Assembly (NCBI GenBank): GCA_010356995.1
Contig: ML996688.1
Span: 1,332,350 to 1,396,349, forward strand
Length of the DNA: 64,000 bases
Source of the DNA: Trichodelitschia bisporula
Taxonomy: Eukaryota > Ascomycota > Dothideomycetes > Phaeotrichales > Phaeotrichaceae
Direction: 5' to 3'
Shown here: piece after piece, positions 1 to 64,000 of the stretch
Layout of the letters: each line of letters begins with the position of its first letter
Position numbering within the stretch: position 1 is the first letter of the stretch
Position numbers and translations under genes: made by a program
The notes under the pieces: model-generated
The model's database searches: none
Seen by the model: only the letters and a program-made list of their open reading frames with translations
Told to the model about the DNA's origin: nothing

Positions 1-3000
1 CACGAGCATTGTGCGCTTCACAGCCTTGCAGGCGCCATGAGACTAGCACATTTGTGTGCAGTCGTGGCGGCTGGCTTGCGCTCTAACAGGCCATAGACAG
101 TTGTGGGCTTCGGGCGCCAGCGCCATCCGTGGCGGCAGTCCACACAGTAAACTTCGATCAGTAGATCTTGACGCATCGTTTTGCGGCTGACTTTTATTTT
201 ATCCGTGTGGAAGACGGCAATGGCGCTTGATTAGAGGTGGAGACGATGACTGTGTCGCCAATTCTCGTGACATTTCACCGAGATACGATGCAAGTGGTCC
301 CCGCACTTTCAGTTCCAGCCACCTGCCCCAATGGTTCAGAAAGAGCCTAGGACAGACTTTCCTGCAGCCATCTGTATCGGCGGTTGTTGCTTTGGGAATG
401 GGCGCGGTAAGCTCTGGGGGCTTTTTCGTTCGTATCAGATGCGCTTGACGGACCCGACACACTGGAATCGACTACTGGAAGCTCCCTCTCACCCCAGTCA
501 TGCGCGGAGCTTCCCTTAAGCTTGGAGGAGGGAGTGGGTGAAAGGTTACACTCGCACAGTCAGCCACATAGACCAAGGAGGCATGCTAACATGCGACAAC
601 ACGTGGTCCGCGGCTATTCTCCGCGACCACGCATCACTGGGAGATCCTTTAGCGATCGTAATCGTATCGGGGATGTACGTAATACGCCAACTTTAGATGC
701 GGAGTTCCTCGGCTAGCTGACCTAATCGCATCACGCAAAGCATCGTCCATATTCAAACCATTTCAGCCGACCAGCTAGTGGCCCATGGGATGATGAGATC
801 CGCTGATTCTCACGCCGTCAAAAGTCTATGCGGCCAGCAAAAGGCGCCAGCTACTCGCGGAGCACTTGGTGCTGCAGTGCATGCCAAGCTATCCCAAACA
901 GCGGAACTTCTGGTGGACACGGCGGGGCCGCAACGAACGGAGAATCTTATCGACCACCTTTATAGCTGGAAAAGTATGCTTTCGCCTACTGTCTCGCTTA
1001 CAGGTTACAAGTCTCTTCTGGCGGGTACCAAAGACGATGCTTGTCAGACATCGGAGATAGGAGAAGTGGGCTAGGGTGGGGCGTATCATTGCATGCTCCG
1101 CACTTCTCTTCAAGCAGGGTCTCTCCCCCGGCATATTTGTCCCATTCGGACAAATTTCTACAAATCCCATGGAGTGCAAGGGTGCCTTGGAAGACATCGC
1201 CTCGGGGCCTGGCTGCCTACAAAGCCGCATTAGAATCAGCCTAGCGAGGCCCCTCACCGAGGGCATCTGCAGCGGCCTCTTACCCGGAACAAAGCATACT
1301 CTGCGGTAGGTTTGTCCGCCCGGTACCGCCACGACCCAGTAATTTAGTGCGCTACGCAGGAAGCACGGAGAGTCGACACATCACGCCGCTGATTAGTGGT
1401 CGTGATGCTATAGTCGCTAAACTTGGCCTTTACTGGAACGGAGCTTTACCGCGGCCAGGATTCTGGATTTGATCTGCAAGGCACGAGGAAGTGGACTGTG
1501 TCAAATCACCCAGAGAATCGGCTTTCCGGCCGAGAAGCAGGTAAGCGGCAAAGTGATCTGTAGCTTGGAGTGGTGAGAGGCCAAAGTCCGAGGAGATTCC
1601 ACCTCTGCTGAACAGGAAATATCCTCCTACTTCATACCGAGCTCCCAAAAGGACCTCGGGGTTCGCATGGCATGAGGTTGATTCAGACGCACAGCAGAGA
1701 CATCTCATATCAGACGGATACCAGAGTGCTTTCGTCAGCGGCTGGCCTTTCTGGACCAGTAACTGGCCACTTTAGGCAAGCGTAACAGCGCGCCACAGGG
1801 TGACAAGGACCGCTTGTTGCTCCAGCCTTCTTATTCGTAGCGCACCATGCTTGCAGACGCCTGGCAGATTATTCCGGCGTTGAGTGCCGACTCATCAAGG
1901 AAATGAAAACGTGTGGGGAGTTAGGAGACGAGTTGTGGAGGCGACAGGCGTATAACTTTTACGTTGAATGATGATGAGCGCCGGTGTGTCGCCGCAAATC
2001 GTTTGGCGCGGGGGCGGGGGCGGTTGCTACTGCGTGTGATGGACGATGTTCTGACACTCATCAGCTGTCGCAAATCACATCTGAGCATCTCTCGGACATT
2101 TCGCCCTTGACGGTTGATCGAATATTGGCTTCCAGGCAAGGATGGTTGGCGGCTGCGGAGTCTGATTGCAAGCATTCGAAGGGCCTTCGTTGGAGTGTTA
2201 AGTGGTTGGCTTCTCCCCCAGCACAGTTCTAGCTGTATGAGGCGGCTGTCACCCATCCTATCCGACGCCAGCGCCCTTCAAAAGTCGTTCAGCATCACAC
2301 CAACCCACGGGCGAATCCCACACTAGGTTGCTTAGGAGATTCTTTGTGTCCCCATCCAACACAACTCCACGTCTTCCACAATTCCACCCGCGCCACGAAC
2401 CTCAAGCGGCTTTTTTATGGGTCTCAGCTTTGATTTGTGGAAAAGCAAGCATCGACGCCATCCCACGGCCGTCCATCCAATCGCTGTGCGACCGAGTGAA
2501 GCCTCCGGTTGACCCTTACGCCTGCACGTCACCGTTTCTGTCCATCCGCACTTGAAGGGTGTGCGCGAGTCTGACGACCTCACACACACACCCATCCTCA
2601 TCCCCGGAATCCGCTTTCCCTACATTTTATACTAAGTCAAGAGCCGCTGGTGGATGCGCTGGATGACCTGGCAGGGTGAGCATCTGGCCAATTGACTCTA
2701 TCTTTGCATATTCGCCTCTACCGTTATCGAGCTCGAGCATTCAGTAAAAAGACGGTCGCCCAGCGACTGAGAAAAAAGCGTGCCTGGAGCAAGGTCTCCA
2801 TGGGATAGTCCAAGGAGGAGAAGCCTTTATGCCGAAGCGAACATCCAGCTGTCGCCACCGGCTACCTCCGTATCAACTTGGGGAATTGATCACGCAATTG
2901 AAGGCACGATAAGAAACGTTCCGCCGCCTCTTTCGTTTGTCTCCTTCCTCCTCCTGTCCATCCTTCTTCCCTAGCCCGCTGAGGCGAGGGCCGTGAGACG

Positions 3001-4314
3001 AAGGATGAAATTGCAGGTTGGTGGTTCACTGGTGGACGGGCTCTAAGTGTAGCAGAAGTGTGGGACTGGATGGCGTTAATTATAACAACATTCAGGGACA
3101 ACAAGCGCCTCTTGGGTCGTTTATGCTTGTTAGGGAGCAGCACCACCATCCCTTGATCCGAGCGCAGACCACTTTCAGACGTTGTGACATGCGCGATGGA
3201 ACGAACCTCAAGTCTTCGCCGGGAGCTTCCTTGAGACTTCGCTCACCAACCTGCCAAATTCCCGCCTCCCCATGTAGTGGGAGATCTGCGCGCCCCCCCG
3301 CCATGGTGCTCTTCCGCATCTCCCACGCATTTGCGTTAGATGCCTCCCTGCTTTCAAACTCTCTGCTCTCTTGCTGGCTCGGACTTGGGACCAGGGGATC
3401 AAGGCAGCATGATTACCAACTAGCCAATGCTCGACAAGCAATACTCAATTATACTGGAAATGCCGTTGCATTAACTTTATTCTGCGTTTTCGCCACACTT
3501 TCTTCATGCTCCTCTAACCCAAGCGACCTTTTTCCCATGCAGATCGGGGGAATCCTTGGGCTCTTCTTTTAACACAAGTGGTTGTTGCCATTGCCCCTAC
3601 TGTACTCTTCTAGCCTTTCTCCTTCTTCCCCCTCCCCCCATCCTCAACTCGGCACGAATTTCGGTAGTACCTGGTGGTGGCTATGTCCAGTTATTGCTGC
3701 ATTTGGATGACGCAGCGGTAAGGGCAAGAATAAAGTTTGCGGCGTTGGCTCCGGGTTTGGATCTTTTATGGGCATACTCGTCTGAATGTGAGTAGGCCGG
3801 GACTATTTCCTTAAGAGCATATGTTACTGGGGGGCCTCGTATCGCCTCCTTCCCCTCTCTTTTTCTCTGCCCATGCGTTGAATTTGCCTCCCCCGATGAG
3901 TGTTGAGCTTCTGGACCTAAACTCTGCAAGCTACACCTGTTAAGACGAGGCAGGTGCTGGGTGCCTTGCTGGAAGCTCTTTGCATATCGCCATCGGTTAT
4001 TGCCGGCGGGCCATTTACATGTCGGCGGACCCTCCTCCTCGTGTATGCCTATTTTTTTTATTCCCTACGCTATATCGTCGCCTCCCAGACCGTGTTGGCC
4101 AAGTCGTCTAACAGGTTGCTGAGCTGCTCCAGAGATCGGGAAAACTTCGCGCATATTCCATGCAATTGCCGGCGACGACGCCTTTAATATCCCCGAAAAG
4201 CAGGCAACTGGACGTTTCATGGCTGTGGCGGAAACACGACGCGCCGGAGCAGATAGAGCGGTAAAGCATTGGGTTCCGGAGTCGCTAAGCAGCAACACGT
4301 TCGTGGTTGAAAGC
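1..4314. other. left flank, no gene supported
   Basis: I see no gene here. The open frames are short (under about 185 codons), overlap on both strands, and none has a recognisable domain or a plausible chain of introns. The last few hundred bases (about 3900-4314) should hold the promoter and 5' leader of the Zn2Cys6 regulator. No tRNA, transposase motif, terminal repeat or microsatellite was noticed. A fast-evolving or non-coding gene could be missed. Confidence 0.5.
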
Positions 4315-5690
4315 ATGGTTGCCTTTGACCAGTCCTCTCAACCACCTGGAACGATCAACGCGCATTTCGCCTCTTCACCCGAAAACCAAGAAAACCTCAA
4401 CGCCTCCGAGATCGCAGGGCGGGACTCTACGATCAAAAAGCGTCGCCCTTCCAAAGTCCAAATAACCAGTGAGGTGCGGCGATCCGCATCCACGCCCCAA
4501 ATCCGCGGCCTGGCTGAAAAGGACTCCGGCATGGGCTCGCCCACGGCCGCCGACAAACGACGCAACAAACTGGGATACCACCGGACCAGCGTCGCATGTG
4601 GTGAGTGTTAGCGGGTTGCGGTCGCAAGAGCGTGTTGCGCGGTGCGTGTCGCTAACCAGCATCACGTTTTCTAGGACATTGTCGCCGGAGGAAAATCCGA
4701 TGCCTCCTTCCAAATCCCGAAGACATGCACGGCAGGTGCCTTAACTGTATCCGTCTGAAGAAAGAGTGTAACTTCCATCCCGTAAACAGCGAACAGCCGA
4801 TGTCGACCGACGGACGAGGGCCAGGATCGCGAAAAGATACAGGTTCAGTCGCTCCATCATCATCAACCCAATCTTCTCCACGAGCGTCGATTCCCTCTCA
4901 TCAGTCCACTGAAGAGCTAGCTGGGCTACCATACGCACAAGGCGGCCCTCAGTTCCAAGCCTACCCGGAAACAGACGCCTACGGTGTGCCGAACGCAAAC
5001 GGTGGTAAGGTTTTTTTTTTTTGCGAGTGCTTTGCTTCTGTGCTCACCTATCGTCTAGTTCCGTTGAGCGGTGTACCATACGGATTCCCACCAACAGCCT
5101 CGAACGGCACCTCGTGGAGTTCGCCACAAGGCTACCCCGGTTCCGGTGCGCCATCAGAAACCCCAGCAGACGCGTCGCCTTCACCGTATTGGACTTCACC
5201 TCAAGCCACCGCAGCTCCGGGTTACCCAGGGCAAACGCTTGCGCAAGTTCCGTCGACGTCTTTCGCTAACGGGTATGCGCTTCAGCAAGGCGGTCAGTGG
5301 GTACCGGCGCGATCAATGTCATTCGGCACGGCAGTGGACAGCCTTCCAGAGCACTACGCCTATCAGAGCTTCCGACCGCCCGGTGCAGCAGCACCTCAAC
5401 CCGGCATGGAGTATGCAACGCCGCCGGTGGTTGGAAGCAACGGCTTAACTTCTGGAGTTGAAGCTGGTCACGGCATTGGCGCCTCGTCTGCTCCAGGCGG
5501 GCAGTTACCGTACGGCTACCCAGGGTGGGAACAGTTCGAATCTCCAACTGCGCTTCAGCCCAGCGCCATGAACGAAGATCCGTACTGGTATGCGACACAA
5601 GGCACATCCAGCAAACCTGAGCAGGCCTTCGCAGCCGCGCATTACGCCGAATCGAGACCATTTTACCCACCTGGATCGGGCGCCGGTTGA
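4315..5690 (+). CDS. Zn2Cys6 (GAL4-type) transcription factor
   Basis: Predicted nuclear DNA-binding regulator of 415 aa. Exons are 4315-4600, 4675-5004 and 5059-5690. The first junction rebuilds a complete binuclear zinc cluster at residues 95-127 with spacing C-x2-C-x6-C-x11-C-x2-C-x6-C; the core reads CGHCRRRKIRC. A basic stretch (KKRRPSK) lies upstream. The remainder is rich in Pro, Gly, Ser, Tyr and Gln and low in complexity, like an activation region, and no fungal-specific middle homology domain is seen. The start is uncertain: an in-frame ATG at 4219 would add 32 residues, but 4315 gives a more typical N-terminus. Intron 2 is 54 nt, a multiple of three, stopless, and carries a T run just after the donor, so retention would insert 18 residues. 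The target genes are unknown. The family call is firm and the exon ends are good. Confidence 0.9.
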
Positions 5691-6187
5691 GCTTGCGACG
5701 CCGCGACTTTGAAACTCAAAACACTCGGCCTCCTGAATTCGGATGCATATTACTCAACACTGCACCAGTCCGTACGCCTCACACCTTGGCGCTTTGCATC
5801 AAAGTCGCCTCGCACTTCGCCATCACGGCTCTTCTTTAGGCTCTACGTTTTCTATAGATTTGAGAGGGACTGGCGTTTGAGACGTCCGCCACCGATTAAC
5901 TTTTGACCTAGTGCGCTCCAGAAAGGATACGACACTTAGGTGGCCATTTATGTTCTTTGCTTTCCTCTCGTTGCATGAGGCTCTTCTTATTCATCGTGCG
6001 TTTTGGCGTTTTCCTAAGACAGGTCTCAACGGTTGGGCTGTCACTTGTCAACGTACGAGATACATGCATGATGGTACGGGGCTGGGCATTAAAAACGTTT
6101 CAGATTTTGTATTATCACGGATTTACGGGTAAATGGAACTCGGGGCGACTGTAACAAGATGGACCACCATGGAATGGGGGAATGGAT

Positions 6188-6254
<67 letters not shown>

Positions 6255-9200
6255 GGGGGGGGGGGGGGGGGTGCGGGTTCTCGTTTTCACTCATTACACT
6301 GGATTTTCCTGACTTGCGCAAGATACCAACCTATTTCCATTGCCAAAAGCGAGAGAGCTATCGGTCCGATGCCGCGATGGAGAGGGATGGGCAGGCGCGT
6401 GTGGTGTGTCCACGCTGTGCTACAGTACCCTTACTGTCTCATTCTTGTTCCTACCCTTTAAAAGGGGAGGCCGTGTGGATGAACTTGGGAGGGAATCCCT
6501 TTCTTGTGCATAACCCCACCCTGCCGCTCAGATGCTCTGGACCGAGCATTCGGCAGTGGAATCACGTTTGAATGCTGAAATTCAAGCCAGATGGCAACCC
6601 CGTGCACATGGGGGCGCGCTACCTCTTGCCCCCGCGTTACAGTAAGCGTCCGGGAAAAGTAATGACGCACACACGAGGCGCATCGGGTGGCGTGCCGCGG
6701 CTTTTGAAGCGGCATACTGCCAGTGAAAAGCAACTTTTCACCCCGTGAGGATTTGACCGAGGAGGACGCTGGCTGGCTGCGGTACCCGCCGTCGGCGCGC
6801 AAAAAGGCGAATCGGGAACCGGCACACTTGGACGACTTGGCTGGCGGACGCCGCGTTTGGGGCGCCTGTGGGTTGTACGCTTGACTTTCCAACGCTTTGG
6901 TTACGCACTTTATGACGGCGAGAATTGAGATGTTGGTAGTGGGGAGGTTGACAAGGCGCGGATGGAATGTCACAGGAAGGCAGGTCCTTCCGTCGGTAAC
7001 ATGTACGTGTTACGTCATAAGTCTGTGGGGGGGGGTGGAAAGAACGAAGGACAAAGGTCAATTGACATGTCAGGCTTCAAGGCGCCACGAAACTGTTGTC
7101 TGTTCATCAATCAATGGGTGTCGAAGAACGGTGAAGATTTTGCACCTTTTCCTTCCTTTTACGAGAACTGCACCTGGACCGTTGCGTTGCAATGCAGACA
7201 CGACTGCCGACCTGACCAATCACGACGCCTCATCATTCTCGAAATGCAACCTCAACGCGAAGCTGAGGATTCGCCAACTCCATTCCCTCTCCCCACAACG
7301 CTCTACGCTTGATGCTCCCGAAGGATGATGACCAGCGAACAGGAACACCATGTGACGCACAACATCCGCAGCAATCCTCTCAAACACCGAAGCTGCACGC
7401 AGTTGGCTCTCTTCCAGCCTACATCCATAGTCTACTGCGTAGACCTCCAACACGCTTAGAACTAAATCTCGCCGTACGCATCTCACACCGCGCCCTGGAT
7501 GCATCGCCCATTACCCAAACGAGTATTTCTATCTGCAAGATGCGAGATGGGGAGCTGATCGTGGCGCTTCCCGTTTACGGCCGTTTTGCGACTGGTCTTT
7601 TTTTCTTCGCTCCTCCGTTACTTCTTCCACGTCGCGCACCATGACCACATCTATTCCCCTGAGCTCATTTTGTCCATGGTGGCGTGGTGAATGATCCGTC
7701 GCGGTAGCTGGCGAATTGCGCGCGACTGATGCAGGATACCGGTGACGAGTTTGGCACCGAAGGCACTCAATCACAACGCCTCACGGCCCGTGCGGAGTGA
7801 CAAGAGGGTACCGACCATCCACGTCGCAGAGGAAGAAGTCCTTGCTCCGAGCTCACGGGCTTCCATTACCGGCTCGCTCGGGAAGCCGGCGACGAGCTCG
7901 GCCTGCGCTTCCCTAGCTGCAAGAAGAACGGGTCGCGCCGAGGAAGAGAGATTGACGGCAGTTGCCGTTGGCTTTGTTGTGGTGCTGCGCTCAGCCTTAT
8001 CGACCTCGACAGCGAAGAACCCATCACGGAATAGGTAAAGCTTGGTTCCACAACCATCATCCTTCGCATCGCCCAACCCACTTCCATGCTCCGATATCCT
8101 CAGTAGTTACCCTTTGTCACCACCACGAAATCCTGCCTTCGGTTCTTCATCTCCGTGTGGTTGGGATGTCATGCTCCCACGATCCAAATCATTGGAAGTC
8201 GCCGGACAGGCGCACTTGATCCTACGCGCTTAAGCACTCCTCGGCTAGCCGAACGGTCGACGCCAGGGTGCCGATACAGGCTGGAGGATCGTGTGCCGGC
8301 GACCTGAGACGGAATGTAGAACTAGAAAGTCACCCCTGGGTCCGGTCTAGCTGTCACTGGCTGTTCAGCCTCGCAGTACTCGCTACCTGTCCGCTGTCCG
8401 CTCCTAAAGGATTTAACCCGCATTCTATCCTTCTTAGGCCAATTTACTCCGTCCAGGTCTCGCTAAATCTATCCTTCAGGATGCGAACCCCTCCACTAAC
8501 GCCGGCTTCAATCTCTTCCGCCTGCTAAATCCGCCTGGCGAGCAAAATGCACTAGATCAGAAGGTCAATATGCATCCCGAAGCAGCAATACCTCTCTGTT
8601 CCACGACATCGCAGTGCCGCTACGGGGAGGGAGTGCAAGGCATGAGTTCCGCACAAAGAGTATTCCAGTATCCCAGTCTGCTTAGAATAGCCTGACTCGA
8701 CACGCCTGCATCGGTGGCAGCGATATCCACAACTCAACGCGCATAGCCCTCGATCTCCTTGCGCACAGAATTCCAGATACCAGGTCCCAATTCCAGATTC
8801 CATTTCCGATTTCCAACGCTGCGCCCTCACGTGGCCAAGGCCACCACCCGGCCCGGTCGCCGTCATGATTTGTCGCCGCCCGGAGACCCGAGATGCAACG
8901 ACGGAGTACCAAGCCGGACGCAGCGAGGTTTCGGTGCAATCTCCGATGCGCTGCATTAGGCCTTGCAGCCATGCTGATGCTGGGGGGCGGCGTGGGTCTA
9001 TGGAATCGATGGGAGCGGGCCGAGGGCGTTGGCCTCCCCCACCCCCGGCCCCCACGGTTCGCGGCTTACGGTGGGGCATCAGCGCCGTTGCACTGCGGCA
9101 TGCCCGCTAGAGATGGGGCCCGCGCGGCTGGGCTGGGATAGGCACCAGGCAGGGGCGGTGGGGTGCTGATTATGGAGTAGTGAAAGAGGAAGTTGCTCGT

Positions 9201-9450
9201 TTGAGATGGGCGATTACTGATCGTCCCCTTCTGCGTTCTTCTAATCAGCATCACGCACTCACGTGCGGCTTGGGTTCAAAGAGTGAAGTATCTCGCATTT
9301 CGTTCCGACCTCTTGACAAGGACCATATTCCCAAAGGAGCGTACTCGAACAAACACCGGTAACGCCCTTGCACAGCCAGCAACCTGTTAACCACCCATCC
9401 AGCTCAAAGCCTGGCAACCCATATTTCAAATCTCAAACACCGATGTCCAC
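5691..9450. other. gene-free stretch between regulator and fasciclin gene
   Basis: No supported gene in about 3.8 kb apart from the poly-G tract annotated separately. Open frames around 6458-6973 (-), 7771-8076 (-) and 8552-9079 (-) lack domains, have no credible introns and overlap other frames. The right end (about 9200-9450) is probably the 3' untranslated region of the fasciclin gene. Confidence 0.5.
6188..6271 (+). repeat. poly-G homopolymer (66 G, one T, 17 G)
   Basis: The plus strand carries 66 consecutive G (6188-6253), a single T at 6254 and a further 17 G (6255-6271). It lies in non-coding DNA about 500 bp downstream of the Zn2Cys6 gene stop. Such a tract could form G-quadruplexes and is very prone to slippage and assembly error, so the exact length should be treated as approximate. 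The Gly-only and Pro-only open frames across it are artefacts of composition. Confidence 0.95.
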
Positions 9451-11691
9451 TTACAGATCCAACTTCCATTCCTGATTCTCCTCCTCTACCTCCTCCTCTA
9501 CCTCCTCCTCTACTTCCACCTCTACCTTCTTCTCCTTCTCCTCAAGTTCTTCCGCCAACGGCCCCATCCGCTCCAGAAACTCACCGAGCTCCATCTCGCT
9601 CTTCCCATCCCAAAACCCGAGGCTCGACGCGCCAAGGACGCCCGGGACCTTACGCGGCGGCAGTATGACGCTGTTAACTACCTGAATGACTCCATCACGA
9701 GCGAGGCCGTCTTGCACCGCGACACGCACAAAGGCATTTATCTTGATACTGGTCCACGGCCCATGGCGCACAATATCAATCGCCAGACTCCGCCCGTCAA
9801 GCGCCGTCGGCAGGTCCAGGTGCCAGTATGGTAGGCGGCGTGTGTCAACGTCTGCCTTGCCCGGCGGTGCGTAGTAGACAGTCGAGTAAAGAGTGTGGTT
9901 CGCGACGAGGTGGTACTCGAGCAGCGCGGTGAGGTACTTGTGACCCGGGGGACTGAAAAGGAAGGCGTTGATTTTGGGGCCGAGTTTCTTGAATGCCAGG
10001 TTTGAGGGCGCAAAGAGCGTGCCGCCTGTACGATTGTGGGTGGCTACGGCGTGCGCGAGGCCGGTCTTGTAGAGCCCGAGTTGGAGGGTGCTGAATTCTG
10101 TGGGGAAGAGGTTGAGGACGCGAAGGGCGGTGGGTGGTGGGAAGAGGATCTTCTCGACGCCGTGGATGAGACCATTTGTTGCGGGCTGGGTGGGGGGTTA
10201 GCGCTGCTTGCCAGGTGGGGAAGAAGGGTCAGCAGGACTTACGATGTTGGCAGCGACGACCCTGCTATAGTGGTTGATTATGACGCCACGCAGGCGCAGG
10301 GTAGCCCCGAGCCGCTGCGGCTTGCCGCCGAGCGACGTTTCATTGAGCAGTGTGGGAGCAGTGTGGCTAAAGAGCAGTCTGCCGGCGGGCCACCAGCCAG
10401 GTGCAATATGATAGAGAAGAATAGCCTTGAGATACTTATCGGGAAACTTGTCGGGAATAGCCTTGTCAATCGGGGCAAAGAGAGTGAAGTTAGCCGAGGT
10501 GCTGTTGAGCAGAGCCACCAGTTCCTTGTCCTCGGCCACGATCTTTGCGAGCTTGGTTGTGTACTTGGACGTCGAGATCAGTTCGTAGATGGTCTTGTTC
10601 GGCTTGTGGTGGTGGGGTGGGTGGTGGGGTGGGCGGTGGTGCGGGAACTTGGGCGGGAACTTAGGCGGGAACTTGGGCGGGAAGCGGCCCTTTCCGGGAG
10701 GGTGGTGAGGGCGTTTCGGTCCCTTTGGGCCCTTAGGGGGAGGAGGAGGATGGCCAGGCGGGCCATCGCACGGTGGTTCTCCATGAGGCGGGCCCTCAGC
10801 TGGAGGACCTGCAAACGGAGGTACGTGTTGCCCAGGCCCCTCCGATAGAGGCTTGTCATGTACTGGCCCAGCCCATGGAGAAGGAGGTTGCGGGCGCCCC
10901 GCACTATGTTGAATATCATGCGGAGGTCCGGCGGCCGGATGGCCCAGGGGCATTCGAGAATCAGATCGAAAAGCCTGCTTGGGAGGGCCGTCAGACAGTT
11001 GACCCGGATGCGGATCTCCATCAGATCGGAGTCCACGATGCCGTAGTCCTCCCGACCCATAATCAGATCGGAAATCCAGCTTGGGATGGCCGTCAGACGA
11101 TTGAGCAAGGCGTTGATCTCCGTCAGACCGGAGTCCATGATATCGTAGTTTCCCCGACGGGACTCCATGGTGTGGGCGTTCGTCAGAGGGGGGAGTATGG
11201 CACGAAGGTTCATCAGATGGCGGTCCGTGGTGCGGGGCTTTATTTATGGGAGGTCCATGGTGCGGAGGTTCGGGGCGGGGGAGATGCCACGGCGCACCAT
11301 TACGCGTACCCGGCGGTGGTTTGGGTAGGTCCCAGAACCTGGTGCGAGGCTCGTGGCCATGTTCTAGCCAGGCCTTGACAGCGTTCGCGTGGTCGGGTCC
11401 CTCGTGGGAGCGACCTTCGTGGTCGAATGCGGGGTTGCGGTGGTGCTTCTTTTGCGACTCAATCGCTGCGTCAATGGGATGCTTGTGCGAGTATGATGCA
11501 CCATGGTGCTGGCAGTCGTGCGGTTGCTTGCCCAAGTTCTTGAGCCGGCCGACGAAGGACGTCTTGTGCTTCAGCTGGGCCGGTTGCGGCTGCGCCTGGG
11601 CGGCAAGCTCATTGAGGACATGCTGCTCGGGCACGATAAAGGCGGCGCCCAAAGTGGCGATGGACAGAAGGTGAAGGGCCTTCATCTTCAC
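9451..11691 (-). CDS. secreted fasciclin (FAS1) domain protein
   Basis: Predicted 727-aa secreted or cell-surface protein. Exons are 11691-10243 and 10185-9451, with a 57-nt intron between codons. It starts with a clear signal peptide (MKMKALHLLSIATLGAAF). Residues about 60-360 are a long low-complexity region rich in His, Pro, Gly and Asp, with repeated HHGPP, SDG and PPKF units. Two FAS1-like domains follow: the first from about residue 365 (TIYELISTSKYTTKL, then NFTLFAPIDKAIP), running across the intron to NGLIHGVEKIL, and the second from about 510 (LYKTGLAHAVATHN, then GTLFAPSNLAF) to VIQVVNSVILP. The C-terminus is a Glu/Val repeat tail ending WKLDL, and no GPI signal is seen. FAS1 domains usually act in adhesion. 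The His-rich region might bind metal, but that is inference. The domain call is firm. Confidence 0.9.
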
Positions 11692-12564
11692 AGATTGAAG
11701 GGGCGAAAGCGAACTGGAAGAAGTTCAAACTTCCTGGGAAAACGTGTAGGCACCAGGCTGCTGGGGAGGTCGTTAGCTAAAGAGGGGAAGATGGATGGAG
11801 TGAGTGGTAAGGCGGGGAACCAAGGACGCGTACGCAGATGCTGCTTGGGCGAATGAGAGCGAGGAATTCAACGCCCTAGGGTCGAGCTATGCCGGCCTTG
11901 CTGGAGCTCGTCACTTTTGAAGCTTGAAAGGCCGCAGTGATACTGACACTCCACTTCACTCGAGGGAGGGAGAATCGCGATATTTTAAACTAGTTTACCC
12001 CTTATCTGCTCTCGCACCGCCATCCTATGGATTCGAAGGAGACAGTTGTAGTTCTGGAGCATATCACGTTACAGTACATCGAGGAGCAAGTCTCGCAGAT
12101 ATGATGGAAACCCCACGTTCGGACGATCAGGCGGACTGTGCGCCGGTCGTCTCTCTTAAGCTCAAGGGCTACGGGCTGGGCAAGGCACTACGTCCACCAC
12201 ACCACACGAGGCTGAGATCGAAACATGTTCAAACACGAGCATTTCTTCCGATTGGAACCTCCAAGTTTCCTATTAGGTGATGTGATGAGCAGCAAAGAAG
12301 AAGCTTTCTTGACACATCGCCCCATCTGCCAAGAAACCGGTTTGCTCTCCCGTCAACGTCTCACCACCTCTGCACACCCATAACGACGTCATTTATGCGT
12401 AGTGATATACTTACCCCACAGAACGTATTTGCCATGGAAGTGGAACACTGCGGCAAACGGTTAAAAGCTCTTCGGCTTCAAAATCACTTCATTGTAGTTT
12501 CATTGAGCCTAGAAGGAACCTCACAGCTCTCCATCCGCAATCGCACATCCAGCCTGACGCTACC
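11692..12564. promoter_or_regulatory. divergent intergenic region, fasciclin / glutamate decarboxylase
   Basis: About 870 bp separate the divergent start codons of the fasciclin gene (-) and glutamate decarboxylase (+), so it should hold both promoters. I see no gene and no operator I can name with confidence. Confidence 0.5.
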
Positions 12565-14503
12565 ATGTCTCTCTCCCGCCACGTGCGTTGCTCGGCCTCA
12601 CTCCATATATTCTACCTTACCATGCTAAACGAAGCTCCAGATTGACCCAGAGGAGCTCGTCGAGCACCTCAAGGACACCGCCTTCTCGGCGCGCGGCAAG
12701 ACCGCTGGCATAGGGTCCACCCACATCTCGCACAGCTCCTCCGCAAACCCCGCCGAAGGGCTACAGTTGACGAAACATGTCATCCCAAAAGAAACCTCAC
12801 CACCGGAGGCCGTGTATGACGCAATCCACTACGAGCTCGAGCTCGACAGCACGCCCAACCTCAACCTGGCCAGCTTCGTTGCCACGGAAATGGAACCCTG
12901 GGCCCGTAAATTGGTGGTGGAGAATCTGGGGAAGAATATGGCGGATGCGGATGCTTATCAGAGTATGTGTCCCCCGGCCTTGTCAGGTATGTATCGTTTT
13001 GCTGAGTGCGGAAAGCGATGCAGGATATGCACGCGCGCTGTGTGTCTATCCTTGCCAATCTGTGGAACGTCCAAAAGGGAGAAAAGGCCATCGGTACCGC
13101 GACCACAGGCTCGTCGGAAGCTATCCACCTCGGTGGTCTGGCCATGAAGCGCCGATGGCAGGAGAAACGCAAGGCGGAAGGCAAAGACACTCTGCACCCT
13201 AACATCATCATGGGAGCAAACGCACAAGTCGCCCTCGAAAAGTTCGCCCGATACTTCGAGGTTGAGCCTCGCATCCTACCCGTCAGCGCGAAGAGCCAGT
13301 ACCGCCTTGACCCCGATCTGGTCAAGGAAAACCTGGACGAGAACACCATCGGCATCTTCGTGATCCTGGGGTCGACGTATACGGGACACTATGAGCCCGT
13401 GGAGGAAATCCATGGTATCCTTGACGTAATGGGCGTCTAGTCGTTCCTCGTGATCGTTTCTGACGTACCTCAGGAATTCGAGAAGAAAACCGGCATCTAC
13501 ATCCCAATCCATGTCGACGCCGCCAGCGGTGGCTTCATCGCTCCTTTCACCCACGCAAAGGCTGGCTTCAAGTGGTACGCTGATCCCGGTCCCTCGCCTT
13601 CCCAAAGAACCCCCACTGACCCCCGCAGGGACTTCTCCCTCCCCCGTGTGCACTCCATCAACGTCTCCGGCCACAAATACGGCCTCGTCTACCCCGGCCT
13701 CGGCTGGATCGTGTGGCGCGACGAGCAATACCTCCCCAAGCACCTGATCTTCGAGCTCAGCTACCTGGGCGGCACGGAGGAGTCGTACACGCTCAACTTC
13801 TCCCGCCCCGGTGCGCAGGTCATCGCGCAGTACTACAACCTGATGCGCTTCGGCTTCAAGGGATACCGCGACATTGCCGAGACAACGCTCTCGAATGCGC
13901 GCCTCCTCAGTGACGCCCTCGAGGCGACGGGCTGGTTCAGATGCCTCAGCAGCATTCATCGCAAGAAGGGCGACTTGGAGTATCGTCCCGGGAAGAAGCC
14001 GTTCCAGGGCCGCAGCAGCGCCGATTTTAACCCTGGCTTGCCCGTCGTGGCGTTCACGCTGACGGATGAGTTCAAGAAGGAGAATCCGCATGTCAAGCAG
14101 GTGACGATTAGCAAGTTGCTGCATGCGAAGCGGTATTGTGTTCCGAGTACGTTCGTCCCCGGGTGCGTCCCTGTCATTGTCAGCTGACCTGTTGGTAGAC
14201 TATGCGCTTCCCCCCAAAGAGCAAGATACCGAAATCATGCGCATCGTTATCCGCGAGACCATGCAGCTGGAGCTGCTGGATCGCCTTATTGCCGACATTT
14301 GCTCTGTCACCGAGACCGTCATGTCGACCGACACCTTCGACCTGTCGGCCTGGCAGCCCTACTCGACCAGTGTTGAGAAGGAGGTTCAGAACATGGGCAA
14401 CACTGCGAAGGCAAAAATAAAGAATCTAGAAGGGAAGGTCGGGGCAGAGAAGAAAAAGGAGAAGGAGCTGAAGAACCACGGTATTCATCGCAGCGTGTGC
14501 TAG
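12565..14503 (+). CDS. GAD1: glutamate decarboxylase
   Basis: PLP-dependent enzyme that converts L-glutamate to GABA and CO2 in the cytosol, feeding the GABA shunt. The predicted protein has 557 aa. Exons are 12565-12582, 12641-12962, 13016-13425, 13474-13574, 13629-14146 and 14199-14503. Family landmarks are ATTGSSEAIHLGGLAMKRRW, IPIHVDAASGGFIAPF, and the PLP-lysine segment SINVSGHKYGLVYPG with the Schiff-base lysine near residue 300. Exon 1 codes for only six residues. The acceptor of intron 2 could instead be at 13006, adding three residues; 13015 fits the family spacing better. Intron 4 (13575-13628) is 54 nt, in frame and stopless. The C-terminal tail is Lys-rich and ends HRSVC. The gene is convergent with the AIF2-like gene, with 162 bp between stop codons. 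Confidence 0.96.
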
Positions 14504-14665
14504 AGGGAAAACATGGTGGACGACGTACCCACATGCTAGCAATTGACACGTTTGGACCTAAACTCCATGTCTAGCAGAACTATTAAATGAGGGGTATAAA
14601 AAAGCACAAGAGAATCGCACCCTCTAACAGCACCAAACGCTAGCTGATGCAGTAGCTAATCGTCC

Positions 14666-15988
14666 CTAAACAACCGCTTCATCCTTCCACTTGCTCTCCT
14701 TGGCCACCATTGACCCATCAATGTAGCCCGCAAGCATGCCCACCATAAAGTCACGCCCCTTGATCAACCAGACAAAGATGCTGGGCACCCGCCAGCCAAA
14801 GATGGCGCCAACGCCCTTACTCCGGCCCACCGGCACAATCTGCATCTCGGAACTATTCTTCGAGAACGTGCGATCCTTGCCCTTCATCGCCGTCCCCTCA
14901 GGCGCGCCCGCCGCATCCCACAGCAGATCGCGCTTCAGGTTTGTCATAACGACGGGCAGCGCCGCCGCGATCTCCATGATGCCGCCGCGCGTGTAGTTGC
15001 CCACATCGCCGAGCACATAGACACGCGGACCCGCCTTCTCGACGCGTAGTGTTTCGGGGTTGCTGTCGACGTAGCCGCGTGCGTCCAGCACGTTGGCGGG
15101 CAGAAACTCGGTGTTGGGCGCGACACCCGTGGCGGGGATATAGATGTCGGCGTCGTGGGTCTCGCCCGTCGAGAGCGTGACCGTAGCGGCGGCGAAGAGA
15201 CTATCCAGGTTTCCGGTCGCGGGGTCGACCTTGCCAGCGGCGGCAGGGGTGACGGCTTCGACGCGCGCATTGTACACGACGTCGACGCCGACGCGATTGA
15301 GATATCCCTCAGCGGCCTTCCCAATGGCAGGCCGCAGAATGGGCAGTAACTTGCTGTCCGCCGTGATGACCGTGATCTTCACTTTGGGCGCCTTGTGCTT
15401 GCCGGCCAGGAAGCCAGCGGCGCCGTTGAGTTCCTCACCCAGCTCGGCGGCGGTCTCGACGGCAGCAGGCCCGCCGCCACCCACGATTATGGATTTCACA
15501 TTCGGGAGGGCCTTTTGGAAGGCGACCTGCGCAGCTTCGAGCGCCGTGTGCGTGGTCTGCAGGCCAAGGATGGGGGATGGGGTGCGCACGCCTGTCGCGA
15601 TGACAAGGGCGTGGTACGCGTAAGTGGTAGAGGTGCCGTCGGCGAGGGCGATGGTTGCGATGCGTGCGGTTGGGTCGGCGCTCGTGGCCGTGCCTTGCAC
15701 GAAGGTGAACTTGTCCGCGTCGTACTTCTTAAACTGGTCGATGACGGGAATGGCCGTCTTTGCGGCGGGCATGAGGGAGTGGTTGACGGCACCGCGGGGC
15801 GCGGTTGGCCGGTGGTAGATGTGGCTCGAGGTTGAGACGAGAGTGACGTGATAGGTGCCCTTGCTAGAGAGGGCGGGTACGATGTGGTTTAGGATGTACT
15901 GCGCAGCTCCCACGCCGGCGTAGGAGCCGCCGAGGACGAGGATCTCCTTCGTGGGACCGGGCTTGGAGGTGAGTGTTGAGTCTGCCAT
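14666..15988 (-). CDS. AIF2/FSP1-like FAD-dependent oxidoreductase
   Basis: Single-exon 440-aa flavoprotein of the pyridine nucleotide-disulphide oxidoreductase superfamily, closest in layout to fungal AIF-like, AMID or FSP1 proteins. Visible motifs are an N-terminal FAD dinucleotide fold (LVLGGSYAGVGAAQYIL, residues 17-33), an ATG motif (LVIATGVRTPSP), a second NAD(P)H fold (SIIVGGGGPAAVETAAEL), and the C-terminal FAD motif VYVLGDVGNYTRGG. The C-terminal region contains a hydrophobic stretch (GWRVPSIFVWLIKGRDFMVG), which could associate with membrane. No mitochondrial presequence or peroxisomal tripeptide is visible. Relatives transfer electrons from NAD(P)H to quinones or act in cell death; the exact substrate is not evident. 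ATGGCAGAC is a natural start. It is convergent with glutamate decarboxylase. Confidence 0.9.
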   Translation of the reverse strand: MADSTLTSKPGPTKEILVLGGSYAGVGAAQYILNHIVPALSSKGTYHVTLVSTSSHIYHRPTAPRGAVNHSLMPAAKTAIPVIDQFKKYDADKFTFVQGTATSADPTARIATIALADGTSTTYAYHALVIATGVRTPSPILGLQTTHTALEAAQVAFQKALPNVKSIIVGGGGPAAVETAAELGEELNGAAGFLAGKHKAPKVKITVITADSKLLPILRPAIGKAAEGYLNRVGVDVVYNARVEAVTPAAAGKVDPATGNLDSLFAAATVTLSTGETHDADIYIPATGVAPNTEFLPANVLDARGYVDSNPETLRVEKAGPRVYVLGDVGNYTRGGIMEIAAALPVVMTNLKRDLLWDAAGAPEGTAMKGKDRTFSKNSSEMQIVPVGRSKGVGAIFGWRVPSIFVWLIKGRDFMVGMLAGYIDGSMVAKESKWKDEAVV

Positions 15989-17391
15989 TGGGGGCGGTAG
16001 GGTGAGGGGCTATCGACAGAAAGGGATGCTAGATGTGTAAGAGTAGACGAAGATGAGGAAGGAAGAGTGGGTAAGTAGGCAAAAAGAGAGAGTTGGAGGG
16101 AGTGAAGAAGCTTTTGTAGGTGATGGGGGAGCACAGAAGGGGCACATGGGAGAAAGAGCTAGGAACAAATACCCGATTATAAAGAAGCACGGTTCACCTG
16201 AACCCGATCAATCAGCCATCCGGAGTCGGACAGCATCATGTACCCATCCAGTCAGGGAGATGCCACGCAAAGAGCCACAGCGCTAGTGGAGTCGCGGTCA
16301 GAGAATTGAGTTGGCCTAGCCCTTGGGCATATTGGTCCTTGAGAATGACGAGGCTCGCTGTCGCCGACTCGATACGCACCCACAACAGGTGGAATTTCGT
16401 GAACCTTTTAATGTATCAAAAGACGACATTGCTTGATACTCTATTTCTTCCTCCATCTCCCATCCCATCTCTCTCTCCCTCTCCCCTTCTCTCTATCTTG
16501 ACCCCCAACTATGTTTTCCTCTGCATTCAAACCGAGGCGCGTCCATGTTCTCGACTTCCATGTCTTGGCTCTTCAACAACCCACCCCGGTCAGGTACCGA
16601 CAAGGTCCAATCACTAGCCGAAGCCTGCGGATCATCCCATTGAGGACTAGCTAATCGTCGGCATACCCTCCATCCGTCTTCCCGGCGAGCTTACCAACAC
16701 TTCAAACCAGCTGCTGAGTTTAACAATCATACAGCCCTACACCATGTAACCATACTGCGCACTCATCACCAATGTTTGGACGAGTCAGATAGCACGCTTG
16801 GGCATTACCTACTCTCGTCGGCGTGCTTATCGCCCGTTGTTCCATCGAAAGCTCATTCCCGTGTTAATTTATCATCCCCTTTGCTGATTGCTTTGTCTGG
16901 CTGATCAAGCGGGTCTGCTCCAGCGTGTGGTGGCACGACGGTAGACCCGCTCCCCCATCCCTTCCCTACTTTGGGGCTGAGAAGGCAAGACATTCGATAC
17001 TCACATCCTGTGGATCTCAAGGGCCTTCCTTGGTTGGCGGAACAGCCTTCGATCACCAGTCACTGAAGCAATACCACCACGTTCACATGTCAGCCTGGTC
17101 TTAGGTAAGCTTCGTGTTGGAGACGGCATTGATTCTGAAAAAGCTGCATTCCCGCTGGAGGCCATTGGGTATCCCTCATAACGATACAGCGCTACGTAGT
17201 GCTAGGTATATCGGACGAGTGCGAGAGAGATTGTGGAATATGAAAGCCCACCGCTCCCGCCGACGCTGCAAGCCGATAACACCTGCTTAGGCCTTCGTTG
17301 AGCCCAGTATAAAGTGCGAACGACGCCCGTGGACACCCTGCTAATCCCACTCCGACCGAGAGGACCAAAGGCCCCATCAGTCATGCAACCT
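15989..17391. other. intergenic, no gene seen
   Basis: The stretch holds the promoter of the AIF2-like gene on its left and the 3' side of the NAC beta gene on its right. A CT-rich run (about 16446-16500) resembles fungal promoter pyrimidine tracts but has no attached gene that I can identify. No RNA gene was recognised. Confidence 0.45.
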
Positions 17392-18167
17392 TTACTCCAC
17401 ATCGCCCTTGCCCTCGAAATTCTCGCCGGCAACGAGGTCGGGGATGTCATCATCATCATCCTCGTCATCTTTCTTCTCACCCTCCCCACCCTCCTTCTTC
17501 TGCATGTTCTGGTACGACTCGGCCAGCTTGCGCAGCGACGCGAGCGAGTCGGGGCCGAGCTGGTTCAGGATGCCAGGGACGAGCTCAGTGAGTTCCTTGT
17601 CCTCACCGTTGCCGTAGATGGCGAAGGTGTTGGCGGGAACCGAGGCGTGGACTACGTCGCTTGTCAGAACCGCAAACCCCAGCAACCGTGGCCGATGCTC
17701 CAGCATCCGCACAGTCCAATCATGTATGAAGCTCACCCTTGGGGGCCGCGAAGTGAATCACGTTGCCATCGCTCTTGAACATGTTGACCTCCTCAATCGC
17801 CTGGATGGGCTGAACGTTCAGCTTCTTGAGCGCACCCTGCAGCTTCTTGTCGTCGGTGCCAGCGCTCTTGTGGACCTTCTTGACCTTCCGCCGAGGAGTG
17901 CCCTTGCCGCTACCGTTGTATTAGCTCGAGCACAGAGTCCCGCTGTCCGGGATGCGGGGAAGAGTTTGGAAAGAGGCATCGAGGGTGGTGCGGTGTCGAA
18001 CAGGAGAAGCGACTTACCCTACATGCCGAAGCAACGTTAGCAGCTACGCGACATAAAAGCTTTTTGCATCACAACATATGACAACATATGATTTGTAGAC
18101 GAGGGTAGAACGTGGACTCACCAATGCGGACATTGGCCTGCATGCGAGCCAACTTTGCTTGATCCAT
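17392..18167 (-). CDS. EGD1: nascent polypeptide-associated complex subunit beta
   Basis: Beta subunit of NAC, the ribosome-bound heterodimer that contacts nascent chains in the cytosol. The predicted protein has 159 aa. Exons are 18167-18122, 18018 (one nucleotide), 17909-17737 and 17651-17392. It carries the ribosome-binding motif RRKVKKVHK and the NAC domain ([15 protein letters not shown], then [16 protein letters not shown], then [20 protein letters not shown]), followed by an acidic tail (DDEDDDDD). The start [16 protein letters not shown] is typical. After RIG, joining exon 1 directly to 17909 is one base short of frame. Using the G at 18018, flanked by ATGTAG and GTAAGT, restores [11 protein letters not shown] exactly as in relatives. 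Both introns (103 and 108 nt) have branch sites (GCTAACG and GCTAATA) close to their acceptors. The total coding length is 480 nt. Identity is certain; the 1-nt exon is inference from frame. Confidence 0.96.
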
Positions 18168-19041
18168 GATTGAGGTTGGTGGGGGGTTGCTAGGACGGGG
18201 CGGATCCTATTCCGAGAGACATCGTCAGCGACTCGAAATAAAACTGGTCAAACAGGGTGAGGGAGCCTACCTAGCGGGGTTTTGTGATGGCAAAATGGAG
18301 TGGTTGCAGAGGTGGAGTGAAGGTTGGAGGTAGGTGAAGTCGGCAAGGCCACAAGAAACTCCGAATGTGCGCCTCCATGCGGCTCGCTTAACGCCAAAAT
18401 TCAGCAATTGTGGCGGTGCACTCTGCGGGGTACTGCCCTCGAACCTGACGTCAAACATTTGATATGGCTCACATTCGTTAGGACAATAGCCTATAAAGTT
18501 CTCTCGCTGTTTTCTATCGGCGTATAATTTGGAAAGAAGAGTGGTGGCGTAAATGGGTAGAGAAGCATAGTGCCACTCTTTCTTAGGCGACATACCTCGT
18601 CATTGTAGGCAATAGGTGACGGGAGAACCAACCGCACAATGTGGTTCGGAGAATAGTCTATATAGTTACTGCTCTACCTTTTCGCATTTATGTAGGTACT
18701 CTCTCTTCTAAATCAAGCGTTCGACACGACATCTACAGTCTCAAAATATGCAAGATGCAGCAGCCAAAAGCTCCACGTTATTGACGTTGATGAGCACATC
18801 AGGACATACTCTCTATGACGCACACTATTGTGCAACCAACCCACCGTGAAACGAATGCAGCTCATAGGCACCACACCGCTTCCGGAATCATCCAAAGCCG
18901 AACCAAACCGGAACGCCAGCGCTATGCATAACTACAAGTTATAAACGACAAAATTCAAGCGTCAAACCGCGCCCCGCGCCAGCAGCAAACACCACACCAC
19001 GGACGCCTCCGGTTGAATATGTACAAAAGGAGAGTAGGGTA
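18168..19041. other. intergenic, NAC beta promoter side
   Basis: This covers the upstream region of the NAC beta gene and the 3' side of the fibroin-3-like gene, with no gene seen. A 108-codon open frame at 18267-18593 (-) lies in the presumed NAC beta leader and shows no domain. Confidence 0.45.
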
Positions 19042-20114
19042 TCAGATGTCGCGCCACGACCCCTGCGTCGCCCCTTGGCTATCGTACGGCCGTACCTGGC
19101 CGTTATATGGCCGCGCCTGGTTGCCATATGATTGCGGTGGCTGGTCATACGCAGGCTGAGAAATGCCGTTGTACGGCCGCGGCTGGTTCGGGTACGGCCT
19201 GGGTGATTGGGACGGTTGGTACGCGTTATAGGGTTCAGCGGGCGGTTCGTAGGCCGTTGACCCAGAGGGCGCATATCCAGGCGAACGTGGGGGGATGTAC
19301 GGATCCTTGCGACCGTACTGTTGGTTCCCGTATCCTTGCTGCACCGGATTCGGGGTCGCTCCGCGATATCCAGAGTGGCTATCGGCATGGGGACCCGCTG
19401 GTGGGCCGCCATATGGACTGTAACTACGCGGGGCACCGTTTCTGAGGAATGAGTCTTGTTCCTGAAAAGGCGAGCGCGGACCCGGAGACCTTGAGGGAGT
19501 CGGTGAGACGAGGTTAGGTGATGAGGCGGCACCTTGCTCTTGGGGCTTCAGCTTGTCTAATTCGTGGCTCTCTCCTTCCTCGAACACGGCGACCTTTTTG
19601 CTCGTCGCGTCTTGCCAGCTCGGCATTGCGGGCAGGGAATCTTCGTGCACCTTTCTTCCCGATTCAAACGTTGCGAATTGTGGGGGAGCTGAGTAGACGG
19701 GCGCGGGCGCGGAGTGGTATTGTTGATTGTACATGGGCGGTGGATGACCGTATGGGGTTGATGGCACGGAGTTGAGATGCTGGTGTCCTTTGTCCTTCTT
19801 TCCAGATCCACAGCAGCCGGCGCAGCAGCGAAAGCAGCAGCATGCGCACTCGGCCCCGCAGCAGAGGCACCGAGCGAGACACCAGAGCAGCGAGAGGGCG
19901 ATGAGGGAGACAACGATGATTGCGACAATCACTGGCCATCTGAGGGAGGTTAGCACTGCAACCTCGAACGCAAGCACAAGTGCGCATCGCAGAGCGGGGA
20001 CGAAGCTCACTTGCAATAGGTCTTCTCCATGCACTTGTCCCAAGACGAAAAAGTGTTTTTCACCCCCGTTGCAGCGCCGATGACGCCGTCCTGACGAATG
20101 TGTAGGATGGCCAT
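19042..20114 (-). CDS. fibroin-3-like single-pass membrane protein
   Basis: Predicted 333-aa protein. Exons are 20114-20011 and 19939-19042, with a 71-nt intron (GTGAGC donor, CTAAC branch, CAG acceptor). The N-terminus carries the conserved segment SSWDKCMEKTYCKWPVIVAI, which continues into one hydrophobic helix (about residues 36-55) and then a Cys-rich cluster (CLARCLCCGAECACCCFRCC) that is a good candidate for palmitoylation. The remaining 250 residues are disordered and rich in Pro, Gly, Tyr, Gln and Ser, with repeated RPYN and PYDQ units near the end. This architecture matches fungal proteins annotated as fibroin-3 related, whose function is not established. The alternative start in the longer exon 2 frame is rejected because the conserved SWDKCM motif lies in exon 1. 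Confidence 0.88.
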
Positions 20115-21093
20115 GCTGGCGAAGGTGGACTCTACTGACGACCAGCGACGAGTTTGGTGCAAGTAAAGTGGACTCTGGGAGAGTAGGAATGCTGTGAAAT
20201 GAGCGAGGTGATGAGGGAACGTTGCACGCCGTGACCCTCTACGCAACGTACCGTACAGTTGATAGGATGCGCGCTCAGTTGGAATCTGGGGACGAGGCTG
20301 CTCGGTCCGCCACTCAAGCGGCGGGAAGCAAGGACAAGTGTGGCCAACCCCTCCCCTCCCCTTCCCAATGGCTGACATAAGAAGTACAGTATCCTTGCTC
20401 ACTCGAAACACTCACCCTGCAACTCTTTCCCCTACAATTAATATGGTGACGCTTCATCCCATTTGCCAAACCATTGGTCTAAAGCAGAGCTAACTACTTA
20501 GCTCATCGACTTGGCCCTTTGACGTTCGACCGTCAAAAGCCAAAAAGGAGAAACCCCCTTTCCGGAGATGCGATCCGTACAAGTGCATATTTCACTTCAT
20601 ACGAGTCCAGATGGGTAGCCCGGGACATATGGAAGAAGGCTGTGATGCACCGCAGCCATTGTTACATCCATCTATAAATGCATCATTTTTGGCCCGTTAC
20701 CACCTGCAAGGCCGGCGCGGGAAGCCCCAGGCTGACGACAGATCGGAAGCGGGCCACCCGTGTCAGCACTTAGCGCACGTTTCTCCATCTTGAACGGCTT
20801 TTGTTCAAACTGAATGCGGACTACCGAGTGCGGGCAGCATACGTAGTAATATCTTAGCATCATGCAATTATGCTACGTAAACTTGGAACCGCAATTAGCT
20901 CAAGCAGCTTGCTTCTGGAAAAGCACCCCAGACAGGCTGTGCTTGATAAATCTACGCAATGGTCTTTCGTTGAACGTACATCATGACTGCTATGCATCCC
21001 CCCGCCAAATAAAGCCATGGCAGACAAGACCCTCGCGCCTACGTACGCCAGAGTCCCATGCAAAAGGCAAAAGACAAACTGAGCCACAACTAA
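20115..21093. other. intergenic, fibroin-like promoter and STI1 3' flank
   Basis: About 980 bp between two same-strand genes. It should contain the promoter of the fibroin-3-like gene (left part) and the 3' untranslated region of STI1 (right end). A TACCGTA motif occurs near 20245. No gene seen. Confidence 0.45.
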
Positions 21094-22981
21094 CTACCGC
21101 CCAAGCCTGATGACACCCGCAGCAACGAGCTTCTGCACCTTGATCCTCACTTGCGGGTTCCGCATGTGGTCTTGCAGCGCGGCGGGGTCCGCCTTGGCCT
21201 GCTGTAAGATGCTCTGCATAACGGGGTCCTGGAGGATTTGCGCAATCTACATGGAATGTCAGTCACCGTGCTCGTAAAATGTGGCTGTGTAATGTGGCTG
21301 TGCAAACATACCTCTGGGTCACGTTGGATGCGCTCCATCGTCTGCTCTTCCGTCTCACCTTCCCGAGCAGAAAACTGCCCCTGGAGCGCCTTCTGCTGCT
21401 GCTGGTCAATCTCCCGAGCGTTCTTGCCGCCCTCATCATGCTCGCGCGCCTCCTCGCAAACGTCGAGACACTTGTTGTATTCACGCATCGCGAAAAGGGC
21501 CTGAGCCTTACGAAGGTAGGCACGGATGAACTTTGGATCCCGCTTGATGGCCTCGTCACAGTCCTGGACAGCAGAGGGGAAAGACAGGAGCTTGATGAAG
21601 CAGGCCGCCCGGTTTGAGTATCCACGAGGATCGTCAGGGCCGCGCTTGATCATCTCCGTGTATGCCGCAACCGCCGCAGGCCAATCTGCCTCCTTGAATT
21701 TCTCGTTACCGAGCTCGCGGGCCTTTTCGGCCTCCTCCGGGTTGACGTACGCATCGCGCTCGGCGACAATTTTGGCCTTCTCGGCAGCGCGGAGCTTGGA
21801 CAGAACGTCGGGTGTCCGGTGCTCCGTCAGGGACTTGTTGAAGTAGAAGATCGCTTGAGAGTAATCCCCGAGCTTCTCATAGGCAGACCCAATACGCCCA
21901 AACGCCTTTGCGATGAGCTTGAAGTCTGCCATAACCTCGCGCCCCTCATCAACAGCCTGCTTGCAAGTCTCGATGCACTTCTCGTAGTCGCCCTTCTCGT
22001 AGTATGCAGCACTGAGGTTAGTGAGGTAGGTAACATCCTTGAAAAGCGACCAGGCCTTAGTGTAGTGCTCAATGGCGGCGTCAAACTGGCGTTTCTTGTA
22101 GTTTTCCGTGCCAAGTTTCTTTTCCTCATCGGCCTTCGCCTTTGCCTCGCGTTTAGTAGCAGCTTCTTCATCCTCGGACTCAGGAGTGGGTTCTCTCTTA
22201 GGCTCAGGCTTAGACGAGGGTGCATCGGGCATGGGAACATCTTCTTGGACTTCCTGAGCCGACCCGCCGGGACCACCAGGCCCTGCATTAGGATCGCGGA
22301 ACTGCATATCGATACCCAGCAAGACGCTGATGACTTGCAAGAAGCGCGGGTCGCTCAGCTCCGCGCCAGCCGCGTTCGGGTTCTGCCTGATGCGCTGTAA
22401 TTTGGCCATGAACTCGTTGTCCGCAAGCAGATAGCTCGTCTTCGGGTTTTTAGCCAGCTTCTGGATCAACTGCGGGTCGTTGAAGATATTGCCGAGACCA
22501 CCGCTGGGGTCGGCGCCCCCCGCCTCAGACTCCATGGCGCGCTTGACGGACTCGAGGCCAGACTTCGCTTGGGCGTTGGCGGGGTCGAGGCCGAGGGCCT
22601 TCTCGTAGGCATCGTTCGCAGACACTATCATGTATGAGTGACTTCACAAGTGCGATAGTGGCATTATGACTCACAAAGATCTCCTTGGCCATGGTGCGCG
22701 GCAGCCTTGCGAGTCCAACCCTTCGGCCAGTCGGGCTTCAGTTCGACAACCTTATCGGCATCGTGCAGCGCGTGCTCAAAATCTTTGATGGAGGCGTAAG
22801 AGCCCGAACGGTTCGAATACAGGACGTGATTCGTGGGGTCGAGCTCGATGGCCTCAGAGAACTTCTCGCTACGCAAAAGTTAGAAACCAAACAAACAACG
22901 AGGCTGGGGCGCCTACATAGACTCTTTGAACTTCTTCTCCTGGAAGAGCTTATTGCCCTCCGCTTTCAGTGCTTCAGCCAT
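21094..22981 (-). CDS. STI1: Hsp70/Hsp90 organising co-chaperone Sti1 (Hop)
   Basis: Cytosolic co-chaperone that bridges Hsp70 and Hsp90 during client transfer. The predicted protein has 574 aa. Exons are 22981-22917, 22868-22675, 22624-21312 and 21246-21094. The layout matches the family: TPR1 (residues 1-110, [29 protein letters not shown]), a DP1 segment ([18 protein letters not shown]), an acidic/Lys linker, TPR2A (from about 255, [20 protein letters not shown]), TPR2B (from about 387, [18 protein letters not shown]), and the C-terminal DP2 domain encoded by exon 4 ([20 protein letters not shown]). The end, AAGVIRLGR, is typical. Without exon 4 the frame would run into an unrelated tail, so the last intron (21247-21311) is required. 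A heat-shock-element-like site lies about 130 bp upstream. Confidence 0.97.
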
Positions 22982-23359
22982 GGTGGATAGTGAGGATATG
23001 GCTCAAAGACTGTTTTGCGATGGGTGACGACTGTAGAATGTTTGTTTTGGGTGGAGACTTGTGATGTAGTACGGGTGGTGCACGTCGTTCGTATAAATTC
23101 AACCATGCACTTCTAGAGCTTTCTGAGGGGCACGGGCCGTGCTCGAGAAGGTGCTTGTGAGTTTTGCCGCCACTGACCGCCCACATGCGTCTTGGCTTAG
23201 AGCGGGGCTGACAGGGAGTGAGGGGCAGGGCAAGGCGTAAGGCGGCCCACTTCATTTCAATCCACTTGTTTGCAGTCAAAGGATTAGGCTGAGCGACTTC
23301 ATCACAAGGCTGGCTCATGTTACATGTGTACAGTAGTGTCCTACTCTATCAAACCACAG
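22982..23359. promoter_or_regulatory. STI1 promoter region
   Basis: 378 bp between the STI1 start (-) and the stop of the upstream monooxygenase gene (-). It holds the candidate heat-shock element listed separately and an AT-rich GTATAAATTC stretch at 23091-23100. No gene seen. Confidence 0.5.
23111..23123 (-). promoter_or_regulatory. candidate heat shock element upstream of STI1
   Basis: The plus strand reads TTCTAGAGCTTTC. This is three alternating 5-bp units TTC-nn-GAG-nn-TTC, one base away from a perfect nTTCnnGAAnnTTCn element, about 130 bp upstream of the STI1 start codon. STI1 is an Hsf1 target in yeast (established knowledge), which makes the location meaningful, but a single short site can arise by chance. 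Confidence 0.45.
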
Positions 23360-24815
23360 CTATCTGGCTTCATCACGCTGCTTCAAAACCTTATCAATCT
23401 CTTCTGCAGCATCCCAGTGATACAACTCCTGGTTCACGTCTCCGAATATCTTCTTCCCTGGGCAATTCCGTTAGCATTTCCTCAACGTGAAAAATGCGAA
23501 GGTACATACCAATAGACGGGAACTTGATGATCATCCAGAAGAAGAAATAGCCTATCATCTCTTCGATAAGCCCCTGGTCTCCCTTCCTCGCTGACAGCTG
23601 CTTCGTTCTATCGGCAATATTCCTGACTCTTGGGCCTCTTACTTCGTAGTAGGTCTTGCTGGCCAAGTTGATTGCTTCCCGCACCGAAAGCTCCCCTTCT
23701 CCCCCGGTTTCACCACTCTGACCAAGGTAGAGTTTGAGTAGTAGTACCAGAGTCGTTGCGTCTTCCAGAGCCTGGCTACTCCCTTGTCCAGATGTTGGAT
23801 TAAGCGCATGCGCCGCATCGCCCACAAGCAGCAGGCCATCCTGGCCCCAGTGTGGTAGTGGCGGGGTCGTCCATACTGGGTATATGGATTCGACGTCGCA
23901 CTTGTTGATGATCTCTTGAATGATAGGGTCCTTCCACTTGCTATGTCGCTGCTTAAGCTGCGCTCGCATATCCTCCACTGAGATGCGTGTCTCCTCGGGT
24001 ACTTGGGCAGCCTCGCACGTTGACCACCACATGAGGCTTGTCGGTGATGTAGGGCTATAGCCAAAGAAACCGTTCGCCCCAAAGGTAAATACCATGGACT
24101 TCTCTTCAAGAAGCGCAGCTGGGGGAGTGTAGTCGACGAAACCTCCCACGCCGATCTGGTTCCTGCACACATATTAACTGAAGTCCAAAACGAGAGCGAA
24201 AACATACTCATAGACAATGGGATATTGCGCCTGATCCACCTCTCCAAATACCCCCTTTTTAACTACACTCCTCACCCCGTCCGCTCCAATCACTAAATCC
24301 GCCTCTTCCTCTTCCCCATCGACAAACCTCACCACCGGCTTCCCCGCTTCTCCTATCTTAACTTCAAGCACAGCGCGATACTGGATGACATCCTTCCCCG
24401 CCGCATCCCGCAAGCATTCCCATAACCCATGACGGCTACTCGCAACGCACCACTCCTGCGGATTGCGCTTATCGCCAGTAGGCGACAATCCAAGGCGCCA
24501 TCCACGTGCTGCGCGGAAGCAAAAGTTTTCGCACACATATCCTTGCGCGACAACGGCGTCGTACAGTTGTTGATCAAGGGTTCGCAGCGCACGCATGCCA
24601 TTAGCGGAGATACCTAAACCACCACCCACAATGGCTGTCGACGATGAGAGCTCGCCGAAGCTTGAAGCCGTGGCCTCGCTGGTGTCGGTGGTGGCGTGCG
24701 GGTGGTGACGTTCATAGATTGTGATTCGGGACGAGAGGGAGGCGGGGAGGTGCTTTTGGAGAAGAAGATAGGTCGAGAGGCCGGAGACGCCGCCACCGAC
24801 GATGATGATGTTCAT
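23360..24815 (-). CDS. FAD-dependent monooxygenase (PF01494 type)
   Basis: Predicted 452-aa class A flavoprotein hydroxylase. Exons are 24815-24208, 24162-23510 and 23457-23360. The FAD-binding GxGxxG motif is at the N-terminus (MNIIIVGGGVSGLS), the DG motif is ADLVIGADGVRSVV, and the second FAD motif is LLLVGDAAHALNPTSGQGSS. Both introns are short (45 and 52 nt); the last has GTATGT, GCTAACG and CAG. Reading through it would give an unrelated tail, whereas splicing gives KKIFGDVNQELYHWD, as in relatives. There is no signal peptide or membrane anchor. Family members hydroxylate aromatic or polyketide substrates, including salicylate-hydroxylase-like enzymes, but the substrate cannot be read from sequence and no biosynthetic genes adjoin. 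Confidence 0.9.
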
Positions 24816-25482
24816 GGTTTGATGGGCTTCGAAAAACTGAGACGATGAGACCGACGTAAGGCAGACTGAAGTGCGTAGGAGATGGCATCAGCCATTGTAT
24901 GCTATCCAAAAGTGCTGCCTAATCAGCCACAGCATCTTCCTTCGTATTCGGTACTTTTACGCACGCTGCATATTGGTCCTTCAGCTGGCCGAGACTAATA
25001 GAGAGCACTCCCTTGACAAGCTGTCATTTCAAGGGGGATAGGGCGGTGGTGCAGGGCTGCAGCATAATATTCTTCCTCATTGGCCGTTCCAGAATCTTTG
25101 CTGCATTCCTAGTAGCAAATCGTCAGGAATTTGCCGGTCTGATGCCACGAGAAGCCGAAGGAATCGATCAAGCATGGCAGTTACGAGTAGGTGAGGTTGC
25201 GAAGTAAAACGCTAATACACATAGATTTTGCGAGAACAAAGCCCAAATGTTATGCATATGCGTCATGTACCAAGCACTTCTGTGCCGCAGCAAGATGTTC
25301 TGATGTACATGGCCTCCAGCCATTCGTTAGGCAGGAGAAAAACGAGCGCCGCGAATGGTAACCTCCTATGATCAGAGGATACCTCTGTAATGCAGTAACT
25401 TTCCCCTTTGTTATACACTTTACCAGCCAACGCCCCCGAAACACCCTGGTATGGAGCTAATTCGAATTTCCGACTCCCATAA
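24816..25482. other. intergenic, monooxygenase promoter side
   Basis: 667 bp between the monooxygenase start (-) and the HMG-CoA reductase stop (-). It holds the monooxygenase promoter and the HMG-CoA reductase 3' untranslated region. No gene or named motif seen. Confidence 0.45.
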
Positions 25483-28400
25483 TCAATTCTTCAGCTCCGT
25501 GTTCATCATCGCCAGACCGCTGGGGGGTGCAGGAGTGGCAGTCCGACTTGGAGCCGCGCTGCGATTGTGGCTCATGTGGGCCTTAACGAGATGGCCCGCA
25601 GCAAGTGCCGCGCACAAACTAAGCTCTCCGGCAAGAGTGGCAGCGGCAATGACGCGTGCAAGCTGTCGAGCGTTTTCACCTGGGCTTGTTTGGTGCGCAC
25701 CACGAACACCAAGGAGGTCAAGCATGGCGGCCTGCGGCTCAAGGATTGTACCGCCACCGATAGTGCCAACTTCGATGCTAGGCATAGACACTGATGCGTG
25801 GAGATTGCCGTTCATGCTAGATGATGGTCAGAGACAACTCAAAGGCTGGGCGGGATGACCTACTTCTTCATGACTGTGATGCAGTTTGCGCTCTCGACAA
25901 CTTGTGCAGGATCTTGTCCAGTTGCCAGGAACATGGCCGCCACAATATTTGCAGCATGGGCATTGAAGCCACCAATACTGCCGGCCATGGCAGAGCCGAT
26001 CAGATTCTTGCTGATGTTCAACTCAACCAGAGCATCCACGCTGCTCTTGAGCACATCGCGAACCACATCGGCAGGAATCACGGCTTCAGCCACCACACTC
26101 TTGCCCCGGCCATCGACCCAGTTGATTGCGGCAGCTTTCTTATCGGTGCAAAAGTTTCCAGAGATCGTGATGATTGACATATCGCTGAAACCAGCTTCCG
26201 TCGCCATGACGTGGAGTGCGCGTTCAACGCCCTTAGAAATCATGTTCATTCCCATGGCGTCGCCGGTGGTAGTTTTGAACCGAATGTAGAGATTGGTGCC
26301 GGCAAGCGCAGTCTTCATGTTCTGCAACCGAGCGAAACGGCTGGTGGAGTTAAAAGCAGCCTTCATCACCTTCTGGCCCTCTTCGGAGTCGAGCCAGACC
26401 TTTGCATGGGCAGCGCGAGCAAGCGATTCAAATTGAACGCAGGGTCCACGGGTCATCCCATCTGCAGTGAGAACAGTGGTGGCACCACCTCCGAGATTGA
26501 TAGCCTTGCAGCCTCTGCTGGTGCTGGCAACCAGGACGCCTTCGGTGGTTGCCATTGGGATGAAGAAGTTGCGACCATCCATATTCAACGGACCAGCCAC
26601 ACCCAGGGGGAGCGGCAGGTATCCAACAACGTTCTCGCAGCAAGCGCCTGCGACACGTTCGTAATCATAGTTCCGATATGGAAGCTTGGAGTACTCGAGG
26701 AGTGTCGAGGTTTCACGGGTAGCATGGGTCCTGGAGACGACAGCCCGACGGATCTTGACGGCGCGGGTCATATCACCAAGAGTCTTTTCCAAGGCATAAC
26801 CTGGAATCTTGCCTCGGGTGGCCATGGCGATGAGCTCCTCATCGTTTAACTCCTTGGCACGCTTTTGCTTCAGTAAAGCCTCACACTCTTCCATAGTGCG
26901 ATTTGACTGCGCATCAGCAGTCCACGCCGGCTCGAGTTCATCTTCGGACTCAGGCAGTGGTACATGCTGTACAATGCGGGTCCTTGCTCCGGCTTCATGG
27001 GGGATCAAATTTCCGTTGGGGGGCGCCATGACTTCATTCTCCCTCGGTGGCCTCTCCGGGTAAGGCTCCTTGGTTGTCAATCGAGCAGCATTGAAAAGAT
27101 ACCCATTGAGAACCAAGCTCATCACAAGTGCGATAAAAATCCACTTGCTCAAAACTGGATCCTCAAAACTCTTCAGGAAGCTGCCAACCATGCTGGCACC
27201 CATAGCATCAAACGCATCCTCGCTGCTAGACTCCGCATAGTGGACGGACGGATATGCTAACTCGTACTTGATCGGCGGGACGACTGTCACCAGCGTCGAA
27301 CGCTTCGCTTCTTGAGCAGCGACAAGGATGGCATTCAAACCACTCCCGGCAACCTTAAAGGGATCCATTGGCGGATCTGCAAACCCCGCCAGACTAGATA
27401 AAGAAAGAGGAGTATTTTTCCGGAAAGGGATTGTGCAGAGGTTCAAAACATTGATGATGATGAAACCGGAGACCATCAACGCTTTGAACTTCGGGATACT
27501 GCTGTCGCGGAAGGCAGCACCAAAGACGGGATGCTCGGTGTTGGGATCCTTATCGGTCGTAGAGCCGGAGCCGACGCGAGGCCACTCATTTGTAGAAGCA
27601 ACATTTTCCGCGACCTTGCGGCTGATACCATCATCTTCCAGTGCTTTGCGTAACGCTACGTGACGCTTGATGCGGTTGATCTCCAACTTGATAGTTAAGA
27701 TTGCGGTGTAGAACGTGAATAGGAGCAGGCCGTCAAAGAAGAGGATCCAAGCGGCAAGGAAACAGAAAGGCCGAAGACCACCCTGGACTCCGGAAGCCGC
27801 CCCAGCGATCAGAACAGCGATTTCAATCAGATAGTCGCGCACAATCCGGCCCCCAAGCTCCTTGACGGCGGTTTGAACGGCATACTGGATAGTCGGCGGG
27901 CCGCTAGCTTCGTTGTTTGGGTTACCCTCGCGCTTTCGGTCAAGAGAATGTGCAAGCACAACCTTGGTAAGCGTGATGGGTTTCTCGAAGCCCACGACCG
28001 TGACCAAGAACGGGAGCCCCTCGGAAAGGAGAACCATGTTGATAGGCACACCTAGGCGATCAGTGACCAGCATTCCGAAGAGGAAAGCGAAGCTGGACGA
28101 AAAAAGGACAGTAGCGCCCAACCAGAAATTGGAGCCCAGTTTCCTCATCGAGATGAAGAGTGAGATGAACGTCAGGTGCATGGACAGGTAGCCCAAAACC
28201 ATCATGATGATGTCGAGCGTCTGAGCATTCTGCTAGGATTAACAACATGCATGCGCTCAAGCCGTCCTTCTCACCTTCAAAAGATCCAAAAATTTTGAGA
28301 CAGCGTCGGAAGCCCATGTCCGGACGCTCCTGGAGCCACTCCGCACCTTGGCCGCTTTCATTATCCACATCTTTTTCTCAGAAGTGTCATCCGAAGGAAC

Positions 28401-29006
28401 AGAGGCCTCGTCAAAGACGGGCATCTCCTGCGAGGCGGCCAAAAACCGAGGAAGTTCCGCATATTCCATGGACAGCGGAAGCGTGCTATCTTTAGAAACC
28501 GGTGACAGTGGGTTTGTGGACCGCGGGAGTATGTAGGCTGAGGAATTGGATGGAAACGTGACTGACTGCGGCTGAGGCGCTATTTGAGGAGAGCTTGAGA
28601 TGGAGTCCGGGAACACAAGCGTGACGAGGGCGATATGCTGGATTATAAAGTTAGTTTCTGCCGCGTAGCATCTCAGGAGACTCACACTGTCCGCTTGAAC
28701 TCCGTCCATCTCATGAGCCGTCCATTTCCAGCCATTGTCAGGACCAGCGTATAACTGCTTACTACCAACGAGCAGGGCTGAAGTGTCCACTTGCCCGGTT
28801 GCATGCGTGGAGGAAGGAGAGTCGAAAAGGGTAGTGTCAAGGAGCCCGAGGTATGTTGTGCTTGCGGCAATAGCTACCGTGAAGATGGTCCATAGAGGAT
28901 GTACGCAAGCGCGGCGTGAGAGGGACAGCAGGACAGGATTGAGCTGCCGTTCGGGCATCGACAGAGCGTCGCGGATGCGAATAGGTAGAATTGAAGCCCC
29001 AACCAT
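25483..29006 (-). CDS. HMG1: 3-hydroxy-3-methylglutaryl-CoA reductase
   Basis: Rate-limiting enzyme of the mevalonate and ergosterol pathway: HMG-CoA + 2 NADPH to mevalonate, anchored in the ER. The predicted protein has 1127 aa. Exons are 29006-28686, 28637-28275, 28229-25864 and 25816-25483. It has an N-terminal membrane region and lumenal loop (residues 1-230), then a sterol-sensing domain (from about 234, [20 protein letters not shown]), a linker, and a complete catalytic domain. Visible signatures are [26 protein letters not shown] with the catalytic Glu (about 791), [14 protein letters not shown] with Asp (about 886), the Lys in [21 protein letters not shown], and the terminal His in [13 protein letters not shown]. 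All catalytic residues appear intact. Intron 1 (48 nt) is in frame and stopless. Upstream (29007 on) no exact SREBP element was found. Confidence 0.98.
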
Positions 29007-31036
29007 GATGTCGTCTAGATGAGTGAGCTCTTGTTACCGCTGGGATAGTGGCGAGCACAGCCACTCTGGAGTATCCTCTTTTCGCTCTGCGCGTCGTTGT
29101 CCGTTCGAGTGTTGAGACTCGTGGGGATAGGCCAACTGGACAAAGAATTGACGGTTAAAGGGAATGACAGCAGTCCAGCATAAGGCAATGGCTAGTAGCG
29201 AAACTTTTTGCAAAGGGTATCAAGTCGGATCGTGGGCTCCGAAGGGACCAGTCGTTTTTTCGTGTAGCCGACGCAGGGTTGGGAAGGGGCCAAATCTAGG
29301 CGACGCCAGAACGGGAAGAAGGCGATCGGGTTGCAAGTCCAGAGGTTCAAGGCATGCGGGTGCAAACGGTCATGGTGTGTTCGGCTTCGGCTTCGGGGCT
29401 GGGGAGGTTTGAAGGGGTGAGGAAATTATTTTGCATTAATGCTGGGGCGGGAAGCTTGCGATAGGTACGGAGATAGCCAGGGAGGACGAGCGCGAAAGAA
29501 CTATGGGCCTATGAGGGAGAGGAGGAAACTAGCGGATAGGTGAAGGCCCCCGGTCAATGGATCTTCGATGTCGTAGTTGACTCCTGCACACCGCCCCACT
29601 GCTCGATAGGAGAAGAGAAGGTCACAATCAGAGCCAGACAGCAACTGATATTGCATCAGATGGAAAGAAGCCGGAGATTTTTATTCATGTTATTTTGGCA
29701 CTGCCCGCATTTTTCATTGTCCATCATTGTTTGGCTGCAATCAACTTTCTTGGGGTTGACATATAGATGACCGTGCACCCTTGCCAGTCGGGAGCCTGCA
29801 GGCCACAAGGCACAAGGTCTCAGCGAAAAAGTCATGTCCACCCCGGTTACATGACCTCTGCAAGAATTTGGTGATGGGAGGGAACATGACTTTTTTCGGA
29901 TAGCCCTTGGCTGGTGGCATGGCTCAACGCTCAGCCACGTTCAGCCACAGTCCAAATGGTTGAGACTGGGGAGGAGGCAATTGGGGGCAAAGCCCTGATC
30001 GGCTTCTTCGCCGAGCAGTATCACCACCACGGTTCAGTACCTGCTACGGTACTCCGTAAATTCTAACTTGTGCGCCTTGACCATTCGGACGGTCCAAGTT
30101 CATGTCGAACCGATTTCTACTACGGATGTACTACGGTACGTATTTACCGTATGTTCCGCCACCGTCACTTCGTCATCCGTCTATGATCCGTTCGGGAAGT
30201 GAAAAACTCTTCTTCCTGAGGAGATGGAGTCTTCGAACAAGAATACACCCTGATGGACCACTAACCCGTAGGACCACTAACGCGTACCCATACCCCAACC
30301 CGGATTTCTCGAGCTGAAGCGGGTTCATGCTGTAAGCGGGCAGAGTGTACGTCGTAAATTCCAAAGATTCACCCAAAAAAGTCGTGGCTGTCCTGTTTGG
30401 GCGTTTTTGCGGACGGGACGGCCACATAGTTTTCAGGTGGTCTTGGTCTGCCGCAGTCCATTAGGGATACCTTGGCAAACCGAACGGCTGGACAAGCCGC
30501 CCGTCGACGTCCTGTCCCACATCGAAGTACCTGGTGTACATATGTAGGACGCCCTGTGTAATTATCATTCTTCTATCAATTACAGGTTACGTCAGAAGCA
30601 TAGTCCTATGTAACACGGAACTCAGTACTGAGTTATTCCTGGGACTCCGCCAGCTTCGAATAGTTATCCATTGGTCATGTTGGCCGGCGTTTGGTGGAGA
30701 ACGGTTTCCCAGCCTCGGCAACGCCAACCCCGCGCTCTCCTCACCCTCCATCAGTCTCCATCGGTGCACAGGTCCAAGAGTACGGCTAGGAACTATTGAG
30801 CTGCTGATATGCAGCCATTAGAACCCCAGTATCTCCTATTCTTTCGCCGTGTTCGTCACGTATCTCTTTCATCAACTGCGTCTCCTTCCACCGGCCTCCT
30901 CACCTACAGCTCGCTGGTTCCGACATCGCATTCTCCCACATCCTTGTCCTTGCATCTGGGGAAGTCACGGCTTCCTTGCACCACAGCCCATACAAGAAGA
31001 AAGCGTGCGGTTCAAGGACCCGCATTCAAACGAGCA
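29007..31036. other. divergent intergenic region, HMG1 / Nudix gene
   Basis: About 2 kb between divergent genes, containing the HMG-CoA reductase promoter on the left and the Nudix gene promoter on the right. TACGGTA/TACCGTA motifs occur near 30050, 30122 and 30146. The frame of Nudix exon 1 is open upstream to an ATG at 30809, so the transcribed region may begin there. No other gene seen. Confidence 0.45.
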
Positions 31037-32126
31037 ATGAGCCAACAAGCGCCCAAGAAGAAAGAGGTTCCGGTTCCCCGGCCCAGCTCGAGGTACAGAG
31101 TCTCCATATTCAAGGCATCTTCATGTCTCACCAATGTAGCGTGCTTGTAGTATCTCCGACGAACCAAGTTCTACTGCTTCACCGCGTCAAGACGTCAACA
31201 GCATTCCCATCAGCCCATGTTTTTCCTGGCGGCAATGTTTCTGCATACCATGATGGCGTCGTGCCTCCGCCTGAGCATCCCGGCAGGCATGTGGATGGTC
31301 CTGCCTATCGGTTAGCCGCGATCAGAGAAACCTTCGAGGAGAGCGGCATTCTGCTTGCCCGGGATATCTCTGGTCGTTTGCTGGAACTCAGCGACGCCGA
31401 ACGCGAAAGTGGCAGGAAAGATATTCACCAGAGTAAAATATCTTTCCCGCAATGGCTCAGCCAAAGAAGGGGTACACCGGACACAGGTAAGTCGATCCAG
31501 GCAAAGCAAGCTCTTCTCTTACGGCAGCAGCGAGCCTGATCCCTTACACGCGCTGGGTGACTCCGACGAATGTGCCTAAGCGCTTTACGACGCAGATGTA
31601 CATATATTTTCTGCCGGTCGCTGGCTCTAGCCAGCAGCAAAACGTCGGGCCACTCCCCAGCTCCTCCGAAGCCGTAATCCCTACCCCGACGTCTGACGGT
31701 GGAATCGAACATACTGCCGCGCGCTTTCTCCCGCCTTCCACTTGGCTCGAGCTTGCGCGCTCGGGGGAAGTTATCATGTTCCCCCCGCAATTTTTCCTGC
31801 TTCATTTTATGGCACAGTTCCTAAATCTGACTGCCCCTAGCAAGTCATCCTCAGGACACTTAGAAGAGCAGCGACAGAAGCTGCGAGACTTCGTGAAGCA
31901 GCAAGAGTTTGGCGATGCTTGCATCAGCCCGGTGGCAATTGGAGGTCTGTACGGGAACGGAAGATCAGTCTTACGCTTGGATAGCCCGGGACCAGAACTG
32001 AAGGGAAGGGACCGGAAAGGGGTCAAAGATTGGGTAGTGGGTGTTGAGTTTAGAAAGGAAGGGCCGAGGAAGCTGGAAATCCAGTTAACTAAGGATGTAT
32101 TCGCAGAGAAGAGTGGCAAGTTATAG
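31037..32126 (+). CDS. NUDT19-like Nudix hydrolase
   Basis: Predicted 332-aa Nudix hydrolase. Exons are 31037-31092, 31140-31486 and 31531-32126. Splicing gives the typical start PRPSSSVLVVSPTNQVLLLHRV. The Nudix box is split by an insertion, as in NUDT19: AHVFPGGN, a variable loop with PPPEHPGRHVDG, then RLAAIRETFEESGIL with the REx2EE core. NUDT19 relatives cleave CoA and acyl-CoA, usually in peroxisomes. The C-terminus here is SGKL, which only weakly resembles a PTS1. The frame is open upstream from an ATG at 30809, adding 76 Arg/Ser-rich residues that look like a mitochondrial presequence. I chose 31037 because homologues as I recall them start near it. Substrate and location are inference. 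Confidence 0.88.
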
Positions 32127-32421
32127 TTCCAATCAATCAATATAGCTCTGGAACAATCAGTGAGCCTATTGCACCGGTGTAGTTCCTTGAAGACCTCAGC
32201 ATATGTACATGCGCACTCAGGACTTGAATACTAATCCTCCAATTATTGCCCCAGGCATCAATAAAATGCCAAGCTATGGCGGGCCCCTTCACAAGCCACA
32301 CTTCGGCAAGGAACAACAATCCCGGCGCACCCACCTGAATTTCAACTTCAACAACCACGCCTGGAATTCTTCACGTACTCATCGCCCAACCCCCACAGAC
32401 TTCCCCCATCCGACCGTCACA

Positions 32422-32729
32422 ATGGAGAACGAACGCGGTGAACTCGTCGACCTGTGAGATTCCTATGGTTTTTGCGCAAAATATGTACTAACGACAATAG
32501 CTACGTCCCCCGCAAGTGCTCGGCTACGAACCGCATCATCAAGGCCAAGGACCACGCTTCGGTTCAGATCTCAGTCGGCAAGGTCGATGAGAACGGCCGC
32601 TACACGGGGGAGAACCAGACCTACGCGTTGTGCGGCTTCGTGCGCGCCATGGGTGAGAGCGACGACGCGCTGAACCGCCTCGTACAAAAGGATGGCTTCC
32701 TCAAGAACGTGTGGTCTGCGAGCCGCTAA
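32422..32729 (+). CDS. RPS21: 40S ribosomal protein S21 (eS21)
   Basis: Small-subunit ribosomal protein of 86 aa, the family's normal length. Exons are 32422-32453 and 32501-32729. The 47-nt intron has a textbook branch site (TACTAACGAC) and splits codon 11, giving [20 protein letters not shown]. The rest ([20 protein letters not shown], then [20 protein letters not shown]) is strongly conserved. The start codon follows a CCGTCACA context, and no other ATG fits. Expected in the cytosolic ribosome near the platform. The intervening 295 bp from the Nudix stop should hold its promoter. Confidence 0.98.
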
Positions 32730-34448
32730 GGCCATACATTTGGCGTGGGCGCGCAATACGGGGCGTTAGGGAAGGGTATGCTTACCGCGCTGATAGATCG
32801 AACTTTCCGCTGATGTATCTCGCAGTTTATGTTCCTCTGGACGGCCTCTTACGAGTACCGTGGGAATGGTTGCATGAGCTATGCTGGGTGCAGTTGTATC
32901 TAGCAACGTCGGCCTGGTAGAACATGAATTGGTTCAAACACCTCACATTGCCCGGCCCTACATGTGCTTCCCATTGTCTATATCAGCGGAGAGGGCGTTG
33001 CTTGGTTCCTCGCGGAACCAGCATCCCACCAAAACTTCCTTTACTCACCTCGGTGGCCTTTCTATGGTTGAGGAAGCTAAATGACTCGCCGCGAGATGAA
33101 AGCAGGTTCCCTTTGAAAGGCCGAGGGGTCGAAGTCTCGCGTCTCGGTACAGATACGGGCGAACACATACCGCATTGACTCCACGTCATCCGCTTGTTTA
33201 TCAAAACACTGTGCGTGCTGGGCGCATACTGTAGATGTCCACTTTGGACGAAGGTGTAAGCTCAAGTCTTCCAGAAGGCACTGCATGTGTATTATTGGCT
33301 TTTTTCTCAGAATGTTTTCTCGAGCTAATGCAGCAGCGAACGTGCAGAAGCATAACCCGATTTTAATTCGGCCCTCCCACCTTGGGAGAGAAGGACCCCA
33401 GCGGCCTCGACGTGTCACTTCTTCCCAGTCTTTTTGGGCGCAAAAACGTTCAAAGCTGGGCCTATCTGACACCGTCATGCCGGACTCTGGATGGAACGAG
33501 CGCACCGATTCGCCCCGTTTGGCTCGCAGGACCGATGTCAAATTAAACCAATTGGATTTTTCTGAGCTCTTGGGTGTTACGATCTGGATATTCGCCCCCG
33601 GCCTCTTGTTGTATGAGGTGTTCGCAGAGGGCCCCGCTACCTGACCACCCCGATATCCGGTGCGACCAATCGCAGCGCGACGCCGACACCGGTCTGTGGG
33701 GGAGGCCGAGAGCAGTCAGCCGGCAGCCGCAGCTGGGTCTTTCAATCTGTTGGTCCGCACTTACATCACCCAATCACCATGCCCTATAAACCGGTAATCC
33801 TTGGTTTCCAGGATAGCCGAAGCCTGCGTTGTACAAGTTTGCCGAGTGTGCACCCGCGGGAACTTGGGCTGCCATACGGCTTCCAGGACCGGATCGCATT
33901 GCTGCCGTGTTCCCCCGCTCTTTGACACCCTTACGGCCGCGTGGAGGAGCTTTCACCGGGCTCAAGATGTCCCGTCGGTTCCACGGCATGGCGCAGTAGC
34001 TGTGTGGCTGCGGGGTGTTGCGAGTGCACACCAGCTGGGCCAATAGCCGAAGACGCTGCGTTCATCTTGCAGCATGCCTTGTCGAGGTTGCTAGGCATGC
34101 GCGGTATGTTTGACGGCCCAGGGATTCGGTCCCTTTGCCTTGGGACAGCTGAGAACGGTTGTTGGACGGGTTTGGGCTGCGCTTTGCAGGAAGCCTTTGA
34201 AAGCCCTGCATCCGTCTAGGCCTAGATGTGGATGGGTTGGGTGAGTAGTCCATATTCGGGGGGTGTGAGACAATGGGCCATGATGCCCAAATTTGCGCAT
34301 TAGAAAATGCCATGTCAGCCTCAATGCGAAAACCGGCTGACGGAGAGCGACGACCGCCATGGCAATACCATACATTGTCTCCACGGAATCGTCTCCACGG
34401 CTCTCGAAGCGACGATGCAACCGGGCAGTTGGCACCCACAATCTATGC
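32730..34448. other. intergenic, convergent 3' flanks
   Basis: About 1.7 kb between the S21 stop (+) and the Rtc1 stop (-), so both flanking genes end here. No gene seen; open frames on both strands lack domains. Confidence 0.45.
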
Positions 34449-37400
34449 TTACAATCCCGCTTTATCCGGCACGACAACCCGCACTCTCCTCCCACCAGCC
34501 CCACCATTACTCCCACCCCCACTTCCATCTCCATCGAGCATTCGTCCTACCCGTCCTACTGCCCTGCTCTCGCCTACCCTGCGTCCATCCCTCTGCACAA
34601 TCCCCGCCTCACGTCTCCGCTTCTCCGCCTCCACGTCACGCACAATGCCCTCGAGATACGGGCCTGGAACGCATGCGCAGGCACATCCCTCCGTCGGGCA
34701 TTGCGCGCCAAGGAGCTCGCCAGGGCCTGCCGCCGCCGCACCCTTCTGCTGCTGGGCCAAACACGCCGCGTGAGCGCCGTGTCCGCAGACGAGACAAAAC
34801 TGCCATAGTACCGGTGGGGCTGGTGGGTGCAACACCCGCAGTGGGGCTCTTGCTGCGCCTCTCGCCGATGATGCCGCTGAAGAGAGTGAGGTTGGCGTAG
34901 TGGTGGCAGTGGCAGAGACCGAGCCATATACCTGGCTGGCCTTTTTGCTGCGCTTACTGACCTGGTATGGCGAGTACTTCTGCCAGCAGATTGGACAGGG
35001 TTCGGCCCGGGAGCCGCAGGATTCACACTTGAGCTTATTCACATGGTTGTTGATTGGCTTGGAGCAGGATAGGCAAAGGAGGCCGATTTGCGAGTCTTTG
35101 ACAGTCGAATCAGCAAAGTTACCGAAACTCGGGTAGAGGAGGCGGCTAATGAGGGTTTGCGGGATGTGAAGCTGCAGCGAACGAAGCTGATCCTGGTAAG
35201 TGGCGAATACCCCATCTGCTTGCCAAGGTGTGACGCCGAGGCGGGCGAGGTGGCGGATGTGGTTGGAGAGAACGGCTTGCGCTTCATTGACTGAGAGATT
35301 CGAATCAGTGTGGTAGTAGTTGAGATAGGATTCCAGCATGGGCCGCGCTTCCTTATCCTCCGGGGCATGCGCATCGAGGAACGGCTTCAGAAGCAAAATC
35401 AGGTGCATGATGTGCTGTGCGTCTGGACCTTCATTGGTGAAGTACTCGAGGATTTTTCTCAACAAGGCTTCGGCAGATATGGGACCTCTGCCGGAACCGT
35501 CGATGGTAATTTCAGAAAAGTCTGCGAGCGTATGATCACCCACGTGGGCTTTCTGCGGTGTTCCGACCCCGTTCCGTTGGGGGGCTAGAGCGGCAGCGTC
35601 CTTCTCGTGGGATTCATCGCCCAGCTGGTCACCCATGATGGTGCCACTTGCTTCCATATCGAATTCTGATGTTGACTTTTGGGTCGAAGATGGGTCTTCA
35701 GATGATTGCAAGGAATAGGCCCCCCAGGAGTCTCCATTCTGATACAAGTTAGCGAGAGCTGGGGCTGGCGACCCGGTAGACTTACCTTGGGGCTCGGGGG
35801 AAAGTCGCTCTCGGTTCCCGTCCTATATCCAATCGTCCCATTTGGTGATACCTCCCCACTGGTAGTATCACCGTATTCCGGGAGCGGTACGAGGTGCGTG
35901 GAGATGGAGCGCACACTAGTGAATGACGCCGGCATAGATGCAGAGTGCTGGGATTCGCTGGAGGAAAACATTCCGAAGCTTTCATCCGAGTTTTGACGAT
36001 CCAATGGTGGTGGCATATTTGAAGGTGGTGCGTTGAATTCCAGGGGCGCTTTTGGGGGTGCTCGCCAGTTCGCCATTCGCGCCTTGCGCTCCTCTAATCC
36101 AGCCCGGGAGCGAGACCATTCAGGACCGTCGAAGCCAGTCGACACCCGCTCACTAATTTTGATAGGCCGCGATGGGCCAAGAAGGGACGGAGGTAGGGCC
36201 AGTTGATCGCCGTGGTCTGGATTCGGAAGCAGGCTTCTATTTGCTTGCGGCCGTGCCAGGGGTGTGGGAACGTTGGATGTGCTCTCAATTCCGGCTCCGT
36301 TCGGACTGCTGGTGCGTGATATTAGAGGAGGACCCGACATCAAACGGCGATCCGCAGGCACAGCCTTGGGAAATTCCAGACGTCCTTCAGGTGGAAGTTT
36401 GCGTGATGGGTTTAGCCTAGCCCTCCTTTTCTCCTCCGCTTTGCGTATGAGCTCCTCCGACACCACCGAACCAAGCACTCTCCATGTCTGCGCCATGCGG
36501 TAGGCCCCCGTCTTCTGAGCGTATTGCGCATTTTGCTCAAAAACTCTGCTAAAGTTTATGAAGGAGTCCACTGTGGGGTTGTCGGGTAAAGCGGCAGTCT
36601 TGTACTTTTGTGCCAGGAACGAGAAGGTCAAGGCACTCACGGGTCCGCTGAGGAAGCCTCTGTATGCTACTTGTTCAGATGCAGATGCGCCCTTGATCTT
36701 GGTTAGCACTTCGGCTAGTCTCACTCCTGGGTCAGTATAAGATGGAGGAGTGCTGCTCAGTGATTTGGTGGAACGGCTGCTCTGGCTGCGTCCGTGCTGG
36801 GGTTTGTATGATGAACTCAAAAGGCTTTCGTCGATCGGGTCATCGGCGGAGCTTCGGCTCAGCTTAGTCTTCTCCGGGAAGATGGTATCGGGTCGGCCTT
36901 CTGGATACTCAATGTCGGATACGCGACGCTTAGGCCGCTTCTGTGAGAAAACACAGATTTCACCCGTCGGAGACACTGCCAGAGCCTGCATTGGCCGTCT
37001 GTCAATGACCCTAGGGGCAAATTTGACATCTGTCTGTTGGAACACCCCGCTACGACCAACACTCCAGAAGAGGTCTTCGGTGCGCCAGAGCATGTCAGTA
37101 GCGCCATTGTTCATAGTTTCCATCTCCACAGATGGCATATACGGCCGCTGAAAATCCCATACGTGGACCGTGGCGGCGTTGCGTTCATAGGACGTTGCAA
37201 ACTGCGTGCATTGCCGAGCAGTCTGACCGTCAATAAGGCCGTAGGGGTGCCTCCATCGGGCATTGTGGACGGGGAATGGGGTCCGAAGTACGGCAAAGGG
37301 TTTCTGTCTCCGGTGGTCAGACGAGAAGTCCCATATTTTTACAGTCTTGTCTACGCCAGCGCTCATGAGATACTGTCCGTCCGGATGCCAGTCAATTGCC

Positions 37401-38527
37401 GTGCACAGCTTGTCGTGCGCATTGATTTTGAGCTTGGGTGATTTGGAGTTACGGTAATCCCAGCGTTGGATGGCGCCGTTGTCGGTACAAAATGCGAACT
37501 CGACGGCATCCCTCGGGGACCATCTCAGGTCACGCACGCCTTCGCTTTGACCCATAAAGCGTAATCGGCTAGATGTCATATCGCGCATATCCCAAAGCTT
37601 GACCGTAGCATCTTGGCTACCGGAAAGTAGCAAATGGCCTTGGAATGGGCTGAAGGCTACTCTATGCACCTGCCGATGATGCTCGTGGAGCCGAGCCACC
37701 TCAATGCCCGGCTTGTTAAGGTCGTAAATGACGACCTTGCCATTGGTTGCAGCTGTCGCAATGTAACTACTGTACGGGCCGTGGGACCATTTGACATCGT
37801 GGATGTCCAGCGTGTCTCGATGTCGGGTGGCATTGTGCCGATCATGATGGATAATGGCCTCGCGCAAATTGGCATCCTTGAACACGTCGGTACCGGCGAC
37901 CTGAACAGTCTCGAGGATCTCTCTGCCAGCAAGGATGGCATGCGTGCGTTCATGGTTGATATCGAGCGCCGCAATTTCCGCGCCACTGCGAATTTTGATG
38001 CTCGCGTCTTGAGACGAGTGGGATGCGGTGCTGCAAAGACGGCCATTAGTAAACACTTTCGGCAGCACTTCCCGAAAGATGAGGGGTTAAAAGCGAGCAA
38101 AACAAAGTTTTCTTCACCGCAAGTGAGGAAGGAAGGAGACTGAAACAGGAACCGCATCCGAGAGGGCGGTGACTGACCCAGCATTTCTTGGCGCGAAGGT
38201 GGACGACCGGCCACCGTCACGATGTGCTTGAGAGCTTGCAGGACGCGAGCCATAGGTACTGAACGGCTGGGTCACAAATCGGGTAAAGGCATTTCGGGCC
38301 GTTAAGTTATCCTGGCCTTGTGGAGGCCTCGGAGGTGGAAGCGGCGGGGCTGGCGGAATAGCCGCCGATCCTGCTGCTGCAGAGGCTGCTGCAGAGGCTG
38401 CTACTGATGCTGCTGATGCCACGGCAGCGACCGCTGCGGCTGCCGCGCCAGTAACTCCAGGGCTGCTTCCCGTATCAGGGAATGCGGCAGGGCCGGGTTG
38501 GCGTCGGGTTGGAGGGAAACCGGACAT
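34449..38527 (-). CDS. RTC1: SEA complex subunit Rtc1 (WDR24 homologue)
   Basis: Predicted 1294-aa vacuolar-membrane-associated subunit of the SEA complex (SEACAT, GATOR2 in animals), which relays amino-acid status to TORC1. Exons are 38527-38178, 38030-35786 and 35738-34449. An N-terminal Ala/Pro-rich tract (about residues 25-70) precedes a WD40 propeller (about 130-460; repeats such as HLLLSGSQDATVKLWDMRD and YLMSAGVDKTVKIWDF). Then come a long Ser-rich linker and a C-terminal zinc RING (about 1087-1217) with CLSC, CESCG, CPIC, CLVCGHGAHAAC and CPTEGCACAC. Unusually, about 75 residues follow the RING, including a Gly-rich stretch. Intron 1 is 147 nt, longer than its neighbours. Family assignment to Rtc1/WDR24 rather than Mtc5/WDR59 rests on the propeller at the extreme N-terminal half and the lack of a visible RWD domain. 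Confidence 0.92.
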
Positions 38528-41098
38528 TGTGCGCCCTGTAGGGGAGCTCCGAGGCTGTCGAGCGACGCTAAATTGGGCGTAAAGGGGACGTTGTGCGGAA
38601 GCCGGTTACAACTGGTGGAACGGCAAGGCAGACGCGTCGGCAACGGGCAACGTAGCGCATCGGTTTTGCATGTGTCCTCTCAGGCGCGCGCAGGGGAGCT
38701 GGCGGCTTTCTCTCAGTCGATCCACATTCCGAGAGTAGTGTGTGTACTGGAGGATGTCTGAGCCGTGTGTGGGAGGTTTACGGGGGATGGAATTGGTGAA
38801 AAAGCCGCGAAGACGCGGGCGCCGCTGCAGCTGCAGAGTGCAGACGCGCCAGCTAATAAGGCGTCAGTGGTTGGAGACAATCCTGCCGTGCTTCGTTGCG
38901 GGGATGGCGGGAAGGCGGGATCTTGGAAAGTTGGAAGTCCGTTAGGCCAAGACCGGAATAAAGAGCGGGAGTGCAGAGTCAGCAAGAGGCGCAATTACCC
39001 CTCTGCAACGTTGTTGGATTTTATGTGGGCACTTTTTCAACGTCGAGATACGGAGGAAGGTGTTTTTGGGGACGTCGGCTGGTTGCAGCCGCAATGATAG
39101 AAGAGCCTGCGGCAGATCCCAGCTACTCGGGTTTTGGAAAAAATATACCATAGAGCAACAGCCACAGCAAGGGCTTTTACCGCACATCCGCCGAGCAGAT
39201 GCTTTAACACATCAGAGTACGTAACAATCAAAAGGGCGGAAATTGGAATATCAAGCCGGCTGCCACCATGCTGCAGTCGCTGACGTCGAGCAGAAGCGCG
39301 TATGCATCTTTCTTGATGGATGGGGCATGCGCCGACGCGTGGGAGCATCAAATATCTGCGGGATGTGGTGACTAGTTCTGCACGAGCTGCGTCGAGAGAC
39401 ATCAACGACACCGGCACGCATTGGTCGCCGGGTGGTACCAGGCTCAAGGCGGTGATAAGCTGAGGCTATTCAACCCCACTACCTCCAGGCTCTGATGCTT
39501 TCAACGCATGCGAGATTTGAACGTTGGAGGTCGGTTCGCTGGTGTCTGCAAGAGAAACGGTTAAAGCGCGTTGGGCACATCTCACTCATTTCGCCCGAGG
39601 CGTTCGTGCATTCATCCATCCCCATGTATGCAGGTTAGGAGGTGCTAAAAATTAGTGGGGTAGGCCCCGATATGGGGCATCGAAGTACGCATATGCAGTA
39701 TTTGAAGCCTTGCCGGGAGGCCGTCTGGCGAAGACTCGGCCATGTTTTAGTGTAACACGAGGTTCAACCAGTCGGCTGCGGGGCCAGCCACAGCCACAAA
39801 TGCTTCCAGTCCCGTTCAAACCCCGGGGGATGGATATGGTGGGGTGGAGGGATGCAGTGTCCGCTGGTGCTTCTCTGCAGTGCTGGTCCGCAATGCCCAA
39901 AACAAAACTTCCAGGCCCCGCCTGTGCTGCGTGGGCTGGTATGCATGGCCTCCCTGCCTTCGACATGTCCCTACCACGCAGTATATCGTTACTCCAGTAC
40001 TCCTGCAGGTGGGCGTGGAAACTTCAGATGCTGCCCCACCATAGGCTTGGACTGGTGATACTGTACCCTGGGTCCATGGGCTCGAGAGCGAACATACACA
40101 ACCTTAAACCTCACATCCCGCCTTCTCGGCCCACAGCCTTCCAGTACTACAGTACGGTACAGTCCGACAGAGGCAGAATGCTGGAGAATCAAGAGGTGGG
40201 CAAGGCTTATTGCATGTCCTCCCCATGGCACGCGCCCCAGCCCCGGCTATCAGATCATCAGTGCCATGTGAGGTCTGCGAATCGTGACCCCCCACATACC
40301 CGCTTTGGCGCATAACGTGATGCGTACCATAGTACCGTACCAGTCAATTCTCCAGGGACTGAGTATCCCCACAACGTATGTAAATGTTGCCCGGGGCACA
40401 ATTCCCCCGGGGGACCGCTCAAGGCGCTGCGCAAAGCTGCGTGCCGCCTTTGAGGTCCTGACCTTATCGGGCTTGCTAAATCGGAAGTGTGAGGCGGCTG
40501 TTGCATGTGCCCCGACTTCCCGAGTAATGCGGCTTAGCATTGCTGCATGAAGTACCGTAATCAAAGGTCAACTCCCATTTTCTTCATGTCACCCGTCAGC
40601 GGCTTCAATATTGGGACGTGCAAGGCAGCGAGATGGCGTGGGGAGGTAAAACATTTAGTTCGTCCATCGGTGTGAACATGGCCCTGGTAGTCTACGGTAG
40701 GTAGACTAGACAGTACATGCCTCATCGAAGCTTGGAGTTCTAGGCCTTATTCGTACTCCGAACCGGCTGCTGGGATCAATGCCGTTCGAACTGGTGGCTC
40801 TTAGGGTATATTGAAGTCGCTCACATAAGATGTCCGCATCAAAAGCTAGGCCGCATACCATAGAACTAGTATGTACCATATATGTTAGAGAAACGGCACG
40901 GACAATTGTGATTCATGTACTGTACCCTGATTTATCAGCTACCGACTACATATCATCATACTATGATTGTGCACGGCACCGCGAGAGTTGGAATGAAATA
41001 ACGGAGATTTCGGCACAAAGGAACATACGGTACGTATATCCTGGAGTAGTAGTAATGATCATGCCAGTTGACCACCAGAGGTAGCACGAGGTGTTGAA

Positions 41099-41300
41099 GT
41101 TCAGCTCCCCATTCGCCTCCGACCCCCCCTGTTACCACACTTCAGTGCTCCCACCCCCCTCCTTCTCCTCCCCTCTCACCCCGCGCCCGCCCTAAATCCC
41201 CCACCCACACCCAGTAACCTACCACCGCCTCGTCTACCCCTCCCCATTCTTCCCTTCCTCCAGGTCCTCAACCACTCGCACCTCCTCCGCCCTCCTCTAG
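41099..41300 (+). promoter_or_regulatory. pyrimidine-rich tract upstream of HMT1
   Basis: About 200 bp strongly biased to C and T on the coding strand of the downstream transporter, roughly 680-880 bp before its start codon. CT-rich tracts near transcription starts are common in filamentous fungi, so this may mark the HMT1 core promoter. The transcription start itself is not visible. Confidence 0.4.
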
Positions 41301-41590
41301 AACTAGAACTAATTGATCCCACCAATTCACGTTCAGCGATTCATCCTTGCCGATTTACTTTACCCTTGAACATAACCACACGTCCACGCCCCCTCCTCCA
41401 CATACCTACCCACGCCACCCACCCACCCACCCGCCATCAGCAAACAGACTGAACCCAACCATCTACCTACCCCCTACATAACCTGCTGCACACCACAAAG
41501 CTACGTGCAACTTCCCTAAGAGAAGACAGCCGCCCCGGTCGAAAAATTCCCCTTGTAAAGTGAAAAAGATTCCTGCACGCGCTTCCTGGG

Positions 41591-41722
41591 ATGAAAGTGA
41601 CCCAACTGAAGCCCCGGCATCAATCGCAAAGCCCACGCGGCAGAAAAAAAAAGAACCCGCTTTCCGCTTCCGCCACCGCTCAAGCCCACTCAGACTCACT
41701 AATGAACACGCGCCGCGCCTGA
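41591..41722 (+). promoter_or_regulatory. upstream open reading frame in HMT1 leader
   Basis: ATG at 41591 opens a 43-codon frame ending at TGA 41720-41722; an internal ATG at 41702 gives the nested six-residue peptide MNTRRA. A separate four-residue uORF (MAST) follows at 41732-41746. If transcription starts in or near the pyrimidine tract, ribosomes would meet these before the HMT1 start at 41977, so they could dampen translation. They have no homology that I recognise. Confidence 0.35.
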
Positions 41723-41976
41723 CACACAAAGATGGCGTCTACATAAGATCGCGGATAGTACCACTCTCTCCATTGGGAATCAACTTCCTCTGCGGCCGGG
41801 GAAGCTTGAATCTTGATCCATTCCTCAACGGCCGTTGAACCTTCCATTCACTATTCTCACCACGCCCCCTCCTCCCCCACTCCCGCCATATACCCACATC
41901 CCTCAACCCTCTCGCCTCCGAAACCGCATCCCCCACCAACATATTTCACCACCCCTAACCCGTTTCACCGCTCGTT

Positions 41977-44900
41977 ATGGCCGCCAATCTTCCCCTCTCC
42001 CTTCCTGATCCTCCCGGATCTTCGCACTTGTTGAGCGTGCGTTCTGCGTCCGGCGTCGCTCCCTTCTCATCATCATCATATACTAGTCGATTTTCGCCAC
42101 ACGTCTGGACCACCACCGCTCCTGCCGCTCCCAAGTACTACCTCAACTTGCTTCTCAACGCATACCCCATTATCTTGCTTTGTTTCTTTCTCTTCGCCTT
42201 TACGGCACGCGGAATAAGTGCCGCCACTAATAGTAATCCTAATGATGACAAGCGCGAGGTCCTCTACGGCCCCGGAGGCAAGCCATTGCCAGCCCGCACC
42301 AAGTCCTTCCGCCAGAACGAGCCGGTCCGTGAAGAGTTCCCGAGATCGAGGAAGCTGGTCATTCAGTGGTTGTCGGTTCTTGTCTGTTTCACTTTTGTGG
42401 CTAACGCCATAAACGTCATCGCCCACGCCCTGTACAACCGAAAGGAGGGTTGGTGGTGCGGCCAATCAACAGTGGTATGTTGTGTTTCATTCCCCGGCGC
42501 GGAAATGCTTCCGGGTCAACAATCACTGGAGAAAACCATACTGACTCTTGGTTCCTGCGCGCGTTTAGGTCTTCATCGTCGGTTCCTTCTTCGTCTACTC
42601 CTTATTGCTCATTTCGCTCGTCGACACAGTGCCATCTCCAACATGGGTTCATCTCGTGACATGGGCCATCGCCGTCCTCCTGGAACTCGTGCTGTTGTCG
42701 GCCTACATCACTGTCTGGGGGAAGAATGGCATGGACCAGTGGCACTCAATCGAGGCCGGTGTAATCACCACTCGCATAGTACTGCTGCTAGCGCTTGCAG
42801 GATTTTTTTTGCTGTTCCAGGCTCTGCAGACGCGCGCGGAGCGGCAGCCAAGCGACAATGTCTCCGAATCAACCTCGCTTCTGGGCTCCGGTGGACTTGC
42901 CAATGGCAATGGCAACGGCAATGGCCATGCCTATGGCGCCACAAATGCACCATCCCGGTCGCCAGAAAACGAACCCGGGTGGGTACGGCCCATGACCGCG
43001 CCATCTCGAAGCTGGTGGGAGTACATCAAGGGATATTCCGTCTTTTTCCCATACCTGTGGCCCTCCAAGGACAAGAAGCTCCAGCTTATGGTCCTGATTT
43101 GCCTCTTTCTGGTTATCCTGCAGCGGGGAATCAATGTCCTTGTCCCGTACCAAGTCGCAATCATCACCGATGCCCTTTCCGGCGACGACGGGCCCAGGCA
43201 GATGCCGTGGGGTCCGATATGCATGTACATTGCTTTCCGTGTTCTCCAGGGCGGGAACGGTCTATTGGGAGCCTTGCGTTCGCTACTTTGGATCCCCGTC
43301 AGCCAGTATTCGTATCGTGAGCTTTCGGTCGCATCGTTTGAGCATGTGCACAGTCTTAGCTTGGACTTCCACCTTGGAAAGAAGACTGGCGAAGTGCTGT
43401 CTGCTCTCGGAAAAGGCTCTTCCATCAACACCTTTCTCGAGCAGGTGACATTCCAGGTCATTCCCATGATTGTGGACCTCGGCGTCGCTATCGCATACTT
43501 CTTGATTGTCTTCGACGCGTACTATGCCCTTGTCATTACAGTAATCACCTTTTGGTATGTGTACTTGACCATCCGTATGGCCCAGTGGCGCGCAGAAATC
43601 CGCCGTGAAATGGTCAATGCAGACAGAGAGCAAGACGCTGTCAAGTAAGTTTAGGCTCACACATGCAGGGCTACATGCTGATACTGTCAGGAATGACTCG
43701 ATGGTGTCCTATGAGACTGTCAAGTACTTCAATGCGGAAGCCTTTGAGTTCAATCGCTACCGCGACTCCGTCAACAAGTACCAGGGGGCCGAATACAAGG
43801 TCATGTTCTCACTGCAGCTGATGAACGTGACTCAGAACTTGGTCTTCATGCTTGGTCTCATGGTTGCGTGCTTCATCGCCGCTTACCAGGTCACCATCGA
43901 TGAAATCAAGGTCGGAAAGTTCGTGTCGCTGTTGACTTACATGGCACAGCTGCAGGGTCCCTTGAATTACTTTGGCACGTTCTATCGGATGATCCAGTCG
44001 GCCATGATCAATTCGGAACGCATGCTAGAGCTGTTCAAAGAGCAGCCCACCGTCGTGGACAGGCCGGGCAGCAAAACCTTGGAGAAGTGCCGAGGGGACA
44101 TTCGTTTCAAGAATGTCCAGTTTGCATACGACATGCGGAAGACCGCACTTCACGGCCTTGATTTCCACTGCAAGCCCGGGACCACGACAGCATTTGTTGG
44201 TGAATCTGGTGGTGGAAAATCTACCGTTTTCCGCCTCCTTTTCCGCTTTTACAATGTCCTAGGCGGCAGCATCGAGGTGGACGATCACAACGTTGAAGAC
44301 GTGACCATTGAATCCTTGCGTCGCCATATTGGCGTTGTCCCGCAGGACACCGTCCTTTTCAATGAGACCATCATGTACAATCTGCGCTACGCCAAACCGG
44401 ACGCCACTGATGAGGAAGTCTACGAGGCTTGCCGCGCTGCGAGCATCCATGACAAGATCCTCATGTTCCCCGATGGCTACCTGACCAAAGTTGGCGAGCG
44501 AGGCCTGCGCCTTTCTGGAGGTGAGAAGCAGCGCGTCGCCATTGCACGCACGATCCTCAAGGGGCCCCCGATCATCATGCTCGACGAAGCGACGGCAGCC
44601 CTTGATTCGGAGACGGAACAACACATCCAGGATGCTCTCAGGACGCTTGGACAGGGACGCACGATGCTCGTCATTGCGCATCGTCTCAGCACTATCACAC
44701 TGGCCGATCAGATTTTGGTGTTGCACGAGGGGCAGGTTGCTGAAGCTGGCACACACGAGGAGCTGTTGGCGCTCAATGGCCGTTATGCTACCATGTGGCG
44801 TCGGCAAGCAAGAGTTTCCAAAGCATTGGAGCAGGCGAAGAGGCTAAGCGATAAAGTCGATCGCTTGAGACGAGAGTCGAAGGATACGAATAGCGACGGC

Positions 44901-45002
44901 GAGGTGTCGACGGAGAGCTCCAGCTCCAGCTCTGCAACGAGCGAAACCGAGGAAGATACGAAGAGAAAGAAGCGAGAAGCCTCTCGGACCGGAGAACCCT
45001 GA
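41977..45002 (+). CDS. HMT1: Hmt1-type ABC half-transporter (ABCB6-like)
   Basis: Predicted 961-aa half-size ABC transporter with an N-terminal TMD0-like extension, like vacuolar Hmt1, which exports phytochelatin or glutathione conjugates of heavy metals. Exons are 41977-42474, 42569-43644 and 43691-45002. It has about five hydrophobic segments in residues 45-290, a low-complexity loop with a Gly-Asn repeat, a six-helix ABC membrane domain (from about 330, YSVFFPYLWPSKDKKLQL), then the nucleotide-binding domain: Walker A GESGGGKST (about 696-704), Q-loop VVPQDTVLFN, signature LSGGEKQRVAIART (about 799), Walker B IIMLDEATAALD and H-loop VIAHRLST. All ATPase motifs are intact. A charged Ser/Glu/Lys tail follows. 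The long leader carries uORFs. Family call is firm; the substrate and vacuolar location are inferred. Confidence 0.95.
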
Positions 45003-46611
45003 CCTGCTCTCTTCGCTTTTTGTCGTCCACTATTTCGGTTGTGCAAGCAGTTTCCTCAGTTTCCTTGCAGAGTTGCCCAAGGTCGTGAATCGAGGGCTTC
45101 CCGATAGCACAGCACGCCTCCTGTTGCTGATTTTTAACGAAAAGTTTATAATGTATCGACGACCGGAAATGGTTCATGTCACAGGTAGCATACGGTATTG
45201 ACCGCCAGGCCTCAGACGCTCTGGCAAGTATTATTTTGGCTCGGATCCCCCGGCGCAAATCCGGATGTTCTCGGAACCTCATTCATGCGCGGGAGCGGAC
45301 GACATGCATCACCAGGCAAGCCATCACTACATGCGCGCTCATTGTCACCATCCCCCGGTTGCTGCACGCGAATGGCGACTGCATTCTCGTTTCACTAACG
45401 TCAGGCAGCAGTCAACCTAGACATGCCTGGCTGGACGGGCCACTTTGAATGGGGCTGGGAACTGTCAAGAGACGCCGGGCGCGACTGATCCGAGTGGCGC
45501 ACTAGGGAGGCATTCTGTTGTCGACCTTTGTTTGCATGTACGATGTACCACCTCTAACATTTTCTTCGCAGCCCACTCGTCCCTGGCAAGTCCGCGCCTG
45601 GTCACTGCAGGTGGGTGGTCTACAGCCTTGCCCCGCGGCCTCTCCATGTGAGGCGAATCTGCAATTGCGGCTACTCTTCACCCGGCGTGGCACCAGGACA
45701 TCCCGCAAGTGGCATGCGAGCAAAAAATAATATAAAGAGTTGAAACCCGCCGGCTATCTTCGGAAAGTGACTGCCTTTGCATGCGCGTCCTTCTCTTGTT
45801 GGTTCTCCTCGCCTTGTCAACCGTCGCACACACCGTGGCTCGTGACCGTGTCAGGGCTCAGTCCCACCCCGGATTTTCTCGCCCGAGCAGGCTGCCGTAA
45901 GCGCGATCGGGGAACCGGGATGCGACTAAAGCCGAGCGCGATTTGTCCAGACCGTGGCAACCGACGGTGATCTCCCGGACGCGATGCGGGGGTGGCAGAC
46001 CTGCCGACAGGGAAACGGAGAGTGTTGGGATAAATCAGAGGCAAGGATTTGCATTGCCAATTTTCGCGATGGACGGCATCTGCGCGGTCCGGTCATACCC
46101 CAGTCGGGCGCTTCGGCTGGATTTCACCGCCCAACGGTGAAGCTAGCCTTGCTCGGGCGTCGATGCGGGACAGTCGGATCTGTTTGCGGAGTCGGCCACA
46201 AACATGAGACTCGAAAGACCCATTTCCATTCCGTGCCACCGAGACTTGCACGATTGTCACGGGCGTCAGTGCACCTGCCTAATGGAGCTGGAATCGCGTA
46301 CGAGGGGTGTTTGACTCAATCGTAAACCAACTCTATGCGCACGTAATCGCTTTCTTGATCGGCATCTTTGTCTTGCATGTCGAAATCTGCGAAATGGCTT
46401 CCCAGGGCTGCTCGGTGATGCCCTGATACTTACCCACTGGGTCGCCATACGTTGGAGTTGAGTGGCAGAGCATGGTACTCTTGGGATTGAAAAAGTATTG
46501 TGGGTGTGCTGTGAATACTTAATAAGTTTATTCGGACGTTTGACGGAGCCAACTCACGAGCATTTAGAAGCGAACCTCCACAAGTGAGGTGGTATCTCTT
46601 GCTCAACATCC
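45003..46611. other. intergenic, no gene seen
   Basis: About 1.6 kb downstream of HMT1. Short overlapping frames only. A TACGGTA motif is near 45190. The right end adjoins the decayed secreted-protein relic; its missing C-terminal part, if ever present, would have extended into this stretch, but I could not find it. Confidence 0.4.
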
Positions 46612-47437
46612 TCATCTCATGGGTTCTGTCGTCGCGCAATTTGTTGTGCCCGCACCCGAAATTTTCAGCAAAGTCGCCTGGGTGCCGCGTTCCAGAATAG
46701 CTGGAAGGTACGCGATAACGGTGATGATATGCACAGTCTCGTTGCAGCCGCTGTAGTTGACAAGGTCGGCTATCATGGAGACGACATCATCGGTCCTAAT
46801 GTAAAAGCCTCTCGGAAACGGGCTCTCCAGAGACGAGAAGTGCAATGGCCAATCACTGTCGTTCCCAGTCCTCTGAAAACGAGCCTCTACTATGGACCCC
46901 ACGGCGCTCTCCTGCTGCATTGCCGGTCAACGCATCGTGGTGTCACTCATGTCATACAGCGTGCCTACCGCCTCCGGCTTCTTGGATGTATCCTACTTGA
47001 GGGTGTGCTGGTCATACATGCCGCTCTCTCTACTGTCGCCTTGGTGTCGTTGTTGGGGTACTCCAGCATTGTTCGCATAACCAGCACGGTACAGTCCTCG
47101 TACAGCCCATCGGTGCTGAACAATATCAGGCATGGCTGTCCATTGGGATCCACCCTGCCTATCCCAACATTGGGTTCATGTGTTTCCTGCATGGTACACG
47201 ACTGTTAGCACGGCAGTGATGCGGTGAACCCCAGTGATTGCAACTGCGGGAATTGATACCGACCAAGGCAATAGTCCCGATGCGGCTCTGCGCTCAGATG
47301 GAGCCTTTACCGACAACAGACGGCAACTTCCGCATACCAAACGGTCTCGTGAAAATGCTATGGTCGGCAGTTAATGGGACAGGCGCCAGGCTGTCTACCA
47401 GCAGAAGAACCAGGACTAGAAGTCCCAGCTGCCTCAT
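46612..47437 (-). pseudogene. probable relic of a fungal secreted protein
   Basis: Three minus-strand segments look like pieces of one gene. At 47437-47294 is an ATG with a convincing signal peptide (MRQLGLLVLVLLLVDSLA). At 47189-46965 is a segment with DCTVLVMRTMLEYPNNDTKA. At 46920-46612 is a segment with RFQRTGND, then PFPRGFYIRTDDVVSMIADL and VNYSGCNET. From memory these resemble a secreted family of unknown function common in plant-associated ascomycetes (motifs like RFFASGNERT, then GYYIxxxDxxxMxxExVNYS). The parts do not join cleanly: the phase of the best donor (GTAAAG near 47310) does not fit the acceptor at 47190; the expected His pair near MYDQHTL is only reached in another frame; and a TGA precedes the third segment. 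The C-terminal half is absent. A functional gene with unusual splicing remains possible. Confidence 0.35.
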
Positions 47438-48263
47438 CTTCCAGGAGATGAATGGACCCGGAACAGGAATCTTGAGTTGAAACTGGCTCCAGGATTGTGG
47501 TCCGTATTGTAGGCATTTCCATTTCGAGAAGTAACCCTTCCTAAAGAGATAGTTAATGGAATGTATGCCGTTGATTAATCCATCGGGCTCTGTCTGAAGT
47601 TCGAGTCTTGTGCGTGGAAGGGCAACATGGAATGACCTTGACCTTGACGCTGAATTATGAGGCTGCGCCTTGCCCAGCCTACGGAGCAAAAAAACAGCAC
47701 TCGGATGGAGACGCTTTCTACGATGAGGCTGGAGGGGGAGCTCTAGCATCCAGATAATGATCACGTGTTATAGGTGGGGTCATTGTTGTTGCCTCTTTTG
47801 TCTGAGATTAGCCGCAACGTCTCATGAACATTCTGATGACTTCGTCATGATACTTACAATGCTGCGATCAACTGTATCTCCACCGTATATGCGCCTCCTT
47901 TCACTTAGCTCTCCATAGTCGGAGGGTGCTCATGTCAGATCTCAGCCTTCCCAGGTGTGACCCAGAGAGAACCACTCGCCTCAAGTCCACTTCCCGGGCT
48001 GCCACGTATTCCACACTGATATGTGTATAGTGACGCCTTCAGAATCGAGTCCGCATATCGGTAACGCTGGAGAAGTCCGGTCGTGTCCTTTGGTCACCAT
48101 ACAGCACTTCAGTAACGCGCTTTAAAACCAATACATGATGCAATTACGACAGAACGCCTGACTCAGTACACCAAGCCAAAACTGTAAAGTACAAACACCA
48201 GCAAGATTCCCCAACGCCTCCCAGTACGCCTTTGGAGCAGCCACTTTTACGTTTGACCAGTCG
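47438..48263. other. intergenic, no gene seen
   Basis: About 830 bp between the relic's presumed start and the 3' end of the unrecognised gene (-). No frame, RNA gene or repeat stands out. Confidence 0.45.
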
Positions 48264-49227
48264 TCATGGGGAGTTCGACGACGATGACAGCCTCGAGGAG
48301 TACTGTGCTAGCCACTGCAGGGACGGCAAGCTAGCTTGAGAGTCGGGAGGCCTCGGTGAGAACCCCTGAGCCGGAGGTTCTACGGGACGGGGCGCGGCAT
48401 ATGGCGACCCCTCGGAGCCCTCTGAAAGGACCACCGTTGCCTCCCATCTTTCATGGGGTGTTCTTCTCTGTTCCTCAGTATGACTATTCCGTATGGGCGT
48501 AAGCTGATGATCCAGGAAATGCCCGCTCATCGGGGTCAGCGGACCCATAGGCGCCGTAGTCGGTGGACTTCGCGGGGGGATCGATGGCGAAGGATAGTGA
48601 GAGTTGGCCGGGGACGAGTGTGAAGAGTAGGGAAGCTCCGGTGCATCCGAGGGGCGCGGCGACGCCAAAATGTGCATGAGCATATGCTCATGCGCGCTCC
48701 GTCGTTGTGCCGACGGTAGTGGACGAGGGCTCGAATGGCTCGAGGAAGCGGGAGTAGCCGCGTTCGCGCTGAGGCGCCGTTCAAACTCGGTAAATTTGCC
48801 GGTATCAAAAGTGAGCTTCTTGTCGAGAAGCCATTCGAAGTCCTTCAAAGCGTTATGGGGCGAAGCTGACCTTTGCGAGTGATTAGTCTTCGGTCAAACG
48901 ATAGGCAAACACAAAACAAACTCACACATTGTTGGGTGCCCTTCGCATTCCAACCTGCCATTCAAGTCGCTCGATGGCAGCATTCAACTCGTAAAAGGTA
49001 CTACGAGTGGAGGTGCAGAGCTCCCCGCCATCCTCCTCCACCGTCTCGAGGATATTCCGCCGGATTCCAACCAGCTCGCCCCACGCGTCCAGCTTCTCAA
49101 CTTGAGCTCGCAGCGGCTCGACGTTGCCGTTGCGCCCCTCGAAGTAGACGACGACGCGGCGAAGCCGACCGTCTATCTGACGGAACATGTCGGCGAGTGT
49201 CGGTGGAGCATTGCGATCGGCGGGCAT
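48264..49227 (-). CDS. hypothetical protein with disordered Pro/Ser tail
   Basis: I do not recognise this gene. Predicted 302 aa, exons 49227-48926 and 48870-48264. The 55-nt intron (GTGAGT donor, CTAATC branch, AAG acceptor) splits a Val codon and keeps the frame. Residues 1-145 look folded and helical (LADMFRQIDGRLRRVVVYFE, ELNAAIERLEWQVGMRRAPN, HNALKDFEWLLDKKLTFDTG). The remainder is Ser/Pro/His-rich and probably disordered, with runs such as SSHSSPRPLPSAQRRS and PTTAPMGPLTPMSG that resemble proline-directed kinase sites. There is no signal peptide or membrane segment. The start is the first ATG in frame; the few codons before it lack one. A 20-bp perfect palindrome lies in exon 2 at 48674-48693. 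Reality of the gene is supported by the clean intron and the contrast between helical and disordered parts. Confidence 0.65.
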
Positions 49228-52200
49228 AGCTAGGACTTGCACGGCCTCTAAGCAGCAACTCGTGGAGGGGAATTCGACGTAAATATATGCCGGGGGGAGG
49301 CACTACATGGCACTTTGGTGGTGAGGTGCCAGAGGGTGGGGTACGGGAGTGGATGTAGGAAGGGACGACGGAGAAGCAGCCGCATGGCCCTCTCCCCCCA
49401 TCTCGTCGTTGAAGGGGGACGGTTTGAATAGCACACGTCGGTAGACTACCAGGACCCGAAAGTCTGGCACCAGTGGTACAGGAGATACATATTTCACCGC
49501 AGGAAGCGAGGCCCTGGGTGCCGGGCGCTGCGGGTGCGCGAGGAAAAGAGTTGAGTGGGCTGGCGGCGGGGCGCAACGCCGTAGTTGGCACACATCGTTT
49601 TTCGGTTTCTAGTTTCCTTTTTTCTCCTTCGCCTCTCACTTTCCACTCATCGCTCACTTTTATTTTGGCACCGAGTTGATGGGGTTGCTTTCATGTGTCT
49701 ACACTTTTTTTCCCTAAGAAAGTTACTAGTGGTACGTCTTTTCCATTTGCAGCTGCGGGGTGGCGGGGGAGGCGAGGTGGAGGGGGTAGGCCTGTGGAAG
49801 GTGGATCGTGCGGGAGGGTTTGCTGGCAGTAGTAGGGGAAGGCGTATGTTGCTAGGCATGGGCCGGGGTAGAAGAGGAAAGAGTGGATAGGTAGAGAGAA
49901 TTGGCGTCAGTAGGAAGAGAGAAGACGGTTTAGTTGGCACGGGATCTCGCGTGCGTTATCGTGTCAAAGTCGGCGCGCTTAAGGCAGTGAATGGGACGTC
50001 TTCCGTTGAAAGACTTTGTCCGTAAGGTGGGGGAAGAAGAGCTGGATAGGTGGTGCATGCGGTAAGTGGTGAACCGAGTATGCGGATTGGCATCTCGTTC
50101 GCTGAAGTCAAGAGCGGTGTTGAGCCTTGCTCTTGAAGTTTTAACATTGTAGAGGGAGAAAGAGAGAGAGAGAGAGAAAGTGTGTGTGTGTATGGGTGCG
50201 GGTGGTGCGCGTGAAGCAGAGAAAGACGACAGCAGATAGCGGATCTGCGGGATGGCTCACCCGCGTTGGACCTGTTGGGCGCGCGACTAGCGTTGGCTTT
50301 GGCGCCTGGCGCTCTTCGCTTCTGTCGTCTCTCTTCCCTCAAACGTACCTTCATACGTGCGTTGTGCATGTTGAGGCAAAGGGACCCAAGCGCCCGAGCC
50401 TTCTCCTCTGACCTTATTTTTGCATCACCCCGCTGCCAGCCTGTCACTTGCCGCTTCGTCAGTCTTGGATGGCGTGGATCTCAATATCTGAACTCCCCCA
50501 CGTCCCTGTCCGCCGTAGAAACAAGCCTCGTTAGTGTCGCTAGATAACTGGGCACATTGCCGGTATGCGTGAGCAGAAGGCGGCATATCATTCCGGGGTG
50601 GGAGAGGATGGGATTGAGTGCGAAGTGGAGATGGGAGAAGTAAAAAAAAATGTGATGTATCACAAAAACGCTCCACAGCACCCACATCACTTGCTGCCCC
50701 ACGACCACTACTATACGTCCCATCACCTCCCACCGCACCTTCTAACGCGGCTTCCTCCGCATGAAGAGTTGAAACGGCGAGCGATTTGATGGTCTAGTCC
50801 TTTCATCCTCGCCGCCTTCGACTTACCTTCTGGAATACGTACCGTATGTTCTTGACAATATGTTGAAGGTGGCTATTCATGGATGTACAGATATCCCAGC
50901 CAGCTTGCTATGTGCTGGACAATTGAACAAGTACTGGGGAAGTCATTTGGCTTTTTACATCTGAAGTACGGCTTTCGGGCATCAATACTCGCGGCTTAAC
51001 GCTTTCCTCGTTACCATGTCTGCGTGCCCCTTCTTCAACTACCTCGTACCCACGTCCATGACGTCGCTTGTCTCCAGCCTTGCAGCATCTGATGCACTTC
51101 TGCACCACTCACCAGTCACAACCCACTGCAGATTTTTTTCGGGAGGCCACCGTTTACCCCACCTTGTCATTCCGGGTAGGTCTTGCTAGACGCACTAGTC
51201 TACTGTAGGATATCTCTCCCGTCTGTATACCGGTATGTCTGCCTCTCATCTACGGCCAAGCCACCGTGACGGAGACACTCCGCATCTAAAGAGGGAGAAG
51301 GCGCCATCCCCCGCCAGCCGAGGCCAGACCAACGGCAGCACGGAGCACCTCCACACTCCACCGGCCGCGTCCCGCATCCCGCATCGCATCCCGCATTCCG
51401 CATTCCGCAACACCCTGCACAGCGCTGCGGCTAGGTGTCTCAGTAACAGGACCATCCCCCAAGAAAGAGGTGCTTGTTGGTTGGTTGCTTGCTGGCCGAT
51501 GGCTGGCTGGCTCGCTGGCTGGTGGTCGCCCCGCTGGCCGCCGCTGCCACGCAAGTGTTCCTCCTCCAACCCTACATCCCGCCCGTTTCGGGCCGGCGGC
51601 GGGCCCTGCATATCTTCCTGGGGCACGCCCCGATTCCTCCACCCCCGCCTCACCTCCACCCCCACCCCTGAAACCTTGGTCTGCTTCGCCAGTAGGATTA
51701 ACTCCTCACCTCCGACGATCGAGATCGTGCAACCCAGGAACAAGCCTTGAGAATGATGTATGGAACTTGCCATACTACTATGACCCACCACTCGCATGCT
51801 TCCTGTACCATTTTCAATTCTCCGTGATTTCTCTCTGCACCAGCAGTGGATGTCATACTCTAGCCAGAGGGACCAAGGACTCACCGCAACCAACGTCTGC
51901 CGGCAACAGCCTGACGCTGGACAATGCCCACCGCATTGCGTTGTTGGATTCCCGCCGGACTGGTTCCCGTCTCCGCCTGCCACCTGGTGCCACGAAAACG
52001 CCCGCTACAAGGAGCTGCTCATGGGAAGCTCACGGTTACCTGGAGGAGCAGGAATTGCGGACATTTGATTGGGTTCCGTCTCTGCTGGCTTTTCGTTCGT
52101 TTGACTTTACGAATGTTCGAGGCCGATTGGCTTAACGGCCCAGAAGGATCACCGCTTTCCATGCGGCGAACGTCTTCTCCGCTTTCTCTCATGCTGCGAG

Positions 52201-54097
52201 TAAACCTTCAGGCTATCCGCCGTTAATTCGGGACACCGGAATACACCCAGAGGGACCCTTCGGATGCGAAACCTGGAACACAACTTTTGATCTGCCTTCA
52301 GCAAAGCGGCGTGGGAATCTGGGCTGCGCCTTGGTTCGAAGCTGTACTGCTCCAAGATCGTCAGGCGAAGTGTACCCCCGTAACTCCATCAGTGCGATCG
52401 GTCTTCAGCCACGGGGAATGAAGATGCGCCAGTGATGCCAAGCCATCGACTAGGCCAACACATTGAACAGATACGAGTACCGTACCGCAGAGCAACTTGT
52501 CCCTCCAGGCGAGATCTGCTCATTTGGTAAATGTATGTTCCTCTTAGGGCGCCCGGCACATTAACAATTACGCCTTGATAATATGGTGACTCTACCTTCT
52601 TCACCTCTTCGAGAGTCTCGGCTGATGCTTGTCCAGCGTCCTCCCCGCCACGGCTTGGATGGAACATGCATCGAATAGCCCACGCATTCGCCTAATGGCA
52701 ATCATTAGGTCAAGGCAGTTACGTATCACGTCTGCAATTCTTACGCGCTATCACGCCCGGTGGCTGTAATTGCGGCAGAGGCGTTCCTTGCAGCATGATG
52801 CATCGGATGCCTTCCGGCGTCCCGCGCCCTCTGGATCTCTTGTTCTTTGGCCAGAATTCCATATATCGACCGGGATCAGTTCCGAGTCAAAATATTCTCA
52901 CTGCGGCATTGTTCAACCACCATTCGCATGGAGATTCTGCGGCTGGTCTTTCCGATGACTCTGCGTGGACCAATGAAAGTCTCCCCATGGCCGTTCATTG
53001 GGCCACGGAGTGAACTTGACGGCGAGGCTTCCGAAATCACATCTGCTACTGTATACAGGATCCACATACCATTGCCTCAGCTTTCGCTCTTCAGCTTTCA
53101 TCGCTAGCCACGGAGGCCGTCACTTGTGCATCCATGAGACTCGGTCCCCCATCGAAGTCTTGCTATCTCAGCCCATTGCATTGGAGCCAGCTGTTCAATT
53201 GATCGAGCCGACGTGGCAGCATCCACGAGCTTCAGCTCACGGATCTCCAGGGGTTAGAGAGGAGGACTAGTGCTGGCCCATGGCAGCTCGATTCTCCTCT
53301 ACGCTTGCTTCTGTAACCCTGATCTCGCTGTCTACTGTGGTGACTTTTGGACAATGGCCTCCTGCGGCGTTCTTACCGTGCGTTGCACCGCATGGTGCAT
53401 TGCAGCAATCCCGATACCATGGTTCCAGCGGCTATTGTCAACTTCGCGGGCCCGGACCGAAGCCGCTTGGACAACAGCGGAAGAGGCTGCATTTGAGCAT
53501 GCACAAGCAAGTGGACAGCTGACCACAGTACATATGACTGCATATACTTCCGAAACAGTGTGTTCTTGGGGTGTGGGACGCAATGGAATTCCCGGGCCGC
53601 TTTCAATCTGAACGTGAACAGTTTGACATGCTGTCCGATACCGGTGGCGAGAGTGGTACGATTCGACAAGACTCTTGCTGTCTTGACACGCGTGCTCATG
53701 GGATATTGATGTTGGTCATCCCTTCTCATGTTTTGACGTCGTCACTCTCTTGCTCATATGTCTGACAATTGCCCTCTTCGTGTAAAGGCTCAAGGAGCCA
53801 TCGACTTGTACAGATTTGGACGTATATTTCAAAGGTAGTAGAAGTGAGAATCGTACTTGAAAGGACATCAACGCAATTGGGAGTGCGCTTTCCAAATGGA
53901 GCACAACGAAGGTCACGTGAACGGAGATACCAAAATTCGCCGAAGCACGAGCCACTAACACCGCTCGATCGCTGAGGTCATCATGGAACCTTCCATGAAC
54001 TGTGGCTCAAACTTGACCTTTGACATCACCTCCCCCGCCATTCCTCATCTTCAACATCACCATCGACATCGCAAACCTCTGAACGACATCCTTCAAG
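49228..54097. other. 4.9-kb gene-free stretch
   Basis: No supported gene. The left end is the promoter of the hypothetical gene and the right end that of the GHITM-like gene. It contains a GA/GT microsatellite (listed separately) and a stretch near 51365-51410 with repeated GCATCCCGCAT and GCATTCC units. Long frames such as 51470-52135 (+) are composition-driven and have no domain. A small frame at 53280-53522 begins with a signal-peptide-like sequence but has no other support. Confidence 0.5.
50159..50191. repeat. GA/GT compound microsatellite
   Basis: A run of AG dinucleotides followed by AAAG and a run of GT dinucleotides on the plus strand, in non-coding DNA. Ordinary compound simple repeat, likely length-polymorphic. 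Confidence 0.9.
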
Positions 54098-55156
54098 ATG
54101 GCGTTTGTGCTCCGTCGCCCTTTCGCAATCACAGCGACTCTGCGACAAGCCCCCAAAGCTTCGCAGCACACCGTCCGCTTTTTCCATCAATCGCCACTGA
54201 AGCAAACCTTCTTCACCTCGAAGTCGCAGCAGTCCCCAATCCTCTCTAAATCGCGCAATGTCTTCCAGGCAACATTTCGCCGCAATTACACGCCCAACGT
54301 CCAGCCCATCGGCGCGGGTGCTGGGAATCTCAGACAGCGGCTCTTGTATGGCGCAGGCATATTCGGAGGCACGCTGGTTGCCATCAATCTCATCTTCAAC
54401 CGTGAGACTCGCGAAGATGGCGGCATGCCGCCGTTTGAGCGCCAGTACCTGAACGACACGTTTATGCATACCGGCCTGGGCCTTGGGATCATTGCCGTCG
54501 CCGCCCGCTCACTGCACATGAGTGGGTGGAGCTACCGGCTGATGGCCGCGAACCCTTGGGTAGTGATTGGAGTTGGCTTGGTCGGCAGCATTGGGACCAT
54601 GTACGGCTGCATGCGTACCGATCCGTCCAAGTAAGTTCTCCGCCCCGGCTCGAAAGACCAAACTAACCTCTCCAGCTACGTCCAAAAATATGCCCTCTGG
54701 ACCGCCTTCAACGTCACTCAGGCCTGTCTCCTGAGCCCCCTGATGTTCATGCAGCCCGCTCTGCTCGCTCGCGCGGGCCTTTACACGCTCGGTATGATGG
54801 GTAGCATCGCGTTCGTCGGTGCCACAGCCAAGCAGGAAAAGTACCTGTACCTCGGTGCACCGCTGCTGGCGGGCGTGGCTGTTGTCGCCATCTCCGGATT
54901 TGCGCCGCTTGTCCTCCCCGCCACTGCTGTCCGAACTCTTGCTTTCACCGAGAACCTCTGGTTGTATGGTGGCTTGGCTGTCTTCGGTGGCTTCACCCTG
55001 TACGATGTGCAAAAGGTGCTACACCATGCTCGGTTGGCTGAGCGGGGCCTGGTGCGCAAGGACCCGGTCAACGAGAGTATTTCGCTCGAGCTTGATTTCA
55101 TCAATATCTTCATCCGGATGGTGCAGATCCTGGGCATGCAGCAGCGGAAGAAGTGA
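54098..55156 (+). CDS. mitochondrial GHITM/MICS1-like Bax-inhibitor family protein
   Basis: Predicted 337-aa inner-membrane protein. Exons are 54098-54630 and 54676-55156, with a 45-nt intron (GTAAGT, CTAAC, CAG) that splits an Asn codon. Residues 1-65 form an Arg/Ser-rich presequence without acidic residues at its start (MAFVLRRPFAITATLR, ending FRRNYTPN), typical of mitochondrial import. Seven or so hydrophobic helices follow (LLYGAGIFGGTLVAINLIF, WVVIGVGLVGSIGTMYGC, LYLGAPLLAGVAVVAISGF and others). The C-terminal family signature reads LWLYGGLAVFGGFTLYDVQK, and the tail ISLELDFINIFIRMVQILG has the conserved acidic pair. Mammalian GHITM (TMBIM5) supports cristae and Ca2+/H+ exchange; the fungal role is inferred from this. 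Confidence 0.93.
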
Positions 55157-56677
55157 TGTTGCCTTGATCGGCTAAGATTGAGTAGTGATTGAATAACGGA
55201 GCTGTAAACTAGAATGGGGCGTTCGGAGGATAAGGTCTAAACGTCCTTAATGATGCTATACTTGTTTCTCTCCACTTTGGCAGCGTTGTACATAGCCCAT
55301 GCTTACAAGGGGGATGGATCTGATGGGGTTCAGTGCATACTTCAATTACATCATGCATTCATAGCCTAGAACTTGTAGTTGATGCTTGTCGCAAGTGACG
55401 TCTACTTGACTTCCGATATGAACAGGCACCATCGGATGGCTAGATGAACATTGTGTTGGACTTGACAGTTGTCAGGCCTTCCCGTAAACTGCTTCGGGAA
55501 ACCGCTCTTGGACATCATGTCCTTAGACTGCCCCCTCCAGAGCCTGTCCAGATAAGACTCTCTCAAACGTAATCTTCTTCGGAGGCCAAGTGCGCCATCA
55601 CACATCCAGCATCTGACTTACATCATACGCACCTTCGCCCTCAGGCCCATCTGCACCCCGAAAAGTCCCGACCGTGAGTTCTCCATGGCCCGCATGCGCT
55701 CTGATTCACCCCGTCACACAACACCCACTCGGGTAACGCAGCCCTATCAGCACGGAATCGGAAGGGGCGCTATGCGCCCGTGCGATCGAGGCTATTTTGT
55801 GAGGTAGTAGGGTGGAACTCTGAGCATCTTGTTCGGTGTGGAGAGTTGCGAAGTGGGAGAGCGGTATGGAGGCAAGGCTGAAACTGTAGTTGGCTTTGGT
55901 CGGGCGTATTGCAGGTGGGTTGAGGTGGAGCGTGTCTGCTGCCGGAGAGATTGGGTTGCGGAGCATAGGAGAAAGGAGGTCCTAGACATGCGGTCGCGGC
56001 GGCGGATATCATGCGGCAGGGCTAGGACTTGTCTTGCTCGTCAATGTCTTGTTGCTTCCAGATGGGGCTAGTGTCCGTAATGAATGGTAGTTCATGTCTC
56101 AAACTTGGAAGCAGCTCCGTCATGATCCGTCTGTTTGACGATCCGCAAGGCGTCGAGGAATCGGTGTGGCATACCGCTTGGAGGGCACAATGTGAATCTA
56201 GGGCTGACATGCTAAGTTGGTCGAGTCTACGTAGGGTACTCGAACATTGTCAGTCGGCTACAAGATTCTTAGTATGTTTTCCAACGATACAGAGGGAAGC
56301 ACTGGACCGCCTTACGCTTAGCTAGTTGTATGATACAACGTCCCCGCGGCACCAGTGCCATTACGGGGCAAAAACACGCGGCGATATGCTCAATGGTACA
56401 AATCAAGCGAGTAAGGGACGGACTTGTCAAGTTGTGCACTCTCTCCTAGCTCCTAGAATTCGTCCATCACTTCTCGGATCGTTTGTCGGTCCACGTTCGG
56501 TACCTGCATCCTACGCACGTTGCGTTGTAGGGCTGACCATGGTGAGCGGGCCCTTCGGTTACGACTCGGCCACGATGGAATGTCTGTACTGCAAGCGGTC
56601 CATCAGCTTCTCCCCCGGCTTCCACAGGGCAAAACATTCAATGTAGGTACGCTTTGGACTGACGTCACCATCGAAAA
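55157..56677. other. intergenic, no gene seen
   Basis: About 1.5 kb between the GHITM-like gene and the tRNA. Short overlapping frames only, none with a domain. No repeat or regulatory motif stood out. Confidence 0.45.
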
Positions 56678-56769
56678 GCGTTGGTGGTTTAGTGGTAAAA
56701 TCCGTCGTTGCCATCCGAAGTCATTCGGGATGATTCGACGGGCCCCGGGTTCGATTCCCGGCCGACGCA
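56678..56769 (+). tRNA. tRNA-Gly (GCC) with a 21-nt intron
   Basis: The cloverleaf can be drawn by eye. The acceptor stem GCGTTGG pairs with CCGACGC (56762-56768), followed by discriminator A. The anticodon stem is CGTCG (56703-56707) with CGACG (56736-56740), and the loop TT-GCC-A-T places anticodon GCC at 56710-56712. The T arm is CCGGG-TTCGATT-CCCGG. An intron of 21 nt (56714-56734) sits after position 37, the canonical place, and is largely self-complementary (ATCCGAA against TTCGGGAT). The mature length is 71 nt, typical for tRNA-Gly. Internal promoter boxes (GGTTTAGTGG and GGTTCGATTCC) are present. Confidence 0.93.
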
Positions 56770-59700
56770 ACATGAGGCTCAACATTCTTTTTGCTTCTCG
56801 GGATGTTGAAGGCCGCATCGCTGCGTTCGGGCCGTTTTCTTTCAAGCGCCAGGCCGAAACTCTGCGTCCCTGGGAGGTGTGTGGTGCCCTCCTCCGAAGT
56901 AGATGCCAGCGGCCAGGCGTACTCGGAAACCGCAATGCGCAAGTTATAGGAACTTTCGGTGGCTTTCATCTGATCCATCTGCTGGAGCAAAGGTAAGCCG
57001 AGTCCGATTGGCTGATATGATTCTAAAGTGGCGATGATGCACATTCCCGGCTGCTGGTAAGGGTTGCGAGCAGGCGCCCGCTCAGGGTAGATATCGTGCC
57101 CCATCTTTTGACATATGCTCAATATCGAAGTCTTTCTCAGTCGGACACGCTGAGCCATAGGAGACGAGTGAGAGATTCGGACTTGAGCCTTCACCTAGCT
57201 CAGCACTTCCTAAGATCATCTCATACCAATGGGGAAGGGCGACAGAGGTTCCAAGGCACTGAAGGTGTACTCTGTATACTACTGCTCCGACGTCAGTAAA
57301 AAATAGCGGTCAAGAAGGAATCATATTTATGACAAGGCTCGTTGACTTTAGGTTCCGAAGGGGTTGAACGGTCAGACCAAGACGGCAGCAAGGATACAAT
57401 TCGAACGCAGGATCTGGGAGTGTTTTCAGACGGATGTCAACCCAAGTATCTCTTCTATGGCACCCAAACTCCCTACCAGTGACGAGGGCCTGCAAAAAAG
57501 AGCAGTAACACACCCAGGTCGAGCCTCATTAAACGCGTTGAGCCTCCCGAAACGCGGTGATACCTACTCATAGCGTCCGCCGGCTGCGAGTTTGTGCCAT
57601 GCGAGCGTAATTTGCGAAGTCGGCAAGTTCCGCATCAGAGAAAACGGAGACAAGGCAAAAAGAGATGCGAAAGACGACATGCCTCCTGTCGGCAGGGCGC
57701 TGATCAAGTTCCACTCATTCCGGTCCCCGTCGTCGGGCAATGCCTGGTAAATTAGGATGTCATGCAGAACTTGAGAGGTAAACACTATCGGGTTATGTCG
57801 ACAATCGGTGAAGACGATGAGATGCTGTCCTCGTATCTTGACTCGTATCGACGGCAATACGAAATGACAGCAAAATGGTGAATACGAACCGAACTTCAGC
57901 TCTCGGGGAGCGCGCCAAGGGCTGAAGTGCAGACGCGCACAGCTCAGCCGTTTGCGCTTCATCACCGACAGCTTCTGGTATGACAACATCCCATCTTTGC
58001 TTCCAGGGGATCTGGATCAACTTCAGGGAAGAACAAAGCTTCTTGTAATTAGCATGCCGCGGAAGGCTCGGTATTGCATCCAGAAAAGGCACCTCAGGAA
58101 TCAACCCGAAGTGAAGGAGCAGGGCAAGAAAGCTTTGCTAAAGCGAGAGGGGCGTACACTTGCGTTGTCTACCGCACTTTCAATCGATCCTTCGCGTCAG
58201 TGAGAGCAAATGGCCGCTCCGCGGGAGTTGGGATATATCGGTAGACTTTTACTTGCGAAAGGTGACAGCCCCTATCCCGGATCGAGCGACGCTGGGCAGC
58301 AATAAGGAAGGCATCATAAAAATGCCGGTCGCTCATCACGCCTAGAGATTAATAATAGCTGTCCATTGGGGACATGAAAGCGGCGGTGCCCGGAGAAGGA
58401 TGCAGCCCCATGCGCCGTTAATTCCAAGTGAGATGAAGCACCTTCGAAAGCATCGAAGCTGTTCGTAGTGTTCGAAGGGCAACGATGGGGGCCAAAAAAA
58501 GGCGAGATATTTTGCACGTCAATGGGGCGGCTGCAAGATGTGATCGCGCCCTATTCCCCCCTGTTTGCCCCCATGCTACTACCGTACGTTACGGAGTGCT
58601 CAACGGCGACACATTTGACGAATGAGAACGCCCGTGGCGCAGCGGCGCAGGCAACGAAAGCACCAGCTGAAAGGACGAAAGAGCGAAACAACGTCTGCTC
58701 GCAGGAATTGGCTAATAGGCGTGACATGACGCAAACGCGGCCTTCATCCCACGATGTGGGGGCTGAACTGGCTGAACGGTCTGCATGCATTCGGAAGGCA
58801 AGCGGTTTTCGACATGTAAGTTGCAGCCTTGAGTGATTCACAGTCCTCTCAGACTCAGCACATGGCAGCGCGCAATAGGAACGATGTCCTCCTGTGGCTT
58901 GGTCGCTCTTTGTTCATGCGGTGAACTCGTCGCCCAATATTCTCGCCAACTTAGCGGGAGAATGTGGGATATGGAGGACAAGCCGGAAGCGCCAGGTCGC
59001 TGTTCAAGAGGGTGGTGAACTCAGGGGACCGGGATGCGAAGGCGGGGGGCGGCTGCAGGTTTCTTCGGGATAGTCGTCTCAGGATGCAAGCAGAAAGGAA
59101 AAGAGTTGCGAGGGCATAAGAGAGAGAGGAAGAGACGGGTGAGTTTGGGCGGTTATATATGAATATATGAAGGACGGTGAGCACTAAGATATAGCTTGCT
59201 TCACTGATGCTCTCTGAATTTGCCAAGTACAACCGGGTGTGGGGAAGAGATTAGCTGGCGGGGAGACGCGAAGTTTGAGAGTGAGAGAGTTGGAGGAGAA
59301 AGGGAGAGAGAGGAGAGAGGAGATAGTTAGTGGATCCCGTGACTGGCGCTTCGTGTTCCTGAACGAGTGTGAGCGCTTAGGCCCTTGGCAGGTACGGTAC
59401 GGTACCTACCGGCGGGAGGAAGCACGGTTCGTCGTTACTTGATTAGGTCTAGAACTCTGGCAGGGGCATTCAACATGGATCTGACGAGGATAACTCGCGT
59501 TTATTTGCTGAAGGGACACAACCCCCACCGCGGAGAAATTAAGCTAGGGGCAAGTGGTAAGGATTTGACAGGGAATCGACAGGAGAGGGGTGAAGGCTCA
59601 ACTCAGCCTCCCTCAGCCTAATGCCCTTCTGGAGGCAAAGCCACCCAGTCACAATTCCCCCCTTCTCAAGCCTCCAAACAACTGACAATGTGTAGCACTC

Positions 59701-59862
59701 ACTCACATTCATCCCACACTCGCCAACATCTCCCCTCTCGTCTCCTCATTCCGTTTCAGCCCAGTAAAAACCTAGCAATGCGAGTACTGGTAAACACCCC
59801 CTACGTTTTCATACCCAACATAAACCTTGGTCAAACAAACTCCCTCCCTGGCGCGAGCCAGC

Positions 59863-59893
59863 CGCACACGCACGCACGCACGCACGCGCACAC
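59863..59893. repeat. CGCA/ACGC tetranucleotide microsatellite
   Basis: About seven near-perfect copies of a CGCA-type unit in non-coding DNA, upstream of the GPI-protein gene. Ordinary simple repeat. Confidence 0.85.
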
Positions 59894-60123
59894 CCTCCCG
59901 CACAGAATCTTAACCGGTCAGGGCTGAAGCGAAGCGGGATACGGGCACGCCCTGAAGGAGTTACGACAATAGTACTTGTAAGCCCGTGTCGCCTCGTGAG
60001 GGCTTTTGATTGTAACTACTATTTCTCTCTTGCCCTGTCCCAACCTACATAGCCGCATCATCCATTTGTCTTTTCTTAGCTCTTTTGCCTTCGCAGCAAA
60101 TTCCACTCATTTCAACAAGCCAG

Positions 60124-60130
60124 CTATATA
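60124..60130 (+). promoter_or_regulatory. possible TATA box of the GPI-protein gene
   Basis: CTATATA lies about 95 bp before the start codon at 60221, a plausible distance for a fungal TATA element. The assignment rests only on the match and the spacing. Confidence 0.3.
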
Positions 60131-60220
60131 CAACTTTCGAATTCATTCATTTCGAGCAAGTTTTTTCTTCGCTTCAGTCTTCAGCATCCAAAAAGCCCAT
60201 CGTCTTATCCCAAGTCCACA

Positions 60221-61039
60221 ATGTTTTCCCGTGTTCTCTACGTTCTCGCGGCCGGTGCTGCTCTCGCGAGCGCCTATACCACGCCGGTACGTGCCAATCT
60301 GACATCGAACATGCACCGCCCCTTCCCCTTGCCTGCCTCATCGCACTCGCACAACATTGCGTAATCTCTTGCTCACATCTCACGACAGGTTGCCCAGTGC
60401 ACCGACAGCTGCAACCCCATCGCCAAGCCGGGCCTGCAGGAAGCCGTGCCCGCCGGTACCACCTACACCATCACCTGGACGCCGACGACGCCTGGCACCG
60501 TGACCATTCTGCTGCTGCGCGGGCCGGCCGAGAACATCAAGCCGCTAGGCCCGCTGGTCGAGGGTTACGCCAACTCCGGCACCTTCTCCTGGGCCGTGAG
60601 CTCCAGCCTGGAGGCGGACGTCACGCACTACGGCCTGCAGATCATCAACGATGCCGATGGTACCTACCAGTTCAGCACCCAGTTTGGTATCAGCAACTCC
60701 GGCTACTCGGGCAGCGCGTCCGCTAGCGCCTCGACCACCGACTCCGCCTACCCCACGCTGAGCGTCACCAGCTACCCCATGCCGACCGGTAAGCCGACTG
60801 GCATGTCGAACTCCACCGCCTCTTACACCTACGGCGGCTCGTCCAACGCCACGTACACGTCTACCGAGTCCTCCGCCGAGTCGACCACCTTCAGCTATGC
60901 CTCGCCTACCGGACCCACTGCTGCTGCGTCCTCCACCACCGCCTCCAAGCCTGCGCAGACTCCCAATGCTGCGGCTGGCCGCGTTGCCGGTGGCGTCGGT
61001 GCCGTGCTCGCCTTCGTTGCTGCCCTTGCGGTTTTCTAA
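60221..61039 (+). CDS. GPI-anchored Kre9/Knh1-family cell-wall protein
   Basis: Predicted 238-aa cell-surface protein. Exons are 60221-60286 and 60389-61039, with a 102-nt intron between codons just after the signal peptide (MFSRVLYVLAAGAALASA). Residues about 27-120 match the Ser-Thr-rich GPI-anchored membrane family (Kre9/Knh1-like, PF10342): VPAGTTYTITWTPTTPGTVT, then ILLLRGPAENIKPLG and THYGLQIINDADGTYQFST. A Ser/Thr-rich stalk follows, suited to O-mannosylation, and the C-terminus has a GPI signal (small residues NAAAG, then GGVGAVLAFVAALAVF). Kre9-type proteins act in beta-1,6-glucan assembly, but many members of this Pfam family have no tested role, so the function is inferred only as a cell-wall component. 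Confidence 0.92.
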
Positions 61040-62769
61040 ACGCCCTTTCGTCAGGCTTGGAACAGGCGCTGGGCACGTTGTGATGACCGGTTTCTTGGGG
61101 AAGGGAGGGTTAATGTACTATAACCGGCTGGGGGAGGGGGTGGTTTGCGGGGGGGTGTGGGTGGGGTAACTAGTGTCTGAGACATTGGCATCCTTAGGAG
61201 TTTGCGATGACGGCCCGAGGCACGGTCTGTGGGGCGGGGATGGAGTGGTTTTCTGCAGCAAGGGGGCTTGGTGGATGAGGAATGGGAGCAGGAATGTAAG
61301 ATGAGATTGAGCTTCCTTCGGCGCACCTTTGCGGTCGATTTCTTCTTGTATTCTCGTCCTTTTTCCAACCTAGAAAAATTGCGCGTTAATGTTTTGAGGA
61401 TACGGCATGGAAATGGGCTCGGGGAGACGGGTTTGGGCGCGGGCTTTCTATGTACTCTGGAGATACCCCCAAACACTTTCTGCATGTAAATTTACCTATC
61501 CACCTATCCGACGAAAGGAATGACTGCGCAACTGGCTCTTGGAGTCCAGGACGTGAACACTCGACGTCCCAAGAACCTCACACACTGGCTGACGCGTTAG
61601 CGACGCTAGTTCGTCGACCGTCGAGATACCGTTGCCATTAACGTTGCCATTAACAGCGGGACAAGCGCGGGACGGAGTCACGACGCTATGGCCCCTTCAA
61701 CTATCCAGAGCTTGTTTTGCTAGTTGACGGCTTTGAATGGCTAAAAGTGGCACACGCCGAGAGTGTTAACTGGCGTCCGGTGCGCTAGACTATGAATAGC
61801 GCGAGATGGTTGACTTGGCCGAGCCGCTGGTTGCGGTGTTGTGCGGGCCAATGCTTGCGGGGCTGCACGGACTTCAAGACAATGAGGTTGCGAGAAGCTT
61901 CATTGATTGTCGATCTCCCATTTTTTTTTCCGGTCATTGTCTTCCCGCTGCACTCCGCACCCGGCAGCGACCCATTTTGCGCATGGTGTCTTAAAGCTCA
62001 GGACGCATTCGGGGTTGTCGGTTGTCGGCAGTCGATCATTGCGCGTGTGTGTCTCGGTGCTTGCCGTGAGGGGATGGGAGATTTGGAGGATCGAAGATCA
62101 TCGGAATTGAGCGACGAATGAGGGATCAACTGTTATTACCGTACTTGCATGCATCGTGACCGGCCCGCAGCTTATTCCCCTTGTTCCTTCCCCGCTATCT
62201 TGGATAAGCTAGAATGAAACTGGAAGGTGCAACGGTCGATAGGGGCTTGGCGTTTTGTTTGGTGATGTCTCGGGGTCTGGCTTCATAGACCTCACCCATA
62301 GACATTACCACACGACATCACGACTTCACTTCATTGCTCAACATCGCACTTCGCACTTGAACCCAAGACTCAGAGACAAAGTAATTGAGCAGACTATTAG
62401 ATCATATGCCATGTGCAGCCATCCGTCTATCTTTACAAACTCAGCGCTCACGCCTGGGACCGTGAAGTTTAAAGGAACCCCATTTCGGATTAACACCGCA
62501 AACACTACAACTCCACCAAGCGGTGGGTTTCCTTCATCTCGTCCCCTTGAAGCCGCATCCCTAACATCTCCAAAAAGGCGTAAAAGTGTATCAAGCAAGC
62601 GTCATGACAGCCATGGCGTTCGCCCATTGATCCAACCACCTCTACTCTAGTGAGGAAAGAATAAATAAAAAATAGCTAATAGTACAGGGCCCGTGTTCCC
62701 CGTGCCCCGAACACTAATTACCCGCCCGCCCAAGATCAAGAGAAGTGACAAGAAAATATTGGAATCGCT
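61040..62769. other. intergenic, convergent 3' flanks
   Basis: About 1.7 kb between the stops of the GPI-protein gene (+) and the Ser-rich repeat gene (-). No gene seen. The frame at 62255-62650 (+) is 131 codons but lacks domains and runs into the 3' side of the repeat gene. A TACCGTA motif occurs near 62135. Confidence 0.45.
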
Positions 62770-64000
62770 TTACATGAGAATCACACCCAATAATCCAGCC
62801 ACAACGACCATCGAGAAACCCACGGTCTGCTTCGACGCAGCACCGGTGACCGCCTTCGCCGAATCCACCTTCACACTCCGCTTGTACGCCTTCGGAGGAG
62901 AAGCGCCCGACGGCTTGATCGTCTTGCCGCTGTCGGACCAGCCATCATCATAGGCAGGCTTAGGGGACTCCTTCGCCGGCGTATCAAGCTTGGCCGACGT
63001 CTTGATCGTCTTGCCGCTGTCGGCATACCCGGCATCAGAGCTAGGCTTAGCGGACTCCTTAACCGTCTTCACACTCGCGGTGTACGGGCCGGGATAGCCA
63101 GGCTTGCTGGACTTCTTGGCGGGTGTCGAACTGACCCGGCTAGACGGCTTGACGGGCTTGTAGCCATGCTTGTACACCTTGCTAGAAGTAGTGGCCTGCG
63201 TGGTGTAGACCCTGCCCTCGGGCTTGCCCTTGCGGCCCCAACCATGACGGGGCTTCCATGTCACGACGGGCTGGTATTCGGTGTCGGTCGTGGTGACGGT
63301 CTTGACATCGGTGACGGTGCGGCCCTTGTTCATCCAGACCTTGGTGACATGGTGCGGGCGCCTGTAGATCTTCTGGATCGTCGTCGTGATCTAACAGAAT
63401 TAGTATCTGGGCATGTGAACGGCTTAGCAAAACTTACATAGACAACCTCCCTCGCAGGGTACGAAGGATCGGGTTGGTAGTATATCGTGGTGGTTGGCCT
63501 GATGTGCTTGCCCTTCTTGGAGCTGGACGGGATGACATAGACTGAGGAGGTGGGCTTGACGTGCTTGCCCTTCTTGGGCTTGGACGGGATGTCATAGGCG
63601 ACGCTGGACTGCTTCGGCGGCATGGGGGGCGGGATGTCATAGACGAAGCTGGAGGTCGGCACGACCTTGATTGAGCTGGAGTACTGGGGTGCCGCGCTGG
63701 AGTACTTGGAGCTGGAAGCCACGGGTGCCGCGCTGGACGACTTGTAGCTGGAAGCCACGGGCGACGCGCTGGACGAGAAGGAGCTGGAAGCCACGGGTGA
63801 CGCGCTGGACGAGATGGAGCTGGAAGCCACGGGTGACACGCTGGACGAGAAGGAGCTGGAAGCCAAGGGCGAAGCGCTGGATGAGAAGGAGCTGGAAGCC
63901 ACGGACGACGCACTGGCCGACAGGGAGCTGGAAGCTACGGGTGACGCGCTGGCCGACAGGGAGCTGGAAGCCAAGGGCGACGCGCTGGACGAGAAGGAGC
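62770..64000 (-). CDS. Ser-rich repeat GPI-anchored protein (5' part outside window)
   Basis: Partial gene: the N-terminus lies beyond 64000, and 393 residues are visible. Exons are 63438 to beyond 64000, and 63390-62770, with a 47-nt intron between codons (GTAAGT, TACTAAT, TAG). The visible start is a tandem array of 12-residue Ser/Ala/Pro units. Then come Lys/Pro-rich spacers (PSKPKKGKHVKP, PSSSKKGKHIRP), a stretch with TTTIQKIYRRPHHVTKVW and repeated DSGKTIK units, and a C-terminal hydrophobic tail (TVGFSMVVVAGLLGVILM) after small residues, which fits a GPI signal. There is no enzymatic domain. It looks like an adhesin-like or structural wall protein; the family is not recognised. The expected signal peptide cannot be checked here. 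Confidence 0.8.
63714..64000 (-). repeat. 36-bp coding tandem repeat (12-aa Ser-rich units)
   Basis: About eight consecutive 36-bp units with few substitutions, each encoding a variant of S-F-S-S-S-A-S-P-V-A-S-S. The array continues past the window edge; the two units nearest the unique region (63714-63770) are the most diverged. Such arrays in fungal wall genes commonly vary in copy number by slippage or recombination. Confidence 0.9.

Follow-up and report, generated by a model that had tools for sequence, protein, structure and literature searches.

Can a single nucleotide serve as an exon in a fungal housekeeping gene? The question is raised by the gene for the beta subunit of the nascent polypeptide-associated complex (NAC-beta) in the window, i.e., the whole stretch of 64,000 nt that was analysed. 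Its first exon (18167–18122), joined directly to the next long exon (17909–17737), leaves the reading frame one base short; the missing base can be supplied by a lone G at 18018, flanked by ATGTAG on one side and GTAAGT on the other. As read from the DNA, this 1-nt exon is very probably real.

Gene structure and reading frame

The gene lies on the minus strand; its ATG is at 18167, its stop codon ends at 17392, and it has the following parts.

18122..18167, minus strand: exon 1, 46 nt, ATG to ATT G; N-terminus matching BTF3
18019..18121, minus strand: putative intron 1, 103 nt, GTGAGT...TAG; the only consensus donor within it is its own 5' end
18036..18041, minus strand: branch motif GCTAAC of intron 1, fitting RYURAY
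18018, minus strand: candidate 1-nt exon, G, at the second position of the Gly16 codon G-G-C
17910..18017, minus strand: putative intron 2, 108 nt, GTAAGT...TAG; own donor, branch motif and acceptor
17920..17925, minus strand: branch motif GCTAAT of intron 2, fitting RYURAY
17737..17909, minus strand: exon 3, encoding GKGTPRRK... into the NAC domain
17652..17736, minus strand: intron 3, 85 nt, GTGAGC...TAG; without an exact RYURAY match (TCTGAC by eye)
17392..17651, minus strand: exon 4, with stop codon TAA

Exon 1 ends ...CGC ATT G at 18122 and is followed by donor GTGAGT at 18121; exon 3 opens C GGC AAG at 17909, after GGTAG, the last acceptor base being 17910. With the lone G included, the coding sequence comprises 480 nt including the stop (159 amino acids and stop codon), and the Gly16 codon GGC consists of G from exon 1, G18018 and C from exon 3; with G18018 skipped, the frame ends after 45 codons. 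The one base thus placed between AG and GT has good splice context on both sides, is needed for the frame and yields RIGGKG, as in BTF3. A sequence-only reading of this DNA had given the same picture, and it held on re-reading: donor GTGAGT at 18121, G18018 between ATGTAG and GTAAGT, and the acceptor at 17910; a frame one base short on direct joining; a coding region of 480 nt; and two fully canonical introns, each with consensus donor, branch motif and TAG acceptor. In the branch motifs, GCTAAC and GCTAAT, the branch A lies 18 and 11 nt before the intron end, respectively.

The protein carries a NAC domain (Pfam PF01849, residues 36–92, E 1.3e-23) and matches BTF3 over residues 1–153 among PDB sequences (E 2.4e-49); all seven PDB matches are labelled BTF3, chains that we take to be mammalian. 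With G18018 included, residues 1–120 align to BTF3 without a gap, and residues 13–20, VRIGGKGT, are identical in the two proteins. Judged by its NAC domain and full-length match, the gene product is the beta subunit of the nascent polypeptide-associated complex, a member of the NAC beta/BTF3 family. From anatomy, frame and protein match, all three of which were observed, we infer the splicing itself and the successive removal of the two introns.

Splice signals compared with chance

The consensus applied was that published for Aspergillus nidulans (GURWGY, RYURAY and YAG for donor, branch and acceptor, respectively), as quoted in PMC12403724. The 212-nt interval between the long exons contains exactly two GTRWGY and two RYTRAY matches, one of each per intron; the two donors stand at the start of the interval and directly after the lone G. 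Four YAG are present, two of which remain unused in the model with the 1-nt exon.

Chance occurrence was estimated with 200,000 dinucleotide shuffles of the interval, the outermost 6 and 3 bases being fixed. A YAG-N-donor string arose in an allowed position in 762/200,000 shuffles and YAG-G-GTRWGY in 111/200,000; YAG-G-GTRWGY together with the branch motif of intron 1 was found in 13/200,000, and with both branch motifs in 1/200,000. An earlier test with self-chosen motifs gave acceptor, G, GTRAGT and the first branch motif in 2/100,000 shuffles, and both branch motifs in 0/100,000. Any middle exon of 1–31 nt with the right phase occurred in 0.095% of 20,000 shuffles. The bare string AGGGT, when at least 45 nt were required on each side of it, turned up fairly often (3.3% of 100,000 shuffles), so that the weight rests on donor, branch and base jointly.

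Two other YAGGGTRWGY strings occur in the window, at 20416 on the minus strand (with a branch-like motif) and at 2675 on the plus strand (with none). The string at 20416 reads CAG-G-GTGAGT, and its upstream branch-like motif fits RYTRAY, not the stricter CTRAY; it lies upstream of the start codon as read for a neighbouring membrane-protein gene, and no coding exon was recognised around it. The same neighbour, a short Cys-rich membrane protein (MAILHIRQDG...), has a 71-nt intron at 20010–19940 on the minus strand, and its main open reading frame is without a Pfam match.

Introns 1 and 2 show no similarity as tandem copies (global score −1.5 versus a shuffle mean of −1.7; 228/500 shuffles scored at least as high), the predicted RNA structure of 17890–18140 is unremarkable (z −0.35; 72/200 shuffles equally stable), and no inverted repeats were found. 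The sole tandem repeat is a 10-nt one inside intron 1, ATCACAACAT / ATGACAACAT (plus-strand letters), at 18068–18087 of the window.

The Pfam scan covered 30 of the 105 listed open reading frames of the window. A gene for HMG-CoA reductase, whose product has HPIH and sterol-sensing domains, was recognised at 25860–29033 on the minus strand, its two open reading frames being split by a short stretch that resembles an ordinary intron with an off-consensus donor. One tRNA gene of 92 bases, with an intron or a long variable arm, was found by ARAGORN at 56678–56769 on the plus strand.

Intron lengths in the window

A first, strict intron scan of the window kept 8 candidates. A looser scan gave 21, of 46–323 nt, 6 of which were frame-checked (57, 85, 65, 50, 48 and 46 nt); introns of 71 and 45 nt were added to these. 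The eight other frame-checked introns of the window, in the genes for an STI1-like protein (three), a fasciclin, an ABC transporter, a FAD-binding protein and a membrane protein, and as intron 3 of the NAC gene, thus measure 45, 46, 48, 50, 57, 65, 71 and 85 nt (median 53.5). A single intron of 212 nt would exceed even the longest of these about 2.5-fold and would therefore be an outlier; among the 15 remaining, unchecked candidates three exceed 212 nt (238, 244 and 323 nt). Introns 1 and 2 (103 and 108 nt) are themselves each longer than all eight.

Competing gene models

To rank gene models, their translations were compared with BTF3 residues 1–73. One-intron models ran from GT or GC to AG over 40–320 nt; two-intron models ran from GT to AG, each intron having at least 40 nt and the middle exon 0–30 nt; in both, the frame had to fit the rest of the gene. 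Among the open models enumerated (612 two-intron, 32 single-intron), the model with the 1-nt exon had the top score, 233. The runner-up, at 222, was the best one-intron model, with donor GTCCAC and an Asp inserted in RIG-D-GKGT. Taking scores, signals and frame together, we hold it highly probable that G18018 is a true exon of 1 nt, and that the canonical introns on its two sides, of 103 and 108 nt, are removed successively.

Four other readings of the locus were weighed. The first, an assembly error, supposes that one base is missing beside a single intron of about 212 nt (e.g., an extra G opening exon 3) and that the inner sites are there by chance. The frame deficit is indeed exactly one base, and sequencing errors commonly take the form of a base lost from a short run of G. 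Against this, a consensus acceptor-G-donor with its branch motif, in the right place and with the right base, would be left to a chance of 13/200,000, or 1/200,000 with both branch motifs, and an intron of that length would far exceed the eight checked ones (45–85 nt). We regard such an error as quite improbable.

The runner-up of the scoring corresponds to a single 208-nt intron from a weak donor, TGA|GTCCAC at 18117, to 17910. It is in frame and open, and is the best GT–AG single-intron model (222 versus 233), but its donor does not fit GTRWGY, its extra Asp interrupts a stretch that is identical between the window protein and BTF3, and it ignores four consensus elements; it is very improbable.

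A single 211-nt intron with non-canonical ends, either TG..AG (18120–17910) or GT..TA (18121–17911), would yield exactly the same coding sequence in either form, and one of the two forms is probably what a splice aligner that does not allow for 1-nt exons would output. It leaves the inner canonical sites unexplained, and we know of no regular U2 introns with such ends, so that this reading is barely credible. Hardly tenable either is a stwintron, with intron 1 interrupting a splice element that belongs to intron 2, and obliged to leave first: two adjacent fungal introns in need of two splicing reactions, and a one-base frame error from the outermost sites that resembles stwintron mis-splicing (PMC9024468), speak for it, but none of the splice elements (donor, branch, acceptor) is interrupted, since both GTAAGT and TAG are intact, and the [D1,2] type needs AG followed directly by TRWGY, whereas AG-G-GTAAGT stands here. 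The kinship to the stwintron idea proposed in the sequence-only reading is given up on the same ground; both donors, both branch motifs and both acceptors are intact, and the locus lies outside the stwintron definition.

One mRNA from three possible Gs

The mature ATTG-G-CGGC is identical whether its G derives from 18121, 18018 or 17910, and removal of 18120–17910 (TG..AG) or of 18121–17911 (GT..TA) yields an identical mRNA. Since three Gs give the same mRNA, cDNA alone cannot prove the 1-nt exon; the junction ATTGGCGGC would confirm the mRNA, without telling which G it carries. Such identity may hide 1-nt exons in annotation: gene finders and splice aligners may misreport a gene of this kind, its mRNA being that of a single odd-ended intron. 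Exons of less than 3 nt, when sought in short reads, can moreover suffer high false-positive rates, according to PMC8831610.

Route and order of splicing

On the preferred reading, that of the 1-nt exon, the two flanking introns would be ordinary U2 introns, each recognised alone through intron definition, by its own donor, branch and acceptor, and the Gly16 codon GGC would be assembled from three exons. U1 on the donor of intron 2 and the 3' splice-site factors on the acceptor of intron 1 would overlap. Because the factors of both sites cannot bind together, the introns should leave one after the other; removal would be successive, as both spliceosomes could not occupy the 1-nt exon together. 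One-at-a-time removal is, we think, a sound inference, and this part of the ordered removal proposed earlier stands. Its other part, in which the context of the second donor arises through the first splice, finds no support: the unspliced transcript already has GTAAGT and TAG in full, and the trinucleotide preceding the donor of intron 2 changes from AGG to TGG on removal of intron 1, which is no gain. The bases after the acceptor of intron 1 change from GG to GC on removal of intron 2. All splice sites being intact in the pre-mRNA, the order is not fixed by the sequence, and either order would be possible on motif grounds. On kinetic grounds, co-transcriptional splicing would be expected to take out intron 1 before intron 2. 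Intron definition is described as the rule in Ascomycota (PMC12403724); a 9-nt exon of potato invertase, as cited in PMC4674806, has its second flanking intron removed first.

Possible consequence and origin

Four mis-spliced forms were translated. Retention of intron 2 gives 16 residues; retention of intron 1, or of both introns, gives 32; skipping of the G gives 45. The forms with a kept intron stop before the RRK stretch, presumably the ribosome-binding motif, and the form without the G loses it. Since all four forms truncate the protein to 16–45 residues, two-step splicing around a constitutive 1-nt exon in a housekeeping gene might act as a built-in valve for NAC dosage, the arrangement having originated by insertion of a second intron one base off; as a whole, this is a speculative reading and rather unlikely.

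In such an origin, an older intron would have stood after ATTGG (the present intron 2) or after ATTG (the present intron 1), and the second would have been inserted one base away. Insertion one base off would keep the coding sequence intact and require no frameshifted intermediate. NAC-beta is conserved and probably strongly expressed. If transcripts confirm the 1-nt exon, RNA intermediates should be easy to catch in a strongly expressed gene, and the order of splicing around an exon too small for recognition becomes directly testable. The rescue path proposed for CYP621A differs, involving a frameshifted intermediate (PMC12940212).

Orthologues were sought with the NAC-beta protein and with a two-row alignment, each against both of two contig collections (viral and prokaryote genome contigs, without fungal genomes); 16, 65, 95 and 82 pattern matches were obtained, with no confirmed relative in these collections.

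Comparison with known systems

Titles and abstract openings of the papers found in the open-access literature yielded no 1-nt exon in a NAC gene, and no report on EGD1 or NAC with an intron, microexon or stwintron of this kind. Single-base exons of mitochondria are organellar and not spliceosomal, unlike the NAC-beta case. An exon of one base is named in the title on placozoan cox1 (PMC5436844); for Ophiostoma mitogenomes (PMC12308204), likewise organellar, single-base exons appear only as a search-term match.

In the recursive splicing of Drosophila (PMC8605326), an acceptor adjoins a donor at the ratchet points, as here, but the mRNA retains no base from between them, and the site requires a cryptic exon; in NAC-beta one base is kept and the introns are short. 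The stwintrons of ascomycetes, mostly [D1,2], resemble the present case in that two canonical introns leave by consecutive reactions (PMC9024468, PMC12403724, PMC6616335) and use of the outermost sites results in a one-base frame error (PMC9024468); they differ in that an internal intron interrupts a splice element (PMC9024468, PMC12403724, PMC6616335), whereas in NAC-beta each intron is complete and lies beside the other.

The nuclear 1-nt exons found in the literature are those of APC11 (PMC4674806) and VPS55 (PMC8831610) in plants and of CYP621A in Fusarium (PMC12940212). VPS55 of land plants has a single-nucleotide exon between two introns and a donor GTRAGT, as here; it is a plant gene, supported by RNA-seq and RT-PCR and alternatively spliced in some plants (PMC8831610). 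APC11 of Arabidopsis has a constitutive single-nucleotide exon between two introns, for which successive removal was likewise proposed; the base is A, the organism a plant, and the exon was demonstrated by mutagenesis, cDNA, RNA-seq and RT-PCR (PMC4674806).

CYP621A of Fusarium is likewise a fungal nuclear gene with a lone G in AGGGT, where one base restores the frame and the G takes the second position of a codon for glycine, itself part of a conserved motif (PMC12940212). It encodes a P450 called rarely expressed by its authors, versus a ribosome-associated housekeeping factor here; the interval there measures 139 nt in all (F. graminearum), versus 212 nt; and its exon is documented by 20 orthologues and by 18 RNA reads, obtained from two species (PMC12940212), whereas the NAC-beta exon is read from DNA. 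Its AGGGT arrangement, backed by RNA reads, is counted in favour of the NAC-beta exon (PMC12940212). The latter looks like a rare new example of a very small known class, not a new kind of thing; if transcripts confirm it, NAC-beta would join the nuclear genes of this class and, going by the open-access literature found, be the second from fungi.
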